DNA from: Promicromonospora soli
GTDB taxonomy: Bacteria > Actinomycetota > Actinomycetes > Actinomycetales > Cellulomonadaceae
Reading direction: 5' to 3'
NCBI RefSeq assembly: GCF_014653785.1
Contig: NZ_BNAS01000001.1
Span: 667,898-731,897, forward strand
Length of the DNA: 64,000 bases
Below the pieces are notes generated by a model. The model had not been told where the DNA came from, searched no databases, and saw only the letters and a list, made by a program, of their open reading frames with translations. Made by a program: the position numbers and the translations under genes. Below are positions 1 through 64,000 of this stretch, piece after piece (positions within the stretch are counted from its first letter, which is position 1; every line of letters starts with the position of its first letter).

Positions 1-2
1 AC

Positions 3-953
3 ATGCAGGGCGTCGACCTCGAACACCGGTACGGCCGCCCCATCCTGCCGTCGTCCCACGGCTACTGGACCACCGGTGGCATCATCGCCGCCGTGGTGGC
101 ACTCGCCACCGGGCACCTCTCCCCCGAGCTCGGCGCGTTCGTCGTCCTGGTCCCGATGGCCATCGCGTTCGCGCCGTTCATCCCGCGCGCCACGGACGTC
201 GCGGGGGTGTCCGACGGCGGACCCGGCCACGTGGTCCCGACGGAAGCCGCGGCTGCCACGTCGGGTCCTGTCCCGTCGGACGCAGCTCCGATCCCGTGGC
301 GGCCCATCTGGCTGGTAGGAGCGGGGCTGGTCGTGTTCTACATGGTCGACACCACAGCAGCGGCCTGGGGACCGGTCTACCTCGCGCGTTCGTTCGACGC
401 ACCCGGCAACCTGGTGGCGCTCGCCACCTTCCCCTACCTCGTGACGTCGATAGTGGTTCGCCTGGCGGGCGGGCAGCTCGTGACGCGGTTCGGCGTGGCT
501 CCGGTGCTCCGGATCGGAGCGATCATCGCCTGCGGGGCGCTGGCGCTGGTGGCGCTCGCGCCGTCGTGGCCCCTCGCGGTCGCCGGCTTCACGGTGCTCG
601 GCGCGGCGATCGCCCTCGTGGCGCCGCTCAGCTTCTCGGCCGCGGGCCGGATCGCCGCGGGCACGGCGGGCACGGCAGCCGACCCCGTTGCCGGTGCAGC
701 AACCGGCCCGGCGCCCGAGCCCGACCGTGCCCGTACCGACGCCGTGATCGCGCGCTTCAACCAGTTCAACTACGTGGGCGCGCTGCTCGGCTCGGTGGCC
801 ACCGGGTTCGTGGGGGCGGAAAACCTCCGCCTCGGGTTCGCCCTGCCCGCCGTCCTGGTGCTTGCGCTGGTGCCGCTCGCGCCGGCCTTCGCCCGCGGAA
901 CGCTGAAGCGTCCGGGCGGCCAACCGGTCGCCGGCCCGGTCAGCCGTCCGTAG
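3..953 (+). CDS. MFS transporter, 5' end missing
   Basis: The visible 316 residues are the middle and C-terminal part of a major facilitator permease. A stretch near the start (VDLEHRYGRPILPSSHGYW) resembles the loop before TM5 in sugar- or drug-type MFS proteins, and about eight hydrophobic segments follow. A 12-TM protein needs about 80-100 more residues, so the real start lies left of the window and the ATG at 3 is internal. A Pro/Ala-rich loop near residues 70-95 fits the central cytoplasmic loop. The gene converges on the PHP hydrolase gene with only 6 bases between the stop codons. The substrate cannot be told. Confidence 0.8.
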   Translation: MQGVDLEHRYGRPILPSSHGYWTTGGIIAAVVALATGHLSPELGAFVVLVPMAIAFAPFIPRATDVAGVSDGGPGHVVPTEAAAATSGPVPSDAAPIPWRPIWLVGAGLVVFYMVDTTAAAWGPVYLARSFDAPGNLVALATFPYLVTSIVVRLAGGQLVTRFGVAPVLRIGAIIACGALALVALAPSWPLAVAGFTVLGAAIALVAPLSFSAAGRIAAGTAGTAADPVAGAATGPAPEPDRARTDAVIARFNQFNYVGALLGSVATGFVGAENLRLGFALPAVLVLALVPLAPAFARGTLKRPGGQPVAGPVSRP

Positions 954-959
954 ATCAGC

Positions 960-2621
960 TCAGCGCACGTCGATGTAGATCGGGTTCGTGTAGAGCCAGG
1001 TGTCCGCCCACGGGTCGCCGTCGTTGTCGGCATGGGGCAGGGGTCCCGTGGGGTCGACCGACGCTCCGAGATAGCCGGCGCCGTGGCGGTTGCCGTCGCT
1101 GCCGCGCAGGCGGACGTAGCAGGACTCGGTGATGCGGCCGAGCGGGATGCGCAGGCCGTAGGTGCCGGAACGGCCGCTGGTGTCGACCTGCTCGACGACG
1201 CGCGTCTCGGGCGCACGCCAGGTGTCCCGGTCGGTCGACGGTCCCGTGACGGTGCCCCGGATCACGTCGAGGTGAGCGAGCCGGGGCAGCACCCCATGCG
1301 GGTTGGGCCGGTGCGCGCTGCGCACCGTGACCCTCAGCTCCACGGAGGTCCCGCGCTCCACAGTGAGCCGGCCGCCGAGAGTGGTGCCGGTGGCGCGATC
1401 CCGACCCGCGGCGACGAGCCGCACGTCGATTCCGTCCACGAGATGTCCGTGGTCCACCCAGACCCGGCCGCGGCGGAGGCCGCCCATGACGTCGAGATAG
1501 CCGTGCCGGGTCACGCCGACGTGGGTGCGGCTGAACTCGCCCGGCCAGAAGTCGCTTCCCGGCTGAGGTGTCCCGGTGTCGACGGGGGACGGCTTCCAGC
1601 CGAGGGAGTCGAAGGTCTCACCGGCCGGCATGTCGCCGTCGCGCCAGGTGTCCCAGATGGTGCGGTGGTTGTCGGAGTTGGACGTGATCGAGAACAGGGT
1701 GCCCTCGGCCAGCATCGCGTCCCACATGCCGCCGACGGTGGCAGTCATCCAGTCGAAGCCTCCGAACGTGCGGTAGGCCTCGAGCGGGTAGCCGGAGAAC
1801 GAGTCCGTACGCGGCGCGTTGCTGTACTCGCCCCGCTGGGCCCGCGTGCTGCCGCGGTACGCGACCCAGGCAGGATCGGCGTCGCCCTGGGCACCCGGCG
1901 CACCTTCCATGCCCACGCAGATGCCGGCCGCAGCGTCGCGCCACGCCCGCATCTCGTGGGGCGAGTCGATGCCGAGCCGGGACGGGTGGTTGGCCAGCAT
2001 GAGGACGTCGTCGACGTACCGGTCCGCCTTGCGGGCCGCGAGCCACCGCAGCGCCTCGACCGCGCGCCCCTCGTTCTCGGGCAGGTCGGCCGCCCAGCCG
2101 TTGAGCTTGCCGTCCCACAGGCGCTCGAACTCGCGCAGCAGCTCGACCTCGTGCTGACCGGGCGCGGCGAACACGGTGCCGTGCTCCGCAGCGGGGATGT
2201 ACCACTCCAGGCCCTGGAAGATGAGCTGGCGCGGGTTGAGGGCCCGCGCGGCCATGATCTCCGCGTGCTCGGCGGCGGCGCCCTTGTCGGCGTGCCCGAA
2301 GTTGCTGTGCTCGTTGAAGACCATCCAGTCGAGGCCGAACTGCGCGCCCTTCTTGGCCTGCTGGTCGAAGTCGTACTTGGCGTCGTGGCTGTACCGGGTG
2401 TGCACGTGGTGGTCGCCGACGAGCCACGCGAGCTGCGGGTCTCCGTGGCGGCCCGAGGCGGCGGCGGTACCGGCGTACGCGCCAGTGGCGAGCGCCAGCC
2501 CACCGACCATACCGAGACGCAGGAACGTGCGCCGCGAGGCGCCTTGGGGATCGAGGGACGAGGTCGGGACCGACGGGTCGGCCCAGCGTGGCAGGTCGGT
2601 GGCGCGGAACGGGGTGTGCAT
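960..2621 (-). CDS. Tat-exported PHP-domain metallohydrolase (CehA/McbA-like)
   Basis: A 553-residue protein with a twin-arginine signal (SRRTFLRL at residues 29-36) followed by a hydrophobic core and an Ala-rich cleavage region, so it is probably exported folded. The mature part opens with the PHP metal motif GDHHVHTRYSHD and a second metal site NEHSN, as in CehA/McbA-type phosphoesterase-like hydrolases. The ATG at 2621 was chosen because AGGAGG lies 6 bases upstream and the Tat motif then sits near the N-terminus; an in-frame ATG 16 codons earlier lacks this. The substrate is unknown. The nominal family contains carbamate and phosphoester hydrolases, and here it is a single gene. Confidence 0.85.
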   Translation of the reverse strand: MHTPFRATDLPRWADPSVPTSSLDPQGASRRTFLRLGMVGGLALATGAYAGTAAASGRHGDPQLAWLVGDHHVHTRYSHDAKYDFDQQAKKGAQFGLDWMVFNEHSNFGHADKGAAAEHAEIMAARALNPRQLIFQGLEWYIPAAEHGTVFAAPGQHEVELLREFERLWDGKLNGWAADLPENEGRAVEALRWLAARKADRYVDDVLMLANHPSRLGIDSPHEMRAWRDAAAGICVGMEGAPGAQGDADPAWVAYRGSTRAQRGEYSNAPRTDSFSGYPLEAYRTFGGFDWMTATVGGMWDAMLAEGTLFSITSNSDNHRTIWDTWRDGDMPAGETFDSLGWKPSPVDTGTPQPGSDFWPGEFSRTHVGVTRHGYLDVMGGLRRGRVWVDHGHLVDGIDVRLVAAGRDRATGTTLGGRLTVERGTSVELRVTVRSAHRPNPHGVLPRLAHLDVIRGTVTGPSTDRDTWRAPETRVVEQVDTSGRSGTYGLRIPLGRITESCYVRLRGSDGNRHGAGYLGASVDPTGPLPHADNDGDPWADTWLYTNPIYIDVR

Positions 2622-2788
2622 GGGTCCTCCTGGGGGGCGCACAGTGACAACACAGGCTCCCGCCGCCATGTTGCACCCGCATGAACGCCGGGTGTTGCGC
2701 GCGGGTCAGCCAGCGGTCGAGCCCGCGACCTCCGCTCGGACCGGGACCGGGGAGTCACGCCGGTGCGTGCCGAACCCGGGCGCCTCGG

Positions 2789-3550
2789 TCATCCGGCGGC
2801 GGCGCCGGTGGTCGCGCCGGACACGACGCGGACCAGGATGCGGCCGCACTCCTCGCAGCGCACCACGGCGTCGGGCGCCGCGGCCTTGATCGCCGCCACG
2901 TCGGCCGGCGGCAGGTCCATGCGGCAGCCCTCGCAACGGTTGCCGTTCAGCACCGCCGCACCCGTGCCGCCCAGCTGCGTGCGGATCTTCTCGTACAGCG
3001 TGACCAGCGCCTTGTCGAGCCCCTCGGCTCTCGTCTCCCGCTCGCCCGCGACCACCTGGACCTGCGCGTCGATGTCGGCCCAGCCGGCGTCGCGCTCGGC
3101 CTCGACCTTCGTCTTCTCCGCGACGAGCTCGTCGTTGGCGGCCTCGACCTTGGCGAGCGCGTCCTCGTGCGCCTCGAGCCGTTCCATGACGTCGAGCTCG
3201 ATCTCCTCCAGCGCCGCCTGGCGGGCGGCGAGCGACTTGAGCTCGTCGGTCAGCGCGACGGCGTCCTTGGCGCTCACGCCACCGGAGTCCAGCCGCTGCC
3301 GATCGCGGTCGGCTCGGGTGCGGACCTGCTCGACGTCGTTCTCCGCCTTGGTGAGCTCGCGCTTCAGGTCGGCCACCCGGGTGCGCGACTCGATGAGCGA
3401 CGTACGCAGGTCGACGATCCGGCCGTCGAGCTCGGTCAGCTTCGCGAGCGCGGGAAGGTTCTTGCGCTGGTGGGCGAGCTGCTGAGCCCGGGTGTCGAGC
3501 GCCTGGACCTCCAGCAGCCTGCGCTGGTCTTCGGGTGGTGCGGTAGCCAC
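2789..3550 (-). CDS. C4-type zinc-ribbon coiled-coil protein
   Basis: A 253-residue protein. Residues about 10-190 are highly charged with a long heptad-like pattern (coiled coil), followed by a zinc ribbon with CEGC (206-209) and CEEC (232-235). This is the architecture of the actinobacterial family usually found beside a Nif3-like gene, as here: the Nif3 gene is directly upstream on the same strand (66-base gap). GTG at 3550 is preferred (GAGAGGA about 8 bases upstream); a longer reading would need a TTG at 3589. The molecular function is unproven; nucleic-acid or protein scaffolding is usually proposed. Confidence 0.85.
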   Translation of the reverse strand: MATAPPEDQRRLLEVQALDTRAQQLAHQRKNLPALAKLTELDGRIVDLRTSLIESRTRVADLKRELTKAENDVEQVRTRADRDRQRLDSGGVSAKDAVALTDELKSLAARQAALEEIELDVMERLEAHEDALAKVEAANDELVAEKTKVEAERDAGWADIDAQVQVVAGERETRAEGLDKALVTLYEKIRTQLGGTGAAVLNGNRCEGCRMDLPPADVAAIKAAAPDAVVRCEECGRILVRVVSGATTGAAAG

Positions 3551-3635
3551 GGGAGGCGTCCTCTCGGTCGGGTTCTGGGGGTGGTCCAACGCTACCTCGC
3601 GCCCGCCCGAGTGGAGTCCACTCGCTCAGCCGGGG

Positions 3636-4619
3636 TCAGCGGGAGGGGACCTGGCCCGTCCACGGGTCGGTCACGAGCTCACTGACGCGCGCCTCGACCG
3701 TGAACCCCGCTGCCGCGAGCGCCGCTGCGAGGTCCTCGACGGCGTAGCGCAGCCAGGGCCATTCGCTCGCGTAGTGGGCGGTGTCGACGAGGAACGGGGT
3801 GCCCGCAGGCCCGGGGGCGCCCGCGGCGCGAGACTCGAACTCGGCCCGTTCGCGCAGCTCGGACGCCGGGTGGTGGCGCAGGTCCGAGGTGACGTAGACG
3901 TCGGCGGCGGCGGCGCGGACGGCGTCGAAGTAGCCGTCGCCGGACCCGCCGAGGACGGCGGCCGTGGTCACCATCGCGTCCGGGTCACCGGAGAACCGGA
4001 CGCCCTGGGCGGTGGCGGGCAGCGCGGCCGCGACGCGTCGGGCGAAGCCGGCGAGCGTGGTGGGTTCGGCGAGGCGTCCGACGCGGCCGATGCCGCGGTC
4101 CGTGCCGTAGTCCGTCCCGTGACCCGCGCCGGGGGCCAGGCCGTGGGACAGGTCGTGCGTCTCGCCGGCGGCGCTCACCTCGAGCGGCCGTCGGTCGGTG
4201 ATGCCGACCAGGTCGGCGAGGGCGTCCGCTACGCCGCGCGGTGCGGCGTCGGCGTTGGTGTGCGCGACGTGCAGGGCGCAGCCGCCGGTCAGCAGCCGGT
4301 GCACCACTGACCCCTTGAACGTGGTGGCGGCCACGGAGCTCACGCCGCGCAGGAACAGCGGGTGATGGGTGACGAGCAGGTCAGCACCCCAGTCCAGGGC
4401 CTGGTCGACGACCGCGGTCACCGGGTCGACGGCGAACAGCACCTTGCGCACGGCGGCGGCCGGGTCGCCGGCGACCAGTCCGACGGCGTCCCACCCCTCC
4501 GCCGTCGACGGCGGGTAGAGGCCGTCGAGGGCGCCGACCACCTGCGCCAGCGTGGGGTGTGCGGTACCGCTGGAGTTGTCTGGCCTCGACCCGTCGCGTG
4601 CGGGGGCGTCGCTGCTCAC
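3636..4619 (-). CDS. Nif3-like dinuclear metal centre protein
   Basis: Nif3/YqfO/YbgI family, about 327 residues. Visible metal-site motifs are THHPLFLRG (His pair near 85-86), HTNAD, and the C-terminal DTAHYASEW, spaced as in hexameric Nif3 proteins. Family function is unsettled; GTP cyclohydrolase type I-like and nucleotide-modification roles have been suggested. The GTG at 4619 has no clear ribosome site, so either a leaderless start or a TTG at 4640 is possible. It is divergent from luxS across a 114-base gap and probably cotranscribed with the zinc-ribbon gene that follows it. Confidence 0.85.
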   Translation of the reverse strand: MSSDAPARDGSRPDNSSGTAHPTLAQVVGALDGLYPPSTAEGWDAVGLVAGDPAAAVRKVLFAVDPVTAVVDQALDWGADLLVTHHPLFLRGVSSVAATTFKGSVVHRLLTGGCALHVAHTNADAAPRGVADALADLVGITDRRPLEVSAAGETHDLSHGLAPGAGHGTDYGTDRGIGRVGRLAEPTTLAGFARRVAAALPATAQGVRFSGDPDAMVTTAAVLGGSGDGYFDAVRAAAADVYVTSDLRHHPASELRERAEFESRAAGAPGPAGTPFLVDTAHYASEWPWLRYAVEDLAAALAAAGFTVEARVSELVTDPWTGQVPSR

Positions 4620-4682
4620 GCGATGCAGCGTAGTACGCAAGGCTGTGCGCGGCGTGTCTGTGCGGATCGCCTGAAGGTCGGG

Positions 4683-4719
4683 CGCTGACGGTCGGCCGCT
4701 GACGGTCGGCCGCTGACGG
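4683..4719. repeat. 14-bp tandem repeat in luxS promoter
   Basis: Unit CGCTGACGGTCGGC occurs at 4683-4696 and 4697-4710, then a 9-base partial copy at 4711-4719. Each copy carries a CTGACG hexamer that could serve as a -35 element, so copy number could shift promoter spacing. Confidence 0.85.
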
Positions 4720-4733
4720 CATAGGCTCGGGTC
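4699..4733 (+). promoter_or_regulatory. Predicted leaderless promoter of luxS
   Basis: CTGACG at 4699-4704 and TAGGCT at 4722-4727 are 17 bases apart. The -10 hexamer fits TANNNT and ends 6 bases before the GTG start at 4734, the spacing typical of actinobacterial leaderless mRNAs. No GGAGG precedes the GTG. The -35 lies within a tandem repeat. Confidence 0.5.
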
Positions 4734-5300
4734 GTGACCGAGTCAGCACCCCGCATGAACGTCGAGTCGTTCAACCTGGACCACCGCGCCGTCGCCGCCC
4801 CGTACGTGCGGCTGGCCGACCGCAAGCAGCTCGCGGGAGGGGACGTGATCGTCAAGTACGACGTGCGGTTCACGCAGCCCAACACCGCGCACCTGGAGAT
4901 GCCGACGGTGCACTCCCTGGAGCACCTGTTCGCCGAGCACTCGCGCAACCACTCCGACGCTGTCCTGGACTTCTCCCCCATGGGCTGCCAGACCGGCTTC
5001 TACCTGATGCTGCAGGGCGAGCCCGCCTACGAGGACGTCCTGGGTCTGGTCGAGGCGACGATGCGCGACATCGTCGCCGCCAACGAGGTACCCGCGGCCA
5101 ACGAGGTGCAGTGCGGGTGGGGGGCGAACCATTCGCTGGCCGGAGCCCAGGAGGCGGCGTCAGTGTTCCTCTCGGCGCGCGGCGTGTGGTCGCAGGTGTT
5201 CGGTGACGGAGCCCCGGGCGAGGCGTCGGCCGAGGACGCGGCTGCGCGGGATGCGGCTGCGCGGGAGGCGGCTGCGCGCGACGCGGCCACCGGCCAGTGA
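4734..5300 (+). CDS. luxS: S-ribosylhomocysteine lyase LuxS
   Basis: LuxS splits S-ribosylhomocysteine into homocysteine and the autoinducer-2 precursor DPD. The metal ligands are visible as HSLEH (His60, His64) and Cys127 (EVQCGWG); the catalytic Cys is Cys85 in SPMGCQTGF. At 188 residues it is about 25-30 residues longer than usual because of an Ala/Arg/Asp/Glu-rich C-terminal tail built from short repeats. Its stop codon overlaps the GTG of mtnN, so both steps of S-adenosylhomocysteine recycling are translated together. Whether it serves signalling or only the activated methyl cycle cannot be decided here. Confidence 0.97.
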
Positions 5301-6025
5301 CCGCCGAAGGACCCGTCGCCGTCGTGCTCGTCGCGATGGACGACGAGGCCGCGCCCTTCCTCTCCCTCGCGTCCGAGGTGGGCGAGCCGGAACGCGTGGG
5401 CCTCGCCGAGCACCGGCGCATCATGCTGGCCGGCCGGCCGGTCGTGCTGGTGCGCACCGGCATCGGCTTCGTCAACGCGACGTCCGCCGGCGTGAGCGCG
5501 ATCCTGCGCCACGGCGCGGACGTGCCGCTGATCAGCGCGGGCAGTGCGGGCGGGCTCGCGAAGGACGTCGCCGTGGGCGACGTCGTGCTGGGCGCCCGCC
5601 TGGTGAACGCGGACGCCGACGCCCGCGCCTTCGGGTACGTGCTCGGCCAGGTCCCGGGCATGCCCGAGGCGTACGACGCCGCCCCCGGGCTTGCCGACGC
5701 CGTCCGGCGCGCTGCGGCGACTCTCGACGCCGGGGCCCCGGAGCCACTGGTCCTGCGCGAGGGCACCATCGGGTCCGGCGAGAAGTTCGCGACCGCTGAC
5801 CTGGCGCTGCGGCTGCGCGCGGACTTCCCCGACATGCTCGCCATCGACATGGAGTCGGCAGCGCTGGCGCAGCTGTGCCACAACTTCGGCGTCGACTTCG
5901 TGTCCGTGCGTGCCGTCTCGGACCTGTGCGCACCAGACGGAACCGAGTTCCTCACCCACGTGGACGACGCCGCGGCGCGCTCCGCGCGGGTGGTCACCGC
6001 AGCGCTCGGCCTGCTGCCCGCCTGA
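5297..6025 (+). CDS. mtnN: 5'-methylthioadenosine/S-adenosylhomocysteine nucleosidase
   Basis: A 242-residue MTA/SAH nucleosidase, which removes adenine from S-adenosylhomocysteine to give the LuxS substrate. Family motifs are AMDDEAAPF at the N-terminus (general-acid region), TGIGFVNAT, the purine/ribose motif [11 protein letters not shown] and the catalytic Asp in RAVSDL. The GTG start overlaps the luxS stop by 4 bases (GTGA), implying translational coupling. It converges on the polymerase gene, ending 21 bases short of it. Confidence 0.93.
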
Positions 6026-6045
6026 CCGGCCACGCGAGCGATGGT

Positions 6046-7893
6046 TCAGCCCTTCGCGTCCGCGTAGCTCTCCGTCACGGCGACGCTGAGCGGGAAGTCC
6101 ACCGGGAAGTCGCCGAAGAGGAGCCGGCCGGCCTCTTCGGCGGCGGCCCGCACCTCCTGTGCGACGACATCGCCGAGGGCTGCCGGGGCGTGCACCACCA
6201 CCTCGTCGTGCAGGAAGAACACCAGGTGCGGTCGGCGATCGAACGGCGCGGGCGCCAGCCCAGGCTGGGCGCTGTCAGTGGCCTCCCCCAGCGCCCAGAG
6301 CCGACGGCGGATCGACGCGATCCAGCACAGCGCCCACTCGGCGGCGGTACCCTGGACCACGAAGTTACGGGTGAACCGACCCCAGGAGCGCGTCTGGCTG
6401 CGAGCGCGTGACTGGGCGTCGGCCCCGGCGTCCTCGTCGAAAGCAGAGCCCTGTACGGCTGCCCACGACTCCCCCGGCCGGGGCGAGCTGCGGCCGAGCC
6501 GGGTGCTGACCACCTCGCCGCGCTCCCCGGCTCGCGCCGCGCGCTCGACCAGGTCGATGGCCTGCGGGAACGCGCGGGCGAGCCGCGGCAGCACCTGCGC
6601 GCTCACGCCCGTGGTGCCGCCGTACATGGCGCCGAGCATGCCGACCTTCGCGTGCTCCCGGGAGTCGACGGCGCCCGTCGCCACGATCCCCGCGTACATG
6701 TCGGTGCTCGCTCCGTCCTTGCTGCGGCCGGCCGCGGCCATGCGCTCGTCGCGGGCCAGAGCGGCCAGCACGCGCGGCTCGAGCTGGGCGGCGTCGGCCA
6801 CGACGAAGGTCCAGCCCGGGTCTGCGACCACCGCTCGCCGGACGTTGTGCGGTAGCTGCAGCGCGCCGCCACCCGTGCTCGCCCAGCGGCCCGTGACCAC
6901 GCCGCCCACCACGTACTCCATGCGGAACCGGCCGTCCGGCGCCCAGGTGTCCAGCCAGTTCCAGCCGTTCGCCGTGTAGAGGCGGTACAGCCCCTTGTAC
7001 TCCAGGAGCGGGGCGATCACCGGGTGGTCGAGCTTCTCCAGCTCCCACTTGCGCAGGCTGCGAGCGCCCACGCCCGCGTACTCCATGGCGCGCAGCAGGT
7101 CGGGATGTGAGTCGGGGTTGAGCGTGGGCGGGGCGTCGAGGGCTTCCCGGATCCGGTTGGCCAGGTCTTCCAGCTTCGCGGGGCGTGCACCCGGCCGGGG
7201 CCGTGGGCCGAGCGCCTCGGTGAGGATCTCGTCGTGGATGTCGCCGCGCCACGGGAGTCCGGCGTGGTGCATCTCGGCTGCCGCGAGCGCCCCGGCGGAC
7301 TCGGCCGCGAGCAGGAGCCTGAGGCGGCCGGCGTCGGTGCTGTCCTTGAGCGCCACCAGCTGGGCGGCCAGCTCTGCCGCGGGGTCGAGGGACTCGTCAC
7401 CCGGCCCTTCACCGGGCGCGTGCGTGCCGCCTCGGGCGGCTTCATCCCTGGCGCCGCGGGCGGGTTCGGACCGGGGCGCGGGCGCACTGATCTCGCCGAG
7501 GTCGAAGAGCGGCTCGGAACCGGGATGGCGTTCGGGGCGGACCAGAGCGGCGGCCGTCGGGCCGCCGGGGGGCGGGACCGGGGCCAACCGGTCCCAGGCC
7601 GTGGGTCCTGCCTCGGCGAGGGCCGTGTGTGCGGCCAGTGCAGAGCGGCGCAGGACCGCGTGCGCGAGCCGGAGGTCGTGCGCGCGGTCGACCCGGACAC
7701 TGTCGGCGAGGAGGGCCGGGTACCAGTTGTTCGTGTCGTCCCAGGTCCAGCGGACGTGGGACGGCTCGTGGGCCGCCACCTCGTGAGCCAGGCGGGACGC
7801 CTCGACGATGCGCGGCTCGCCCGCGGGCGCACCGGAGTCGGAAACCGACCGGAGGCCGATATCCGAACCTTCCCGCGAGATCACCGTGTGCAC
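6046..7893 (-). CDS. Family A DNA polymerase, PolA-like without 5' exonuclease
   Basis: A 615-residue family A polymerase of the actinobacterial class annotated as bifunctional 3'-5' exonuclease/DNA polymerase. Polymerase motif A is VADAAQLEPR near residue 366 (family DYSQIELR, so altered), motif B contains KVGMLGAMYGG, and motif C is HDEVVVH near residue 562. The N-terminal third is an exonuclease-like fold with an unusually Pro/Gly/Glu-rich insert. The 5'-3' flap nuclease domain of true Pol I is absent, so this is an accessory paralogue, probably in repair or damage tolerance. The start is a GTG at 7893. Confidence 0.85.
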   Translation of the reverse strand: MHTVISREGSDIGLRSVSDSGAPAGEPRIVEASRLAHEVAAHEPSHVRWTWDDTNNWYPALLADSVRVDRAHDLRLAHAVLRRSALAAHTALAEAGPTAWDRLAPVPPPGGPTAAALVRPERHPGSEPLFDLGEISAPAPRSEPARGARDEAARGGTHAPGEGPGDESLDPAAELAAQLVALKDSTDAGRLRLLLAAESAGALAAAEMHHAGLPWRGDIHDEILTEALGPRPRPGARPAKLEDLANRIREALDAPPTLNPDSHPDLLRAMEYAGVGARSLRKWELEKLDHPVIAPLLEYKGLYRLYTANGWNWLDTWAPDGRFRMEYVVGGVVTGRWASTGGGALQLPHNVRRAVVADPGWTFVVADAAQLEPRVLAALARDERMAAAGRSKDGASTDMYAGIVATGAVDSREHAKVGMLGAMYGGTTGVSAQVLPRLARAFPQAIDLVERAARAGERGEVVSTRLGRSSPRPGESWAAVQGSAFDEDAGADAQSRARSQTRSWGRFTRNFVVQGTAAEWALCWIASIRRRLWALGEATDSAQPGLAPAPFDRRPHLVFFLHDEVVVHAPAALGDVVAQEVRAAAEEAGRLLFGDFPVDFPLSVAVTESYADAKG

Positions 7894-7962
7894 GGGCTCA
7901 GTCTGCCGTGAGCCACTGACAGTCGGCGGCCGGTCCCGCAGCGCCGACAGATCAGGCGGTGG

Positions 7963-8502
7963 TCACAGCTGCTTCGTCATGAACAGCGAGTCCCCATGGA
8001 CCTCGTCGGGTTCCACGCGGTCGGTCTGGATGAACCCGAGCTTCGCCAGCACCCCGCGGGAAGCAGCGTTCCAGTCCCGGACCGTAGCCCACAGCCGCCG
8101 GTACCCCGACGCCTGCGCCCAGCCGAGGACCGCCCACGAAGCCTCGGTCGCATACCCCTGGCCCCAGGCCCTGCGAAGCAGCTCGAATGCGAGTTCCGGC
8201 TCGTTCTCCCGGCCATGAGTGTTCTCGATCAGGCCGCAGTAGCCGATGACGTCACCGGATCCCTTCAGTTCCGCTGCCGGCAGCCCGAGAAAGTCGGATT
8301 CCGACCGGCTGCGGATCCAGTCCTCGACATCTTCGACAGTAGGGCGGCCATCTGCGCCGATCCGACGATGCGGAGGGACACGAGGATCACGCTCGGTCCA
8401 CATCTCGTGCTGGACAACGGCCTCGGACACTCGCCAGGGCCGGAGCAGCAGCCGTTCGGTCTCGAGCACGATCGCCCGCCCGCACGCGCTGGGATGCTCC
8501 AT
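7963..8502 (-). CDS. GNAT family N-acetyltransferase
   Basis: A 179-residue RimJ/RimL-type GNAT. It begins with the typical ETERLLLRPW strand and has the acetyl-CoA loop region ELAFELLRRAWGQGYATEA, followed by NAASRGVLAKLGF (NxxSxxxxekxGF pattern). The acceptor cannot be inferred. It lies 31 bases beyond the end of the SWIM gene on the same strand, so it may be read through from the long upstream operon, although it is not part of the conserved set. Confidence 0.85.
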   Translation of the reverse strand: MEHPSACGRAIVLETERLLLRPWRVSEAVVQHEMWTERDPRVPPHRRIGADGRPTVEDVEDWIRSRSESDFLGLPAAELKGSGDVIGYCGLIENTHGRENEPELAFELLRRAWGQGYATEASWAVLGWAQASGYRRLWATVRDWNAASRGVLAKLGFIQTDRVEPDEVHGDSLFMTKQL

Positions 8503-8532
8503 GGCGCCGAACGTATCAGGCTCCTCGCCGAC

Positions 8533-10356
8533 TCAGCCCGCGACGTCGGCCACGGCTCGGGCACGGCCCACCACGAACGCCGCATGGAGGACCGACGGCG
8601 GGGTCAGGTCGCCGGCCAGCAGCCCGCCGGCCGTCCGTTCCAGCGTCGCGAGCCCGAGGTCCCGGGCGAGCCCGCGCGCCCGTTCGACGTCGGACCGCTG
8701 CCGGGCCGTGAGCGCCGGTCGCCCTGTCGCCGCGGCCGCCAGGAGGACGTCGCCCAGCAGCAGCGTCACGCGGCGCACCGGGGACGGCGGCGTGGCCGCG
8801 GACCGGACCGTCCTCGCCGAGGAGGCCTGTGCCTTCAGCTTGCGCATTCGTCTGCGCCAGAAGTCCCAGTAACCGCCCTCGAGCGACCATGCCGGCGTGA
8901 TCGTGGGGCTGATCAGCCTGATCGCACCCTTGTCGCGCACGAACAGGCCGACCGGTTCGTCCCGGTCCTCCCGACGCTCGATCGTCACCGCCACCAGCTT
9001 CGACCTGACCGACAGCAGTGTCTCGACCGCCTGCTCGTCCGACACCGGCAGGCGCAGCATGCGCGGCTCGCCGTCCGCCGTGACGACGACGAGCGTCATC
9101 TCCTGCCGCACCTCGTCGATCCCGACCTCGCCGACGTCGCGCACCAGTACGAGCCGCACGTTGGCCGGACGGCGCCCGAACCCGACGACGTCGCGCGGCG
9201 CCACCCCGGCGCCCGTGCGCTCGGCGATCGCCCGGAGCTCATCGAGGCCGAAGCCGACGCCGTCGGACCCGTCATCCAAGCGGCGGAGTACCGGGTTCCC
9301 GCCCGCGCCCAGGCTGCCGTCCGGCTTGCTCCGCACCGCGGTGAGGGCGAACACGCCCTCGCACAGGCCGCTCAGGGATCTGCCCCACAGCAGCGGACTG
9401 GTCCAGCTGCGCTGGAACCTCGGGTCCGTGCCCGACGGGCGGCCCGTCACGACCTGGCGCACCTGGCCGGATCCCGCGTCCCAGCCCAGGTAGGCCAGCC
9501 CGCGCGAACCACTCTGGGACGTCCACCACCGGGCGCCGAGCGGCACCCATCGCGCCAGGTCGACCTCGTCGTCATCCGCGTTGTCCGACGCCGGGGCCGA
9601 ACCGAGCGCGGAGTGAGCCGTCCCGTCCGTGTCCAGAGCGCGCTGCAGCACCTCGCACATCGCCCAGGCCTCGGCGAACGCGTCGAGCAGTTCGGACTCG
9701 GTGACGGCGTCGTCCCGCCCCGCGAGGCCTGCCACGAGGCCCCCGGCCACACGCAGCAGACCGTCGAACCGCACCCCGCCGACCTGTTCGGTCGCGACCT
9801 GCTGGAACCCGGCCAGGCGCACCCGGCCGGCCAGCGCACGCAGGGACTCGGCGTCGTCGGGGCCGAGGTGCGACAGCCCGCCCGACATGAGCCGGCCCAC
9901 GACCTCGCGGACCTCCGCGAGCGCCTCCCGGCGACGCTTCCGCACCGCCTCGGACGGCCTGCGCACCACCGAAGGCTCGCGCATCCCGCTCGCTGCCGAC
10001 GTCTCTCGCGTCCCGGCTGCACCGGAGGTCTTGGGCACCGCCTGCGCGACCACGGGGACAGCGCCCTGTGGCGGTGCGTCTGGCGCGAGCTGGACCGCCC
10101 ACAGGCAGGCGGTGAGGACGTGCTGGCACACACCCGCCGTCGGGCAGTCGCAGGAGACGGCCGCCGGGCCGCGGCCGTCCACGCGCACCATCGCCCCGGA
10201 CACGTCGAGCACTGCGCCCTTCGGATCGTGGGACACCTCGGTCACCGTGTCCTTGCGGGCGCGGCGCAGCAGGCCCGGATTGCCGAGCGCCTCGAGCGCG
10301 TCGTCGTCCAGGCCCGCGTACGGGGCCGCCCAGGCGAAAGTCTTCCGGTCGCTCAT
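8533..10356 (-). CDS. SWIM zinc-finger protein (YehQ-like)
   Basis: A 607-residue protein with a SWIM-type metal site CDCPTAGVCQH (Cys69, Cys71, Cys77, His79) near the N-terminus. SWIM fingers bind DNA or protein. The rest is helical with no recognisable enzyme motif. The ATG at 10356 overlaps the VWA stop (ATGA); a longer frame would run into that gene. It is the last gene of a five-gene set in the order DUF4132, AAA+, DUF5682, VWA, SWIM, which I recall as the order of Escherichia coli yehI-L-M-P-Q. Confidence 0.85.
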   Translation of the reverse strand: MSDRKTFAWAAPYAGLDDDALEALGNPGLLRRARKDTVTEVSHDPKGAVLDVSGAMVRVDGRGPAAVSCDCPTAGVCQHVLTACLWAVQLAPDAPPQGAVPVVAQAVPKTSGAAGTRETSAASGMREPSVVRRPSEAVRKRRREALAEVREVVGRLMSGGLSHLGPDDAESLRALAGRVRLAGFQQVATEQVGGVRFDGLLRVAGGLVAGLAGRDDAVTESELLDAFAEAWAMCEVLQRALDTDGTAHSALGSAPASDNADDDEVDLARWVPLGARWWTSQSGSRGLAYLGWDAGSGQVRQVVTGRPSGTDPRFQRSWTSPLLWGRSLSGLCEGVFALTAVRSKPDGSLGAGGNPVLRRLDDGSDGVGFGLDELRAIAERTGAGVAPRDVVGFGRRPANVRLVLVRDVGEVGIDEVRQEMTLVVVTADGEPRMLRLPVSDEQAVETLLSVRSKLVAVTIERREDRDEPVGLFVRDKGAIRLISPTITPAWSLEGGYWDFWRRRMRKLKAQASSARTVRSAATPPSPVRRVTLLLGDVLLAAAATGRPALTARQRSDVERARGLARDLGLATLERTAGGLLAGDLTPPSVLHAAFVVGRARAVADVAG

Positions 10357-11519
10357 GAGAGCACCTCCCCCAGCCACTCGGCGAACCGCTCGGGCGTGAG
10401 CGCGGCGACCTCCATGCCGCACTCGGCGAGGTGCCGCGCCGTGCCCTGGTCGTAGACGGGTTCTGCCGCCTCGTCCAGGGCGGCGAGCCCCAGCATGGTG
10501 ACGCCCGACGACGCCATCCGTCGCACCGTCGTCAGCAGGCTCGACACCGAACCACCCTCGTAGAAGTCGCTGACCAGCGCGACCACGGTCCGGGACGGAT
10601 TGCGCACCTGCTGCTCCGCGTGCCGCACGGCCCTCGCGATGTCGGTTCCGCCACCGAGCTGCGCGGTCATCAGGACGGCGACCGGATCGTCGGCCAGGTG
10701 CGACATGTCCACCACCGACGTGTCGAACAGGTAGAGCTGCACGTTGATGCCGGGCAGGCCCGAGAGGATTCCCGCGCAGACGGCGGAGTACAGCAGCGAC
10801 GGGGCCATCGACCCCGACTGGTCCACGAGCAGGATGACGTCCCAGGTCAGGGTCCGTTTCGCCCGGGAGGAGAAGCGGACGTCCTGCACCGTCATGCGGC
10901 CCTCGGCGTCGACCCGGCCGAGGTTGGCGCGGAGCGTGCGCTTCCAGTCGAAGTTCCGTGCGACCCGATGCATCGAACGGCGTGACCGGTCGATCCGGCC
11001 GTTGACCGCGGTGGTGAACCGGGTCCGCAAGCGCTTCACGATGTCCTCGACGACCCGCTGGATGACGCGCCGCAGTCCCGCCGCCGCCTGGTCGTTCAGG
11101 GCGCCCCGCACCTGCAGCATCGCGACGGCGAGCTCACGCGAGGGTTCGAGGGCCTCGATCGCCGCCTCGTCCTGCAGCAGCTCGGTGAGGCCGTACCGGC
11201 TCACGGCGTCGACCTGCATGCGCTCGAAGGTCTCGCGCGGGAACAGGCTGCCCGCCTCGTTGAGCCAGCCGAGCGCCGTCACGTCCACGCCGTGCGGCTG
11301 CGAGGCGCCGAGGCCGGCGCCCCGACCGGCCGCCGCTCCACCTTCGCCCCGGCCCGTCCCGACACGGTGCCCACGCGCCGTGTACTCGCGGTCGTACAGG
11401 TAGCGCAAGGACCGCTCCAGGCCTTCGTCCTGCTGTCCCACCGACAGCTGATCGGCCGCGTACCGGCCCAGCACCAGCCGCCAGCGCCGGGCGGCTTCCT
11501 CGTCCGAGATCGTGCTCAT
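10353..11519 (-). CDS. VWA domain protein (YehP-like)
   Basis: A 388-residue protein with a von Willebrand A domain in its C-terminal half. The MIDAS metal site is complete: DQSGS (Asp233, Ser235, Ser237), a Thr in GGGTDIARA and an Asp in VSDFYEGG. The N-terminal half is helical and basic. VWA proteins paired with MoxR-type ATPases usually act as substrate adaptors in metal-dependent assembly or remodelling. The start overlaps the DUF5682 stop (ATGA) and its stop overlaps the SWIM start, so translation is coupled on both sides. Confidence 0.9.
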   Translation of the reverse strand: MSTISDEEAARRWRLVLGRYAADQLSVGQQDEGLERSLRYLYDREYTARGHRVGTGRGEGGAAAGRGAGLGASQPHGVDVTALGWLNEAGSLFPRETFERMQVDAVSRYGLTELLQDEAAIEALEPSRELAVAMLQVRGALNDQAAAGLRRVIQRVVEDIVKRLRTRFTTAVNGRIDRSRRSMHRVARNFDWKRTLRANLGRVDAEGRMTVQDVRFSSRAKRTLTWDVILLVDQSGSMAPSLLYSAVCAGILSGLPGINVQLYLFDTSVVDMSHLADDPVAVLMTAQLGGGTDIARAVRHAEQQVRNPSRTVVALVSDFYEGGSVSSLLTTVRRMASSGVTMLGLAALDEAAEPVYDQGTARHLAECGMEVAALTPERFAEWLGEVLS

Positions 11520-14374
11520 GCTTTTCCTCCGGTCGAGTCCGCTGCTCCACTGCCGGCCCAATGGGCCAGACCGTCCCGCTCCAGTACCGCGGCCAGCTCC
11601 CGGTCCAGGGCGAGGCCTGCTGCCAGGTCCTCCTCCGACAGGGCCACCCGGACGTCCACCTGGTCCACGCGCGCACCGGTCCGCTCCGCAACTCGCTGCG
11701 CCAGCCGGTGCGTCTCGGTGGGGCGCAGCCACGTGAAGGCCCGCCGCAGATCCGGCAGCACCGCCAGGAAGGCGTCGCCCTGGAGCGCACGCAGGGCGTC
11801 GTCGACGGCGTCGAACATCTCCGGCGTATGCAGGATCAGGTCCGGCGCCGCGCGCATCGCGCCGCCCAGGAACCGCACGGCCGTGCCCGGGTCCGCGCCC
11901 GCGGTCAGGGCACCGCGCACCCGCGTGACCAGCACGTCGTCGGGCACCTCGCCGTCCGTGAAGCCCAGGGCGAGGAGCGCGCCCGCCACGGCGGGCGCGG
12001 TGCTTTTCTCGTCCCGGAGGCGCGCGAGCTCGCGCACGACGGCGGTGCGGTTCGCTCCGCCGACGCCGTCAGCGCCGCCGGCGCCGCCCAGCGCGCTGCC
12101 GCTGTCGCCCGCCGACGCCGCGTCCCGGAGCAGGGAGCGCAGGTCGATCAGGGTGCCGATGGCCGCATCCTCGTCCTCGGCGCGCGTCTTGCCCAGGTCA
12201 TCGACCAGGTAGGCGGCCGTCGCGAGCGCCTGGCTCACCAGGTCGAGCAGCTCGCCCGCGTGCTCCTCGGCGCCGAGCTCCACCCGGGCGTGCCACAGCC
12301 CGAGCAGCCGCCGCGCCCCCGACACGACGGAGTCCAGGTCTCGGTCGGTGTCCAGGGTGGTGCGCAGCAGCGACACGATCCGGGGCAGGTGCGAGCCCAT
12401 CCCGATCACCAGCGCCTGGGCCACGAGCCGGGCGACGGCGTCGACCGACGCGGCCCCTCCCGTTCCGGCGCCCGCTCCGGCCCCAGCGCCGACCGCAGCC
12501 GCGGTCCCCGTGCCGGCCAGCCGCTCCTCCGCCTCGTACAGCCGCGCGAGAGCCACCGCCTCCAGCGTCGCGCCGAGGTGCACCATCTCCACCAGGCGCG
12601 CCTCGACGAGGGGTGTCCAGCAGTACTGCCACTCCTCGGTGATCAGGCCGAGCCCGCGGCCCGCCACATGGTCCGGACCGGAGACCAGCTGCCCGAAGCC
12701 CGCGCCGACGAAGTCGAGCAGCGCCAGCACCTGGCGCTTCGCCCGGTGGGCCGCCGTCCGCCGCGCGTCCAGGCGCGCCGTGCGGGGCACGGAGTCGTCG
12801 ATGACGAGCCGCACCGCCCGCACCCGCTCCCGGACGTCTCGCACGAGCGGCGGCGACGCACTGCCTGGCGGCACGTCGCCGAGGGACCGGCCGCCGAACA
12901 CCTCGGCGACGGCCAGACCCAGCGGCCGCTCGGGCTCGCCGGGCCCGCCGACGCCGCCGTCGTCCTGCACGTAGCACGACCGCACAGCGTCCAGCAGGTC
13001 CGTGCGACACGGGTAGGCGCGTTCGCGGAGTTCCGCGAGCCGCGTCGCGGACTCGGCCGCCGAGCTGACCTGCGGCAGGCTCACCGCGTGGCCTCGGCCG
13101 GACGCGCCACGCGCGACGTCGACCAGGATCTCCGTGGCGAGGGCGCGCGCTCCGACAGGACCGGCCGGTCGCGATGTCGGGGCCGGCCTGGCGCTGGATC
13201 TCCCACGAGGATCGCCGCTACCGGAGTCCGGAGCGGCGTCGAGGAGCCCCAGCTCCCGCAAGTGCGCCCCGTGCAGCCGCTCGTAGTAGCCCGGCGAGGG
13301 CATGCCCGCGCCATAGCCACGCAGCCCGTCGAGCCGCTCGTGGTCGTAGCGCACGAGCCAGGCCTCGCCCTGCGCCGTCGGGCCGAATCCGCCCTCCGGC
13401 TGCCGGTCGCGGACCGCCGATCCCTCCGGGGCACCGGACAGCGCCTCCACCAGCGCGAGCGTGTGGAACGCGCCGGTCACGACGAGCACCGGGCCGCCGG
13501 GAGAAGCCGCCAACCGGTCAGCGGTCTCGGCGACCCGGGCCGCCATGCGCGCCTCGCGGTCCAGGGAGCCGTCGGCGGCGAGCACGCTCTCCTCGTAGTC
13601 GAGGCGCGCGAGGGCGGACCAGGCGAAGACGTCGTCGAACACGGTGCGCCAGTCGGCCAGCTCGGCGCTCCGCCGCGCCTCGAACAGCTGGTCCCAGACC
13701 TCGTCGTGGTCGCGGCAGCCGAGCCGCCGCGCGAGCGCGGCGATCGCTTCCGAGTGCGCCAGGTACCGCTCGGACATGAGGGTCCGTGCGAAGGGGTCGG
13801 GCCGAGCGGCGTCGTCCTGCCCTGTATCGCCCTGTCCCGTTCCGCCGTCCGCACCGCCCTCCCCATGGCCGGACGCGGCGCGACCCGAGAGCGCACCCTC
13901 CGCGGCCGACCGTTCCCCGAACGGCCGGTCGACGAACGCCAGCTCCGCACCGACGTCGTGCCCCGCGCGCAGCGCCACCCACTCCGGGGAGAATGACGCG
14001 AGCGGGTAGAAGCCGGCGCCCTCCCCGCTGTCGCCGTCTCCGGCGCTGGAGGCAGAACCGGAGCCGCCGAGGCTCAGCACCGCGATCGGGGGCCGCGTCG
14101 CCTCGTGCAGCAGATCGGGGATGAGCCGCGTGAACTCCTCCGGCCCTTCGATGAGCACTGCCGCCGGGCGCAGCTCCTCGATCGCCGCACGCACCGCCAG
14201 CGCGCACGCGGGGCTGTGGTGGCGCACGGGAGCGAAGTGGATACCGCGCTCGGCCCGCAGCCGGCGAACGGCGTCGGCGCCAGCGCGCAGGCGCTCGGGC
14301 GCCCGCTCCCAGACTGAATCCGCGCGCCGGGCCGCGGCTCCGCCCTCCCGTGCTGAGGCGGCGCTGCCGCTCAC
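11516..14374 (-). CDS. DUF5682 family protein (YehM-like)
   Basis: A large protein of about 952 residues. The N-terminus has the family signature FAPVRHHSPAC followed by VLIEGPEEF; the remainder is Ala/Leu/Glu-rich helical sequence with a His-containing segment VVTGAFHTLAL. No catalytic role is established. GTG at 14374 was chosen because it makes a GTGA overlap with the AAA+ stop, matching the overlaps in the rest of the operon; a GTG two codons earlier is also possible. It sits between the AAA+ ATPase and the VWA protein, the usual place of the third partner in such systems. Confidence 0.85.
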   Translation of the reverse strand: MSGSAASAREGGAAARRADSVWERAPERLRAGADAVRRLRAERGIHFAPVRHHSPACALAVRAAIEELRPAAVLIEGPEEFTRLIPDLLHEATRPPIAVLSLGGSGSASSAGDGDSGEGAGFYPLASFSPEWVALRAGHDVGAELAFVDRPFGERSAAEGALSGRAASGHGEGGADGGTGQGDTGQDDAARPDPFARTLMSERYLAHSEAIAALARRLGCRDHDEVWDQLFEARRSAELADWRTVFDDVFAWSALARLDYEESVLAADGSLDREARMAARVAETADRLAASPGGPVLVVTGAFHTLALVEALSGAPEGSAVRDRQPEGGFGPTAQGEAWLVRYDHERLDGLRGYGAGMPSPGYYERLHGAHLRELGLLDAAPDSGSGDPRGRSSARPAPTSRPAGPVGARALATEILVDVARGASGRGHAVSLPQVSSAAESATRLAELRERAYPCRTDLLDAVRSCYVQDDGGVGGPGEPERPLGLAVAEVFGGRSLGDVPPGSASPPLVRDVRERVRAVRLVIDDSVPRTARLDARRTAAHRAKRQVLALLDFVGAGFGQLVSGPDHVAGRGLGLITEEWQYCWTPLVEARLVEMVHLGATLEAVALARLYEAEERLAGTGTAAAVGAGAGAGAGTGGAASVDAVARLVAQALVIGMGSHLPRIVSLLRTTLDTDRDLDSVVSGARRLLGLWHARVELGAEEHAGELLDLVSQALATAAYLVDDLGKTRAEDEDAAIGTLIDLRSLLRDAASAGDSGSALGGAGGADGVGGANRTAVVRELARLRDEKSTAPAVAGALLALGFTDGEVPDDVLVTRVRGALTAGADPGTAVRFLGGAMRAAPDLILHTPEMFDAVDDALRALQGDAFLAVLPDLRRAFTWLRPTETHRLAQRVAERTGARVDQVDVRVALSEEDLAAGLALDRELAAVLERDGLAHWAGSGAADSTGGKA

Positions 14375-15558
14375 CGCCACAGCGGCTCTGCTGCCGTGAA
14401 GAACGCCTTCCAGCGCTTGTCGTTCCGGGCGCGTTCGCGCACGACGTTGTCGACGTAGTGCCGCAGCCTGCGCGCGTCCTCCTCCTCGCCCTTGAGCGCC
14501 ACACCCGCGATCTGCCGCGCGACCTCCGCGGCGGTCACCGTACCGTCACCCAAGTAGCGGGCCTCCAGGGATGCGGCGACCGCGACGTTGACGGCCTCGG
14601 CCGTGGACATGACCGTCTCCGGCCGCTTCACGGGCGCACCCTCGCGCGTGCTGCCGGTCCGCAGGTCCTGGAACACGGTGACGAGCACCTCCAGCACGTC
14701 GAGCGGCACCTCGGGCCGGTCGCCGCCCGAACCCGACCCGGGACCCAGCTCGGCCTCCAGCTGGCGCTGCACCAGCTCGATCTCGAACGCCCGGTCGCGC
14801 ACCGGGGCCACGGTCTCGAAGCTGAACCGGCGCTTGAGGGCCGCCGACATCTCGTGCACGCCGCGGTCCTTCAGGTTCGCGGTCGCGATCACGGTGAAGC
14901 CGGGCCGGGCCGCCACCCGGGCGTCGGGCCCGAGCTCGGGGACCATGAGCTGCTTCTCCGACAGGATCGATACGAGCGTGTCCTGGATCTCCGGGGCGCA
15001 GCGCGTGATCTCCTCGAAGCGCACCACCCGGCCCTCGCGCATGCCCGTGCAGACGGGCGACGGCACGAGCGACCGCTCGCTCGGCCCCTCCGACACCAGG
15101 AGCGCGTAGTTCCACGAGTACCGCACGTGATCCTCGGTGGTCCCCGCGGTGCCCTGGACCGTCAGGGTCGACGAGCCCGAGACCGCAGCGGAAAGCAGCT
15201 CCGACAGCATCGACTTCGCCGTGCCGGGCTCGCCCACGAGCATCAGGCCCTGCCTCCCCATCAGGGAGACGACGGCGCGGTCCACCAGCGGGTCGTCGCC
15301 ATAGAACTTCCGGCTCACGCCGAGCTCCTCCGAGCCGACGACGAACGCCCGCACCGCACGGGGGCTCAGCCGCCAGCCGGGCGGCCGCTCGTGCCCGCGC
15401 TCGGTGTCCCAGGCGTCGAGCGTCGCCAGCTCCCCGGCGTAGCGGATCTCGGCGGGCGGCCGGATCTCGGCACCGGGATCAGTACCGGCGTCGATCGCGC
15501 CGCCGTGTTCGATCCCCGTGCCGGCCGTCGTACCGGTGGTGGTGCCCGTGCTAGTCAT
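14371..15558 (-). CDS. MoxR-type AAA+ ATPase (YehL-like)
   Basis: A 395-residue AAA+ ATPase. Walker A is GEPGTAKS (residues 109-116). The Walker B region reads GRVVRFEEI (about 176-184), with Glu-Glu instead of the more usual Asp-Glu. The sensor-1 segment TVIATANLKDRG and the arginine-rich KRRFSFETV follow, as in the MoxR/RavA group. The first 35 residues are Thr/Gly-rich and poorly conserved in character. With the VWA protein two genes downstream it forms the classic ATPase-VWA pair. It starts 101 bases after the DUF4132 stop and overlaps DUF5682. Confidence 0.9.
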   Translation of the reverse strand: MTSTGTTTGTTAGTGIEHGGAIDAGTDPGAEIRPPAEIRYAGELATLDAWDTERGHERPPGWRLSPRAVRAFVVGSEELGVSRKFYGDDPLVDRAVVSLMGRQGLMLVGEPGTAKSMLSELLSAAVSGSSTLTVQGTAGTTEDHVRYSWNYALLVSEGPSERSLVPSPVCTGMREGRVVRFEEITRCAPEIQDTLVSILSEKQLMVPELGPDARVAARPGFTVIATANLKDRGVHEMSAALKRRFSFETVAPVRDRAFEIELVQRQLEAELGPGSGSGGDRPEVPLDVLEVLVTVFQDLRTGSTREGAPVKRPETVMSTAEAVNVAVAASLEARYLGDGTVTAAEVARQIAGVALKGEEEDARRLRHYVDNVVRERARNDKRWKAFFTAAEPLWR

Positions 15559-15659
15559 GGTGTCCTTCGGTGCTTGCGTTTCGAGTAATGACGTTTCGTC
15601 GCAGGTCAGGGCGCTACGCCCAGCGTGCGATCAAGGTGGGAGTCGCTGACATCACCGGC

Positions 15660-18600
15660 TCAGTACTGGCTCTTCTTCTCCCAGTCCGGGTCGAAGGCAC
15701 CGCCGTCGGCCACTGTCAGGTAGTCCCGGTAGGACACGGCCAGCAGCACCTTGGGCACGTCCTTGATCGCGAAGAGGCCCCGTTCGCCCCAGGTGCCGGT
15801 ACGGCGAAACACGAGCTCGGACACGGCGGCGGTGATGTTCTCCTCGGGCAGGAACGCTCCGGTGAACTCGATCTCGACGGTGATGCCGAGCGTCGGGTAC
15901 TCCCTGCAGTAGGCGGAGAACCAGCCGGCGTCCTCAGCCTGAGACCGCACGTACCCGAGCTTTGTGGCGCGCCCGCGGATCGTGAACGAGTCGCTCAGCC
16001 AGCCCTTGCGGGTGTCGATCACGGTCGCGTCGTCCGGTACGTCGGGCAGCGCACCAGACGCGCTCGTCCCGGTGCCCAGCCCCTGGTCGAACAGCGGCGT
16101 GATCTCGTAGTCGGCGAGGTGGCCGCGCCAGGCCGGCGCGCCGGACTCGGCGTCGTCCCCGAGGGTGGCGGCGTGCACCAGCGAAACCCTCGCGTCGTCC
16201 GGGAGGGTGACGTCTTCGTCGTCGACGCCGATCAGCGCGCCGCCGTCGCCCGGGCGGAACGTCACGGTGCCGGGGCCGGCCAGGTCACCGGCGCCCGGCA
16301 GCTCAGCTGCCCAGACCAGGCGCGCCGCGAGGCGCGACATCAGCGGGTGTCCCAGGACGAACTCGCGCCAGTCGGCCGTGCTCCAGGTGCGACCAGTGAC
16401 CATGGCCTCAGCGAAGCGCTGGCTCTGCAGGCTCACGACGGCTTTCAGCTCGGCGCGCGACTCCTTGAGCTGCCGCTTCGCCTCCGCGTAGGCCTCGTCG
16501 TCGTCGGACGCCCGCTTCGCCGGCAGCGCCTTGACGACCTTGCCCGCGGGGCTGCGCAGCTCCAGCGAGAACGCGTCGGTGATCCGTCCGGTGACCACCC
16601 GCTCACCCGCTCCATCACCGTCGGGCGAGCCGAGGTCAAGGCGCAGGATGCCGTCGTCGTCGAATCCGGCGGTCTGGACCGTGCGGTCGGCGAGCTGGTC
16701 GCCGTCCCAGCCGTTGCGGTCCGCGATGTCCTGCGCGAGCGCGGACGCGGTCTCCTGGACGCTGCGCTGCTTGAACCGGCGCGAGACGGCGAGCAGCAGC
16801 TGGACTGCTGCCCGGTCCCCGTTCGCGGCAAGTGCACGCACCAGGTACTCGGCCTGCGCGCGACGGCCCTTGTGGGCGGCGAAGTAGTGCTGCGCGGTGG
16901 TGGCGAGCTCGGCCCCGGGCATCCCGACCGTGAGGGCGAGCAGTCCCTTCTCCTGTGTGGCCGAGCCGAGGTAGGTCGCCTGGTCCTGCTTGTAGAGCCT
17001 CTTCCAGAAGTCCTCGACGGTCTGTCCCGCCTGGCCGCCGTAGTACTCGGGATACCGCTTGATCGCGGTCTGGAGGTTGGTCCATTGCGCCTGCGCGTTC
17101 TGGTCGGCGTACGCGCGGGAGGTCTCGACCGAAGGGCCGCGGGTGTCCTGAGCCACCCAGGCACGCAGCACGAACGAGCCGAGTGCGGCCCGGGAGGGTG
17201 GGTCCAGCAGGCCGATGTACCGGGCGATCAGGCCCTCGCCGCTCGGCGACTTCAGCTTGGTGGCCAGCACGGCCCACCAGCGGACCACGTCGCGCGGCAC
17301 GACGCCGCCGGTCGCTGCCCAGCGCACCTCGGGCAGCTGCTCGAAGGGGAACCAGCCGAGGCTCGCGGGCAGCTTGCCCGCCAGTCCCTTGACGGCCTCC
17401 GCCTGCAGGGTCTCCGGGGCGAGGTCGGCCGAGATGTCGTCGCCCAGCGTCTCCAGCGCAGCGAGCAGCGCCGCCCGGGCCGCCTCGCGCCGCTCCTTCT
17501 TCAGGGCTGCACGCAGGGCCGGCACCGCGGCGGCATCGCCGATACGCGCGAGCCACGCGGCGGCCGAGGCGCGCACCTCCGCCTTCGAGTCCGCGAGCGC
17601 CTGCTCGGCCAGGTGCCGCGCCCCGGAGTGGGCCTCCAGGACCTGCTGCGCGGCGAGGCGGTGCGTCTTGCCGGTCCCGAGCGCGAGAACGGTCAGCCGG
17701 GGCAGGAGCGCCGGCGGTAGCACCGGGAACTCCCGCAGGATCTTCAGGGCGGTGCCCGTCTGGCGCAGCTCGGTGTCACCGCCGAGGTAGCGGTCCAGGA
17801 TCTCCGGCCGCTCGGCGAAGTAGGGCCAGGTGACCGACGGCGGCAGCGCGTCGCCGCCCCACCAGGTCTGGAACACCATGTCGCGGATCTGATCGTCGGC
17901 CTTCGGCACCCCGGCACGCACCAGCCCGTCGTGCACCTGGCGCAGGTCGGTCACGTGGTCGAGGTAGGGGCGCAGGGCCCAGGTGAAGTTCGGCTGGACG
18001 CCCCCGTCCCGGAGCGCGAGCAGGCGGATCGCCAGCATGAGCCCGGGTTCGGCGAACAGCGTCCGCATCTCCGCGGTGAGCCACTGGAAGAGGGCAGCGT
18101 GCTGGCGACTTGTCTTGCCCGTGGTGGCAACGGCCCCGGTAACGCGGTCCGGGACAGCCGCGAGGGCATCGTCCGTGATCGACAGGAGGCCCTTCAGGTT
18201 GCTCTGCGCGCGATCTATCCAGTACTTGTTCGACACGCTGCCGGACTGCTTCTTCGCGAGATCGAGCTGCTCCCGCGCCTTGGCGATCTCCTGGTCGAGC
18301 AGCTTCCGGGCCTTCGCCGCCCAACCGGGCTCCACGGCCGCGTCGGGCAGCGGCTCGTACCCTGGGATCTCGATCGGGACGCCCGCAGCGGGGCCGGCGC
18401 CCGGTCCCGGCAGGGGAGCCTCCAGCGCGCGTGACCGCTCCACCGTCTGCTCCAGGAGGCGCACGCGCGCACTCTGCCCGGCCGCGACCTTCCCGTTCTC
18501 GTCCCGGATCGCGGCCAGCGCCTCGTCGAGCACGGCGATGCCACCCTCCAGGCCGACCAGCCGCGTCACCACCTCACCGAGCTGCCCGGTGGGGACCTTG

Positions 18601-19514
18601 ACGAGGTGGGGCGTGAGCAGCGCGACCTGCACGGCGTCGTCGAGCAAGGCGAGGCGGTCCAGGGCGCTCGTCCGGACACCCTTCGCCTTGTCCACGGCGA
18701 GCGTCGCCACGATCTCGGCCAGGCCCGTCTCGCTCGTACGCTTCCCGATACGGTTCAGCACCTCCTGCTTGCCGTGGGCACCGAGCCCTGCGGTGACGGC
18801 GGCAAGCGTGCCGACGTTCTGCGACACGTACTCGTCGAACGCCTGGCGCTCGGCCAAGATCGGGCGCGGGTCCGCGTTCCAGGAGCGCTCGGCGGTCGCC
18901 CGGTGCAGGAGCGCGGTGAGCACGGTGCGCACCGCATCGGCGTCGGGAACCCCACCCTCGATGGCGACCTGCTCCAGGAACGCGGGCGTCAACCGGTCGG
19001 CGACGCCTGCCGCCGACTTGCTGGCGTGGCGCCCGTCGGTCTTCCCCCTCCTGGCACCGTCGTAGACGAGGACGTAGAACCACTCGGGTACGGCAGCGGC
19101 GGGAACTTCGGCGGTCTCGCAGGCCTGCGCCAGCAGCCGCGCCAAGCGGGCCACGACCGGGACGTCGGCCGACGCGTAGAGGCGCCCGCGCGCGGTGACG
19201 CCGCTCTCGGCGTTCCAGCCCTTGTGCACCGCCGCGACCCGCTTGACCAAGTCAGGTGACACCCAGCTCTTGTAGAGCCGGGCCGGGGAGCCGAACAGGG
19301 TGTCGAGGTCGCCGGTGCTGGACCCCTGCACCCTGGTGAGCACCTCGGGTGTTGTGCCCTCCAGCACGTAACCGACGGCGTCGTCGTACAGGCCGGTACC
19401 CAGCAGCTTGAGCGGCGCCAGCGCGTCCCGTACCGCCCGCACCGTCGCGTCGCCGCCCTTGACCCGGTCCACCAGTTCCTGCAGCATCTCGTCCCTCACC
19501 TGGCCGTAGGTCAC
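15660..19514 (-). CDS. DUF4132 domain protein (YehI/MolR-like)
   Basis: A 1284-residue protein, the first gene of the five-gene set. It is mostly helical with HEAT-like segments in the middle (for example SKAEVRASAAAWLARIGDAAAVPALRAAL), and a C-terminal DUF4132 region containing SAYCREYPTLG. The size is close to E. coli YehI (about 1,200 residues, from memory). The GTG at 19514 follows a purine-rich stretch; an internal GTG nine bases in could also serve. No enzymatic residues are recognised. The neighbours suggest it is the large scaffold or target of the AAA+/VWA machine. Confidence 0.85.
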   Translation of the reverse strand: MTYGQVRDEMLQELVDRVKGGDATVRAVRDALAPLKLLGTGLYDDAVGYVLEGTTPEVLTRVQGSSTGDLDTLFGSPARLYKSWVSPDLVKRVAAVHKGWNAESGVTARGRLYASADVPVVARLARLLAQACETAEVPAAAVPEWFYVLVYDGARRGKTDGRHASKSAAGVADRLTPAFLEQVAIEGGVPDADAVRTVLTALLHRATAERSWNADPRPILAERQAFDEYVSQNVGTLAAVTAGLGAHGKQEVLNRIGKRTSETGLAEIVATLAVDKAKGVRTSALDRLALLDDAVQVALLTPHLVKVPTGQLGEVVTRLVGLEGGIAVLDEALAAIRDENGKVAAGQSARVRLLEQTVERSRALEAPLPGPGAGPAAGVPIEIPGYEPLPDAAVEPGWAAKARKLLDQEIAKAREQLDLAKKQSGSVSNKYWIDRAQSNLKGLLSITDDALAAVPDRVTGAVATTGKTSRQHAALFQWLTAEMRTLFAEPGLMLAIRLLALRDGGVQPNFTWALRPYLDHVTDLRQVHDGLVRAGVPKADDQIRDMVFQTWWGGDALPPSVTWPYFAERPEILDRYLGGDTELRQTGTALKILREFPVLPPALLPRLTVLALGTGKTHRLAAQQVLEAHSGARHLAEQALADSKAEVRASAAAWLARIGDAAAVPALRAALKKERREAARAALLAALETLGDDISADLAPETLQAEAVKGLAGKLPASLGWFPFEQLPEVRWAATGGVVPRDVVRWWAVLATKLKSPSGEGLIARYIGLLDPPSRAALGSFVLRAWVAQDTRGPSVETSRAYADQNAQAQWTNLQTAIKRYPEYYGGQAGQTVEDFWKRLYKQDQATYLGSATQEKGLLALTVGMPGAELATTAQHYFAAHKGRRAQAEYLVRALAANGDRAAVQLLLAVSRRFKQRSVQETASALAQDIADRNGWDGDQLADRTVQTAGFDDDGILRLDLGSPDGDGAGERVVTGRITDAFSLELRSPAGKVVKALPAKRASDDDEAYAEAKRQLKESRAELKAVVSLQSQRFAEAMVTGRTWSTADWREFVLGHPLMSRLAARLVWAAELPGAGDLAGPGTVTFRPGDGGALIGVDDEDVTLPDDARVSLVHAATLGDDAESGAPAWRGHLADYEITPLFDQGLGTGTSASGALPDVPDDATVIDTRKGWLSDSFTIRGRATKLGYVRSQAEDAGWFSAYCREYPTLGITVEIEFTGAFLPEENITAAVSELVFRRTGTWGERGLFAIKDVPKVLLAVSYRDYLTVADGGAFDPDWEKKSQY

Positions 19515-19566
19515 GAGGGCACACCTCGCCCCTGTGACGCGCCGCCATCAGCAGCGCGTGCCACAA

Positions 19567-19593
19567 GTTAGCGGTGACCACTGACACGCTAAC
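19567..19593 (-). terminator. Inverted repeat between aspS and DUF4132
   Basis: GTTAGCG at 19567-19573 and CGCTAAC at 19587-19593 form a 7-bp stem with a 13-base loop in the 85-base gap after the aspS stop. It could be a weak aspS terminator or an operator for the DUF4132 operon. There is no U-tract. Confidence 0.35.
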
Positions 19594-19599
19594 CGATGA

Positions 19600-20967
19600 C
19601 TACGGCGTCAGCCGGTGGAGGTCCCTCGGGAAGGGCGTCACCTCGCGGACGTTGGCCGCCCTCACGAGGCGCGCAACCCAGCGCTCCAGCCCGATCGCGA
19701 ACCCGCCGTGCGGCGGCATCCCGTGCCGGAACGCCTGCAGGTAAGAGGCGTACGACGCCGGGTCCTCGCCCCGCGCCTCGATCGCCGCCACGTAGTCGGC
19801 GTACCGGTGCAGGCGCTGCCCACCGGTGACCAGCTCGAGCCCGCGGAACAGCAGGTCGAAGCTGTTGCTCCACCGCTCGTTTCCGGGACCGGAGCCCACA
19901 CCCGAGCCGGGCTGCGGGTGCGTGTAGAACGGCCGCTTCGCCATCGGGTAGCCCTCGATCGCTATGAAGTCCGACCCGTGCTCCGCCAGCGCCCACTCGC
20001 CCAGCGTCCGCTCGTGCTCGGGGGCAAGGTCGGGCTCGTCGGTGGGCGCTCCGACCATCCTCAGGGCGTCGGCGAAGTGAAGCACAGGGATCTCGGCCGG
20101 GACCTCGGGCACCTCGATGCCGAGCCGCTCGGCGGCTTCGGAGGCGCGCACGGCGTCCGCCATCCCGGCGACGACCTCGCGCAGGACCGCCAGCACGTCG
20201 TGGTGGTCGCGGACGAAGCCGAGCTCGACGTCCAGCGAGCGGTACTCGGCGAGGTGCCGCACCGTGTCGTGCGGCTCGGCCCGGAACACCGGGCCCACCT
20301 CGTAGACCCGTTCGAAGACGCCGACCATCTGCTGCTTGTAGAACTGCGGCGACTGCGCCAGGTACGCGGGCCGGCCGAAGTAGTCCACGGCGAACACGTT
20401 CGCCCCGGACTCGGTGGCCGTGCCCACGAGCTTGGGCGTGCAGATCTCGGTGAAGCCCGCGGCGTCCAGCGTCGCGCGGAACCCGCGCAGGCTCGCCGCC
20501 GCGACCTCCCAGCGCGCCTTCTGCGCGGGGTGCCGCCAGGCGACCGCCGCATGGTCGAGCAGCGTGGGAAGGGCGGCCGTCAGGGCCGGCCGCCACAGCT
20601 CGACGGGCGGAGTCTCGGCGGCGTCGGTGAGCGGCGTGATCACGGGCTCGGTGACCTCCACGCCGCCGGGCGCCTGCGGGTTCGAGGTGACCGTGCCGGT
20701 GACCTCGACGGTGGTCTCCTCGGGCAGTACCTCCAGCGCCCGCCCGACGCCGTTGCGCACCACCACCTGGGCGAGGCCGGTGCGGTCGCGCAGCACCAGG
20801 AACGTCACGGTCGCCAGCTCGCGACGGCGGTGAACCCAGCCCTGCAGGCGCACCATCGTTCCGGGCGCGGCCGCGGGCAGGTCGCGGGCGAGGGTGCGGG
20901 CAGGAGCACTGGTGGGCAGGCTCGGGGAGCTCGTGGACGTGCTCGGGGTCGGCAAAGGTGGTCTCAT
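19600..20967 (-). CDS. aspS: Aspartate--tRNA(Asp/Asn) ligase, archaeal-type
   Basis: A class II synthetase of about 455 residues, shorter than bacterial AspRS and of the archaeal/non-discriminating type, which often charges both tRNA-Asp and tRNA-Asn. An N-terminal OB anticodon domain (VRLQGWVHRRREL) precedes the catalytic core: motif 2 in FRAEPHDTVRHLAEYRSLD and motif 3 in GGFAIGLERWVARL. The second of two adjacent ATGs (20967) is preferred because GGAGG lies 4 bases before it; the first ATG at 20970 is almost on top of the site. A T-box leader precedes the gene. Whether Asn-tRNA amidation (gatCAB) is used cannot be seen here. Confidence 0.9.
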   Translation of the reverse strand: MRPPLPTPSTSTSSPSLPTSAPARTLARDLPAAAPGTMVRLQGWVHRRRELATVTFLVLRDRTGLAQVVVRNGVGRALEVLPEETTVEVTGTVTSNPQAPGGVEVTEPVITPLTDAAETPPVELWRPALTAALPTLLDHAAVAWRHPAQKARWEVAAASLRGFRATLDAAGFTEICTPKLVGTATESGANVFAVDYFGRPAYLAQSPQFYKQQMVGVFERVYEVGPVFRAEPHDTVRHLAEYRSLDVELGFVRDHHDVLAVLREVVAGMADAVRASEAAERLGIEVPEVPAEIPVLHFADALRMVGAPTDEPDLAPEHERTLGEWALAEHGSDFIAIEGYPMAKRPFYTHPQPGSGVGSGPGNERWSNSFDLLFRGLELVTGGQRLHRYADYVAAIEARGEDPASYASYLQAFRHGMPPHGGFAIGLERWVARLVRAANVREVTPFPRDLHRLTP

Positions 20968-20970
20968 CAT

Positions 20971-21125
20971 TCCTCCAGAAGGCGCAGGCCCTGGAGGAGC
21001 GGGCGGGGGCTAGGTCGCGGTGCCACCACTCCTTTGCCGGGGAACCCCGGCCTCTCGTCGGTACGCCGCACGCGCGGGCAGGGCGTTCGCCCGGTCACCC
21101 GGGCCGAGGTTCGTCACGCCTCACG
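20971..21125 (-). promoter_or_regulatory. Translational T-box riboswitch of aspS
   Basis: Read on the minus strand, the T-box core GTGGTGGCACCGCG is present. An antisequestrator can form: GGAGTGG (21032-21026) pairs with CCGCTCC (21002-20996), with the 7-base bulge TGGCACC (21025-21019) and an inner GCG/CGC stem (21018-21016 with 21005-21003). The alternative is a sequestrator: TCCTCCAG (20998-20991) pairs perfectly with CTGGAGGA (20978-20971), which contains the ribosome site of aspS. Both use CTCC at 20999-20996. The bulge TGGC complements a tRNA end GCCA, i.e. discriminator G73, as in tRNA-Asp and tRNA-Asn. A 6-bp hairpin lies at 21050-21037. A short hairpin GAGG/CCTC (21122-21119, 21109-21106) shows GAC (21115-21113) in its loop as a candidate specifier for Asp. 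Confidence 0.85.
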
Positions 21126-21184
21126 CTCGCCACCCAAACGCTATGCCCGACGGCGGCACACCCGCCACCCCATTCCCTGCCCGA

Positions 21185-22075
21185 TCACACGCCCGGGCGA
21201 CGGGTACCCAGCCACTGGCGCACGGCCTGGCCCACGGCGGCGTCGTCCTCCAGGGGCACCAGGTGGCCGCGCCCCGGGAACGCAACCACCTCCGGCTCTC
21301 CCGGAAGCTGCGCGCGGAGCCGTGCGGCCTGCTCGAACGGGATCCACGGGTCGTCCGTGGCCCAGCCGATGCGGACCGGGCAGCGCACCTCGCCGAGACT
21401 GCTGACTATGGGCTTGGTGTGCTCGGGCGAGAGCCGAGCGATCTGGCGGTAGAACGCGGCCTGCCCGACCTCGCCGAGCCAGGGCTCGGCAAGCGCCCCG
21501 ACGGCCTCGGCGGAGAGGCCGTGGTTCGCCGCGCCGGCGATGTACTCCTTGACGAGAGCGGCGTGCAGCGGTCCGGGCACCGCGGCGAACACCGACTCGT
21601 TCTCGGCCACCAGCCGGAAGAACGGCGACCCCCAGGGATCCAGCGTCACGATGTCGAGCAGGAACAGGCTCCCGAAGTCGGCGCCCTCCAGGAGGTGGGC
21701 ACCCAGGGCGACCGCTCCCCCGATGTCGTGCGCCACCACGTGGGGCCGGTCCAGCGACCAGCGCCGCAGGAGCGCCGCGAACCGCTCCCGCTGGGCGACG
21801 AGATCGACTGGATGCCCGGTCTCCTTCGACGACGCGCCGTACCCGGGCATGTCCCACAGGAACACGCGGTAGTCCCGGCTGAGCGCGAGCGCCACCGGCG
21901 CCCACACGTGAACCGACCAGGGAGTGCCGTGGCAGAGCACGACGTCGGCGAGCGGGGTCCTGTCCGGCGGCTCGAGCACATGGGTGGCGACGGCGGCGCC
22001 GTCGACGTCGACGAAGACCGGCTCGGGCAGGACCGGCTGCGTGCTGGGAGGCGGCGTGGCGGAAGGCTGTGTCAC
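21185..22075 (-). CDS. Alpha/beta hydrolase, Asp-nucleophile type
   Basis: A 296-residue alpha/beta hydrolase. The oxyanion motif is CHGTPWSVHVW, the nucleophile elbow AHDIGGAVAL places Asp at the nucleophile position as in haloalkane dehalogenases and epoxide hydrolases, and the catalytic His is in FPGRGHLVPLE. The substrate is unknown. The gene ends about 60 bases before the T-box leader of aspS, so the aspS promoter probably lies at its 3' end. It is divergent from the heme oxygenase gene. Confidence 0.88.
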   Translation of the reverse strand: MTQPSATPPPSTQPVLPEPVFVDVDGAAVATHVLEPPDRTPLADVVLCHGTPWSVHVWAPVALALSRDYRVFLWDMPGYGASSKETGHPVDLVAQRERFAALLRRWSLDRPHVVAHDIGGAVALGAHLLEGADFGSLFLLDIVTLDPWGSPFFRLVAENESVFAAVPGPLHAALVKEYIAGAANHGLSAEAVGALAEPWLGEVGQAAFYRQIARLSPEHTKPIVSSLGEVRCPVRIGWATDDPWIPFEQAARLRAQLPGEPEVVAFPGRGHLVPLEDDAAVGQAVRQWLGTRRPGV

Positions 22076-22150
22076 GCCCCGACGATAAAACTCTGACGCC
22101 CGGACCCTGAGGCGGCCTCGCCGAGATCCCGCTGGTCCGAGCTCGCGAAG

Positions 22151-22180
22151 TTAGGCTGGCCTTACTCTGATTGCTATGAT
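22151..22180 (+). promoter_or_regulatory. DtxR/IdeR iron box and promoter of heme oxygenase gene
   Basis: TTAGGCTGGCCTTACTCTG at 22151-22169 matches the 19-base DtxR/IdeR consensus (TTAGGTTAGCCTAACCTAA) at most core positions. A -10-like TATGAT follows at 22175-22180. The box covers the expected -35 region, so iron-loaded regulator would block transcription. This fits a gene that frees iron from heme. Confidence 0.7.
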
Positions 22181-22233
22181 CGCCACGTGATGACACTTTG
22201 TCAGCACGTCAGCGCTGCGTCGGAGGAGACCCT

Positions 22234-22884
22234 GTGAGCCTGCCCGTCGAGGATGACGTCCCCCTGTCCGCCCTGCTGCGTGAGGGCACGCGCACTGACC
22301 ACGCGGCCGCAGAGACCGAGCGGTTCATCGAGCAGCTCATGTCCGGCGCACTGACCCGGGCCGCCTACGCCGACCTCGCGGCTCAGCAGCTCGCGGTCTA
22401 CGAGGCCCTCGAAGCGGCGAGCACCGACGTGCGCGCCGACGACCGCGGCGCCGGCCTCGTCTTCGACGAGCTCACGCGGGTCCCGGCGATCGAGCGGGAC
22501 CTGGCCTTCCTGTACGGGCCGTCGTGGCGCGAGGAGATCCGGATCCTGCCCGCGACGCGCGAGTACGCGGACCGCGTGCGCGAGGTCGGCGGCAGCCTGC
22601 CGCACTATGCCGCCCACGCGTACACGCGCTACCTGGGCGACCTGTCCGGCGGCCAGATCGTCAAGCGCATGATCGAGCGCCACTACGGCCTCGCCGACGG
22701 CGGGCTGGCCTTCTACACGTTCCCGGACATCCCGAAGGTCAAGGTCTTCAAGGACGCCTACCGCGACCGGCTCGACCAGCTCGCCCTCGGCCCCGACGAG
22801 GTCGCCGCTACGGTCTCGGAGGCGCAGCTCGCGTTCCGGCTGAACCGTGCGGTGTTCTCGGCTCTCGCCGAGGTCCACTGCTGA
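22234..22884 (+). CDS. Biliverdin-producing heme oxygenase
   Basis: A 216-residue HmuO/HO-1-type enzyme that opens heme to biliverdin, CO and Fe2+ in the cytoplasm. The proximal heme ligand is His23 in TRTDHAAAE, and the distal helix carries the signature YTRYLGDLSGGQIVKR. The GTG at 22234 is chosen because GGAGGAGA lies 5 bases upstream; an earlier in-frame start at 22198 has no ribosome site. A DtxR-type box about 65 bases upstream points to iron repression. No heme importer is adjacent. Confidence 0.93.
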   Translation: MSLPVEDDVPLSALLREGTRTDHAAAETERFIEQLMSGALTRAAYADLAAQQLAVYEALEAASTDVRADDRGAGLVFDELTRVPAIERDLAFLYGPSWREEIRILPATREYADRVREVGGSLPHYAAHAYTRYLGDLSGGQIVKRMIERHYGLADGGLAFYTFPDIPKVKVFKDAYRDRLDQLALGPDEVAATVSEAQLAFRLNRAVFSALAEVHC

Positions 22885-22892
22885 CCCGGTTG

Positions 22893-22904
22893 GTTGTGGG
22901 CGCG
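22893..22904. repeat. Half-copy of a palindromic intergenic repeat
   Basis: The bases TTGGTTGTGGGCGCG around 22890-22904 match the left arm of the palindrome at 36551-36611 (TTGGTTGTGGGCG shared). The other half is missing here. It sits in the 25-base gap between the heme oxygenase and mannosidase genes. Confidence 0.5.
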
Positions 22905-22909
22905 GTCTG

Positions 22910-25900
22910 TCAGGGGTGGGGGACGCCGCGAGTGAGCCGCAGCGTCACGATCTGGAAGGGGCGCAGCCCCAGGGTGATCGAGCGTCCGGCGACGTGCAGC
23001 GAGCGCGCGCGGGGCATGCCCTCGGACAGCGGCCGCTCGGTGAGGGAGACCTCGGCGACCTCGGCGACGTCGAACCCGGCCGACAGCGTCGCCTCGGCGC
23101 GCCGCCCGAGCGCCTCGTAGACGCGCATGACGACGTCGCCCGAACGGTCGTCGGCGAGCTTGACCGCCTCGATCCGCACACCCGGGTCCGAGCTCGACAC
23201 GACGCTCCACGGCTCCGCCCGGTGTGCGGTGGTGCCCGGGGCGAGGCGCAGCGGCAGGTTCATGTCGTAGCCGGCCGCCACCGCGTCGCCGACGGACGCG
23301 CCGGGCACTACCGCGTACGCGAAGAGGTGGTGCCCCTGGTCCTGGTGCGGGTCCGGCGACTTCGCGGCCCGCACGAGGCTGAGGCGGACCTCGGTCTCGA
23401 CCTGGCCGTCGTCGCCGACGCTCCGGGTGATGTCGTGGCCGTACGTCCCGGCGTTGACCACGCCGATGCCGTAGCCAGGCTCCTCGACGTGCACCCACCG
23501 GTGCGCCACGACCTCGAACCGCGCGTCGTCCCAGGAGGTGTTCGTGTGCGTCGGACGACGGAGGTGCCCGAACTGGATCTCCGCCGAGTGGTGCTGGGCA
23601 TGGACGACGAAGGGCAGCGACGCCTTGAGCAGCTTCTCGCCCTCGTGCCAGTCCAGCTCCGCCTCGAGGTGCACGCTGGCGTCGTCGGCGTGCAGCGCGA
23701 TCCGCTGGGTCACGCGGGAGGCGCCGAACGTGCGCACCACCTCGACCCGCGCGCGCAGCGGGCCGTCCTCGACGACCTCGATCGACTCGAGCTCGACGAG
23801 GTCGCGCACGGTGTGCCGGTAGTGCGCGTCGATGTCCCATGCGTCCCACGCGTTCGGGAGGTCCTGGTGGAGCTGGAGCAGGTTGGCCGCACGGCCGGCG
23901 GGCACGAGCTCGCGGTCCGCGCGCAGGTCGACGATCGACGTCACGAGACCCCGCGCGTCGATGCGCACCCGCACGAGGTCGTTGCGCAGCACGACGTGCT
24001 CGCCGTCGCGCTCGGCCGTCACGGGCTGGGCGGGCTCGAGCGGCTCGAAGGGGGCTAGACCGTGGCCCGGCACGCTCACCAGGCCGGCAGGGTCGCCGTG
24101 CTCGTCGAGCACGAGGCCGACGCGGGCGTGGTCGGCCGCGTTGACCACCGCGCCGTCCGCCTCGAGGTGCTTGAGCGCGTGCCCCAGCAGCTCGTCGAGC
24201 CGCGCAAAGCTCTGGCCGTACTCCTCCTCGTTCTCCCGGTGCACCCAGGCGATCGACGAGCCGGGCAGGATGTCGTGGAACTGCTGCAGGAGCGTGGTCT
24301 GCCACAGGCGCTCGAAGGCGTCGTACGGGTAGTCGGCGCCGCCAAGGGCCGCCGCCGTCCACCAGAGCTCCGCCTCGCGCAGCCGGTGCTCGACGAGGCG
24401 GTTGCCGCGCTTCTCCCGCGCGTGCGACGTGAAGGTGCCGCGGTGCAGCTCGAGGTAGAGCTCGCCGACCCAGACGGGTGCGTCCGAGTACTCGGCCCGC
24501 GCGCGGGCGAAGAACTCGTCCGGGCTCTCGATCTGCACCCGCGGTGATCCCTCGAGGTCAGCGACGCGGCGCTGGCGCTCCATCATCTCGCGGATCGGCC
24601 CGCCGCCGCCGTCGCCGTACCCGAACGGCACGAGCGACGTCGTGGCCTTGCCCTTCTCGCGGAACTCGCGGACCGCGTGGTGGATCTCCTCGCCCTCGAG
24701 CGTCGAGTTGTACGTGTCGGCCGGCGGGAAGTGCGTGAAGATGCGGCTGCCGTCGATCCCCTCCCACCAGAAGGTGTGGTGCGGGAACTCGTTCGTCTGG
24801 TTCCACGAGATCTTCTGCGTGAGGAACCACTCGACGCCCGCCAGCTTGGCGACCTGCGGGAAGGCGGCGGTGTAGCCGAAGGAGTCGGGCATCCAGATGC
24901 CCTTGGTGGTGACGCCGAGCTCGCGCTCGAAGAAGCGCAGGCCCTGCGTCAGCTGGCGGACCATGGCCTCGCCGCCGGGCAGGTTTCCGTCGGGCTCGAT
25001 CCACTGCGAGCCGACGACGAACCACTGGCCCCGCTCGACGGCCGCCTGGATCCCACGCCAGATGTCGGGGTAGCGCTCCTTGATCCACGCGTACTGCTGG
25101 GCGGACGACGCCGCGAACCGGAAGTCCGGGTACCGCTCGGCGAGCGCGAGCACGTTGGAGAACGTGCGGCCGACCTTGCGCTTGGTCTCCCGGATCGGCC
25201 ACAGCCACGCCGTGTCGATGTGGGCGTGCCCGACGGCGCTGAGCACGTGCGCTGACGCGTTCGCGGGCCGCGCGAGGACATCGGTGAGCTCGGCCCGGGC
25301 GGCGGCCGCCGTCCCGACGATGTCGTCCAGCAGCAGCACGTCGAGCGCCCGTTCGAGCGCGCGCAGCACCTCGTGCCTGCGCGGCTCGGCCGGCGGAAGC
25401 TCCTTGGCGAGCTGGTAGAGCACCTCGACGTCGAACCGCAGCGCCCAGACCTCGGGCTCGAGGACCGCGAGCTCAGCGGTCGCGAACGTGTAGACCGGGT
25501 CAGCCGGGGCCGTCGACTTCTCCCCGTAGACCGTGGGCACGAAGTCGTTCTTGAGGATGTCCGGGTTGGCGGCGGCCTCCATGAAGAAGTGCACCCGCTC
25601 GCCGCCCGCGGCGACGTCCGCGATCGGGACGTACATGTTCCGCGGGTGGATGCCCTTGACGGGGACGCCGTCGGGGGTGAAAACCAGGCCCTCAGCCTGG
25701 TTGCCCGGCCAGTCGCCCTGGAAGCCGGGGTCGACGACCAGCTCGACGGTGCGCCCCGCCCAGTCCGCGGGAACGGCACCCTTGACCTGGAACCACCAGG
25801 TCGACCACGGCCGCCCCCACGACGTGCCGACAGCGAAGTCCGAGTACGTCGCGAGCAGCGCCTCGCCGACCGGGACCGGCTCGTCGGGCACCTCCCACGC

Positions 25901-26002
25901 GGAGAGGGCGACGGGCGTCCGGGCCGAGTAGCAGGCCGGGGTGATCCGCTCGGTGAGCACCCGGTGGATGCGCTCCTCGACGAGCTTCTGGTTCTGATGC
26001 AT
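22910..26002 (-). CDS. Alpha-mannosidase, GH38
   Basis: A 1030-residue GH38 alpha-mannosidase. The metal motif HIDTAWLW lies at residues 262-269 and the nucleophile Asp373 in MPDSFGY; C-terminal beta-sandwich regions follow. There is no signal peptide, so it is cytoplasmic and trims imported oligosaccharides. The ATG at 26002 with GGAAG 9 bases upstream is chosen over a GTG at 26071, which would overlap the GH4 gene. It is the last gene of the DeoR-GH4-GH38 transcript and shares a locus with a fucosidase and glucosamine-6-phosphate deaminase, suggesting mannose-containing glycans as substrates. Confidence 0.92.
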   Translation of the reverse strand: MHQNQKLVEERIHRVLTERITPACYSARTPVALSAWEVPDEPVPVGEALLATYSDFAVGTSWGRPWSTWWFQVKGAVPADWAGRTVELVVDPGFQGDWPGNQAEGLVFTPDGVPVKGIHPRNMYVPIADVAAGGERVHFFMEAAANPDILKNDFVPTVYGEKSTAPADPVYTFATAELAVLEPEVWALRFDVEVLYQLAKELPPAEPRRHEVLRALERALDVLLLDDIVGTAAAARAELTDVLARPANASAHVLSAVGHAHIDTAWLWPIRETKRKVGRTFSNVLALAERYPDFRFAASSAQQYAWIKERYPDIWRGIQAAVERGQWFVVGSQWIEPDGNLPGGEAMVRQLTQGLRFFERELGVTTKGIWMPDSFGYTAAFPQVAKLAGVEWFLTQKISWNQTNEFPHHTFWWEGIDGSRIFTHFPPADTYNSTLEGEEIHHAVREFREKGKATTSLVPFGYGDGGGGPIREMMERQRRVADLEGSPRVQIESPDEFFARARAEYSDAPVWVGELYLELHRGTFTSHAREKRGNRLVEHRLREAELWWTAAALGGADYPYDAFERLWQTTLLQQFHDILPGSSIAWVHRENEEEYGQSFARLDELLGHALKHLEADGAVVNAADHARVGLVLDEHGDPAGLVSVPGHGLAPFEPLEPAQPVTAERDGEHVVLRNDLVRVRIDARGLVTSIVDLRADRELVPAGRAANLLQLHQDLPNAWDAWDIDAHYRHTVRDLVELESIEVVEDGPLRARVEVVRTFGASRVTQRIALHADDASVHLEAELDWHEGEKLLKASLPFVVHAQHHSAEIQFGHLRRPTHTNTSWDDARFEVVAHRWVHVEEPGYGIGVVNAGTYGHDITRSVGDDGQVETEVRLSLVRAAKSPDPHQDQGHHLFAYAVVPGASVGDAVAAGYDMNLPLRLAPGTTAHRAEPWSVVSSSDPGVRIEAVKLADDRSGDVVMRVYEALGRRAEATLSAGFDVAEVAEVSLTERPLSEGMPRARSLHVAGRSITLGLRPFQIVTLRLTRGVPHP

Positions 26003-26015
26003 GGCGTCTGCTTCC

Positions 26016-26042
26016 GGGTCAGTCGGGTCAGTCGGGTCAGTC
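26016..26042. repeat. 9-bp tandem repeat at the GH4/GH38 junction
   Basis: GGGTCAGTC is repeated three times without change (26016-26024, 26025-26033, 26034-26042). It spans the GH4 stop codon and the spacer before the mannosidase start. Confidence 0.85.
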
Positions 26043-27377
26043 GAGGTAGGACAGCTCGGGGAACGTGGCACGAGCGCTGTCGAGCAGGGCGTCGGCCACC
26101 CGGACCGAGTCGACGAGCGGGTGGTGGGCCAGGGCCCGCAGCGCCGCCGCGCGTGAGCCGCCGATCCCGGCCTCGATGGTCTCGCGCTCGACGTACTTGA
26201 CCGTCGTCACCAGCCCGCGGCCGAAGTCCGGCACCTGGGCGCCGGGGATCGGGTGCGCGCCGGAGGCGTCGACGATGCAGGGCACCTCGACGACGGCGTC
26301 GTCGTCCAGCCAGGGGATCGTGCCCGCGTTGGGGACGTTGAGGATGAGGCGCGAGTGCTCGTCGTACGCGATCCCGCGCATCAGCGAAATCGCCACGTTC
26401 TCGTAGCCCCCGGAGACCAGGTCGTCCGCGTTGCGCTCCCCCATCCCCACGGAGTCGCGGCTGGTCGCCATGTACGTGGCCTCCCGGTCGAGCCGCGCGG
26501 CCTCCCAGACGGCGAGCGGGTCGGGCGCGCCGTGCGCGTCGGACCAGAAGGCGGCCTGCTGCTCCAGGAGGTAGCGGGCCCGCGTGTGGGAGGCGAGCTG
26601 GTCGGAGTGGAGCACCTCGCGCCGGTACGAGTAGTAGTGCAGGTACTCGTTCGGCAGCACGCCCAGGGTCTGGATCCACTCGGCGCCGAAGAGCCGGCCC
26701 TCCTCGAAGGCCTCGATCTGCTGCGGCCGCCTCAGCAGCTCGGGCAGGCGGTCGACGCCGTCGACCCGCAGGCTGGTCACCCAGCCCAGGTGGTTGAGCC
26801 CGGCGTAGTCCACCTCGACGTTCGGGCCGGTCGGCAGGCCCAGCGCGGACAGCGCCCGGCGGGCCAGCCCGATCGGCGAGTCGCAGATGCCGATGACCCG
26901 GCTCCCGAGCACCTGCGCCATGGCCTCGGTGACCAGGCCGGCGGGGTTGGTGAAGTTGATGACCCAGGCGTCCGGCGCCACCCGCTTCACGACCTCGGCG
27001 AGGTGCATGACCGTGGGCAGCGTGCGCAGGGCGTAGGAGATACCGCCGAAGCCCACCGTCTCCTGCCCGATCACCCCGTGCGCCAGCCCGATGGTCTCGT
27101 CGTTCGCCCGGCCCTCGATGCCCCCGACCCGGATGGCCGAGAACACGAAGTCGGCCCCCCGCAGGCCCTCGGCCAGGTCCGTGTGGGTGGTGACGGCGGG
27201 GGCGTCGGCCACGCCCTGGGCCTGGGTGGCCAGGATGCGGGTCATCGTCCGCAGGCGGGCCTCGTCGGTGTCGACCAGCGCCACTGACGTCACTCGCCCG
27301 GGCGCGCGGTCGCGCAGCAGCGCGGCGTAGACGAGCGGTGTGCGGAACCCGCCGCCACCGATCATGGTCAGTCTCAT
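26037..27377 (-). CDS. GH4 6-phospho-beta-glucosidase-like enzyme
   Basis: A 446-residue GH4 enzyme, a family that hydrolyses glycosides through NAD+ and Mn2+ rather than two carboxylates. The N-terminus is an NAD-binding fold (MRLTMIGGGGFRTP). The segments NFTNPAGLVTEAM, CDSPIGLARRAL and GLNHLGWVTSL match the 6-phospho-beta-glucosidase branch. No PTS genes are nearby, so the phosphorylated substrate may come from the adjacent PfkB kinase or the enzyme may act on unphosphorylated sugars. The ATG overlaps the DeoR stop (ATGA). Confidence 0.88.
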   Translation of the reverse strand: MRLTMIGGGGFRTPLVYAALLRDRAPGRVTSVALVDTDEARLRTMTRILATQAQGVADAPAVTTHTDLAEGLRGADFVFSAIRVGGIEGRANDETIGLAHGVIGQETVGFGGISYALRTLPTVMHLAEVVKRVAPDAWVINFTNPAGLVTEAMAQVLGSRVIGICDSPIGLARRALSALGLPTGPNVEVDYAGLNHLGWVTSLRVDGVDRLPELLRRPQQIEAFEEGRLFGAEWIQTLGVLPNEYLHYYSYRREVLHSDQLASHTRARYLLEQQAAFWSDAHGAPDPLAVWEAARLDREATYMATSRDSVGMGERNADDLVSGGYENVAISLMRGIAYDEHSRLILNVPNAGTIPWLDDDAVVEVPCIVDASGAHPIPGAQVPDFGRGLVTTVKYVERETIEAGIGGSRAAALRALAHHPLVDSVRVADALLDSARATFPELSYLD

Positions 27378-28120
27378 GCGACGACGACCTCCACCTGCTG
27401 GGCGGCGAGGGCGCTCGAGACCGGCTCGGACACCTCCGCGTCGGTGATGAACCGGGCAACGTTGGGCGGGAGCTTCACGCGGCCGAGGCCGGTGCCCGGG
27501 AACTTGCTGTGGTCGGCGAGCACGGTGATCTCGACCGAGACCTCGGCCATCGCCTGCTTGATCGGCACCTGGGCCATGGTGGTGTCGCGTAGGTCGCCCG
27601 TGTCCGACACGCCGCTCACCCCCAGGAACGCGCGGTCAGCACGGATCATCCGCAGGCACTCGGTGGTCAGCGGGCCCGAGACCGACTGGTACACCGGGTC
27701 GTAGTCCCCCGGCAGCATCACGAGGTGGACGCTGCGGCTGTCCCGCAGCGCCTCGTAGATCGCGAGGCTCGGGGTGATGACCGTGACGTGCCTGCCGTGC
27801 AGCATCCGCGCGAGCTGCAGCGTGGTCGTCCCGATGTCGAGGAGCACCGACTCGCCGTCCTCGATCATCTCGGCGGCGCGCGCGGCGATGCGTTGCTTCG
27901 CCTCCCGGTTAACCGGCTCGACGGTGGCGAACGGAGCGTCCTCCTCGGCGAGCACGGCCCCGCCGTGGGCTCGCCGAATCGTCCCCGCCTGGTCGAGCTG
28001 CTGCAGGTCGCGGCGGATGGTCGCCACGCTCGACCCCGTCACGGAGGCGAGCTCGCCGACCGTGGCCGCTCCCGTCTTGCGCAGGTGATCCAGGATGACT
28101 CGCTCACGCAGATCTCTCAC
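27374..28120 (-). CDS. DeoR/GlpR family repressor of the glycan locus
   Basis: About 248 residues: an N-terminal DeoR winged helix-turn-helix (TVGELASVTGSSVATIRRDLQQLDQ) and a sugar-phosphate sensor domain of the DeoRC type with LLDIGTTTLQLARML and VTPSLAIYEAL. The GTG at 28120 is preferred; in-frame GTG 28129 and TTG 28147 also exist, but the latter falls inside the putative operator. It is divergent from the kinase/ABC/fucosidase operon and leads the GH4-GH38 operon, so it probably controls both and itself, with a phosphorylated sugar as inducer. Confidence 0.88.
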   Translation of the reverse strand: MRDLRERVILDHLRKTGAATVGELASVTGSSVATIRRDLQQLDQAGTIRRAHGGAVLAEEDAPFATVEPVNREAKQRIAARAAEMIEDGESVLLDIGTTTLQLARMLHGRHVTVITPSLAIYEALRDSRSVHLVMLPGDYDPVYQSVSGPLTTECLRMIRADRAFLGVSGVSDTGDLRDTTMAQVPIKQAMAEVSVEITVLADHSKFPGTGLGRVKLPPNVARFITDAEVSEPVSSALAAQQVEVVVA

Positions 28121-28139
28121 GCGGAGCACGCTACCACGG

Positions 28140-28165
28140 TCGCTCAATTTCGCTCATTTACTCAA
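28140..28165. promoter_or_regulatory. Candidate DeoR operator, triple direct repeat
   Basis: TCGCTCA at 28140-28146 and 28150-28156 and the related TACTCAA at 28159-28165 are spaced 9-10 bases apart in the AT-richer divergent gap (on the other strand, TGAGYRA repeats). Tandem half-sites of this spacing are common for DeoR-family repressors. Confidence 0.5.
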
Positions 28166-28242
28166 CTGTAACAATCAAAACACTGCAGCGGCGCGCAGAG
28201 TCGTGCTATTCCTTACGGACGATTGCCCGACCGAGGAGGACC

Positions 28243-29349
28243 GTGGCCATCAAACGCGGCGCGCAGGACGCACCCATGGGACCGGCTCCGACGAGCCTGC
28301 GACCTGGGGCGCTCAGCCCTGAGGTGCGCGGACCCGAGGTGCGCGGACCCGAGGTGCGCGCATCCGAGGCGCGACCTGAAGCGCACGCCCCGATGGGCGC
28401 CCAGGTGGACACCCTGGCGGTGGGCCAGCTCTTCCTCGACGTCGTCTTCGCCGGCCTGGATCGCAGCCCGCGCCCGGGCCAGGAGACGTGGACCGCCGAC
28501 TTCGGCTGGGGCCCTGGAGGGATCGCCAACATGGCCATCGTCTCCGCCCGGCTCGGGGCGTCGACGGCGATCAGCGCCGTCGTGGGTGACGACCCGCTCA
28601 GCGGACTGTGCGCGGGCCTCCTCGAACGCGAGGGCATCAACACCTCGGGGCTCCACACCGTCGCGGGGTGGGCGCTGCCGGTCACGGCCTCGCTCGGTTT
28701 CGACGGCGACCGCGCCCTCGTCACCGGCGGGAAGCCCGCGCCGCGAGACCTCGGCGAGATCCTGGACGCGGACGTCCGGCCCCGCGTCGCCATCGTCCAC
28801 GTCGACGACACCACGCACGACGTCGTCCGCCCGCTCGTCGACCGCGGCACGCGGGTGTTCGCGGACCTGGGCTGGGACGACAGCGGGGCGTGGGACACCA
28901 CGGTCCTCGACGGGCTCGACGGCTGCTACGCCTTCGTCCCCAACGACGGCGAGGCCATGGCGTTCACCCGGACCGACACCCCGGAGCAGGCCCTGGAGTC
29001 GCTGGCAGCGCGCGTGCCACTCAGCGTGGTCACGCTCGGCGCCCGCGGCGTCCTCGCCCTGGACTCCGAGACCGGCGAGCGGGTCCACGTCGAGCCCGTC
29101 GCCGTCGACGCCGTCGACGTCACCGGAGCCGGCGACGTGTTCGTCGGCGCCCTGGCGGTGGCGTCGCTCACGGACTGGACCCTGCGCGAGCGCATCGACT
29201 TCGCGGCGCTCGCCGCGGCGATCACGGTCTCCCGTCCCGGCGGCGCCGCCACCGCCCCCACCCGTGCCGGCCTCGTCCGCTGGCTCGACCAACACCCCTC
29301 CGCGGCCGACGCAGCGCGGTTCGCCTTCCTCCGCGACGCCGTGCCCTGA
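28243..29349 (+). CDS. PfkB family carbohydrate kinase
   Basis: A 368-residue ribokinase/PfkB fold enzyme with GPGGIANMAIVSARLGA near the substrate site and the C-terminal signature VDVTGAGDVFVGALA with the catalytic Asp. The first 50 residues are an odd extension of EVRGP-like pentapeptides coded by a 15-base tandem repeat. GTG at 28243 has AGGAGGA 4 bases upstream, so the extension is probably translated; an ATG at 28392 would give a normal-length kinase. As first gene of the operon it likely phosphorylates the imported sugar, possibly producing the inducer of the DeoR protein. Confidence 0.88.
   Translation: MAIKRGAQDAPMGPAPTSLRPGALSPEVRGPEVRGPEVRASEARPEAHAPMGAQVDTLAVGQLFLDVVFAGLDRSPRPGQETWTADFGWGPGGIANMAIVSARLGASTAISAVVGDDPLSGLCAGLLEREGINTSGLHTVAGWALPVTASLGFDGDRALVTGGKPAPRDLGEILDADVRPRVAIVHVDDTTHDVVRPLVDRGTRVFADLGWDDSGAWDTTVLDGLDGCYAFVPNDGEAMAFTRTDTPEQALESLAARVPLSVVTLGARGVLALDSETGERVHVEPVAVDAVDVTGAGDVFVGALAVASLTDWTLRERIDFAALAAAITVSRPGGAATAPTRAGLVRWLDQHPSAADAARFAFLRDAVP
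28321..28365. repeat. 15-bp tandem repeat inside the kinase gene
   Basis: GAGGTGCGCGGACCC occurs at 28321-28335 and 28336-28350, with a third, diverged copy at 28351-28365. Each copy adds five residues (EVRGP, EVRGP, EVRAS), so copy-number changes would keep the frame. Confidence 0.9.
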
Positions 29350-29385
29350 GCGGCGTCGCCTCCACCCTTTCCGACCTCCACCGAA

Positions 29386-29436
29386 CAGTTCCACCGACAG
29401 CTCGACCGAACAGCTCGACCGAACAGCTCGACCGAA
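29386..29436. repeat. 13-bp tandem repeat upstream of the solute-binding protein gene
   Basis: CAGCTCGACCGAA is repeated exactly three times (29398-29410, 29411-29423, 29424-29436), preceded by an imperfect 12-base copy at 29386-29397. It fills most of the gap between the kinase stop and the ribosome site of the next gene. Confidence 0.92.
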
Positions 29437-29453
29437 CATGGAGAAGAATCGAA

Positions 29454-30734
29454 ATGAGCCTCAACACCTCACGGGGCCGCCCCCGTGTCGCCGCGTTCGC
29501 GGCGATCACGTCCCTGGCCCTCAGCCTGACGGCGTGCTCGAGCGCCCCGGGCGGCTCGGGCGATGAGACCGCCTCCGACGGATCCCTGACGATGTGGATC
29601 TGGCCGGGTGGCCTCAGCGACACGGTCGTCGAGACAGTCACGGCCGACACGCCTGGCCTCGAGACGTCCGTCATCGGCGACGACTTCAAGCAGAAGCTGC
29701 TCACCGGCTTCACGGCCAACGCGGACATCCCCGACATCACCGGCGTCAAGGGCGAGGACATGCCGTTCTTCCTCCAGGACCCGGAGCTGTTCACCGACCT
29801 GAACACGCTCGACATCGACGACATCGTCGGCGAGTTCCCGGAGTGGAAGCTCGCCGAGGCCACGACCCCGGACGGCGCGCTGCTCGGCCTGCCGATCGAC
29901 ATCGGCCCGGCCGGCCTGTTCTATCGCGAGGACGTCCTGGCGGACGCGGGAATGCCGACCGACCCGGCCGAGGTCGGGGCGGCCACCGCTACCTACGAGG
30001 ACTACTTCGCGTTCGGCGAGGAGCTCCAGAAGGCGGTCCCGGACGCCCACCTCGAGGTCTCGGCCGGCGGCCTCTTCGGCAAGGTGATGGGCCAGAGCGA
30101 GACCAAGTTCGTGAGCCCCGACGGCGAGTTCCTCGGCGAGAGCGACGCGGTGCGCAACGCCTGGGACCTCTCCATCGAGGCGTGGGACCGCGGCCTGGTG
30201 GCCGGGATCGGTGACGGCAGCCCCGACTGGGCCTCCGCCGTCAACGCCGGCCTCTTGCCGACGCTGAGCGGTGCCGCCTGGTACGCCGGCGACATCAAGA
30301 GCAACGCGGCCGACACTTCCGGCAAGTGGCGAGTCACGCAGATGCCCGGGGGTCCCGCGAACATCGGTGGCTCGTTCCTCACGATCCCGGCCGCGACCGA
30401 GGACAAGGAGGCGGCACTCGAGGTCATCAAGGCCCTACTGAGCCCCGAGAACGAGGCGGTCATGTACACCGAGACCGGCAACTTCCCGGCCCGCACCACG
30501 GCCTTCGAGGAGCCCGGCCTGCACGACGGCGACGACTTCTTCGGCGGCCAGGACACCGTGGAGGTCTTCGTCGAGGCCTCGGAGAACATGCCGACCGTCT
30601 ACAACAGCCCGCTCGACAACCAGGTCGCCGCCCCGTACTACACGGAGCTGACGAACGTGGAGCTGGGCAAGGACCCTGAGAAGGCCTGGGCCGACGCAGT
30701 CGCGGCGGCCAAGGAGGCTCTGGAGTCCGCGTGA
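29454..30734 (+). CDS. Sugar ABC transporter substrate-binding lipoprotein
   Basis: A 426-residue family 1 extracellular binding protein. A lipoprotein signal ends in LSLTAC with the lipidated Cys28, so it is anchored outside the membrane. The mature part has the periplasmic-binding-protein fold with DIGPAGLFYREDVLADAGMP. The ATG at 29454 follows GGAGAAG by about 8 bases. It overlaps the first permease (GTGA). Neighbouring GH38, GH29 and NagB genes suggest fucosylated or mannosylated, amino-sugar-containing oligosaccharides as ligand. No ATPase gene is present; a shared MsiK-type ATPase elsewhere is likely. Confidence 0.92.
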   Translation: MSLNTSRGRPRVAAFAAITSLALSLTACSSAPGGSGDETASDGSLTMWIWPGGLSDTVVETVTADTPGLETSVIGDDFKQKLLTGFTANADIPDITGVKGEDMPFFLQDPELFTDLNTLDIDDIVGEFPEWKLAEATTPDGALLGLPIDIGPAGLFYREDVLADAGMPTDPAEVGAATATYEDYFAFGEELQKAVPDAHLEVSAGGLFGKVMGQSETKFVSPDGEFLGESDAVRNAWDLSIEAWDRGLVAGIGDGSPDWASAVNAGLLPTLSGAAWYAGDIKSNAADTSGKWRVTQMPGGPANIGGSFLTIPAATEDKEAALEVIKALLSPENEAVMYTETGNFPARTTAFEEPGLHDGDDFFGGQDTVEVFVEASENMPTVYNSPLDNQVAAPYYTELTNVELGKDPEKAWADAVAAAKEALESA

Positions 30735-31690
30735 CACTCACAGCCTCTACGGTGCCGGCGGGGGTGCACACCTCTGTGCGCTCCCGCCGGCGTCGCGCCG
30801 TGCGCGCCTGGCCCGCGTACGTGGCGATCGCGCCGTTCTTCATCCTCTTCCTGAGCTTCGGCCTCTATCCGACGATCTATTCCCTCGTGCTGTCGTTCCA
30901 GAAGTGGAACGGCCTCGGCTCTCCCGAGTGGGTCGGTCTCGACAACTACGTGCGGCTGGCGACCGACGACACGTTCTGGCTCTCCGTCCGGAACACCTTC
31001 GTGATCTTTGCCATCTCGACCATCCCGATGATGCTCCTCGCGCTCGCGGTGGCCGCGATGCTCAACAACGCCGTGCGCTACAGCACGGCGCTGCGGATCG
31101 CGTACTTCGTACCGAACATCACGTCCGTGGTGGCGATGGCGATCCTCTTCGGGGCGATCTTCGGCGAGTCGTTCGGGCTCATGAACGCGTTTCTCAACGC
31201 GGTCGGCATACCGGACTTCAGATGGTTGTCCACACCACTCGGCCTCCAGCTGACCATCTCGATCCTGATCACGTACCAGTGGACCGGGTACAACGCGATC
31301 ATCTTCCTCGCGGGAATGCAGTCGATCGACAGCGAGGTCTACGAGGCGGCCAAGGTGGACGGCGCCGGCCCGGTGCGGACCTTCTTCTCCATCACGCTCC
31401 CGCTGCTGCGGCCGACGTTGATCTTCGTCCTCATCGTCTCGACCATCACGGGGCTGCAGAGCTTCACCGAGGCTCAGGTGCTCACCAGCGGCCCCAGCAC
31501 GACCAACCCGAACAGCGGAGGCGCCGGGCAGGGCGGCCTCACGATGGTCCTGTACTTCTACCAACAGGCATTCAGCCACAACAAGTTCGGCTACGGCGCC
31601 TCGATCGCGTGGGGGATCTTCCTCATCGTCCTCGTCTTCGTGATCATCAGCTGGCGCTACAGCGTGAAGAGAGAGGACCCCACGCGCTGA
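30731..31690 (+). CDS. Sugar ABC transporter permease (MalF-like)
   Basis: A 319-residue inner-membrane permease with six predicted TM helices and the EAA loop EVYEAAKVDGAGPVRTFF that contacts the ATPase. The GTG start overlaps the binding-protein stop and its stop overlaps the next permease start, so the importer genes are translationally coupled. Confidence 0.92.
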   Translation: MTLTASTVPAGVHTSVRSRRRRAVRAWPAYVAIAPFFILFLSFGLYPTIYSLVLSFQKWNGLGSPEWVGLDNYVRLATDDTFWLSVRNTFVIFAISTIPMMLLALAVAAMLNNAVRYSTALRIAYFVPNITSVVAMAILFGAIFGESFGLMNAFLNAVGIPDFRWLSTPLGLQLTISILITYQWTGYNAIIFLAGMQSIDSEVYEAAKVDGAGPVRTFFSITLPLLRPTLIFVLIVSTITGLQSFTEAQVLTSGPSTTNPNSGGAGQGGLTMVLYFYQQAFSHNKFGYGASIAWGIFLIVLVFVIISWRYSVKREDPTR

Positions 31691-32577
31691 TGAGCATCCT
31701 CGCCTCGCCACGACCCGTGACACCGCGCCGCGTCGCACGCCCCGCGCCGTCCCCCGGGAACCGCCGACGCCGCCGGCTCGGGCTCTACCTGATGCTCTGG
31801 TCCGGCGCCGCCCTGTCGTTCTTCCCCATCTACTGGCTCCTCGTCATCGCGAGCAACACCACGAGCGACATCTACAAGTCGCCGCCCAAGCTCCTGCCGG
31901 GCAGCCACCTGATCGAGAACATCGGCAAGGTCTTCGACAAGATCGACTTCGTCGCTCCGCTGGTCAACACCCTGTTCGTCGCACTCGCGGTGACTTTCCT
32001 GGTGCTCTTCTTCGACTCGCTGGCGGCGTTCGCCTTCGCGAAGTTCGACTTCCCCGGCCGCGATGCGCTGTTCACGGCAGTCCTCGTGACGTTCATGCTG
32101 CCGATGCAGCTCTCGATCATCCCGCAGTTCATCACGATGGTGAATCTCGGCTGGGTCGGGAGCATGCAGGCGCTCATCATCCCCGCGGCGGCCAACGCGT
32201 TCGGGATCTTCTGGCTGCGCCAGTACATCAAGTCCGCCGTGCCCGACGAGCTGATGGACGCCTGCGTGCTCGACGGCGGCGGCTTCATGCGCCAGTACGT
32301 GACCGTGTGCCTGCCGCTCATCCGCCCGGGGCTGGGATTCCTCGGGCTGTTCACCTTCATCTCCACGTGGAACGACTACCTGTGGCCGCTGACGATCCTC
32401 ACGGATCCGCACCGGATCACGCTCCAGGTGGCGCTGGCGCAGCTCCAAGCGGCGTTCGGCCAGGACTACGGGATGATCATGGCCGGCGCGCTCATGGCGA
32501 CCGTGCCCCTCCTGGTGGTCTTCCTGTTCGGCGCACGGCAGTTCATCGGCGACATCGCGAAGGGCGCAATCCGATGA
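31690..32577 (+). CDS. Sugar ABC transporter permease (MalG-like)
   Basis: A 295-residue permease of the CUT1 type with six TM helices. Its EAA-loop equivalent reads ELMDACVLDGGGFMRQY followed by LPLIRPG. The first 35 residues are Arg/Pro-rich and cytoplasmic. The ATG at 31690 overlaps the stop of the first permease by one base and its own stop overlaps the fucosidase start (ATGA). Confidence 0.92.
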   Translation: MSILASPRPVTPRRVARPAPSPGNRRRRRLGLYLMLWSGAALSFFPIYWLLVIASNTTSDIYKSPPKLLPGSHLIENIGKVFDKIDFVAPLVNTLFVALAVTFLVLFFDSLAAFAFAKFDFPGRDALFTAVLVTFMLPMQLSIIPQFITMVNLGWVGSMQALIIPAAANAFGIFWLRQYIKSAVPDELMDACVLDGGGFMRQYVTVCLPLIRPGLGFLGLFTFISTWNDYLWPLTILTDPHRITLQVALAQLQAAFGQDYGMIMAGALMATVPLLVVFLFGARQFIGDIAKGAIR

Positions 32578-33920
32578 CAACCTCCACCTACGACGGCGCT
32601 TCGCACGAGGTCGCCTCGCACGGCGACACCCTGCGTGCCGAAGCCGTCGCCCGGATGCGAGAGCGACGCTTCGGGATGTTCATCCACTGGGGGCTGTACT
32701 CGGCAGCGGCCCGCAACGAGTGGATGCGGCACCGCGAACGGACGCCCGACGCCGAGTACCAGCAGTACCTGGAGCACTTCGAGCCGGACCTGTTCGACCC
32801 CGTGGAGTGGGCCGACCTCGCCGCGGCCGCCGGGATGAAGTACGTCGTGGTGACCACGAAGCACCACGAGGGCTTCTGCCTGTGGGAGACGGAGCAGGAC
32901 ACCGACTTCTCTGTCGCCTCGACGCCGTGGCGGCGCGACCTGATCGGCCCGATCACCGAGTCCTTCCGTGCGCGCGGCCTCGGCGTCGGCATGTACCACT
33001 CGCTCATCGACTGGCACCACCCGCAGTTCCCGATCGACGGGCTGCACCCCCTGCGCGACGACGCCGCCGCGCGGTCGGAGGCGCGCGACATCACCCAGTA
33101 CCGCCGGTACCTGCACGCCCAGGTCGCCGAGCTGCTCACCGGATACGGCCCCGTCGAGCAGCTGTTCTTCGACTTCTCCTATCCCGAGCACATCCACGAC
33201 GGGGCGCTGGTCTGGGGCGGCAAGGGCCCGTGGGACTGGGGCAGCGCGGAGCTGCTCGCCACGGTCCGGACGCTGCAGCCGGGCATCCTGGTCAACGACC
33301 GGCTCGGCATCCCGGGCGACTACATCACGCCCGAGCAGTACCAGCCGGCGGAGCCGCCGACCATCGACGGCGTGCCGGCGCTCTGGGAGGCCTGCCAGAC
33401 GATCAACGGCAGCTGGGGATACGACCGGGACAACACCACGGCCAAGTCACCGGAGCTGCTGCTACGGATGCTCGTCGACACAGTCGCCAAGGACGGCAAC
33501 CTCCTGCTCAACGTCGGGCCAACAGCCCGAGGCGAGCTGGACCCCGTGGCTGTGGACACCCTCCGCGCCATCGGACGATGGATGTCGCACCACGGCCGGG
33601 CGATCTACGGCGCCGGACCCGCCGCGTACACCCCGCCGCCGGACTGCCGCTACACCCAGCGCGGCAACCGCCTCTACCTGCACCTGTTCGCCTGGCCGTT
33701 CGAGGCGGTGCACCTGCCCGGGCTCGCGGGACGCGTGGAGTACGCCCAGCTCCTGCACGACGCCTCGGAGGTGCCGATGGAGGTGCTGTCGACGGACGCC
33801 GAGTCGCACATGACCAGCGCCGCCGGCACCGGTGACGACACCCTGACGCTGTGGCTGCCGGTCCGGCGGCCCGACGTCGCGATCCCCGTCGTCGAGCTGT
33901 TCCTGCGGGAGGACGGTTGA
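32574..33920 (+). CDS. Alpha-L-fucosidase, GH29
   Basis: A 448-residue GH29 enzyme. RFGMFIHWGLYS (33-44) and VVVTTKHHEGFCLWE (91-105) line the fucose pocket; the likely nucleophile is Asp200 in EQLFFDFSYPEH. The acid/base cannot be assigned by eye, as it varies in this family. There is no signal peptide, so it acts on imported oligosaccharides. It overlaps both the permease upstream and nagB downstream, which ties fucose removal to transport and to amino-sugar metabolism. Confidence 0.92.
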   Translation: MTTSTYDGASHEVASHGDTLRAEAVARMRERRFGMFIHWGLYSAAARNEWMRHRERTPDAEYQQYLEHFEPDLFDPVEWADLAAAAGMKYVVVTTKHHEGFCLWETEQDTDFSVASTPWRRDLIGPITESFRARGLGVGMYHSLIDWHHPQFPIDGLHPLRDDAAARSEARDITQYRRYLHAQVAELLTGYGPVEQLFFDFSYPEHIHDGALVWGGKGPWDWGSAELLATVRTLQPGILVNDRLGIPGDYITPEQYQPAEPPTIDGVPALWEACQTINGSWGYDRDNTTAKSPELLLRMLVDTVAKDGNLLLNVGPTARGELDPVAVDTLRAIGRWMSHHGRAIYGAGPAAYTPPPDCRYTQRGNRLYLHLFAWPFEAVHLPGLAGRVEYAQLLHDASEVPMEVLSTDAESHMTSAAGTGDDTLTLWLPVRRPDVAIPVVELFLREDG

Positions 33921-34717
33921 CGCACGCGTCGGCCTCGGCTTCGATCTCGGTCTCAGGATCGGGTTCGCCCGCCCCGAGCGCCGTCGCCCACCCTGTCCGT
34001 GGCCCCCTCGTTCTCGCGGCGGCCACGGACGAGGTGGGTGTCGTCGCCGCGCGGCTCGTCGCCGACCACGTACGAGGCCACCCGACGGGTGTGCTCGGCG
34101 TCGCGACGGGAGCGTCCCCGCTCCGCCTGTATGCCGCTCTCGCCGAGCTGCGGGCGGAGGGGCTGGTCACCGAGGGGCTCACGCTCGCCGCGCTCGACGA
34201 GTACGTGGGCATCGACCCTGGCGACGAGCGGTCGTACCACTCCTACGTCGTCCGGCACATCGCCGAGCCGCTCGGCATCCCCGAGTCCAGGGTGCTCGTC
34301 CCGCGCGGCGGAACGCAGCAGGACGCGGAGCGGTACGAGGCCACCCTGCGTGGCTTGGGTGGCGTGGGCCTGCAGGTCGTCGGGATCGGGCGCAACGGCC
34401 ACATCGGCTTCAACGAGCCGGGCTCGAGCCGCCACTCCCGCACTCGCGTGGTCGCCCTGAGCGACGACACGCGCGCCGCCAACGCGCGATACTTCGCGGG
34501 CGACGCGGACCGCGTGCCCTCGCACGCCATCACGCAGGGGATCGCGACGATCCTGACCGCATCGACGATCGTCATGGTGGCCTCGGGCGCGACGAAGGCG
34601 TGGGCGCTCGACGCCGCGCTGCGCGGTCCGGTCACCGCCGCCGTCCCGGCGTCGTTCCTGCGGACCCACCCGTCGGTGACGGTAGTGGCCGACGACGAGG
34701 CGCTCCCGCCGGTGTGA
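33917..34717 (+). CDS. nagB: Glucosamine-6-phosphate deaminase
   Basis: A 266-residue NagB-type isomerase/deaminase that converts glucosamine-6-phosphate to fructose-6-phosphate and ammonia. Motifs are GVATGASPLRLYAAL (phosphate loop), LDEYVGID with the proton-transfer Asp, and GIGRNGHIGFNEPG with the catalytic His. Asn replaces the Asp of the E. coli VDGHIAFNE motif, as in several Gram-positive NagB proteins. The TTG at 33917 is chosen: GGGAGGA precedes it and it overlaps the fucosidase stop. The first 25 residues are Ser/Ala-rich. No nagA is nearby. Confidence 0.9.
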   Translation: MTHASASASISVSGSGSPAPSAVAHPVRGPLVLAAATDEVGVVAARLVADHVRGHPTGVLGVATGASPLRLYAALAELRAEGLVTEGLTLAALDEYVGIDPGDERSYHSYVVRHIAEPLGIPESRVLVPRGGTQQDAERYEATLRGLGGVGLQVVGIGRNGHIGFNEPGSSRHSRTRVVALSDDTRAANARYFAGDADRVPSHAITQGIATILTASTIVMVASGATKAWALDAALRGPVTAAVPASFLRTHPSVTVVADDEALPPV

Positions 34718-34804
34718 CACACACCCGATGACCCATCTCACCTGATGAGATTCTTCACACCCTGACCCTGTCACGAATCGGTCCCGCCGGTGGTCGGATT
34801 GAGT

Positions 34805-36541
34805 ATGGACACCATCGAACGCCGCATCTCCACCACCGCGCTCGTCATCGGGACCGGAGGGTCCGGCCTGCGCGCCGCGATCGAGCTCGCCGAGCAGGGG
34901 GTGGACGTGCTGGCCCTGGGCAAACGGCCCCGGATGGACACGCATACGTCGCTCGCCGCCGGCGGCATCAACGCGGCGCTCGGCACGATGGACGCGGAGG
35001 ACAGCTGGCAGCAGCACGCCGCCGACACCATCAAGGAGAGCTACTTCCTGGCCAACCCGCACACGGCCGAGATCGTCGCCCAGGGCGCCGCGCAGGGCAT
35101 CTCCGACCTCGAGCGGTACGGCATGGCCTTCGCCCGGGAGGAGGACGGCCGCATCTCCCAGCGGTTCTTCGGCGCGCACACGTACCGCCGCACCGCGTTC
35201 GCCGGCGACTACACCGGCCTGGAGATCCAGCGGGCCCTGGTCAGCCGGGCCACGCAGCTCGACATCCCGATCCTCGACTCGGTCTACGTCACCCGGATCC
35301 TCGTGCACGACGGCGCCGTGTTCGGCGCCTACGGGTTCGACCTCACCGACGGCACCCGCTACCTGATCCACGCCGACGCCGTGATCCTCGCGGCGGGCGG
35401 CCACAACCGCATCTGGCGGCGCACGTCGTCCCGCCGCGACGAGAACACCGGCGACTCGTTCCGCCTCGCCGTCGAGGCCGGGGCGCGCCTGCGCGACCCC
35501 GAGCTGGTCCAGTTCCACCCGTCCGGGATCCTGGAGCCCGAGAACGCGGCGGGCACCCTGATCTCCGAGGCCGCGCGCGGCGAGGGCGGCATCCTGCGCA
35601 ACGCCCTGGGCGAGCGGTTCATGAAGAGCTACGACCCCGAGCGGATGGAGCTGTCCACCCGCGACCGGGTGGCGCTCGCCGCCTACACCGAGATCAAGGA
35701 GGGGCGGGGCACCGAGAAGGGCGGCGTCTGGCTCGACGTCTCCCACCTGCCCCGGGAGACGATCATGACGCGCCTGCCGCGCGTCTATCAGACGATGCTC
35801 GAGCTGCAGATGCTCGACATCACCGCCGAGCCCATCGAGATCGCCCCCACCGCCCACTACTCCATGGGCGGGGTGTGGGTGCGGCCCGAGGACCACAGCA
35901 CGGAGGTCGACGGCCTCTACGCGATCGGCGAGGCGTCCAGCGGCCTGCACGGCGCCAACCGCCTCGGCGGAAACTCCCTGATCGAGCTGCTCGTGTTCGG
36001 CCGCATCGTCGGCCGCGCCGCGGCCGCCTACTCCGCGGGCCTCGAGGCGCAGCGGCGGTCGCACGACGCCGAGGCCCGGGCTCGCGCGGAGGTCGCCGAC
36101 CTGCTGGTCGCCGACGGGCACGAGAACGTGCGGGCGCTGCAGCGCGCCGTCCGCAACACGATGACCGAGCACGCCGGCGTCGTGCGGGACGAGCAGGGCC
36201 TGCTCGCGGGCCTGCGCGAGCTGGACGAGATCGAGGAGCGCACCGCGCAGATCGGCGTGCACCCCGACATCGCCGGGTTCCAGGACCTCGCGCACGCCTT
36301 CGACCTCAAGGCGTCCCTCATCGCCGCGCGCGCCACGCTGGAGGCCGCCCTCGAACGGCGCGAGACCCGCGGGTGCCACAACCGCTCGGACTACCCGGAC
36401 CTGGACCCGGCGCTGCAGGTGAACCTGGTCTGGTCTCCGCGCACCGGGGTCCAGCGCGAGGAGATCCCGCCCGTCCCGGAGGAGATCGCCGCCCTGATCC
36501 AGCAGCAGGAGGTCTCGACGGCGGGCAAGCTCGTCGAGTAA
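34805..36541 (+). CDS. Fumarate reductase/succinate dehydrogenase-type flavoprotein
   Basis: A 578-residue FAD enzyme of the SdhA/FrdA/NadB family. The FAD motif VIGTGGSGLRAAIELAEQG is at the N-terminus, THTSLAAGGINAAL binds the flavin, TAHYSMGG carries the substrate His, and ANRLGGNSLIELLVFGR closes the flavin site. The usual HPT near the active site reads FHPSG. No iron-sulfur or sdhC/D subunit is adjacent, so it may be a soluble fumarate reductase or an L-aspartate-oxidase-like enzyme. The ATG at 34805 is preferred over a GTG at 34790. Confidence 0.8.
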   Translation: MDTIERRISTTALVIGTGGSGLRAAIELAEQGVDVLALGKRPRMDTHTSLAAGGINAALGTMDAEDSWQQHAADTIKESYFLANPHTAEIVAQGAAQGISDLERYGMAFAREEDGRISQRFFGAHTYRRTAFAGDYTGLEIQRALVSRATQLDIPILDSVYVTRILVHDGAVFGAYGFDLTDGTRYLIHADAVILAAGGHNRIWRRTSSRRDENTGDSFRLAVEAGARLRDPELVQFHPSGILEPENAAGTLISEAARGEGGILRNALGERFMKSYDPERMELSTRDRVALAAYTEIKEGRGTEKGGVWLDVSHLPRETIMTRLPRVYQTMLELQMLDITAEPIEIAPTAHYSMGGVWVRPEDHSTEVDGLYAIGEASSGLHGANRLGGNSLIELLVFGRIVGRAAAAYSAGLEAQRRSHDAEARARAEVADLLVADGHENVRALQRAVRNTMTEHAGVVRDEQGLLAGLRELDEIEERTAQIGVHPDIAGFQDLAHAFDLKASLIAARATLEAALERRETRGCHNRSDYPDLDPALQVNLVWSPRTGVQREEIPPVPEEIAALIQQQEVSTAGKLVE

Positions 36542-36550
36542 CAGGCCTTG

Positions 36551-36611
36551 GTTGTGGGCGGGATCGTTGCGACTATCCGTCCGTTCCAGGCGCAACGATC
36601 GCGCCCACAAC
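36551..36611. repeat. 21-bp-arm palindromic element
   Basis: Left arm 36551-36571 and right arm 36591-36611 are reverse complements at 20 of 21 positions (GTTGTGGGCG at the outer end of the left arm), with a 19-base loop. It lies between two convergent genes and could act as a bidirectional terminator. A half-copy is present at 22893-22904, so it may also be a dispersed repeat. Confidence 0.85.
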
Positions 36612-36617
36612 AAAGGG

Positions 36618-37301
36618 CTATTCGTCGGGACGCCGGTTGGTGGTTCGCTCCGTCCAGGCCGGCCACACGCGGTGCGAATCGGCTTGGCGGAGGTGGCCAC
36701 CCAGGTGCATCCCCCGCCACACCCCGCGGTAGCCGGGCAGCACCCCGGAGGCGATGATCATGTGCCCGACGACGACGGGGGTCACCACGTACGACGACCA
36801 CCGGTGGACCAGGGAGAGCCAGACGAACGCCGGGCCTCCGCTGACGAGCACCAGCCCCACCCCCGACACTACGAGGGCGAGCAGCGTCGCGACGAGCACC
36901 AGGTTCGCGATGCGCTGCCCGGGGTCGAACCGGCCCTCGTGCCGCCCGAACCGTCCGGTGAAGATCGCGGCCGGCCAACGCCGGAACCACGCGGCGTCGC
37001 CGCGGCAGAACTTGACGGAATCGCGCCAGAAGGTGCGCCACCCGCGGGCGCCGATCACGACGGCCAGCACGGTCAGCCCCGCGAGGACCCAGCCGGTGAC
37101 CGTGTGCAGGTCCACGTCCGAGGTCCCGGTGGCGCGCGCGAGCACGCTCGGGCTGCCCTCTCCCCCCAGCAGGAGCCACCACCCGGTGCCGAGCAGCACC
37201 AGGACGGTCACGTAGACGCCAGCATGGAACCAGCGGGCCGGCCGCGAGTAACGTTCGATCGTCCCGGCCCGCGAGTCGCCCCGCTCAGTAGTCGGTACCA
37301 C
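36618..37301 (-). CDS. Cytochrome b/b6 membrane protein (FdhI-like)
   Basis: A 227-residue membrane protein with four TM helices and His residues suited to bind two hemes: RWFHAGVYV, LHTVTGWVL, LVHRWSSYV and VVVGHMIIA. This matches the formate-dehydrogenase gamma/cytochrome b561-like family. Such subunits pass electrons to quinone. The catalytic partner is not beside it; the flavoprotein gene 36.5 kb converges on it but is not co-transcribed. It overlaps the end of the small lipoprotein gene upstream by 17 bases, so the two are likely one transcript. Confidence 0.82.
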   Translation of the reverse strand: MVPTTERGDSRAGTIERYSRPARWFHAGVYVTVLVLLGTGWWLLLGGEGSPSVLARATGTSDVDLHTVTGWVLAGLTVLAVVIGARGWRTFWRDSVKFCRGDAAWFRRWPAAIFTGRFGRHEGRFDPGQRIANLVLVATLLALVVSGVGLVLVSGGPAFVWLSLVHRWSSYVVTPVVVGHMIIASGVLPGYRGVWRGMHLGGHLRQADSHRVWPAWTERTTNRRPDE

Positions 37302-37737
37302 CGTCGTCGCCCGTGTCGTCCCCCATGCCGCCGGACCCGACGGTCACCGTGACCTCGGTCTCCACCCCGGCGGGCGAGTGGTCGGCATTGCGCAGCGATG
37401 CGGTGACCACGTGCTCGCCCTCCTGCAGGTCGGTGACCTCGGTGCTCTCGCTCTCGACCACCGTGAACTCCTCCTCGTTGCCGTCGAAGTACACGTGGAC
37501 GTGATGAAGGCCCGAATCGGTCGGGCCGAGCTCCTCGCTGGAGTCCAGCTCGACGGTGAACGGCACCTCGACCGCGTCGCCGTCCGCCGGCGACGTGATC
37601 TCGAGGGTCATGCCGCCGGCATCCCCGGCGTCGCCCCCATCGCCGCCGCCACCTGTTTCTGCCCCGCCGCAACCCGCAGCGAGCAGGACGGTCAGCGCCG
37701 CTCCTGCGGCGAGCCTGGCTCCTCGTAGTCTGGACAT
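37285..37737 (-). CDS. Small lipoprotein with Ig-like domain
   Basis: A 150-residue protein with a lipoprotein signal ending in LLAAGC (Cys23), a Gly/Asp-rich linker and one domain containing ITSPADGDAVEVPFTVEL and HHVHVYFDG, similar in style to DUF4399-type extracellular domains with a His cluster that could bind metal. The tail is acidic and Gly-rich. The ATG at 37737 has AGGAGGA 5 bases upstream. It precedes the cytochrome b gene and is divergent from an ECF sigma gene, so it may be part of an envelope redox or metal response. The function is unknown. Confidence 0.75.
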   Translation of the reverse strand: MSRLRGARLAAGAALTVLLAAGCGGAETGGGGDGGDAGDAGGMTLEITSPADGDAVEVPFTVELDSSEELGPTDSGLHHVHVYFDGNEEEFTVVESESTEVTDLQEGEHVVTASLRNADHSPAGVETEVTVTVGSGGMGDDTGDDGGTDY

Positions 37738-37799
37738 GGTTCCTCCTCGGTCCGGTAGTCCGTCACCTCTCCTTACGCGGCGGGGTACCCGGACGGATC

Positions 37800-37817
37800 T
37801 CTCGCACCGGTGCGAGA
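37800..37817. promoter_or_regulatory. Perfect 18-bp palindrome between lipoprotein and sigma genes
   Basis: TCTCGCACCGGTGCGAGA is an exact palindrome in the 112-base divergent gap, about 33 bases before the sigma factor ATG and 62 bases before the lipoprotein ATG. Its position suggests a shared operator. Confidence 0.55.
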
Positions 37818-37849
37818 TCCACGAGCGGGAGTCGTACGTAGGGAAGGAC

Positions 37850-38398
37850 ATGACGGCATCGGACGAGGCGCTCCTCGCCGGGATGGCCGCGGGCGACCCG
37901 GACGCGGCAGCCGTCTTCGTGCGCCGGCACCAGGCACGGGTGTACGGGCTCGCACTCTTCGTGGTCGGCATCCCCGCCGTCGCGGAGGAGGTGGCGCAGG
38001 AGACGTTCGTCCGCGCGTGGCGGCACGCCGACGCCTTCGACCCGAGGCGTGGCCGCGCGACGACGTGGCTGCTCGCGATCGCCCGGCATGCGGCGATCGA
38101 CGTGCTCCGCGTGCGACGCGACATCCCCGTCGACCCGGTGGCCATGGTGGAGACGATCGCCGACCCCGACCGGCTCGCAGAGCGGGTAGCGACCGGCACC
38201 GCGGTGAACGCCGCGCTCGCCCGGGTGCCGCGGGAGCAGGCGACGGCGGTGGTGCTCGCGGCGGTCTTCGGGCTCAGCGGGGCGGAGATCGCCGAACGGA
38301 CCGGCGTGCCTCTGGGGACGGCCAAGACCCGCATCCGGCTGGGACTGCGGCACCTGCGCGACGAGCTGACGACCATGCGGGAGGTGGACACACCATGA
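37850..38398 (+). CDS. ECF RNA polymerase sigma factor
   Basis: A 182-residue group 4 sigma factor with region 2 (VAEEVAQETFVRAWRHADAF and TTWLLAIARHAAIDVLR) and region 4 (GLSGAEIAERTGVPLGTAKT) and nothing else, similar to the SigK/RpoE-like groups. The ATG at 37850 follows GGGAAGGA. Its stop overlaps the start of the membrane anti-sigma gene (ATGA), the normal layout of a sigma/anti-sigma pair. Likely targets include the divergent lipoprotein/cytochrome b genes. Confidence 0.93.
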   Translation: MTASDEALLAGMAAGDPDAAAVFVRRHQARVYGLALFVVGIPAVAEEVAQETFVRAWRHADAFDPRRGRATTWLLAIARHAAIDVLRVRRDIPVDPVAMVETIADPDRLAERVATGTAVNAALARVPREQATAVVLAAVFGLSGAEIAERTGVPLGTAKTRIRLGLRHLRDELTTMREVDTP

Positions 38399-39282
38399 CG
38401 GCGTCCGAACGGTGCGCCGCACTACGCGACGCGCTCACCGAGGTGGCGCTGGGGGTTGCCGACGGCACGACCCGGGGCGCGGTCATGGCGCACCTCGCCA
38501 CGTGCGACAGCTGCCGGGAGGAGCTCTCGTCTCTGGCCGCGGCGGCCGACGAGGTGCTCCTGCTCGCCCCGGAGCGCGAGCCCTCGGCGGACTTCGAGGG
38601 CCGCGTGCTCGCCCGGCTCTCGCCCGACCCCGACCTCCGCTCACCGGCGGAGGACCTCCGCACGCCGGCCGAGCCGGACCGCCCTGCGGCCGAACCCGTC
38701 CATCCGGTGACCGTCCGGCGGCACCGCGCACGACGCGCCGTCCTCGCCACGGCCGTGGGGGTGGGCCTGCTCGGCGCCGGCGGCGCGGGCGTGTGGCTTG
38801 CTACCGCACCTGACCGCGAGCTGGCCACCTCCTACCGCTCGACGCTCGAAACGGCGAACGGCCGCTACCTCGCGGCCGCCGACCTCACGACGGATACCGG
38901 GTCGGGAGGCTCCGCACAGTCCGTCGGCACCGTCTTCCTCTACGAGGGCAACCCGTCCTGGGCGTACGTGGTGGTCCGCGACGCCGGAGCGGCACCGAGC
39001 TACGACGTCGTCGTCACGGTCGATGACGGAGCAGAGGCCGGAGCAGCCGCCGGATCAGACCCCGCCCACCACTATCCGCACGGCGCAGACGGACCAGACC
39101 CCGGCGGGCCGGACCTCACGGCCGGCACTCGCGAGATCGCGCTCGGCCCGTGCGTCGTGGAGGCGGACACCTGCTCGGCAGGCGGCGTGCTCGACGTCGC
39201 CGTCCACGACGTCGTCTCCGTGCGCCTCACGGACCCGGACGGCGCAACGTGGGCGGTAGCGGACCGGCGAATCACCGACTGA
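38395..39282 (+). CDS. Membrane anti-sigma factor
   Basis: A 295-residue anti-sigma factor. The N-terminal zinc anti-sigma domain has HLATCDSC (His33, Cys37, Cys40); a Pro/Asp-rich linker leads to one TM helix (AVLATAVGVGLLGAGGAGVW) and an extracytoplasmic domain of about 160 residues, the likely sensing part. That domain has three Cys near its end (PCVVEADTC), possibly a redox or metal site. It overlaps the sigma gene upstream. Confidence 0.9.
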   Translation: MTASERCAALRDALTEVALGVADGTTRGAVMAHLATCDSCREELSSLAAAADEVLLLAPEREPSADFEGRVLARLSPDPDLRSPAEDLRTPAEPDRPAAEPVHPVTVRRHRARRAVLATAVGVGLLGAGGAGVWLATAPDRELATSYRSTLETANGRYLAAADLTTDTGSGGSAQSVGTVFLYEGNPSWAYVVVRDAGAAPSYDVVVTVDDGAEAGAAAGSDPAHHYPHGADGPDPGGPDLTAGTREIALGPCVVEADTCSAGGVLDVAVHDVVSVRLTDPDGATWAVADRRITD

Positions 39283-39287
39283 CTCTC

Positions 39288-39348
39288 GTTCAGCAGGCAC
39301 CAGGGGTCCGTATACCCGAGGATCACGGCTCTCCTGAGCCTGCTGAAC
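39288..39348. terminator. Inverted repeat between convergent genes
   Basis: GTTCAGCAGGC (39288-39298) and GCCTGCTGAAC (39338-39348) are exact 11-base inverted repeats with a 39-base loop that holds a smaller GGGT/ACCC stem. It lies between the convergent anti-sigma and LacI genes, fitting a bidirectional terminator. Confidence 0.5.
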
Positions 39349-39379
39349 CGAGGTCAGGAGTGGCCGGGCGACAGCCGGT

Positions 39380-40393
39380 TCAGCGCACCACGAGGCGGGG
39401 CTCGACCAGCACGTGTGCCTCATCCTCGGCCGGGTCTCGGCGTAGGACGACGCCGCCCGTCGGCCCCATCAGCAGGTCCAGCACCCCGGCGGCGACCTGT
39501 TCGGGCAGCTGCTCGACGCTGCTGATCCCCAGCGCCTCGGCGGCGGGGGTGTTGTCGAACCCGACGACCGGGAGCTCGGGCCGCCCGAGCGCCGTGGCGG
39601 CCAGGTGCGCGCCGATCGCCAGCGAGTCAGCCACGCAGACGATCGCGTCGATCGTCGGGTCGGCCGCGAGCTCCGCGCCGACCAGGTCACGTGCCAGGGC
39701 GAGACTGTCCTCGGTGCTCCAGCGGGGACCGGAAGCTCCGGCCGCGGACATCGCCTCATGCCAGCCGCGGGCACGGTCGTCGCCGGTCCCCGATCCCTCG
39801 GGCCAGCCGAGCAACGCGATGCGCGGGCCGGCGTGGGCGAGCAGGTACTTGGTCGCAGCCCGGGTCCCGGCGGCGCCGTCGACGTCGACCCAGGGGTGTG
39901 GGGGCTCGTCGTCGTCGTCGGCTGCACGCCATGGGCGGCCGAACGACACGAACGGCACATTGCGGGCCTGCAGCCAGCTGGTGCGGGTGTCGGCGTAGAA
40001 CGTGTTGGTCAGGACGACAGCGTCGATCTCGCCGCCGTCGACCAGGTCGCTCAGCCGCTCGATCTCCTCGGCGGGTGTGCGTGCGGCGTAGAGCAGAACC
40101 CGCATGCCGCGCTCGCTGGAGCGTTCGGTGAGCGCGTGGACGAAGCGGTCGAGCACCACTCCGGAGATGCCGCCCCGGTACGGGTCGAGGCGCACCCCGA
40201 TGGTCGAGCTGCGCCGCGTGCGCAACCGGCGCGCGGCCGCGTGCGGCCGGTAGCCGAGCTCGGCGATCGCCCGCTCGACGCGCTCGCGGGTGGCGCCGCG
40301 CACGATGGCCGGGGAGTTCAGCACGTTCGAGACGGTCTGACGTGAGACGCCGGCCGCGCGCGCGACGTCCTCCACGGTGGGGGCCTTCGCCAT
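39380..40393 (-). CDS. LacI family sugar repressor
   Basis: A 337-residue LacI-type regulator. The helix-turn-helix and hinge are TVEDVARAAGVSRQTVSNVLNSP and RPHAAARRLRTRRSSTIG, followed by a periplasmic-binding-like effector domain. The ATG at 40393 has GAGGGGG upstream. It is divergent from a sugar importer operon, and two palindromic sites lie in the gap, so it very probably represses that operon and itself until the sugar is present. Confidence 0.92.
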   Translation of the reverse strand: MAKAPTVEDVARAAGVSRQTVSNVLNSPAIVRGATRERVERAIAELGYRPHAAARRLRTRRSSTIGVRLDPYRGGISGVVLDRFVHALTERSSERGMRVLLYAARTPAEEIERLSDLVDGGEIDAVVLTNTFYADTRTSWLQARNVPFVSFGRPWRAADDDDEPPHPWVDVDGAAGTRAATKYLLAHAGPRIALLGWPEGSGTGDDRARGWHEAMSAAGASGPRWSTEDSLALARDLVGAELAADPTIDAIVCVADSLAIGAHLAATALGRPELPVVGFDNTPAAEALGISSVEQLPEQVAAGVLDLLMGPTGGVVLRRDPAEDEAHVLVEPRLVVR

Positions 40394-40422
40394 CGTGACC
40401 CCCTCGTGCCTTGGCCGTTGTC

Positions 40423-40435
40423 TTGAACGTTCGAA
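40423..40435. promoter_or_regulatory. LacI operator, repressor-proximal
   Basis: TTGAACGTTCGAA has an 8-bp palindromic core GAACGTTC, 30 bases before the repressor ATG. It resembles the second site at 40509-40522. Confidence 0.6.
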
Positions 40436-40464
40436 CCGCCATCCTATGGGGCGGCGGCCGCGCC

Positions 40465-40494
40465 TTGACACCGCACCCAGCCCCTCCCTAATCT
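40465..40494 (+). promoter_or_regulatory. Promoter of the LacI-controlled importer
   Basis: A perfect -35 TTGACA (40465-40470) and a -10 TAATCT (40489-40494) are separated by 18 bases. The start point would be near 40501, just before the downstream operator. Confidence 0.7.
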
Positions 40495-40508
40495 CCTGGC
40501 TAGCATAA

Positions 40509-40522
40509 TTTGATCGTTCAAA
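40509..40522. promoter_or_regulatory. LacI operator, importer-proximal
   Basis: TTTGATCGTTCAAA is a palindrome at 6 of 7 base pairs, with the central CG typical of LacI-family sites. It sits about 10-20 bases after the predicted start point, a blocking position. Confidence 0.65.
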
Positions 40523-40584
40523 CTTTGCCAGCCTGGCCAGACCGATCACCACCACGTGCTGCCTCATCAAAGGAGAAGAGACAC

Positions 40585-41841
40585 ATGACACGCCACATCT
40601 CACGGCGCCTCGCCGGCACCGGGGCCCTCCTCGTCGCCGGTGCGCTGACGCTCACCGCCTGCGGCGGTTCCGGCTTCGAGGAGCCCGCCGACGCCGCGGG
40701 CGAGACCACCGAGCTCACGAGCTCCGACGACGCGCTCACGGTCCTCATCGCCTCGTCCGGTGACGCCGAGACCGACGCGGTCACGGACGCGGTCGCCGAC
40801 TGGTCGGCGGACTCCGGGGTCACGGCCGACGTCCAGGTCGCCGGCGACCTGCCTCAGCAGCTCTCCCAGGGCTTCGCGGCGAGCACGCCGCCAGACCTGT
40901 TCTACCTCTCCCCCGACGCGATCTCCGGCTACGCCGAGAACGGGTCGCTCCAGCCGTACGGCGACCTCCTGGCGAACAAGGACGACTTCTACCCGTCGCT
41001 CGTGGAGAACTTCACCGTCGACGACACGTTCTACTGCGCGCCGAAGGACTTCTCGACGCTCGCGCTCGTCATCAACACCCAGCTGTGGGAGGACGCGGGC
41101 CTCACCGACGCCGACACCCCCACCACCTGGGAAGAGCTGGCGACGGTCGCCGAGACCCTGACCACCGACGACCGCGCCGGCCTCGCGCTCAGCGCGGAGT
41201 ACCAGCGCCTCGGCGTCTTCATGGCCGAGGCCGGCGGCGGGCTCGTCGTGGACGGCGAGCCGGTCGCCGACAGCGAGGGCAGCGTGGAGGGCCTCGAGTA
41301 CGCGCAGACCCACCTGGAGGATGGCACGTTCGCCTACGCGGCCGACCTGGGCGCGGGCTGGGCCGGCGAGGCGTTCGGCAAGGAGCTGGCCGCGATGGCC
41401 GTCGAGGGCAACTGGATCACCGGGGCCCTGACCAACGACTTCCCCGACCTCGAGTACACGGTCGCCGAGCTGCCCGCCGGACCCGCCGGCCCGGGCACCC
41501 TGCAGTTCACGAACTGCTGGGGCATGGCCGCCGACAGCCCCAACCAGCAGGCCGCGCTGGACCTCGTCGAGCACCTCACGAGCGCCGAGCAGCAGCTCGC
41601 GTTCTCCGAGGCGTTCGGCCCGATGCCGTCGATCCAGTCCGCCGCGCCCGACTGGACGAGCGCGAACCCCGACCTGGTCGCGTTCCTGGACGGCGCCGAG
41701 TACGCGCAGTTCCCGCCGACCTTGGCCGGCGCCACCGACGTCGTCACCGACTTCAACTCCCAGCTGGAGTCGCTCGAGACGGGCGACCCCCAGGAGATCC
41801 TCGGCACCGTCCAGTCCAACCTCGAAGCGATCGCCGAGTAG
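40585..41841 (+). CDS. Sugar ABC transporter substrate-binding lipoprotein
   Basis: A 418-residue family 1 binding protein with a lipoprotein signal ending in LTLTAC (Cys26). The mature protein has PPDLFYLSPDAISGYAENGSL and NCWGMAADSPNQQAALDLVEHL, typical of CUT1 oligosaccharide binding proteins. AAAGGAGA lies 9 bases before the ATG. It is first in an operon of binding protein, two permeases and a debranching-type glycosidase, suggesting a glucan or maltodextrin-like ligand. Confidence 0.92.
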   Translation: MTRHISRRLAGTGALLVAGALTLTACGGSGFEEPADAAGETTELTSSDDALTVLIASSGDAETDAVTDAVADWSADSGVTADVQVAGDLPQQLSQGFAASTPPDLFYLSPDAISGYAENGSLQPYGDLLANKDDFYPSLVENFTVDDTFYCAPKDFSTLALVINTQLWEDAGLTDADTPTTWEELATVAETLTTDDRAGLALSAEYQRLGVFMAEAGGGLVVDGEPVADSEGSVEGLEYAQTHLEDGTFAYAADLGAGWAGEAFGKELAAMAVEGNWITGALTNDFPDLEYTVAELPAGPAGPGTLQFTNCWGMAADSPNQQAALDLVEHLTSAEQQLAFSEAFGPMPSIQSAAPDWTSANPDLVAFLDGAEYAQFPPTLAGATDVVTDFNSQLESLETGDPQEILGTVQSNLEAIAE

Positions 41842-41846
41842 CCCGC

Positions 41847-42896
41847 ATGGCTGCTCTCGTTGCGACGCCCCGTCGTGCCGGCTCCCCTCGCGGGATCCGG
41901 GACGGCGAGGCCGTCACCGGCTGGATCTTCACGCTCCCCGTGCTGCTGATCCTGGGTGTGTTCATGCTGGTCCCCGTCCTGATGGCGCTGTGGGTCAGCT
42001 TCTCGGACTGGTCGGGGCGCGGCAGCCCCCTGTCGTCCGACGTCGGATTCGTGGGGCTGGACAACTACGCGGCGGTGACCACCGACGGCGGGCTCGCCGA
42101 GCGCGACTTCGGCGTCGCGCTGCGCAACAACGCCTGGTACGTGCTGCTGGTCGTCCCGCTCCAGACCGCACTGTCCCTGTTCCTCGCGGTGCTCGTGAAC
42201 CGCGCCGTACTGCGGGGCCGCGGCGTCTTCCGTACGGCGTTCTACTTCCCGTCGGTCACGAGCTCGGTGGCGATCACGGTGCTGTGGCTGTTCCTCTTCT
42301 CGACGTCGGGCGTCGTCAACGCGGTCCTCGCGCGCCTAGGCATCACCGGGCCGAACTGGTTCAACGACCCGAGCGGCGTCCTGCACAACCTGCTGGGCGC
42401 GCTCGGTGTCCAGTCCGGCCCCGACGCCCTGACCCAGCACGGGCTCCTCGGCGTGACCTGGTGGGACTGGCTGGCCGGTCCCTCGGTGGCGATGTCGGCG
42501 TTCGTGATCATGGCGGTCTTCACGACGAGCGGCACGTTCATGCTGCTCTTCATCGCGGGCCTGCAGAACCTCGGCCCCGACGTCGACGAGGCCGCCATGA
42601 TGGACGGCGCGAACGGCTGGCAGCGGTTCTGGCGCATCACGCTCCCCCAGCTGCGGCCCACGCTCTTCACGGTCCTCACCCTGGGCCTGATCGGCACCTG
42701 GCAGGTCTTCGACCAGATCTACACCGGCACGCAGGGCGGCCCGGGCAAGACGACCCTGACGCCCGCCTACCTCAGCTACCAGTCGGCGTTCCTGTCCCAG
42801 GAGTGGGGCCGGGGCGCGGCCATCGCGTTCATCCTGTTCGTCATCATCGTGCTGATGACGATCCTGCAGCGCTGGATCCTCCGGGAGCGGCGATGA
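41847..42896 (+). CDS. Sugar ABC transporter permease (MalF-like)
   Basis: A 349-residue CUT1 permease with six TM helices and the EAA loop DVDEAAMMDGANGWQRFW. It contains an inserted segment around HNLLGALGVQSGPDALTQ between TM helices, longer than in the first importer. It starts 5 bases after the binding-protein stop and overlaps the next permease (ATGA). Confidence 0.92.
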   Translation: MAALVATPRRAGSPRGIRDGEAVTGWIFTLPVLLILGVFMLVPVLMALWVSFSDWSGRGSPLSSDVGFVGLDNYAAVTTDGGLAERDFGVALRNNAWYVLLVVPLQTALSLFLAVLVNRAVLRGRGVFRTAFYFPSVTSSVAITVLWLFLFSTSGVVNAVLARLGITGPNWFNDPSGVLHNLLGALGVQSGPDALTQHGLLGVTWWDWLAGPSVAMSAFVIMAVFTTSGTFMLLFIAGLQNLGPDVDEAAMMDGANGWQRFWRITLPQLRPTLFTVLTLGLIGTWQVFDQIYTGTQGGPGKTTLTPAYLSYQSAFLSQEWGRGAAIAFILFVIIVLMTILQRWILRERR

Positions 42897-43747
42897 ACCG
42901 CACCACGCGGCGGCTGCCGCGCAAGGAGCTCGCCTGGCAGACCGGGCTCTACGCCCTGCTGATCCTCCTGGCGCTGGTCTACGTCTACCCGTTCCTCGTC
43001 CAGCTGGCGACGTCGGTCAAGACGGAGGCCGACGCCGCAGCCGACCCCGTCTCGCTGATCCCGGACCCCCTGACCTGGGCCGCCTACGGGCGCCTGTTCC
43101 TCCGGTCCGACTTCCCGGTGTGGTTCGCCAACTCCGCCGTCGTGACGGTGCTCGTGACCGCCGGGCGGGTGTTCTTCGACTCGCTGGCGGGCTATGCGCT
43201 GGCCCGACTGCGGTTCCGGGGGCGCGGCGTGGTCTACGCGGCGCTCGTCGCCGTCATGGCCGTGCCGACCGTCGTGCTCCTGATCCCCAAGTTCCTCGTC
43301 ATCAACCAGCTCGGCATCTACGACTCGTACGCGGGCATGGTCCTGCCGCTGCTGGTCGACGCGGCGGGCGTGTTCATCATGAAGAACTTCTTCGAGTCGA
43401 TTCCCACCTCGGTGGAGGAGCAGGCGCGCATCGACGGGGCGGGCACGTTCCGGATCTTCTGGTCCGTGGTGCTGCCCATGGCACGACCCGCGCTCGTCAC
43501 CATCGTGATCCTGTCGTTCCAGGGGTCGTGGAACGAGCTGAGCCACTTCATCGTCTCCGCCCAGTCCCCCTCGCTGACCACCCTCACCAAGGGGGTCGCG
43601 TCGCTCGCGAGCGGCCAGCTCAGCCAGGGCAGCCAGTACCCCATCAAGCTCGCCGCAGCGGCGATCATGACCGTTCCCGTAGCGGTCGTGTTCTTCGTGT
43701 TCCAGCGGCGCATCATGAACACCAGCCAAGGAGCCGTCAAGGAATGA
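42893..43747 (+). CDS. Sugar ABC transporter permease (MalG-like)
   Basis: A 284-residue CUT1 permease with six TM helices and the EAA loop SVEEQARIDGAGTFRIFW. ATGA overlaps join it to the genes on both sides. As in the first importer, no ATP-binding subunit is encoded nearby. Confidence 0.92.
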   Translation: MNRTTRRLPRKELAWQTGLYALLILLALVYVYPFLVQLATSVKTEADAAADPVSLIPDPLTWAAYGRLFLRSDFPVWFANSAVVTVLVTAGRVFFDSLAGYALARLRFRGRGVVYAALVAVMAVPTVVLLIPKFLVINQLGIYDSYAGMVLPLLVDAAGVFIMKNFFESIPTSVEEQARIDGAGTFRIFWSVVLPMARPALVTIVILSFQGSWNELSHFIVSAQSPSLTTLTKGVASLASGQLSQGSQYPIKLAAAAIMTVPVAVVFFVFQRRIMNTSQGAVKE

Positions 43748-45741
43748 GCAAGGGAACGACCCCCTCCACCGAGCGCACCACGCCGCTGCAGCCACTGCTC
43801 AGCGACGCCGTCATCGCGCTGCGTGCCCCGACCCAGGTGTGGTCGGGCCGCGACGGCGACCTCGGCGGCGCTCCGATCGACGGCGTCTACCACGGCGACG
43901 TCCGGCACTTGCGGCGCCTGGCCCTGGAGTGTGCCGAGTCTGCGGTCGAGTACATCTCGGTCGCCCCGGAGGGCGCCTCGCGCGTCGTGTTCGGCGGCCT
44001 GTTGCGCGCGGTCGACGGCGCTCAGGCCGATCCCAAGGTGCGTCTGGTGCGCGAGCGCCGCGTCGCCGACGGCTCAGTGGCCGAGGCGTGGACGGTGCGA
44101 TCGCACCGCGCCGAGGGCGCACGCGTGACCCTGCGCCTGCGGCTCGTCCCCGACTTCACGTCGCTGCACGACGTCAAGGCGGGGCTCGCGGCACCTGGCG
44201 GCGCCACCGATGGCGCGGGAGAGGTCGATGTCATCGTGGCGCCCGGCTCGGCGACTGCACGGTCCGGCGGCCGGTCGTTCACGCTGACGGCCGAGGGCGC
44301 GACGGTGACCACCACCGCGCAGGGTGCGATAGAGGCGTCCTGGCCGCTCGACGTCCCGGCACGCGGCGAGGCGGAGGCGGTCTGGTCGCTCGCCCTGCAC
44401 GACGACACCCTGGTCGTGCGGGGCGCGGACGGCACCTGGTCCGGCATGCGCCGGGCAGACGTCCCGTCCAGCGCCGACCCCCGCCTCGGCCACTGGCTCT
44501 CGACCGCGCTCGACGACCTCGACGCACTGCGGCTCACCCTCCCCGACCACCCGGCCGACGACGTCTTCGCCGCCGGCGCGCCATGGTTCTTCACGCTGTT
44601 CGGCCGCGACGCCCTGTGGGCTGCCCGGCTGGCGCTCCCGCTCGACACCGGGATCGCAGCCTCCACCCTGCGCGTTCTGGCGCGCCTCCAGGGCACCGCG
44701 GACGACGCCGCGACCGCCCAGGAGCCGGGCAAGATCCTGCACGAGCTGCGCGCGACGCCACTGGAGATCCCGGGCGCCGGCGTCGTCCTACCGCCTCTGT
44801 ACTACGGCAGCGTCGACTCCACCCCCCTGTGGGTGTGTCTCCTCGCCGACGCGTGGCGCGCCGGTATGCCCGACGACGATGTGACCGCCCTTCTGCCCGC
44901 CCTGCGCGGGGCCCTGACGTGGCTGCTCGAGCACGGTGACAGCGACGGCGACGGGTTCATCGACTACATCGACCGCTCCGGGCAGGGACTGGCCAACCAG
45001 GGCTGGAAGGACTCGGGCGACTCGGTCCAGTGGCGAGACGGCACCTTCGCCGAGGGGCCGATCGCCCTCTGCGAGGTCCAGGGCTACGCCTACGAGGCCG
45101 CGCTCGCGGGCGCGGATCTCCTCGAGGCGTTCGACCCGGCGGCATCAGACCCCGCGGCTTCAGGCTCCCTGCGCCCGGCCGCGCTCCGCGCCTGGGCCGC
45201 CGACCTGCGCGCACGGTTCGCGCAGGCGTACTGGGTCGAGACCCCAGAGGGCCGGTATCCCGCGGTCGCGCTGGACCGGAGCAAGCGCGCCGTCGACACC
45301 CTCACCAGCAACATCGGGCACCTGCTCGGCACCGGCATCCTGGATGCCGCGGCCGAGCGGCACGTCGCCGACCTGCTGCTCGGCCCGACGATGTCGACCG
45401 GTTTCGGCATCCGCACGATGTCCACCGGCGCGGCCGGGTACTGGCCGCTGTCGTACCACGGCGGCAGCGTCTGGACGCACGACACCGCGATCTCGGTGCA
45501 CGGCATGCTCCGGGCGGGCCTCGCCGAGCACGCCGAGCGGGCAGCGGCCGGGCTGCTCGCGGCGGCGGAGGGCTTCGACTACCGCGTCCCCGAGCTCCAC
45601 TCGGGAGATCCGGCGACCCGCGCCGGCGTGCCCACGCCCTACCCGGCAGCGTGCCGGCCGCAGGCGTGGTCGGCCGCGGCGGCGATCACGTGCCTGGCGG
45701 TGGCGGGCTCCGTCCGCGCCGACGCCGCCGCCGTCGGCTAG
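43744..45741 (+). CDS. Glycogen-debranching-type glycosidase
   Basis: A 665-residue protein with an N-terminal glycogen debranching beta domain (APTQVWSGRDGDLGGAPIDGVYHGDVRHL) and a C-terminal (alpha/alpha)6 barrel. The sequence WFFTLFGRDALWAARLALP is the family hallmark, and KDSGDSVQWRDG and SYHGGSVWTHDT lie near the active site. There is no signal peptide, so it is intracellular. It is the last gene of the LacI-controlled importer operon (ATGA overlap) and probably degrades the imported oligosaccharide. The true specificity may not be alpha-1,6-glucan; this family includes enzymes of uncertain substrate. Confidence 0.87.
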   Translation: MSKGTTPSTERTTPLQPLLSDAVIALRAPTQVWSGRDGDLGGAPIDGVYHGDVRHLRRLALECAESAVEYISVAPEGASRVVFGGLLRAVDGAQADPKVRLVRERRVADGSVAEAWTVRSHRAEGARVTLRLRLVPDFTSLHDVKAGLAAPGGATDGAGEVDVIVAPGSATARSGGRSFTLTAEGATVTTTAQGAIEASWPLDVPARGEAEAVWSLALHDDTLVVRGADGTWSGMRRADVPSSADPRLGHWLSTALDDLDALRLTLPDHPADDVFAAGAPWFFTLFGRDALWAARLALPLDTGIAASTLRVLARLQGTADDAATAQEPGKILHELRATPLEIPGAGVVLPPLYYGSVDSTPLWVCLLADAWRAGMPDDDVTALLPALRGALTWLLEHGDSDGDGFIDYIDRSGQGLANQGWKDSGDSVQWRDGTFAEGPIALCEVQGYAYEAALAGADLLEAFDPAASDPAASGSLRPAALRAWAADLRARFAQAYWVETPEGRYPAVALDRSKRAVDTLTSNIGHLLGTGILDAAAERHVADLLLGPTMSTGFGIRTMSTGAAGYWPLSYHGGSVWTHDTAISVHGMLRAGLAEHAERAAAGLLAAAEGFDYRVPELHSGDPATRAGVPTPYPAACRPQAWSAAAAITCLAVAGSVRADAAAVG

Positions 45742-45756
45742 CGCCCGCGGCGACGG

Positions 45757-46719
45757 CTACGCGCCGGTCGCCCCGTCCCACCAGTCGAGCACACGCGTGC
45801 CGTAGAAGCTGAGCCACTTGGACGGCTCGCCGGGCGGCACGTCCACCTCGAACCACACCCGCCCCGGATGGCGACCCTCCTGCAGCCAGGTGCCATCCGG
45901 GCGACGGGCGGCGCGGATCACCTCGATCGCGTCGGCAAGCCGGGGATCCGGCCCGACGCCGTCGTGCAGCGTTGCCCCCCGGAAGTAGTCGACGGCGTTC
46001 AGCGCGCTGTATCCCCACCGGAACGGGTATCCGAACCGGGTCGCCCACGGGCCGACGAGGTCGCCCGTCGACAGGGTGCGGAGCAGCCGGCGCTCCAGGA
46101 GGTACTCCTCGCCGGCGTGACGGGCCGCCCGGGGGGCATCGCTGCCGCCGGTCGCGGCCTCGTAGTACAGGAGGCCCTTCAGGGAGTTGAGGGTCGAGTG
46201 GAACGACGAGCGCGTCGAGCCCTCGACCCATTCGCAGTTCCACCCGCCGTCGGGCAGGCGGTGATCCACGAACCACCGGGCGATTCCTGAGACGTCCACG
46301 CCCAGCCACGCGCCGTTGGCGAGCGTGTAGCTGTTGATGCAGCAGTCGACCTCGCCGCCCCAGTAGGGCAGGTCGTCGTACTCCCAGCGGGAGTTCGCGG
46401 CAATGAGCTCGGCCGTGCCGGCCAGCGCGGCTGCATCGAGGCCCCAGTCGCGGAGGGTGGTGAGCGACCACGTCGTCGCGGTCCAGGGCTGGCCCTCGTC
46501 GTCGCCCTGGTAGCCGGCCGGAAAGAATGCCCCGCCGGCCCACTGCCCGTCGGGATCCTGCAGCGCGAGCAGCCGCGCCCCGAATCCCTCCGTCGCGACG
46601 CGGGCCCGGGTTGCCCGCCATGTCTCCTCCGGCGCGCCGACGAGGTCGCGTTCGACCTGCCAGCGCAGCGCTGGGTCACTGTCGAGCAACCAGTCGAGCA
46701 GCTCCGGTGCGTAGGGCAC
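45757..46719 (-). CDS. Squalene-cyclase-like alpha-toroid protein
   Basis: A 320-residue protein with QW-like repeats (QDPDGQWAGG, RLPDGGWNCEW, RRPDGTWLQEG) that form half of a terpene cyclase toroid. It lacks the DxDD acid motif of real squalene-hopene cyclases and is half their length, so it is not expected to cyclise squalene. Function unknown. The conserved Trp/Cys content (GGEVDCCINSYTLANG) suggests a small-molecule pocket. It starts with GTG and is divergent from the VOC gene. Confidence 0.75.
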   Translation of the reverse strand: MPYAPELLDWLLDSDPALRWQVERDLVGAPEETWRATRARVATEGFGARLLALQDPDGQWAGGAFFPAGYQGDDEGQPWTATTWSLTTLRDWGLDAAALAGTAELIAANSRWEYDDLPYWGGEVDCCINSYTLANGAWLGVDVSGIARWFVDHRLPDGGWNCEWVEGSTRSSFHSTLNSLKGLLYYEAATGGSDAPRAARHAGEEYLLERRLLRTLSTGDLVGPWATRFGYPFRWGYSALNAVDYFRGATLHDGVGPDPRLADAIEVIRAARRPDGTWLQEGRHPGRVWFEVDVPPGEPSKWLSFYGTRVLDWWDGATGA

Positions 46720-46793
46720 GGCAGGAGGCTACTGCGCGAGTCGGTCAGGAATCGAGAAGCACTCCGTGCCGCGCGGAATCTAGCGTGGTGGGC

Positions 46794-47411
46794 ATGGCAA
46801 ACATCGACTCCGTCACCCTCGAGGTGACCGACCTCAGCACCGCACGTTCCTTCTACGACGCCGCCTTCGACCTGGGCGACAGGCTCCACCTCCGCGAGAC
46901 CGACGCGCCCACCAGCGGGTTCCGCGGATTCCACCTTTCCGTCATCGCCTCCCAGCCGGCCGACGTCCACGCCCTGTTCGACGCCGCGGTCGACGCCGGC
47001 GCCACCGTCCTCAAGCCCGTGGCCAAGTCCATGTGGGGCCACGGCGGCGCGGTCCAGGCGCCCGACGGAACCATCTGGAAGGTCGCAACCTCCGCCAAGA
47101 AGGACACCGGCCCGGCCTCCCGGCAGATCGACGAGATCGTGCTCCTGATCGGCGCCACAGACGTTTCGGCGAGCAAGAAGTTCTACGTGGAGCGCGGCCT
47201 GACCGTGGGCAAGAGCTTCGGCTCCTACGTCGACTTCAAGATGGGGTCCAGCCCGATCGGGTTCGGGCTGTACAAGCGCGCCGCGCTGGCCAAGGACGCC
47301 GGGGTGCCGCCGGAGGGAACAGGCTCGCACCGGCTCGCGGTGAACAGCGACCTCGGAGAGTTCACGGACCCGGACGGGTTCGCGTGGGAGCCGGTTCGGG
47401 TGAGCCGGTAG
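46794..47411 (+). CDS. VOC (glyoxalase-like) two-domain protein
   Basis: A 205-residue protein made of two VOC beta-alpha-beta-beta-beta modules: the first opens with SVTLEVTDLSTARSFYDAAF, the second with IDEIVLLIGATDVSASKKFYVERG. Each ends with a typical PDGTIWKV or DPDGFAWEPV strand. The family covers glyoxalases, dioxygenases and resistance proteins; the metal ligands are incomplete, so the activity cannot be assigned. Confidence 0.85.
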   Translation: MANIDSVTLEVTDLSTARSFYDAAFDLGDRLHLRETDAPTSGFRGFHLSVIASQPADVHALFDAAVDAGATVLKPVAKSMWGHGGAVQAPDGTIWKVATSAKKDTGPASRQIDEIVLLIGATDVSASKKFYVERGLTVGKSFGSYVDFKMGSSPIGFGLYKRAALAKDAGVPPEGTGSHRLAVNSDLGEFTDPDGFAWEPVRVSR

Positions 47412-47449
47412 GGCTGCGGCCCGGAGCCGCGGCGGCTCCGTCCGGTGCG

Positions 47450-48553
47450 TCAGTAGCTGTTGGGCGCCAGGACGGACTGCCAGTGCCACGGCTCCGGGTT
47501 GCGTCCCGTCGGCTCGGCGAAGGGCGGGTGGACCCAGCCGTATGGTTCGGCGTTGGCCCTGAGCCAGTCGTACCGGGCCGACCCGAAGGCCTCCACGCCC
47601 CCTCCGATGTCGACTGCCAGGCCCGTGCCATGGTTGGAGCACCCGGGCGGGGCCGCCGTGTCGGACGACGGGTCGTACAGCGCCTCCTGCTGCTCGTAGC
47701 TGCGGTAGGAGGAGTTGATCGTCAGGTTCACTCCGAACTCGGCAGCGTACGCGGCGTTCAGCTCGGCCAGCCCGCCGACGACGTCCGAACGCACGTGATG
47801 GCCCGGCGCGAACGGGATCTCCGCGAGCTCCGACGACGACAGATGGCCGTTCTCGGCGGACCACACCTGGTCCGGTTCGGGGCAGGTGCCGGCCGGGGTG
47901 GTGGCCGGGTCGGTGCCGGTGTCCTGGGTGGTGGCCGGGTTGGCGGCGGGGTCGGTGCCGGCAGCGTCAGCTTCTGTCGCAGTGTCTTCCGGCGCCTCGG
48001 ACGCGGCCTGCTCCAGCCGAACCTGCCGCCCCGACGCGACCACCGCTTTGGTCGCGTCGTGCAGCTCACTCCGCACGGCGGGTACCTCCGCGTGAAGCGT
48101 GGTGGCGAGCTCCAGCACGGCGGTGGCCTCTTCCTCGGTGCCCGACGGCGACCAGGTCACCGATCCCAGGGATGTCACCACGCCTTGCGCGTCCTTGATC
48201 GCCGCGCCGAGTGCCCGGCGCTCGGTCTGCTCGGCAGCCTTCCCGTCCGGGCTTTTCAGGACGGCCTGCGCATCCTGCACCTCGGTGGTCAGCTCCGCGC
48301 GGAGCGTCGCGCTCTCGGCGGCAGCGGCCTGCGCGTCGGCCACCGCGGAGGGCCGTTCCGTGGCCTGTGTGGCCGGCTCGAAGAGCCCGAGCGCGTACGC
48401 GCAACCGGTCGCCACGACCAGGCTCACCGCGACGGCGACGATGCCGATCGTCCACCGCTTGCGCATGCCTTGCCGCTCCCACCTGCCGCGCGCCGACGAC
48501 GAGGGCCGCCGAGGCGCCTGCCGCTCAGGCCAGAGAGGTGTTTCGGTCGGCAT
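47450..48553 (-). CDS. M15 D-Ala-D-Ala carboxypeptidase (VanY-like)
   Basis: A 367-residue membrane-anchored peptidase. One TM helix (WTIGIVAVAVSLVVATGCAYALG) is followed by an Ala/Glu/Thr-rich stalk of about 120 residues and a C-terminal M15 domain: NSSYRSYEQQEALYDP, the zinc motif CSNHGTGLAVDIG (His, Asp), and WHWQSV with the third ligand. It should trim peptidoglycan stem peptides outside the cell. The ATG at 48553 lacks a ribosome site; an ATG at 48466 just before the TM segment is an alternative start. Confidence 0.88.
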   Translation of the reverse strand: MPTETPLWPERQAPRRPSSSARGRWERQGMRKRWTIGIVAVAVSLVVATGCAYALGLFEPATQATERPSAVADAQAAAAESATLRAELTTEVQDAQAVLKSPDGKAAEQTERRALGAAIKDAQGVVTSLGSVTWSPSGTEEEATAVLELATTLHAEVPAVRSELHDATKAVVASGRQVRLEQAASEAPEDTATEADAAGTDPAANPATTQDTGTDPATTPAGTCPEPDQVWSAENGHLSSSELAEIPFAPGHHVRSDVVGGLAELNAAYAAEFGVNLTINSSYRSYEQQEALYDPSSDTAAPPGCSNHGTGLAVDIGGGVEAFGSARYDWLRANAEPYGWVHPPFAEPTGRNPEPWHWQSVLAPNSY

Positions 48554-48610
48554 CGACGAAATCTACAGCGGGGTCGAGGCGTAGCCACCTTCGACGCGAG
48601 AGGATTTGCG

Positions 48611-49201
48611 TTACGAGCCCGCAAGCGCCCCGGCCACGAGTGACCGCAGCGTAGGCACTACCTCCACCTCGAACCAGGGGTTCCTGGACTGCCAGCGGAA
48701 GTTGAGCGGCGACGGGTGGACCAGCGGGATGGTCGACGGCAGGTACTCCGCGTAGGCCCGCACCGTCTCGGTCAGGCTCGGCTTCGCCCGGTCTCCGAGG
48801 TAGTACTTCTGGGCATAACCGCCCACGAGGATCGTGAGCTGGAGACCGGGCAGCTCGGCGAGGATCCGCTGGTGCCACAGCCCGGCGAAGTCCTTGCGCG
48901 GCGGCAGGTCGCCGGACGCGCCTTTCCCCGGGTAGTAGAAGTCCATGGGGATGATCGCGAACAGGTTGGGGTCGTAGAACTGCGCGTCGTCGACGCCGAG
49001 CCAGGCCCGCAGCCTGACGCCGCTGGCGTCGTTCCACGGCTTGCCGCTCTCCTGGGCCTTCCGTCCGGGCGCCTGACCTATGAGCGCGATCCGGGCGCCG
49101 GGCGCCGCCGAGTAGAGCGGCTCGTAGCCGGCGTCGCGCGCCCAGGCGTTGGACTGGTGCGCGACGATCTCGTCCCGGATCCGGTCGAGGTTGCTGAGCA
49201 C
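48611..49201 (-). CDS. Uracil-DNA glycosylase family protein
   Basis: A 196-residue UDG-fold protein. The N-terminal motif IALIGQAPGRKAQESGKPW and the C-terminal HPSPLN correspond to UDG motifs 1 and 2 of a small clade distinct from UngA and family 4 enzymes; NPWFE follows. No Fe-S cysteines are seen. GTG at 49201 is chosen because GGAGGGGA lies 4 bases upstream; extending the frame upstream would add unrelated sequence. Base excision of uracil is a reasonable guess, but the activity of this clade is not certain. Confidence 0.85.
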   Translation of the reverse strand: MLSNLDRIRDEIVAHQSNAWARDAGYEPLYSAAPGARIALIGQAPGRKAQESGKPWNDASGVRLRAWLGVDDAQFYDPNLFAIIPMDFYYPGKGASGDLPPRKDFAGLWHQRILAELPGLQLTILVGGYAQKYYLGDRAKPSLTETVRAYAEYLPSTIPLVHPSPLNFRWQSRNPWFEVEVVPTLRSLVAGALAGS

Positions 49202-49413
49202 GAGCTCCCCTCCAAGGTTGGCTGCCCGAGTGAAGATTGGCTGCACGAGTGGCTTTCCCCCGGCCAGGTGCGCGGGCACCGCGCCGTTCGCCCGGGTGAT
49301 CTCTGCTAACCGGACTGTGCCCGTCGCCACCCAGACGTACGTTGAAAGCCTCGGGGGGCGGGCCGGGTTCGACCAACCTACCCGGGCGCCCTTCTCCACA
49401 AGGAGGTGGTGTT

Positions 49414-49722
49414 ATGAAGCGTGTCATCATGACGCTCGTCGTCACAGCGGGCCTGACCGTGGGCGGTGCCATGTCGGCACAAGCAGGCGAGACCAACGGC
49501 AGGGGCGAACCGATCCCGGGTGCGCACATGGCGAGCTCGGCGTGTGCGTTCTCGGGTCAGGACCTACCCGACGCAGAGGAGAACCAGCCGCCCGAGTTCG
49601 ACGACGACTTCGTCACGGACGGGCACGTCCAGACCTATGGCAAGTGGGTCAGCCACGGCTTCAAGGACTTCGTGCCGAGCCCCGGCGAGGCTTGCCGCGG
49701 CAACGTCGCATTCGAGGAGTAG
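49414..49722 (+). CDS. Small secreted protein, unknown
   Basis: A 102-residue protein with a Sec signal ending in AMSAQA and a mature part of about 77 residues rich in Asp/Glu/Gly with two Cys (SSACAF, GEACRG) that could form a disulfide. I do not recognise the family. The ribosome site AGGAGGTGGTG is a near-perfect anti-SD match ending 3 bases before the ATG, so it is probably translated strongly. It has its own 212-base upstream region with no gene and no motif I can assign. Confidence 0.7.
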   Translation: MKRVIMTLVVTAGLTVGGAMSAQAGETNGRGEPIPGAHMASSACAFSGQDLPDAEENQPPEFDDDFVTDGHVQTYGKWVSHGFKDFVPSPGEACRGNVAFEE

Positions 49723-49735
49723 TACCGGAAAAGGA

Positions 49736-49776
49736 CCCGACGCCCGCGGACCAGCAGGTCACTCCCGGGCGTCGGG
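49736..49776. terminator. Terminator hairpin between convergent genes
   Basis: CCCGACGCCCG (49736-49746) and CGGGCGTCGGG (49766-49776) form an exact 11-bp GC-rich stem with a 19-base loop, 14 bases after the secreted-protein stop and before the convergent dehydrogenase stop. Confidence 0.75.
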
Positions 49777-49812
49777 CACCTGATCGACTTCGGCGGTGAC
49801 GATCGGTGACCG

Positions 49813-50823
49813 TCAGAGGCCGAAGACGATGCGGGCCGGCACCTGGCCGGACAGCACCTCGGCGATGGACTCGTTGACGTCGTCGAGCTTGCGCTCGACG
49901 GCGACGACCTCGGTGCGGCCGGCCGCGTGGAGGGCGAAGACGTCGGCCAGGTCGTTGCGGGTGCCGACGATGGAGCCGATCACCGAGATGCCCTTGAGCA
50001 CGGTGTCGAAGATCGGCAGCTCGATCGTGCCGTCGGCCGGCAGCGCGACGCAGACCAGCCGCCCGCCGCGGCGCAGCGAGTGGAACGCCTGGTCGAACGA
50101 GGCCGGCGAGGCGGCGAGCGCCACCGCGACGTCGGCGCCACCGAGCCGCTGGATGGCCTCGACAGGGTCCTCACGGGCCGCGTTGACGACGTGGTCCGCG
50201 CCGAGCCGGGTGGCCAGCTCGAGCTTGTGGTCCTCGACGTCGACGGCGATGACGAACGCGCCGGCGATCCGGGCGTACTGCAGCGCGAGGTGGCCGAGCC
50301 CGCCGATGCCGAACACCGCCACGGTCTCGGCCGGTGCGACGTTCGCGACCTTGATGGCCTTGTAGGTGGTGACGCCCGCGCAGCTCAGGGGTGCGGCGTC
50401 GAGCGAAGACACGCCGTCGGGGACGGGCGTGGCGAACGCGGCGGGCACGACGGCGTACTCGGCGAAAGCGCCGTTGACGGAGTAGCCGGAGTTGGCCTGC
50501 TTCTCGCACAGCGTCTCCCAGCCGGCGATGCAGTAGCGGCACTCGCCGCACGCGTTGCCGAGCCAGGCGATCGCGACGCGCTGGCCGATGGTGCGGCCCA
50601 TCACGTCCTGCCCGAGCCTCTCGATGCGGCCGACGCCCTCGTGCCCCGGGATGAACGGCGGGGTCGGCTTGACCGGCCAGTCACCGCGGGCGGCGTGGAT
50701 GTCGGTGTGGCACAGGCCGCTGGTCTCGATCCGGACCAGCACCTCGCCAGGCCCTGGCTCGGGGACAGGCACGTCCATGACCTGCAGCGGGGAGGTGAAG
50801 TCGGTGACGACTGCGGCTTTCAT
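49813..50823 (-). CDS. Zinc alcohol dehydrogenase (AdhP-like)
   Basis: A 336-residue medium-chain alcohol dehydrogenase. Catalytic zinc motifs are GLCHTDIHAARGDW and GHEGVGRIE; the structural zinc site CGECRYCIAGWETLC has all four Cys; the NAD fold is VFGIGGLGHLALQYA. The ATG at 50823 with GGAG 7 bases upstream is chosen. It is probably the last gene of the DoxX-folE-oxidoreductase-ADH group, although the 129-base gap could hold its own promoter. Confidence 0.93.
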   Translation of the reverse strand: MKAAVVTDFTSPLQVMDVPVPEPGPGEVLVRIETSGLCHTDIHAARGDWPVKPTPPFIPGHEGVGRIERLGQDVMGRTIGQRVAIAWLGNACGECRYCIAGWETLCEKQANSGYSVNGAFAEYAVVPAAFATPVPDGVSSLDAAPLSCAGVTTYKAIKVANVAPAETVAVFGIGGLGHLALQYARIAGAFVIAVDVEDHKLELATRLGADHVVNAAREDPVEAIQRLGGADVAVALAASPASFDQAFHSLRRGGRLVCVALPADGTIELPIFDTVLKGISVIGSIVGTRNDLADVFALHAAGRTEVVAVERKLDDVNESIAEVLSGQVPARIVFGL

Positions 50824-50952
50824 GACAGCTCCGTTCGAAAGGTGGTGCGAGGCCGACATCCGCGGTGAGCGGCGCCGGTTCCAACATCCCTCCGAACGGC
50901 ATGCGTGAAGCAGGGGCGAAGGTCCCGGCGCCGGCGGTGAACGTCCCGAGCA

Positions 50953-52143
50953 CTACCCGCTGGGGACGGGCAGTGCGGCCTCTGGATCGCGCAGCGCGTC
51001 CAGGTCGGTTGTGCCTTGCTCGACGAGGCTCCGGATCGGGTCGATGGCGTCCCAGTCGTTGAGGTGCATGCCGGCCCGGACCTCGTTGTCCCGGATCCAG
51101 AAGGCAGTGAGGACGCGTGTGTCGGCGTCGCCCCGGATGACCACCTCGTCGTACCCGGCGTGGCCGACGTGTCCCACGTACTCCATGCCGAGGTCGTACT
51201 GGTCGGTGAAGAAGTACGGCTGGCGGACGTAGGGCGTGTCGTCGCCGAGCATGGTGCGGGCGGCGTGCTTGCCCTGCTGGATGGCGTTGTCCCAGTGTTC
51301 GACGCGGAGGCGCCGGAGCCGGGGGTGGTCGTGGTTGGCCACGTCGCCGGCGGCACAGACGTGGGGGTCGCTCGTGCGGAGCCGTGCGTCGACCAGCACG
51401 CCGTTGTCGGTGGCCAGGCCTGCCTGTGCGGCCAGCTGGTCCTCGGGCTTGGCGCCGATACCGACCAGGACCGTGTCGGCGTGGATCCGCGTCCCGTCGG
51501 AGAGGTCTACCTGCGTTCCGGTCAGGCTGTCGACTGTCGTGCTGAGCCGGAGGTCCACACCGTGCTCGCGGTGGAGGCCGACGAACAGTGGTGCGAGCTC
51601 GGGTCCGAGGACGCCGAGAAGAGGGAGCGACCCAGCCTCGACGACGGTGACCGTTGCGTCGGCCTGGCGGGCCGCGGCGGCGACCTCGAGACCGATCCAG
51701 CCGGCGCCGATGATCAGGATGTGGCCGGTCAGGCGGGCTCGGAGACGGAGGGCGTCGTCGAGGGTACGCAGGTAGACGACGTCCGGGTTCGACGGCTCCG
51801 CGAGCGGCAGTCGCCGAGGAGAGGCACCTGTGGCCAGCAGGAGGCGGTCGTAGGCGATCTGGGTGCCGGTAACGCCGACGCGGCGGCGGCCGAGGTCCAG
51901 CTCGGTCACCGGCGACCCGAGGCGGAGGTCGACCTGATGGTCGGCGTACCAGTCGTGGTCGTGGGCGAAGACGGATCCGGGCTCCGCCGTGCCGAGCAGG
52001 AGCCCTTTGGAGAGGGGCGGTCGCTCGTAGGGCAGGTGAGGTTCAGCGCCGATGAGCGTGATGTCCCCGGCGTAGCCCTGGTTGCGCAGCTCCTCGACAG
52101 CGTTGGCTCCGGTGAGTCCGGCTCCGATGACGACGATGTTCAC
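50953..52143 (-). CDS. Ferredoxin/rubredoxin reductase-type FAD oxidoreductase
   Basis: A 396-residue pyridine nucleotide-disulfide-type reductase without redox Cys. FAD motif VVIGAGLTGANAVEELR, NAD(P) motif ILIIGAGWIGLEVAAAAR, second FAD motif VCAAGDVANHDHP, and a C-terminal reductase domain (TAFWIRDNEVRAGMHLNDWD). This is the form that feeds electrons to ferredoxins or Rieske/P450 systems. No such partner is in the window. The ATG overlaps the folE stop. Confidence 0.88.
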   Translation of the reverse strand: MNIVVIGAGLTGANAVEELRNQGYAGDITLIGAEPHLPYERPPLSKGLLLGTAEPGSVFAHDHDWYADHQVDLRLGSPVTELDLGRRRVGVTGTQIAYDRLLLATGASPRRLPLAEPSNPDVVYLRTLDDALRLRARLTGHILIIGAGWIGLEVAAAARQADATVTVVEAGSLPLLGVLGPELAPLFVGLHREHGVDLRLSTTVDSLTGTQVDLSDGTRIHADTVLVGIGAKPEDQLAAQAGLATDNGVLVDARLRTSDPHVCAAGDVANHDHPRLRRLRVEHWDNAIQQGKHAARTMLGDDTPYVRQPYFFTDQYDLGMEYVGHVGHAGYDEVVIRGDADTRVLTAFWIRDNEVRAGMHLNDWDAIDPIRSLVEQGTTDLDALRDPEAALPVPSG

Positions 52144-52772
52144 GGCTTGCTCCTGGTGAGGGCGAGGAACTCGGCGCGGCTGCCCGGGACGTCGCGCAGC
52201 CGGCCGAGAAAGGTGGAGGTCGAGGTGCGGGCACCAGGGGTCCGGGCGCCGCGCAGGCTCATGCAGGTGTGCTCTGCCTCGATCACGACGCCGACGCCAT
52301 GGGGCCGCAGCTCATCCTGGAGGTGTTCGGCGATGCGTCTGGTGAGCCGTTCCTGGGTCTGGGGTCGGCGGGCATGGTGCTCGACCATGCGGGCGAACTT
52401 CGACAGGCCCACGATCCGGCTTCCGGGCAGGTAGCCGACGTGGGCGACGCCGACGAACGGCAGCATGTGGTGCTCGCACAGTGACTGCACCGGGATGTCC
52501 TGGACCAGCACGAGCTCGTCGTAGCCCTCGTCGTTAGGGAAGGTGGTGAGCTCGAAGCCCGGCCCGCTGGTCATCTCGATCAGCGCTTCTGCCATGCGGC
52601 GCGGCGTGTCGACGAGGTTCTCGTCGGTGAGGTCCATCCCCAGGGCGGTGAGGAGGTCGGCAGCCGCCTCCTCGGCCGCCCTGGGGTCGATCTCCGGCCT
52701 CGCATGCGTGATGCGCGGTCGGGGGCGAGCGGGCGTGACCCGAGCAGCGGAGATCGCCGCGACGCTGCTCAC
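52140..52772 (-). CDS. folE: GTP cyclohydrolase I
   Basis: A 210-residue FolE that makes 7,8-dihydroneopterin triphosphate. Zinc ligands are Cys99 and His102 in SLCEHHMLPF and Cys170 in EAEHTCMSLRG; KFARMVEHHARRPQTQERLT is the family core. No other folate genes are nearby, so this may be a second copy serving a pterin or stress role; the rest of the genome would be needed to tell. It overlaps the oxidoreductase gene downstream and the DoxX gene upstream. Confidence 0.92.
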   Translation of the reverse strand: MSSVAAISAARVTPARPRPRITHARPEIDPRAAEEAAADLLTALGMDLTDENLVDTPRRMAEALIEMTSGPGFELTTFPNDEGYDELVLVQDIPVQSLCEHHMLPFVGVAHVGYLPGSRIVGLSKFARMVEHHARRPQTQERLTRRIAEHLQDELRPHGVGVVIEAEHTCMSLRGARTPGARTSTSTFLGRLRDVPGSRAEFLALTRSKP

Positions 52773-53185
52773 GCCGACGCCTTGCGGCGGCCCCAGGCCA
52801 GCGCCGTGAGGGCCAGCGCACCGACGAGGAGCCCGAAGTCGCGCAGCGCGACGTCGTAGAACTCACCCATGGTCACCAGGTTGACGATGATGCCGGCCAG
52901 CCAGGCGGCCACCAGCGGCCCGCCGAACCGCGGGGCGAAGGCGACCACGAGGCCGGCGACGACCTCGACGACGCCGACTGCCATCATCGCCTCATGGGCG
53001 GTGCCGGGGACCAGGTCGTTGATCCAGGGCGCCAGGTACTGCTCCCAGTCGGTGAGCAGCCCGGCGAACTTGTCCAGGCCGAAGGCGATCGGCGCGACGG
53101 TGAACACGGTACGCAGCAGCAGGAAGGCGCGTTCTGCGCCGAGGGTCGTTCGGGTGGCGCCGGGGGCGGGAGTCTTCATGGCCAT
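52769..53185 (-). CDS. DoxX-like membrane protein
   Basis: A 138-residue protein with four TM helices in the DoxX pattern: FLLLRTVFTVAPIAFGLDKF, AMMAVGVVEVVAGLVVAF, and two more in the C-terminal half. DoxX-like proteins are linked to oxidative and thiol stress in actinobacteria. The ATG at 53185 has GAGAGGAA 7 bases upstream. It heads the folE/reductase/ADH group and is divergent from a sigma factor operon. Confidence 0.85.
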   Translation of the reverse strand: MAMKTPAPGATRTTLGAERAFLLLRTVFTVAPIAFGLDKFAGLLTDWEQYLAPWINDLVPGTAHEAMMAVGVVEVVAGLVVAFAPRFGGPLVAAWLAGIIVNLVTMGEFYDVALRDFGLLVGALALTALAWGRRKASA

Positions 53186-53361
53186 CGGGAGTTCCTCTCT
53201 CTCGTTCTTCATGGGTCAGTGGAAGCTGCCGCCGCGGCGTCTGGTCAGGATCGATGAACTCATCACTGTCTCCTTGGGTTGGCGCAGGTCCGCGTCACCG
53301 ACGTTGACCACCCGCAGCGGTGCGGGTGACGATGAAGACGTCGTCGAGAGGGCCATGACCA

Positions 53362-53438
53362 TGTTGGTGTCGGCAGCCGCTGGACTCTTACCCCCGCGGG
53401 CCGGGCGGGGTAAGACGGCGCCGTCATGGCGACACCAA
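53362..53438. promoter_or_regulatory. Nested inverted repeats in divergent DoxX/sigma region
   Basis: An outer repeat GTTGGTGTCG (53362-53371) with CGACACCAAC (53429-53438) encloses an inner repeat TCTTACCCC (53385-53393) with GGGGTAAGA (53406-53414). All four arms are exact. It lies 7 bases before the ATG of the first gene of the sigma operon, so it can act as an operator or as an RNA fold that masks the start. Confidence 0.7.
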
Positions 53439-53444
53439 CAGGAC

Positions 53445-53684
53445 ATGACCCCGCACAAGACGCAGGCTGCACCCGGATGCAGCAGCGGACCCCCGGTCGA
53501 CGTCCAGACGTGGCGCCGCTGTCGGTTGCTCGAGGCCGGGTTCCCGGCTGCGGTCGCAGACGCGGTCGCTTCCGATGGCCGATTCGACCTACATGCCCTC
53601 CTGCAGCTGGTCGACCGCGGCTGCCCGCCCGACCTGGCGGTTCGCATAGTGGCGCCACTGCCTCGCGAGGTGGTGGCACCGTGA
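53445..53684 (+). CDS. Small protein preceding a sigma factor
   Basis: A 79-residue protein with the conserved-looking stretch LLEAGFPAAVADAVASDGRF followed by DLHALLQLVDRGCPPDLA. Similar short genes occur upstream of other actinobacterial genes; no function is known. The stop overlaps the sigma start (GTGA), so it may couple translation of the sigma factor. Confidence 0.65.
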   Translation: MTPHKTQAAPGCSSGPPVDVQTWRRCRLLEAGFPAAVADAVASDGRFDLHALLQLVDRGCPPDLAVRIVAPLPREVVAP

Positions 53685-54340
53685 CCACCGTCAACCGGGC
53701 GATTCCCGCCGTGACCCCCGCACCACCCTCGGATGACACGTGGCTCGCCGACCTGACTGACGACGGCCCCGCTGGCCAGCAGGCGCTGCTACGGCTCCGT
53801 GAGCTTCTGGTGCGGGCCAGCCGGCACCAGGTCTGGCGGCTACGCGATCTCCTGCCCGGGGCAGGTGCGGGAGACCTCGAGGACATGGCCCAGCAAGCTG
53901 CGAACGACGCCCTGGTCGCCGTGCTGCGCCAGCTCGGCACCTTCGAGGGACGAAGCCGCTTCACCACCTGGGCCTACAAGTTCGGGGTGCTTCACGCGGG
54001 TGTCGCAGTGCGCCGCGAGGCCTGGCGGCACCGTGAGGTTCCCCTGCCCGACACACTGGCCCTCGTCGCGGACCGGTCGCCGGCTCCGGAAGCACACAGC
54101 GAGGCCGCACAGCTCGCCCGTGCCGTCCAGGCCGCGATCGCCGGCGAGCTCACACCGCACCAACGGCGCGTGGTGCTGGCTCTGCTGGTGGAGGACGTGC
54201 CGATCGACGTCCTGGCCGACCGGCTCGGCAGCACCCGCAACGCCCTCTACAAGACCCTGCACGACGCCCGCCGTCGGCTGCGCGCCGCACTCATCGACGG
54301 TGGCTATATCGACGCCCGCCCCAACCGGAGCACCCCATGA
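53681..54340 (+). CDS. ECF-type RNA polymerase sigma factor
   Basis: A 219-residue sigma factor with region 2 (DLEDMAQQAANDALVAVLRQ, SRFTTWAYKFGVLHAGVAVR) and region 4 (LTPHQRRVVLALLVEDVPID, LADRLGSTRNALYKTLHDAR). The GTG at 53681 is chosen for its overlap with the small gene; an earlier in-frame start would add a Pro/Arg-rich non-conserved stretch. Followed by a zinc anti-sigma with an ATGA overlap. The divergent DoxX/folE/reductase genes are the likely regulon. Confidence 0.9.
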   Translation: MTTVNRAIPAVTPAPPSDDTWLADLTDDGPAGQQALLRLRELLVRASRHQVWRLRDLLPGAGAGDLEDMAQQAANDALVAVLRQLGTFEGRSRFTTWAYKFGVLHAGVAVRREAWRHREVPLPDTLALVADRSPAPEAHSEAAQLARAVQAAIAGELTPHQRRVVLALLVEDVPIDVLADRLGSTRNALYKTLHDARRRLRAALIDGGYIDARPNRSTP

Positions 54341-54570
54341 CAGATTCAGCTCGCGGCCTGAGCCCCACGACGATCAGCAGCCTGCTCGTTGACACGAGCC
54401 CGTACCTGTCGTGCGACGACTGCTTCGCCCAGATCGACGAGTACGTCGAGCGCAAGATCGCGGACCCGCACTACGAGGACCCCGCCATGAAGGCCCACCT
54501 GGCCGGATGCGGCGCATGCGCCGAGGAAGCCGAAACCCTGCGGGAGCTGCTCAGCCAGGACGCCGGCTGA
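54337..54570 (+). CDS. Soluble zinc anti-sigma factor
   Basis: A 77-residue protein with HLAGCGAC (His54, Cys58, Cys61) and an upstream Cys pair (SCDDC, 26-29), matching the short RsrA/MrsA-like zinc anti-sigma factors whose thiols sense oxidants. No TM helix, so it senses a cytoplasmic signal. It overlaps the sigma gene by 4 bases. Confidence 0.85.
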   Translation: MTDSARGLSPTTISSLLVDTSPYLSCDDCFAQIDEYVERKIADPHYEDPAMKAHLAGCGACAEEAETLRELLSQDAG

Positions 54571-54604
54571 CGGGCCCAAGGCTAGTTGGGGTGCGGTTCT
54601 CGTG

Positions 54605-54642
54605 GCGGGCGGCTACGCCGGAGGTCCGGCGCAGCCGCCCGC
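54605..54642. terminator. Strong bidirectional terminator hairpin
   Basis: GCGGGCGGCT (54605-54614) pairs with AGCCGCCCGC (54633-54642), and an inner GCCGG/CCGGC stem extends it. It lies between the convergent anti-sigma and GH5 genes. Confidence 0.8.
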
Positions 54643-54653
54643 TTCAGGTCCCG

Positions 54654-56075
54654 CTACGCCGAGCGCTTCCACTGCTGGGTCGTGGCGCCCGCGTCACAGC
54701 TCGCGAGCATGAGTCCCCAGGAGTCCGCCGGAGTCGCCAAGCACAGGCTCGGGTCGACGACGCTGCTGATCGTCGCGTCGGCGTTGAGCTCCCACTGCTG
54801 CTCGGCCGTGCCCGTGCAGTCGGCGATGACGAGCGTGCCACCGACGGCGAGCGCGCCGCTCGGCGCGACGCACATGTCGCCGTAGACCGTGAGCTGCTTG
54901 TCCGCGGTCCAGTTGAACGACTGGTTGCCGCCCCCGTTGCAGTACCAGAGGCCGAGCCCCGTGCCGGCCGTCGTCGAGAAGCCGGGCACGTCGACGCACA
55001 CGTTGTGGTGGACGCTGACGAGCGGCTCGCCTGGCGGGGCGGGCGGCAGGTCGTTCAGGACCTCGTTCTTGAGCAGCTTCCAGCCCCACTGGATCTGGGA
55101 CAGCCCCGAGGCGTTGGTGACCTCGAGGTCGCCGTCGCCGACGAACTCGGTCAGCGTGTAGGCGTCACCAGTGCGCAGGCCGGGCCAGTAGACGATCCCG
55201 ATGCCCTGGTCCCTTGCGACCTCCGTCAGCGCGCCGAGGTACGAGGTGTAGACGTCGCCCTCGTGGTTGCCGTAGTTGAGGCCCGTCGTCATCGGCGAGC
55301 CGGCCTCGCTGACGACCGTGCGCCAGCCGTACTCGCCGAGGCGCGGGAGCAGGTTTGCCTTCCACTCCTCCTCGGTCGTGTGGTTGGCCCAGAACCCGTA
55401 GAAGTGCAGCGAGAGCAGCGTCCCCTTCAGCTCCTCGGCCGCGCCGACACCGGTGACGTTGTCGTTGTAGCCCGTCCCCGAGATGATCACGCGACCGCGG
55501 GGCACGTCGTCGTGGTCGTCGAGCCATCCAGCGGTCAGGTCAACCCACGCGTCGAGCGAGTAACCGAACGGCTCGTTCATGGGCTCGAAGTACACCTTGG
55601 GGTTCTGCCCGTACTCCGCCACGACCGTGTCCCACATCGCGTCGAAGGCGGCGGGGTCGTCAGCCCGGCCGTCCTTGGCGTTGTCCGCCTCCCAGTAGCT
55701 GAGGATGACCTTGAACCCGTGGTCCGTGGCGGAGTCGATGGCGCCCTGGTACGAGTCCCACCACTCGGTGCCGACGCTCGAGGTGTTGATCGGCAGCCGC
55801 ACGGTGTTGGCGCGCGTCTCGTGCCGAAGCTCGAGGACGATGTCGGTCGCCTTGTCGTACGTCGTGAGGTAGTCGTCCTCCGTGCTCAGACCGGAGGGCA
55901 CGACCTCGTCGTCCGCGTAGTTGTCGCGCGGGTCTGCCCAGTTGACCCCGCGGAACTCGCTGGTGCCGGACGGCCCGACCGACGGGGCGGCGACAGCGGA
56001 ACCGGGAACCACCGCCACTGCCGCCGTGAGGAGGCCGACGGCCGCAAGGGCGCCGGTCCGGATTGCTCGTGTCAT
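54654..56075 (-). CDS. Secreted GH5 glycosidase with ricin-type lectin domain
   Basis: A 473-residue secreted enzyme. A Sec signal ends near residue 30 (VAVVPGSAVAA). The GH5 catalytic domain has the acid/base Glu in VYFEPMNEPFG and the nucleophile Glu in RTVVSEAGSP. After a short Pro linker a ricin B-like domain carries QxW-type repeats (NQSFNW, EQQWEL, TQQWKR). The subfamily cannot be named; beta-1,4-glucanase or mannanase are likely. The ATG at 56075 has GGAGT upstream. Two TTGCGYAA sites lie in its promoter region. Confidence 0.9.
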   Translation of the reverse strand: MTRAIRTGALAAVGLLTAAVAVVPGSAVAAPSVGPSGTSEFRGVNWADPRDNYADDEVVPSGLSTEDDYLTTYDKATDIVLELRHETRANTVRLPINTSSVGTEWWDSYQGAIDSATDHGFKVILSYWEADNAKDGRADDPAAFDAMWDTVVAEYGQNPKVYFEPMNEPFGYSLDAWVDLTAGWLDDHDDVPRGRVIISGTGYNDNVTGVGAAEELKGTLLSLHFYGFWANHTTEEEWKANLLPRLGEYGWRTVVSEAGSPMTTGLNYGNHEGDVYTSYLGALTEVARDQGIGIVYWPGLRTGDAYTLTEFVGDGDLEVTNASGLSQIQWGWKLLKNEVLNDLPPAPPGEPLVSVHHNVCVDVPGFSTTAGTGLGLWYCNGGGNQSFNWTADKQLTVYGDMCVAPSGALAVGGTLVIADCTGTAEQQWELNADATISSVVDPSLCLATPADSWGLMLASCDAGATTQQWKRSA

Positions 56076-56154
56076 GGGACTCCGATCTAGGGGCGCGTCG
56101 CTGCGCCGCCGTCCGAGGCCTCGAAGCGGCCAGTGCCAGCCCGATGCCGAATGG

Positions 56155-56191
56155 TTGCGTAAACATCGCACGCAGATCGGCAGTTGCGCAA
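56155..56191 (-). promoter_or_regulatory. Candidate operators upstream of GH5 gene
   Basis: TTGCGTAA at 56155-56162 and the perfect palindrome TTGCGCAA at 56184-56191 lie 29 bases apart in the 253-base gap upstream of the GH5 gene. They could bind a LacI-type regulator. The rest of the gap shows no gene. Confidence 0.3.
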
Positions 56192-56328
56192 GGACGCTTC
56201 ACCCTGGATTTTTGCTTGGGCCAGTGGCTCACACGGTCGGTGCGACGTCGTCGACGGGCCGGGCGGGCGGCGGAGGTGCGTCGGCAAGCAGGTCGAGACC
56301 CGGCGGATCCTGACAACCGATCATGGAG

Positions 56329-56745
56329 TCAACCGGTCCCTGAAAATGGGCTGTCGAAGATATCTCGGCTGTGCCAGTCCGTCCGGAGTGACGATGCGAC
56401 CACCAGGTGGCGGGATCCCTGCGACACAAGCACGAAGACTTCATCACGAGGACCGATCTCTCGGCCGGTGGCATCCCGAACTCGTCGCATGTCGTTCGCA
56501 TCCGCGGAGTCCAGGCGGAGCCCCCGCATCAACCGAGGACATGAGATGAACTCGACGCCGTCAAACACCAGGTCCACGTTGGCAGCCTCGTTCGGACCTC
56601 TCGGGCTACGAATGAGGAGACCACCGTGGCTCACGCGGTACTCCCACAGCTGGAACCGTCGATCCGGGAAGTCAATATCGGCCAGTTCACCCATCACCGA
56701 ATCCACGAATTCTCTCGTCGTCTTCCAGGACGTCAGGCTCAACAT
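56329..56745 (-). CDS. Unknown protein, 138 residues
   Basis: An acidic, soluble protein (SLTSWKTTREFVDSVMGELA, VDLVFDGVEFISCPRLMRGL) with no motif I recognise. Codon use and base content are less GC-rich than the neighbours, and it lies in a patchy region with another unknown gene and gene remnants. Fold style (mixed alpha/beta, short) is like many immunity proteins, but this is only an impression. Confidence 0.55.
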   Translation of the reverse strand: MLSLTSWKTTREFVDSVMGELADIDFPDRRFQLWEYRVSHGGLLIRSPRGPNEAANVDLVFDGVEFISCPRLMRGLRLDSADANDMRRVRDATGREIGPRDEVFVLVSQGSRHLVVASSLRTDWHSRDIFDSPFSGTG

Positions 56746-56907
56746 GAGCCATCAGTATGTATTTCACCTACACTCCTTGCGGTTGGAATTAAGGCGCCGA
56801 GTTCTCCAGCGTCGGCGGCGGGTGACCAGACGCTCCTTGAGCGATCCGCTCAGCCGCATGAGCACTTCGACACTGGGGCATATGCCCAAATTACGGCTGA
56901 CGGTATG
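56746..56907. other. Intergenic gap with lower GC
   Basis: 162 bases between the two unknown minus-strand genes. It holds AT-richer sequence such as AGTATGTATTTCACC. I see no gene or clear hairpin. Confidence 0.5.
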
Positions 56908-57510
56908 TCACCAGCTGAGCCTTTGAACACCGAAGAACGCCTTCGCTTCTCGCTCAGCTGCTGCGGCCTTCTCCACACCAATACACGGTGTCGTTCGAAG
57001 GTTCGGCCATTCGCCCTGGTAGAGATCATCCAGGCACTCCACCAAGGACTGACGGGCCAGAGCCGCGTGCTGCCCGCCTCCGAGGCGTTCGAACTGATCG
57101 AACGCGTCGATCCCGGCTCGGCAGAACGCTTCGAAGAACGTGCGCTTGTCGGCGACGGCCCGGCGCCGGTGCTGGCCGCGCCCGCAGACCACAACCACCA
57201 GGTCGTCAGCCTGGAGCGCGATCCCGACCGGGATCGGCTGGTCGGGGAATGACGCCGTGGCGTACGACGCCCCCTTGCCGATCGCGGTGACCAGGCCGGC
57301 CAGGAGCATCCACAGGGGCTCGATGTCGTCCCACGACTCTGGCCTGATGATCGAGCGCCCGTTGATCACCAGCTGCACCGCACCGCCCTCGTACCCGCTC
57401 CAGTGCTTGGGCACCGGAGCCTCCTCGATCGGCACGAACTCGCGGTCGACAGACAGGTAGGTCCGCATCTCGACGGTACCGAGCCAGGGCCGTCGGCGAT
57501 CTGGTCTCAT
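56908..57510 (-). CDS. Unknown protein, about 200 residues
   Basis: A soluble protein with AVQLVINGRSIIRPESWDDIEPLWMLLAGLV and a GVEKAAAAEREAKAFFGVQ tail. An ATG at 57468 would give 186 residues. I do not recognise the family. It precedes the other unknown gene on the same strand and is divergent from the PARG-like gene. The Trp- and Ile-rich core suggests a compact folded domain. Confidence 0.6.
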   Translation of the reverse strand: MRPDRRRPWLGTVEMRTYLSVDREFVPIEEAPVPKHWSGYEGGAVQLVINGRSIIRPESWDDIEPLWMLLAGLVTAIGKGASYATASFPDQPIPVGIALQADDLVVVVCGRGQHRRRAVADKRTFFEAFCRAGIDAFDQFERLGGGQHAALARQSLVECLDDLYQGEWPNLRTTPCIGVEKAAAAEREAKAFFGVQRLSW

Positions 57511-57633
57511 CGGCAGTCAGTCCGTTTCGGCACGTAGAGGAGGAAGGTCGCGTGGGCGAATCACCCACCCCACCGAGCTGGTCTACGAGAATACGGTGGA
57601 CCGCCCACGTTGCCAGCGGCCAGCATTGCGGCC

Positions 57634-58452
57634 ATGACGTCGATGACCAGGAGCAGGGACCGGTTCCGTGCCCTGGCAGCCGAGACCGTGGATGCCGTCC
57701 GAGCAGGCAGCTACCGCGCGGGCGGGCGACGCGTCGACATCGCGGAACAGGTCGCCGCCGCGGTCACCAGCACCCGGCTGATCCTCCCGGACGCGCGGCT
57801 GGCGAGGGGCGCCACCTGGTCCGGGCCCACCACGATCGAGGTACGGCACGAGTCGAGCCTGGAAGCAGCGCGACGCCTCGGCCCAGGCACGGCCTGCCTG
57901 GTCTTCGCCTCGGCACGCAACCCCGGCGGCGGTTTCCTCAACGGCGCCCAGGCCCAGGAGGAGGCGTTGGCACGCAGCTCGGCGCTGTACGCGACCCAGA
58001 CCGCTGTACCCGAGTTCTACGAGCATCACCGGCGAGAGGCCTCCTTGCTCTACAGCGACAGGGTCATCGTCTCGCCACTCGTTCCGGTGTTCCGGGACGA
58101 CGACGGCGCCCTGCTCGCCGAGCCCTACGCGGTCACGTTCCTGACGGCGGCAGCTCCGAACCGGTCCGCGATCGCACGCAGCCAGCCCGCCGCCACGCGC
58201 GAGATCGCGGCCACGCTGATCCGCAGGGCCGCCCGTGTGCTCGACGTGGCGGCTGCCCACGGCAACCACCGTCTCGTCCTCGGCGCCTGGGGCTGCGGAG
58301 TGTTCGGCAACGACCCGGCCGAGGTCGCGACCGCCTTCGCCAAAGCTCTCGTTGGCCGACCGAGGTTCGAGCACGTCACCTTCGCGATTCTCGATCCTCG
58401 CCCTGGACGCCCTGTGCTGACGGCCTTCGAAAGTTGCTTGCGCCAGGGCTGA
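57634..58452 (+). CDS. TIGR02452 family, microbial PARG-like
   Basis: A 272-residue protein of the DUF2263/TIGR02452 family, a macrodomain-fold group that includes bacterial poly(ADP-ribose) glycohydrolases. The PARG signature GGG-X(7)-QEE is intact: Gly98-100 and QEE 108-110 in NPGGGFLNGAQAQEE; LGAWGCGVFGNDP lies at the phosphate loop. It should remove ADP-ribose from protein or nucleic acid. The ATG at 57634 or 57643 is the start; an earlier TTG is unlikely. An ADP-ribosylglycohydrolase remnant lies 270 bases downstream on the other strand. Confidence 0.88.
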   Translation: MTSMTRSRDRFRALAAETVDAVRAGSYRAGGRRVDIAEQVAAAVTSTRLILPDARLARGATWSGPTTIEVRHESSLEAARRLGPGTACLVFASARNPGGGFLNGAQAQEEALARSSALYATQTAVPEFYEHHRREASLLYSDRVIVSPLVPVFRDDDGALLAEPYAVTFLTAAAPNRSAIARSQPAATREIAATLIRRAARVLDVAAAHGNHRLVLGAWGCGVFGNDPAEVATAFAKALVGRPRFEHVTFAILDPRPGRPVLTAFESCLRQG

Positions 58453-58719
58453 CCGAGGAGACCACGACCAAAAAGTGCGTCTGGAAGATCGGCATTCTGT
58501 CAAGGCGCTGGCTCCGTATGCAGGGCAGAGCAGGTCCGCCCAGCGGCGCGCTACAACTCGCACCACTTTCCTGCGCGGGCCGGATCCCCGGTCTGCGTAA
58601 ACTCCTCGACCACTCGCCAGGCTCGATCGAGATCCAGCACGAAAACAGCCCGCCAGCGTCGCTAAATCGCACATTGCCTACGACTGCGGCGGGCGAAGCC
58701 GGTCACACGAATCCCGCGG
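58453..58719. other. Intergenic stretch without an intact gene
   Basis: 267 bases between the PARG-like gene and the remnant. GC is lower than the surroundings and both strands contain only unlikely reading frames. It may contain decayed sequence from the same event that removed most of the ADP-ribosylglycohydrolase gene. Confidence 0.5.
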
Positions 58720-58926
58720 TCAGCCTCCGAAGCGCAACGCCTCCGGTGGTACCCAGGCGGGAAGGGGTTCGCGATGACTGAGCCACGCGGACGGCACGCC
58801 CACGACGCCGTCCCACTCACCGAGCCCGGTGTATGCGCCCACGATCCCGCCAACGATCGCGGCGGTCGTATCGATATCACCACCGGCTTCGATGCAGGCC
58901 TTGATCGCCGTCGGGTAGGTCGGCCC
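58720..58926 (-). pseudogene. C-terminal remnant of an ADP-ribosylglycohydrolase gene
   Basis: About 69 residues end in frame at 58720 and contain ACIEAGGDIDTTAAIVGGIVGA, the metal-binding C-terminal signature of the DraG/ARH family, followed by GVPSAWLSHREPLPAW, the normal end of such proteins. The N-terminal 200 or more residues and a start codon are missing; upstream sequence is the GH43 promoter. It looks like a deletion remnant. Confidence 0.75.
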
Positions 58927-58960
58927 GCACCTCCGTGGTGGTCGCCTTCCCCCCACGCGG

Positions 58961-58974
58961 TGTGAGCGCTAACA
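58961..58974. promoter_or_regulatory. LacI-type operator upstream of the GH43 gene
   Basis: TGTGAGCGCTAACA is a near-perfect palindrome (12 of 14 bases) with the central AGCGCT common in actinobacterial LacI-family sites for hemicellulose genes. It lies 66 bases before the GH43 ATG. Confidence 0.6.
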
Positions 58975-59039
58975 TCAGGGCGTTTTGTGCACGTCGGGCG
59001 CTGATGCCCGCATCCGCAAGGTCCTCGAGGGAGAGAACC

Positions 59040-60449
59040 ATGAGAAGCCCAGCACTCCGAAGAACCCGTCTGGCCGCCCTGCTCGCGCTGACCCTCGTGC
59101 CGGCCGCGCTCGTGCCGCCGGCAGAGGCGGCCCCCACCACGATCGCTCTGGGCCGTGCCTCGTTCGAGTCGGTCAACTACCCGGGGCGGTTCGTCCGGCA
59201 CCAGGACTGGCTGGGCCGGATCGACCCCGTGACGTCCTCCAGCTCTGCCCAGCTCAAGCAGGACGCGTCGTTCACGGTCGTGCCCGGTCTCGCGTCGCCG
59301 TCGTGCTACTCGTTCCAGGCGGTGAACGGCCAGTTCCTGCGTCACCGCGACTACCGGGTGCGGCTGGAGACGAATGACGGCTCGGCCGCGTTCCGCGGCG
59401 ACGCGACGTTCTGCGCCGAGACGGGCTCGGTCTCGGGCTCGGTGTCGTTCACGTCGTACAACTTCCCGCAGCGGCGCCTGCGGCACCGCGACTCTGCGCT
59501 CTGGATCGACACGTACCAGGACACAGCGCTCTTCCGCGCCGACAGCTCGTTCCAGCTCCGGTCCCCGTGGGCGCCGAAGACGAACACCAACCCGGTGATT
59601 CCCGGCCTCTTCGCCGACCCGCACATCACCTATCTCGACGGCCGGTACTACCTGTACCCGACGACGGACGGCTACGCGAGCTGGTCATCGCCGTCGTACA
59701 CCGCCTGGTCCTCGACCGACCGCGTGACCTGGACCAGCCATGGCGTCGTTCTCGACCTCGGGCCGGACGTGTCCTGGGCCGACAACTCGGCGTGGGCACC
59801 CGCCGTCGTCGCGAAGAACGGGAAGTACTACATGTACTTCAGCGGCGGCGCAGCGTCCGGCGACACCGCCAAGCACCTCGGCGTAGCCGTGGCCGACTCC
59901 CCCGCGGGCCCGTTCCGCGACGCCCTCGGCAAGCCGCTGGTGCGCGCCGGCACCTACTCCGGGCAGGCCATCGACCCAATGGTGTTCACCGACAAGGACG
60001 GCCAGTCCTACCTCTACTGGGGCAACGGCACGGCGTGGGTCGTGCCGCTCAACGCCGACATGACCTCGTTCGACCCGGCCAAGGTCAAGAACATCACCCC
60101 GAGCGGCTTCCGGGAGGCGTCGTTCGTGTTCGAGCGCCAGGGCACCTACTACTTCATGTGGTCCGAGAACGACACGCGGGACGAGAACTACCAGGTCGCA
60201 TACGCCACCAGCACGTCACCGCTCGGCCCGTGGACCAAGCGCGGCGTCGTGCTCAGCAAACGCCTCGACCTCGGGATCAAGGGCACCGGCCACCACTCGG
60301 TGGTGCAGGCACCCGGCACCGACACCTGGTACGTCGCCTACCACCGGTTCGCCGTCCCCGCGGGCAACGGCACCAACCGCGAGGTCGCCATCGACCGGAT
60401 GACCTTCCGCACCGACGGCACGATCGTCCCGATCGAGCCGACCCTGTGA
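59040..60449 (+). CDS. Secreted GH43 arabinosidase-like enzyme with AbfB domain
   Basis: A 469-residue secreted protein. The Sec signal ends near residue 30 (PAALVPPAEA). Residues about 35-180 are an AbfB (CBM42) arabinose-binding domain with repeated YPGRFVRHQDW, NGQFLRHRDY and PQRRLRHRDS motifs. The GH43 five-blade propeller follows: general base Asp in VIPGLFADPHITYL, middle Asp in QAIDPMVF, acid Glu in GFREASFVF. Lectin domain first, catalytic second is less usual. Probable role: release of arabinose from hemicellulose. GGGAGAG precedes the ATG. Confidence 0.9.
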   Translation: MRSPALRRTRLAALLALTLVPAALVPPAEAAPTTIALGRASFESVNYPGRFVRHQDWLGRIDPVTSSSSAQLKQDASFTVVPGLASPSCYSFQAVNGQFLRHRDYRVRLETNDGSAAFRGDATFCAETGSVSGSVSFTSYNFPQRRLRHRDSALWIDTYQDTALFRADSSFQLRSPWAPKTNTNPVIPGLFADPHITYLDGRYYLYPTTDGYASWSSPSYTAWSSTDRVTWTSHGVVLDLGPDVSWADNSAWAPAVVAKNGKYYMYFSGGAASGDTAKHLGVAVADSPAGPFRDALGKPLVRAGTYSGQAIDPMVFTDKDGQSYLYWGNGTAWVVPLNADMTSFDPAKVKNITPSGFREASFVFERQGTYYFMWSENDTRDENYQVAYATSTSPLGPWTKRGVVLSKRLDLGIKGTGHHSVVQAPGTDTWYVAYHRFAVPAGNGTNREVAIDRMTFRTDGTIVPIEPTL

Positions 60450-60481
60450 CCCAGACGCGCCGACGTTGGCGTGGGGGATGC

Positions 60482-60541
60482 GTCAACATTGGTTGACAAC
60501 GCGATGGGGTGTCAACCATGGCTGACACCCCATCTCGTTGT
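60482..60541. repeat. Palindromic element at the end of the HAD remnant
   Basis: Arms 60496-60514 and 60523-60541 are reverse complements at 18 of 19 positions (GATGGGGTGTCA core) with an 8-base loop. It also contains two related 16-mers, GTCAACATTGGTTGAC (60482-60497) and GTCAACCATGGCTGAC (60511-60526), 29 bases apart. It lies between convergent genes and could terminate both. Confidence 0.85.
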
Positions 60542-60868
60542 CTCACCGCCTGGAGCTCTCGTGAACACACTCGCCGCCCGCAACTTCCGCGGCACGCTGG
60601 GCACCGGGAGATCGTCGTCCTCTTCGAAGTCGACGACCGGCATCCGCCCCAGCACCAAGATCGGCGCGACGACGTCGTTCGCGTCCTGCCCCCACGTGGT
60701 GGCCCACACGAGCTCGGCGCCGAGCCGGACCAGGTCATAGCTGGGTGCCCGGCGCAGCTTGCCCAGCTGCGGGTTGGACTGTGCCCGCCACGCGCGGGGA
60801 TCGTCGACGGCCTGCGAGCGGTCGCCAGGACCGAGCGGCAAGAGAGTCCCGTCGACGTCGAGGAACAC
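60512..60868 (-). pseudogene. Truncated HAD-domain protein (RNA-repair-associated type)
   Basis: About 118 residues. The N-terminus has the HAD motif FLDVDGTLLPL and WATTWGQDANDVVAPILVLG, as in the HAD family linked to Swiss Army Knife RNA repair proteins. Those proteins continue for about 50-60 more residues to a second acidic motif (WxDDE), which is absent: the frame instead runs into the palindrome and stops. It starts (GTG 60868, or TTG 60874) about 20 bases after the AAA+ stop on the same strand, so it may still be transcribed. Confidence 0.6.
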
Positions 60869-60887
60869 GATCAACGCGACTGCTGCG

Positions 60888-62177
60888 TTACCGGCGGCGC
60901 TTCTTCAGGTAGGCAGCGAGCTCGTCGTACGCGCCGGCCTCGTTGCCGTACATCGCGTAGTTCTTGGCGGTCTCCATCCACTCTCCGATGCTCGGCCGTA
61001 CCGACTTCGCCGCCTCCTGCAGGTGACGCTGGGTGATCGGCACTACGCGGCCGGACCCCATCGACTCCTCCATCGCCGTCTCCGTCGCCTGTTCGCACAC
61101 CAGCGCGAGGTCGGCGCCCGACATGCCGTCCGTCGCCCGCGCGATCTTCGCGAGGTCGAGCCGCTCGGTAGGACGGCCGCGCAGGTGCAGCCGCAGGATC
61201 GCCTCGCGGCCCTCGACGTCCGGCGGCAGGACCAGGACGGTCCGGTCGAACCGCCCCGGCCGGAGCAGCGCCGAGTCGATGTCCCACGGGTGGTTGCTCG
61301 CACCGAGGACGAAGAGCCCGTCGTTCTCCGTGCTCGCGCCGTCCAGCTCGGACAGCATCTGGTTCACGACCCCCCGCATGGCCGACCCGCCGCCGCGGAG
61401 GTTCGACCGCTTCTGGCCCAGCGCGTCCATCTCGTCGAAGAACAGGACACACGGCCGGTTCCGACGGGCTGTGTCGAAGATGCTGCGCAGGTTGCGTTCG
61501 CTGCTGCCGATCCACATGTCGAGGACGTCGCTCAGGCCGATCTCGTAGAAGCTCGCACCGAGCTCCCCCGCCAGCGCGCGGGCGATGAACGTCTTGCCGC
61601 ACCCGGGTGGGCCCCAGAGCAGGAGCCCGCCACGCAGGGACTTGCCGAACTCCCGGCTCAGCTCCGGGTTGCGCAGCGGCGTGAGGAACGACAGGTCGAG
61701 GCGCTTCTTCACGCTCGCGAGGCCACCGACGTCCGCCAGCGTGACCCCTGCCTGTCCGAGGGTGCCGAGGGCGGGCTCCGCGACGGGCTCGCTGCCGGAC
61801 CACTGTTCGAGGATCTCGTCGGCGGTGTCCGGGACGGCAGCCGCACCCGTGTGCGGTGCGTCCGCGAGAGGGACCGGGGACGGCGTCGCGGCTGCGCCGG
61901 CCGGAGTGGTCGGCGGGTCCACCGGAGCGAGCGCGTCAGCGAGGCGGCCGTAGGACGCCGCCTTCGTCTCGTCACCGAGCGCCCGTGCGGCGCCGGCTGC
62001 GGCACGCAGCGCCTCGACGTGATCCGGTACGGCCGCGAGCACAGCGGTGGCGTGGGTGAGCGCCTCCTCCGGGCGGCCGGCCTCCGCGAGCAGTCTCGCA
62101 ACGTGTGCCCGCACGGCGTGATTGGTGGGATCTGCGGTCAGCGCGACGAGCAGTGCGTCGATCACCGGATGGGTCAT
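60888..62177 (-). CDS. AAA+ ATPase of the CDC48/Vps4-like group with N-terminal repeats
   Basis: A 429-residue ATPase. The N-terminal 85 residues form two TPR-like helical pairs (NHAVRAHVARLLAEAGRPEE), then a Pro/Ala linker, then one AAA+ module: Walker A GPPGCGKT (189-196), Walker B CVLFFDEMD (243-251), sensor-1 GASNHPWDID and the arginine finger in RPGRFDR. It resembles single-ring unfoldases. It is divergent from a TPR membrane protein gene across 113 bases; such pairs recur in actinobacteria, suggesting a shared job in membrane protein remodelling. Confidence 0.88.
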   Translation of the reverse strand: MTHPVIDALLVALTADPTNHAVRAHVARLLAEAGRPEEALTHATAVLAAVPDHVEALRAAAGAARALGDETKAASYGRLADALAPVDPPTTPAGAAATPSPVPLADAPHTGAAAVPDTADEILEQWSGSEPVAEPALGTLGQAGVTLADVGGLASVKKRLDLSFLTPLRNPELSREFGKSLRGGLLLWGPPGCGKTFIARALAGELGASFYEIGLSDVLDMWIGSSERNLRSIFDTARRNRPCVLFFDEMDALGQKRSNLRGGGSAMRGVVNQMLSELDGASTENDGLFVLGASNHPWDIDSALLRPGRFDRTVLVLPPDVEGREAILRLHLRGRPTERLDLAKIARATDGMSGADLALVCEQATETAMEESMGSGRVVPITQRHLQEAAKSVRPSIGEWMETAKNYAMYGNEAGAYDELAAYLKKRRR

Positions 62178-62290
62178 TCGCCGAACGGTACCGGATTGTT
62201 TCGGGCCACTTTGACTGGTCGTGCCCGGACCTCTACGGTGTGCCTGATTCGTGCTCGAACCCGAGCCATGACCTGTGTGCTGGGGTGGGG

Positions 62291-63517
62291 ATGAACGAGA
62301 CTGCAGCTGCCGCAGAGCAACGTGGCCGGGCGTTGCTCGACCTCGGCCGTGGCCGGGAGGCGGAGAAACAGTTCCGCACCGCGCTGGCCGCGACCCCTGG
62401 TGATCCGCAGCTTCTGGCCTACCTGGCCCAGGCGCTCCTGGAGCAGGACCGTTACCAGGAGGCGCACGACGTCAGTCGCGCGGCCGTAGGCGCGGCCCCT
62501 GAGCACGTGATGGCCTATTCGATTCTCTCCGCGTCCCTCGCTGGGCTCGATCGCCTGTCCGATGCGCGCGAGGCAGTCCGGCGGGCTCTCGCGCTGGCCC
62601 CGCACTTCGCCGGGCTGCACGTCCAGGAGGCCCGCGTGCTGCTGGCCCAGAAGCTTCCCGCCGAGGCACTGGCGAGCGTCGCACGAGCACGCGCCCTCCA
62701 CCCGGAGGACTCCGACGCCGCGGCGGTGCAGGCCGCGGTGCTGTACGAGATGCAGCGGTTCCGGGAGGCTGACGCTGCGGTGCACGAGGCCTTGCGCCTG
62801 AACCCGGAGAACGTCGCCGCGCACCGCGTCCAGGGCCTGCTGGCGCTTCGCCGTGGTGGCGGTGCGCCCGCTGTCCAGGCACACCGGACCGCGCTACGCC
62901 TCTCGCCCACGGACTCCGGCGCGCGCGAGGGGCTCTCCGTCTCGCTCAAGTCGCGCAACCCGCTCTACGGCCTCCTGCTGCAGTACAGCATGTGGCTGGA
63001 GGCGCAACCGAAGGCGCTGCGGGTGGGGATGGTCTTCCTGCCGCTGATCCTGACCCGGCTGCTGCGACCGTTCGACGACCAGATGTGGGCGACCGTGCTG
63101 CTCGTCCTCGTGGTCGCGTCTGTCGTGCTCAGCTGGAGCCTCGAGCCCTTGATGAACACCGTCCTGCTGCTCAGCCGCGACCGGCATGTCGTGGGCCGTC
63201 CGGAGCGGCTGGCGACCTATGCCTTCCTCGGTTTCGCCGGCGCGGGCGTCGTGGTGCTGACCGTGGGCCTGGTGGGCGGCCTCCCCATGTTCCAGACCCT
63301 TGCTCTTGGGCTGGGCCTGTGGGCGATGTCCATTGGCTCCGCCCACACGGTCCGAGCCGGACGTGTCAAGGTGCTGACCATCGGGGCCGGGGTGGCAGCT
63401 GTCCTCGCCACGGTGGCGTTCGCCGGCACCCTGGCCGGGGTCGGCGGCCTCGGCCTCGCGGTGATGGCAGTGCTGCTGGGCGGCGTCGCGGCCACCTGGT
63501 TCACCGCCTTCGCCTGA
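62291..63517 (+). CDS. TPR membrane protein
   Basis: A 408-residue protein. The first 230 residues carry about five TPR units (for example PQLLAYLAQALLEQDRYQEA and NVAAHRVQGLLALRRGGGAP), and the C-terminal 170 residues have five to six TM helices (MVFLPLILTRLL, TVLLVLVVASVVLSW, GVVVLTVGLVGGLPMF). The TPR domain is therefore probably cytoplasmic and tethered to the membrane. GGGGTGGGG precedes the ATG. Divergence from the AAA+ gene suggests the two are partners: membrane docking platform and remodelling ATPase. Confidence 0.8.
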   Translation: MNETAAAAEQRGRALLDLGRGREAEKQFRTALAATPGDPQLLAYLAQALLEQDRYQEAHDVSRAAVGAAPEHVMAYSILSASLAGLDRLSDAREAVRRALALAPHFAGLHVQEARVLLAQKLPAEALASVARARALHPEDSDAAAVQAAVLYEMQRFREADAAVHEALRLNPENVAAHRVQGLLALRRGGGAPAVQAHRTALRLSPTDSGAREGLSVSLKSRNPLYGLLLQYSMWLEAQPKALRVGMVFLPLILTRLLRPFDDQMWATVLLVLVVASVVLSWSLEPLMNTVLLLSRDRHVVGRPERLATYAFLGFAGAGVVVLTVGLVGGLPMFQTLALGLGLWAMSIGSAHTVRAGRVKVLTIGAGVAAVLATVAFAGTLAGVGGLGLAVMAVLLGGVAATWFTAFA

Positions 63518-63537
63518 GGGGCGCGGTAGCGCGCGTT

Positions 63538-64000
63538 TCACCGCAGCACGACGACGCCCGGACCCCGCACCGTCACCATGATCGCGCCGGGCCGGCTCTC
63601 CACCTCCGCCGGATAGGTCCCGAGCACCACCCCGGAGTCGAGCACGAGCCGCGGTGGCTCGCCGTCGTGCTCGACCACCACCGAGACCGGCCCCTCCTCC
63701 AGCGCCAGCACCACGTCGACGCGGTCGCCGCCCTCGACGGCGCCGCGCGTCATCACGACCGCCCCGTCCTCGACCCGCACCGTCGTGGCCCGCCGCTCCC
63801 CAGACGCGACCGCGGGCTCGGTGTGCCGGAGCCGGACCAGCGCCCGGTACAGGTCGAGCATCCGGCGTCCGCCGTCCGAGCCGGGCTCGGCCCAGTCGAG
63901 CCGGGACGCCTCGAACGTCTCGCGCGCCTGCGGGTCTGGCACCTCGACGTCGGCCCCGTACAGCTCGGCCCAGCCGTGCCCCCCGAACTCCTTCGCACGG
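63538..64000 (-). CDS. treZ: C-terminal part of a TreZ-like GH13 enzyme
   Basis: The last 154 residues of a protein that continues past the right edge. The segment KEFGGHGWAELYG then VPDPQARETFEASRLDW matches the region after the catalytic barrel of malto-oligosyltrehalose trehalohydrolase, which releases trehalose from maltooligosyltrehalose. A C-terminal beta domain follows. The identification rests on this one segment; a related GH13 enzyme is possible. treY would be expected nearby outside the window. Confidence 0.75.
   Translation of the reverse strand, partial: RAKEFGGHGWAELYGADVEVPDPQARETFEASRLDWAEPGSDGGRRMLDLYRALVRLRHTEPAVASGERRATTVRVEDGAVVMTRGAVEGGDRVDVVLALEEGPVSVVVEHDGEPPRLVLDSGVVLGTYPAEVESRPGAIMVTVRGPGVVVLR

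Follow-up and report, generated by a model that had tools for sequence, protein, structure and literature searches.

Genomic context of the leader

The window, meaning the whole stretch of DNA analysed here, comprises 64,000 nt of Promicromonospora soli (GCF_014653785.1, NZ_BNAS01000001.1, positions 667,898-731,897, forward strand). Its minus strand carries a leader immediately 5' of the synthetase gene aspS2 (19600-20970, 455-456 aa), which encodes an archaeal-type aspartyl-tRNA synthetase (AspRS). Translation probably begins at the second ATG, 20967, since the first is found in only 7 of 21 window-type leaders. Directly downstream of aspS2, and possibly in the same transcript, lies a 1284-aa DUF4132/HEAT-repeat ORF (15660-19514, minus strand). 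Genes for a heme oxygenase (22198-22884, plus strand) and a GH38 alpha-mannosidase (22910-26071, minus strand) are also near the locus.

The initial annotation placed the leader at 20971-21125. Rechecking of the coordinates located the element on the minus strand as described, and its content stands; the RNA 5' start, however, probably lies a few bases upstream of 21125, because a -10-like UAGCGU occupies 21143-21138 and the basal helix begins at 21131. A TANNNT-like hexamer is seen by eye at the corresponding place in most leaders, though not in all. In the order of the RNA, the features are:

21138-21143, minus strand: putative -10 element UAGCGU; RNA start expected a few bases downstream
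21123-21131, minus strand: GGCG-A-GCGU, 5' arm of P1 (the basal stem I helix); from own-versus-swapped arm energies and counted inner pairs
21106-21122, minus strand: specifier hairpin GAGG-CGUGACGAA-CCUC; 98.8% of cells paired, one pair changed on both sides
21113-21115, minus strand: specifier GAC (Asp codon) inside the 9-nt apical loop; GAC in 39 of 39 rows
21089-21104, minus strand: second hairpin GCCCGG-GUGA-CCGGGC, enclosed by P1 and forming the junction's third arm
21077-21086, minus strand: P1 3' arm ACGC-CC-UGCC; from own-versus-swapped arm energies
21056-21072, minus strand: probable bulged hairpin CGU-G-CGG-CGUA-CCG-ACG, drawn by eye inside a 25-nt element
21052-21056, minus strand: RRRxG purine string GAGAG, 5' of stem III; fits the published motif RRRxG-stem III-AA
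21036-21051, minus strand: stem III GCCGGGG-UU-CCCCGGC; three of four counted pairs changed on both sides
21034-21035, minus strand: AA 3' of stem III, often GA in relatives
21026-21033, minus strand: helix A1 5' strand AGGAGUGG; from covariation
21019-21025, minus strand: T-box bulge UGGCACC, whose UGGC is predicted to pair with G73-CCA
21016-21018, minus strand: helix A2 5' strand GCG; from pairing counts
21003-21005, minus strand: helix A2 3' strand CGC; from pairing counts
20995-21002, minus strand: helix A1 3' strand CCGCUCCU; from covariation
20991-20998, minus strand: sequestrator 5' strand UCCUCCAG; its UCCU also belongs to the A1 3' strand
20971-20978, minus strand: sequestrator 3' strand CUGGAGGA, containing the Shine-Dalgarno sequence GGAGG
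19600-20967, minus strand: aspS2, archaeal-type AspRS, with likely start ATG 20967, against 20970 for the listed ORF

A conserved putative switch in front of the ribosome-binding site

The 3' half of the leader can form two mutually exclusive structures. Helix A1 (AGGAGUGG/CCGCUCCU) and the sequestrator (UCCUCCAG/CUGGAGGA) are each 8 bp long and have UCCU (20998-20995) in common; the antisequestrator, UGGCACC bulge and 8-bp sequestrator with four shared bases proposed in the initial annotation were all recovered. The 7-nt bulge between A1 and A2 follows the T-box pattern UGGNACC, with N matching base 73 of the tRNA, and GAGAG-stem III-AA in the window follows the pattern RRRxG-stem III-AA. The fold of this single leader is no more stable than that of shuffled sequences (z -0.02), which made comparative analysis necessary.

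The leader is present in all 39 AspRS2 rows, which represent 38 distinct records because L124 and L038, with identical proteins and contigs of equal length (4127 bases), appear to be one. Among 59 genomes including the window's own, 17 have an AspRS2 orthologue (at least 71% identity), and the leader precedes it in all 17. It is also found at each of the best 9 of 80 loci from named genomes (at least 61% identity) and in all 13 further rows from 297 genomes of the order and 396 of the phylum. AspRS2 itself is patchy, occurring in 14 of the 297 order genomes and 2 of the 396 phylum genomes (E 1e-90; both counts include the window's own).

Alignment of these leaders, which the initial annotation had proposed as a check, revealed compensatory changes. 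Across A1, A2 and outer stem III, 98.3% of cells are paired and 7 pairs have changed on both sides, among 36 distinct discriminator sequences. All 500 shuffles fall below this pairing on four of five measures, and 499 do on the fifth; slid controls reach 36-50% paired. The sequestrator is paired in 85.8% of cells; three measures beat all 500 shuffles and two do not (468/500 and 91/500). Column 78 covaries with its partners in both structures: UA 20, AU 14 and CG 2 against the A1 partner, and AU 12, UA 12, GU/UG 4 and unpaired 8 (of 36) against the sequestrator partner, as expected from two alternative helices. The bulge reads UGGCAC[CA] in 39 of 39 AspRS2 rows, and A2 begins GGG in L042 and L043.

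In 36 of 39 rows the sequestrator hairpin exceeds the antisequestrator in stability; the median difference is 4.2 kcal/mol, so the default state should be off. It is very improbable that control acts on transcription termination and not on translation initiation. The long-stem-I relatives described below do resemble the RF00230 kind of T-box, which is mostly transcriptional, and in one of them, L044, A1 overlaps with what by eye is a strong terminator-like hairpin. Against this, the Shine-Dalgarno sequence is fully paired in the predicted off hairpin of 32 of 39 rows and partly paired in 6, the exception being L044, where it is unpaired; the window's own off hairpin ends at the start codon and lacks a U run.

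Stem I and the element that follows it

A GAC triplet in a short upstream loop had been noted, and it was located at 21115-21113 in a 9-nt apical loop; across the window's group this loop measures 7-10 nt. Own P1 arms pair better than swapped ones in 26 leaders (-12.6 versus -10.3 kcal/mol, 0/5000) and in 17 leaders hand-picked as diverged (0/5000), in a test restricted to arms beside the specifier stem and ahead of the conserved element. A cruder first test that admitted any contiguous helix was not significant (442/2000). In a separate comparison with arms set by hand, L007, L010, L015 and L016 show unpaired positions. With the second hairpin enclosed by P1, stem I in the window's group is mostly modelled as a three-way junction. 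This second hairpin varies in length and sequence among leaders and is absent from L012.

Downstream of P1, a 25-nt element (21052-21076) is nearly invariant and ends in GAGAG. Because it is mostly invariant, covariation cannot decide its pairing: a different drawing of its hairpin, one of three considered, is paired in 95.2% of cells, and the element may instead form another hairpin or a minimal IIA/B pseudoknot.

Agreement between specifier and downstream gene

All 39 rows have GAC as their specifier. The search was extended with R1, a covariance model of the discriminator built from these leaders. Among the 59 genomes, R1 gave 17 strong matches (at least 84.6 bits), exactly in the genomes with AspRS2, and the next match scored 26.8 bits. 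In 394 genomes of the class it gave 25 matches at E 0.001; 3 were already known, leaving 22 new loci. Downstream of these lie 18 AspRS2 genes (best pieces 58-79% identical; L201 is a partial match only, 87 aa at 58%), one divergent archaeal-type AspRS (L209, 35% identity), two bacterial-type AspRS genes and one seryl-tRNA synthetase (SerRS) gene. The specifier is GAC at 21 of the 22 new loci, all preceding AspRS, and UCC in the SerRS leader; that of L217, in a six-base loop, was read by eye. Codon and synthetase thus agree in 60 of 60 cases, with GAC before 59 AspRS genes and UCC before one SerRS gene. The strongest argument that the triplet is read comes from this natural swap from GAC/AspRS to UCC/SerRS. 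At 21 of the 22 loci the bulge is UGGC; in L216 it is UGGU, a mismatch to G73.

These data also bear on whether the conservation could reflect a leader peptide or a protein-binding leader instead of tRNA sensing. In the window's group, a short frame containing an Asp codon can be read by eye in GUG-AGG-CGU-GAC. The frame is absent from L039, L041 and L118 (by eye), the compensatory changes preserve pairing, and specifier and synthetase switch jointly at the SerRS locus, which makes this explanation barely credible.

The SerRS at L211 (G885, 180-1469), from a large actinobacterial genome, scores 362.6 bits against TIGR00414 (cut-off 301.65), and its UCC leader is a probable Ser T-box. The two bacterial-type AspRS genes, at L200 (G127) and L202 (G085), are preceded by ultrashort Asp leaders. 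As AspRS2 was not found in G085 at E 1e-90, the leader there may control the main AspRS.

The aspS2 product and the tRNAs of its genome

The aspS2 product scores 521.1 bits against NF003483, 'aspartate--tRNA(Asn) ligase' (cut-off 353), in line with the non-discriminating AspRS named in the initial annotation, and 329.4 bits against TIGR00458 (aspS_nondisc), under the cut-off of 368.4. It lacks the GAD domain, the insertion that is described as separating bacterial from archaeal-type AspRS (PMC4206432); the other AspRS of the genome (G000:C1:191258-192913) has it. The window's genome contains gatB and no asparaginyl-tRNA synthetase (AsnRS) above cut-off, so the cell needs Asp-tRNA(Asn). The tRNA-Asp (anticodon GUC) and tRNA-Asn found in this genome both carry G73, in keeping with the prediction that the bulge fits a G73 tRNA of either kind. 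The tRNA-Asn also has the U1-A72 pair that bacterial GatCAB is reported to require (PMC4206432). Taken together, the NF003483 match, the missing GAD domain, the second AspRS, gatB, the lack of an AsnRS and the U1-A72 pair identify aspS2 as an additional archaeal-type AspRS gene, whose product is probably non-discriminating.

An enzyme that supplies Asp-tRNA(Asn) to GatCAB might be controlled by a leader sensing tRNA-Asn, or both tRNAs, and the initial annotation had suggested that it could respond to Asn as well. UGGC would fit tRNA-Asn (G73, U1-A72), GatB is present with no AsnRS over cut-off, and the window's loop has AAC one base past GAC. That suggestion is not supported: the specifier place is GAC in 59 of 59 AspRS leaders, so the conservation of a GAC or AAC specifier that the annotation had itself named as decisive is borne out by GAC. 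The loop contains AAC in 8 of 39 rows, always outside the specifier position, and the leader also precedes bacterial-type AspRS genes. Sensing of tRNA-Asn is accordingly improbable, if somewhat less so than control by termination.

The leader is, with high confidence, a translational T-box that reads tRNA-Asp through an unlisted architecture and stands before a second, probably non-discriminating AspRS. The translational Asp T-box with an ultrashort stem I that was first proposed is thus backed by conservation, covariation, specifier-gene agreement and tRNA sequences. By analogy with known T-boxes, from which tRNA binding, aminoacylation sensing and the direction of control are inferred, GAC in the apical loop of the very short stem I would pair with anticodon GUC, and bulge UGGC with the 3' GCCA of the uncharged tRNA. 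This pairing would stabilise A1; with A1 held together, its 3' strand would be kept from the more stable sequestrator, leaving the aspS2 Shine-Dalgarno sequence free. Charged tRNA would be unable to hold A1, and the ribosome site would close. The second, archaeal-type AspRS is therefore expected to be switched on when tRNA-Asp is poorly charged.

Comparison with the published T-box classes

The initial annotation had pointed to the Rfam T-box models, but RF00230 (gathering cut-off 93 bits) does not match the window leader. In the window, no Rfam family reaches its gathering cut-off, and over 351 bases at E up to 10 there is no T-box match, only five chance-level matches to other families. RF00230 does recognise six rows (L040, L042-L045, L129) with a canonical long stem I and GAA-GAC, matching 6 of 6 at E 8e-14 to 2e-4 and 36.6-72.8 bits, all under the cut-off, and 0 of 5 ultrashort forms tested.

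An AspRS tree (46 rows, 7 outgroup rows) places five of six long forms outside the ultrashort leaders, and the window's leader type forms one clade in it (support 100/99). Since most long forms lie outside, stem I seems to have been eroded to give the ultrashort leaders. L040 and the ultrashort groups join at a fork that the tree does not resolve, a position that fits one loss of distal stem I as well as several. L044, a long-stem-I Asp T-box upstream of aspS in a metagenome-assembled genome labelled Chloroflexi, lies outside the actinobacterial ones in the tree.

At least four T-box classes have been distinguished, with tRNA binding augmented by a distal stem I motif (IDTM), a stem II S-turn, or both (PMC10482949). 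A distal stem I with the IDTM marks classes I and II, whereas the window's stem I ends in the specifier loop, and no distal stem I was found in the 33 ultrashort rows or 7 new ones. Class IV has a side-bulge specifier in an intermediate stem I; here the specifier lies in the apical loop. The apical loop of class III is given as 5 or 6 nt (PMC10482949), compared with 9 nt in the window. The string AGUA, a motif test for the S-turn, occurs between specifier and stem III in 0 of 33 ultrashort rows and 0 of 7 new ones; the AGUA of L121 and L128 is located in the stem III loop. As a control, the class III stem I pattern of ileS was found in 48 of the 59 genomes, including the window's; 30 of 30 fetched loci precede IleRS, and AGUA occurs in 25 of 30. 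Its lack in 5 of 30 controls means that absence of the motif alone is no proof that the S-turn is absent. The sequences suggest that the leader lacks recognisable avidity elements, both the elbow contact of distal stem I and the stem II S-turn, of which every published class possesses one or more. Its predicted architecture does not correspond to any of the four classes in the literature.

The leader and the class III ileS T-box, known from Nocardia farcinica and M. tuberculosis and also present in the window's genome, have in common a short stem I with an apical specifier loop, a purine-flanked stem III, A1/A2 with a UGGN bulge, and Shine-Dalgarno sequestration. The ileS T-box differs in its Ile specifier with UGGU, in a stem II S-turn, not recognisable in the window leader, and in a IIA/B pseudoknot, of which the leader's 25-nt element may be a minimal form; the leader differs in the three-way junction of its stem I. 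It could nevertheless be an ordinary class III translational T-box with a diverged stem II, the hairpin inside P1 being that stem II, with a cryptic S-turn docking on the specifier-anticodon helix. Class III is the local norm, as the 48 genomes show, AGUA is missing from some ileS controls, and the Asp leader L217 combines an ultrashort stem I with an S-turn-like string. Yet the second hairpin sits inside P1 rather than after stem I, is variable in loop and length and missing in L012, and in L039, L041 and L127 only about 13-16 nt (by eye) separate stem I from stem III. On balance this account is unlikely, though it deserves more weight than the other alternatives.

A bolder reading, to which we lean only slightly, is a fifth T-box class: a tRNA-Asp sensor derived by erosion from a canonical long-stem-I T-box, which would have lost both avidity elements and grip its tRNA by just 3 codon and 4 acceptor pairs on a compact scaffold. 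The scaffold would be a K-turn-like or three-way-junction stem I, with the conserved hairpin in the window's group. According to a review, a truncated stem I barely binds tRNA when stem II is missing (PMC7583486); on this view, the ultrashort Asp architecture should bind weakly unless stem II has been replaced.

L217 (G762) has the ultrashort stem I GGAG-CAGACA-CUCC. L216, from the same family, has a long stem I along with its UGGU bulge, and comparison of the two by eye suggests that L217 is a separate truncation of stem I.

The class III ileS T-box of the window's genome (L188, G000:C4:249765-249794) is canonical; RF00230 at E 0.001 did not report it there, and neither did R1 at E 0.1. R1 gave a single match in that genome, and the idea that the leader is its only T-box was dropped once the pattern search had found the ileS one.

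Relation to known systems and implications

Class II glyQS T-boxes offer another likeness, as a linker takes the place of stem II in L039, L041 and L127 and, by eye, in L040 and L045. They differ in having a long stem I with an elbow-binding IDTM, in being glycine-specific and in acting on transcription (PMC10482949).

Saad et al. reportedly described, in 2012 and 2013, a C. acetobutylicum T-box of tRNA-dependent amidation genes, a leader with two codons that senses the tRNAs for Asn and Glu. The two systems are alike in placing T-box control beside a redundant AspRS and GatCAB, whereas the window leader has GAC only, an ultrashort stem I and translational control.

An extra AspRS together with GatCAB is also described for the second archaeal-type AspRS of Deinococcus and Thermus and for Actinomycetales, where extra AspRS genes were already known in species without AsnRS; the part of that source bearing on the actinobacterial genes mentions no T-box (PMC4206432). 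Actinobacterial T-boxes have been reported before ileS (PMC1262725), and a survey that included Symbiobacterium counted 32 T-boxes, spread over 12 of 19 actinobacterial genomes, with only ileS named in the portion concerned (PMC2494555). TBDB searched Actinobacteria with a class II model of its own (PMC7778990). Within the sources available in part, a literature search found no Asp T-box described in Actinobacteria; TBDB may include some such leaders.

The leader kind described here is overlooked by the Rfam T-box model. A whole lineage seemingly without elbow contact and S-turn, with a normal class III ileS T-box found alongside in one cell, makes the minimum requirement for reading a tRNA directly testable. 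The series of leaders before orthologous genes, from full-length forms down to about 110 nt (L041), also makes riboswitch erosion traceable. For these Actinobacteria, uncharged tRNA-Asp emerges as the likely trigger of the second AspRS. Its patchy occurrence under a tRNA-Asp sensor, and the analogy with auxiliary synthetases, which can confer antibiotic self-resistance (PMC9437257), suggest that aspS2 may serve as an inducible backup when tRNA-Asp is poorly charged.

Beyond AspRS2, a scan of 71 further archaeal-type AspRS loci (L046-L116; at most 46% identity, or 58% for the fragment L078) found a bulge-like string in 15. It was not found in the actinobacterial L107, L108 and L116, so the leader seemingly does not precede every actinobacterial archaeal-type AspRS. 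One genome, G151, has two aspS2 copies with leaders (L121 and L128), and L121 carries an in-frame TAG.
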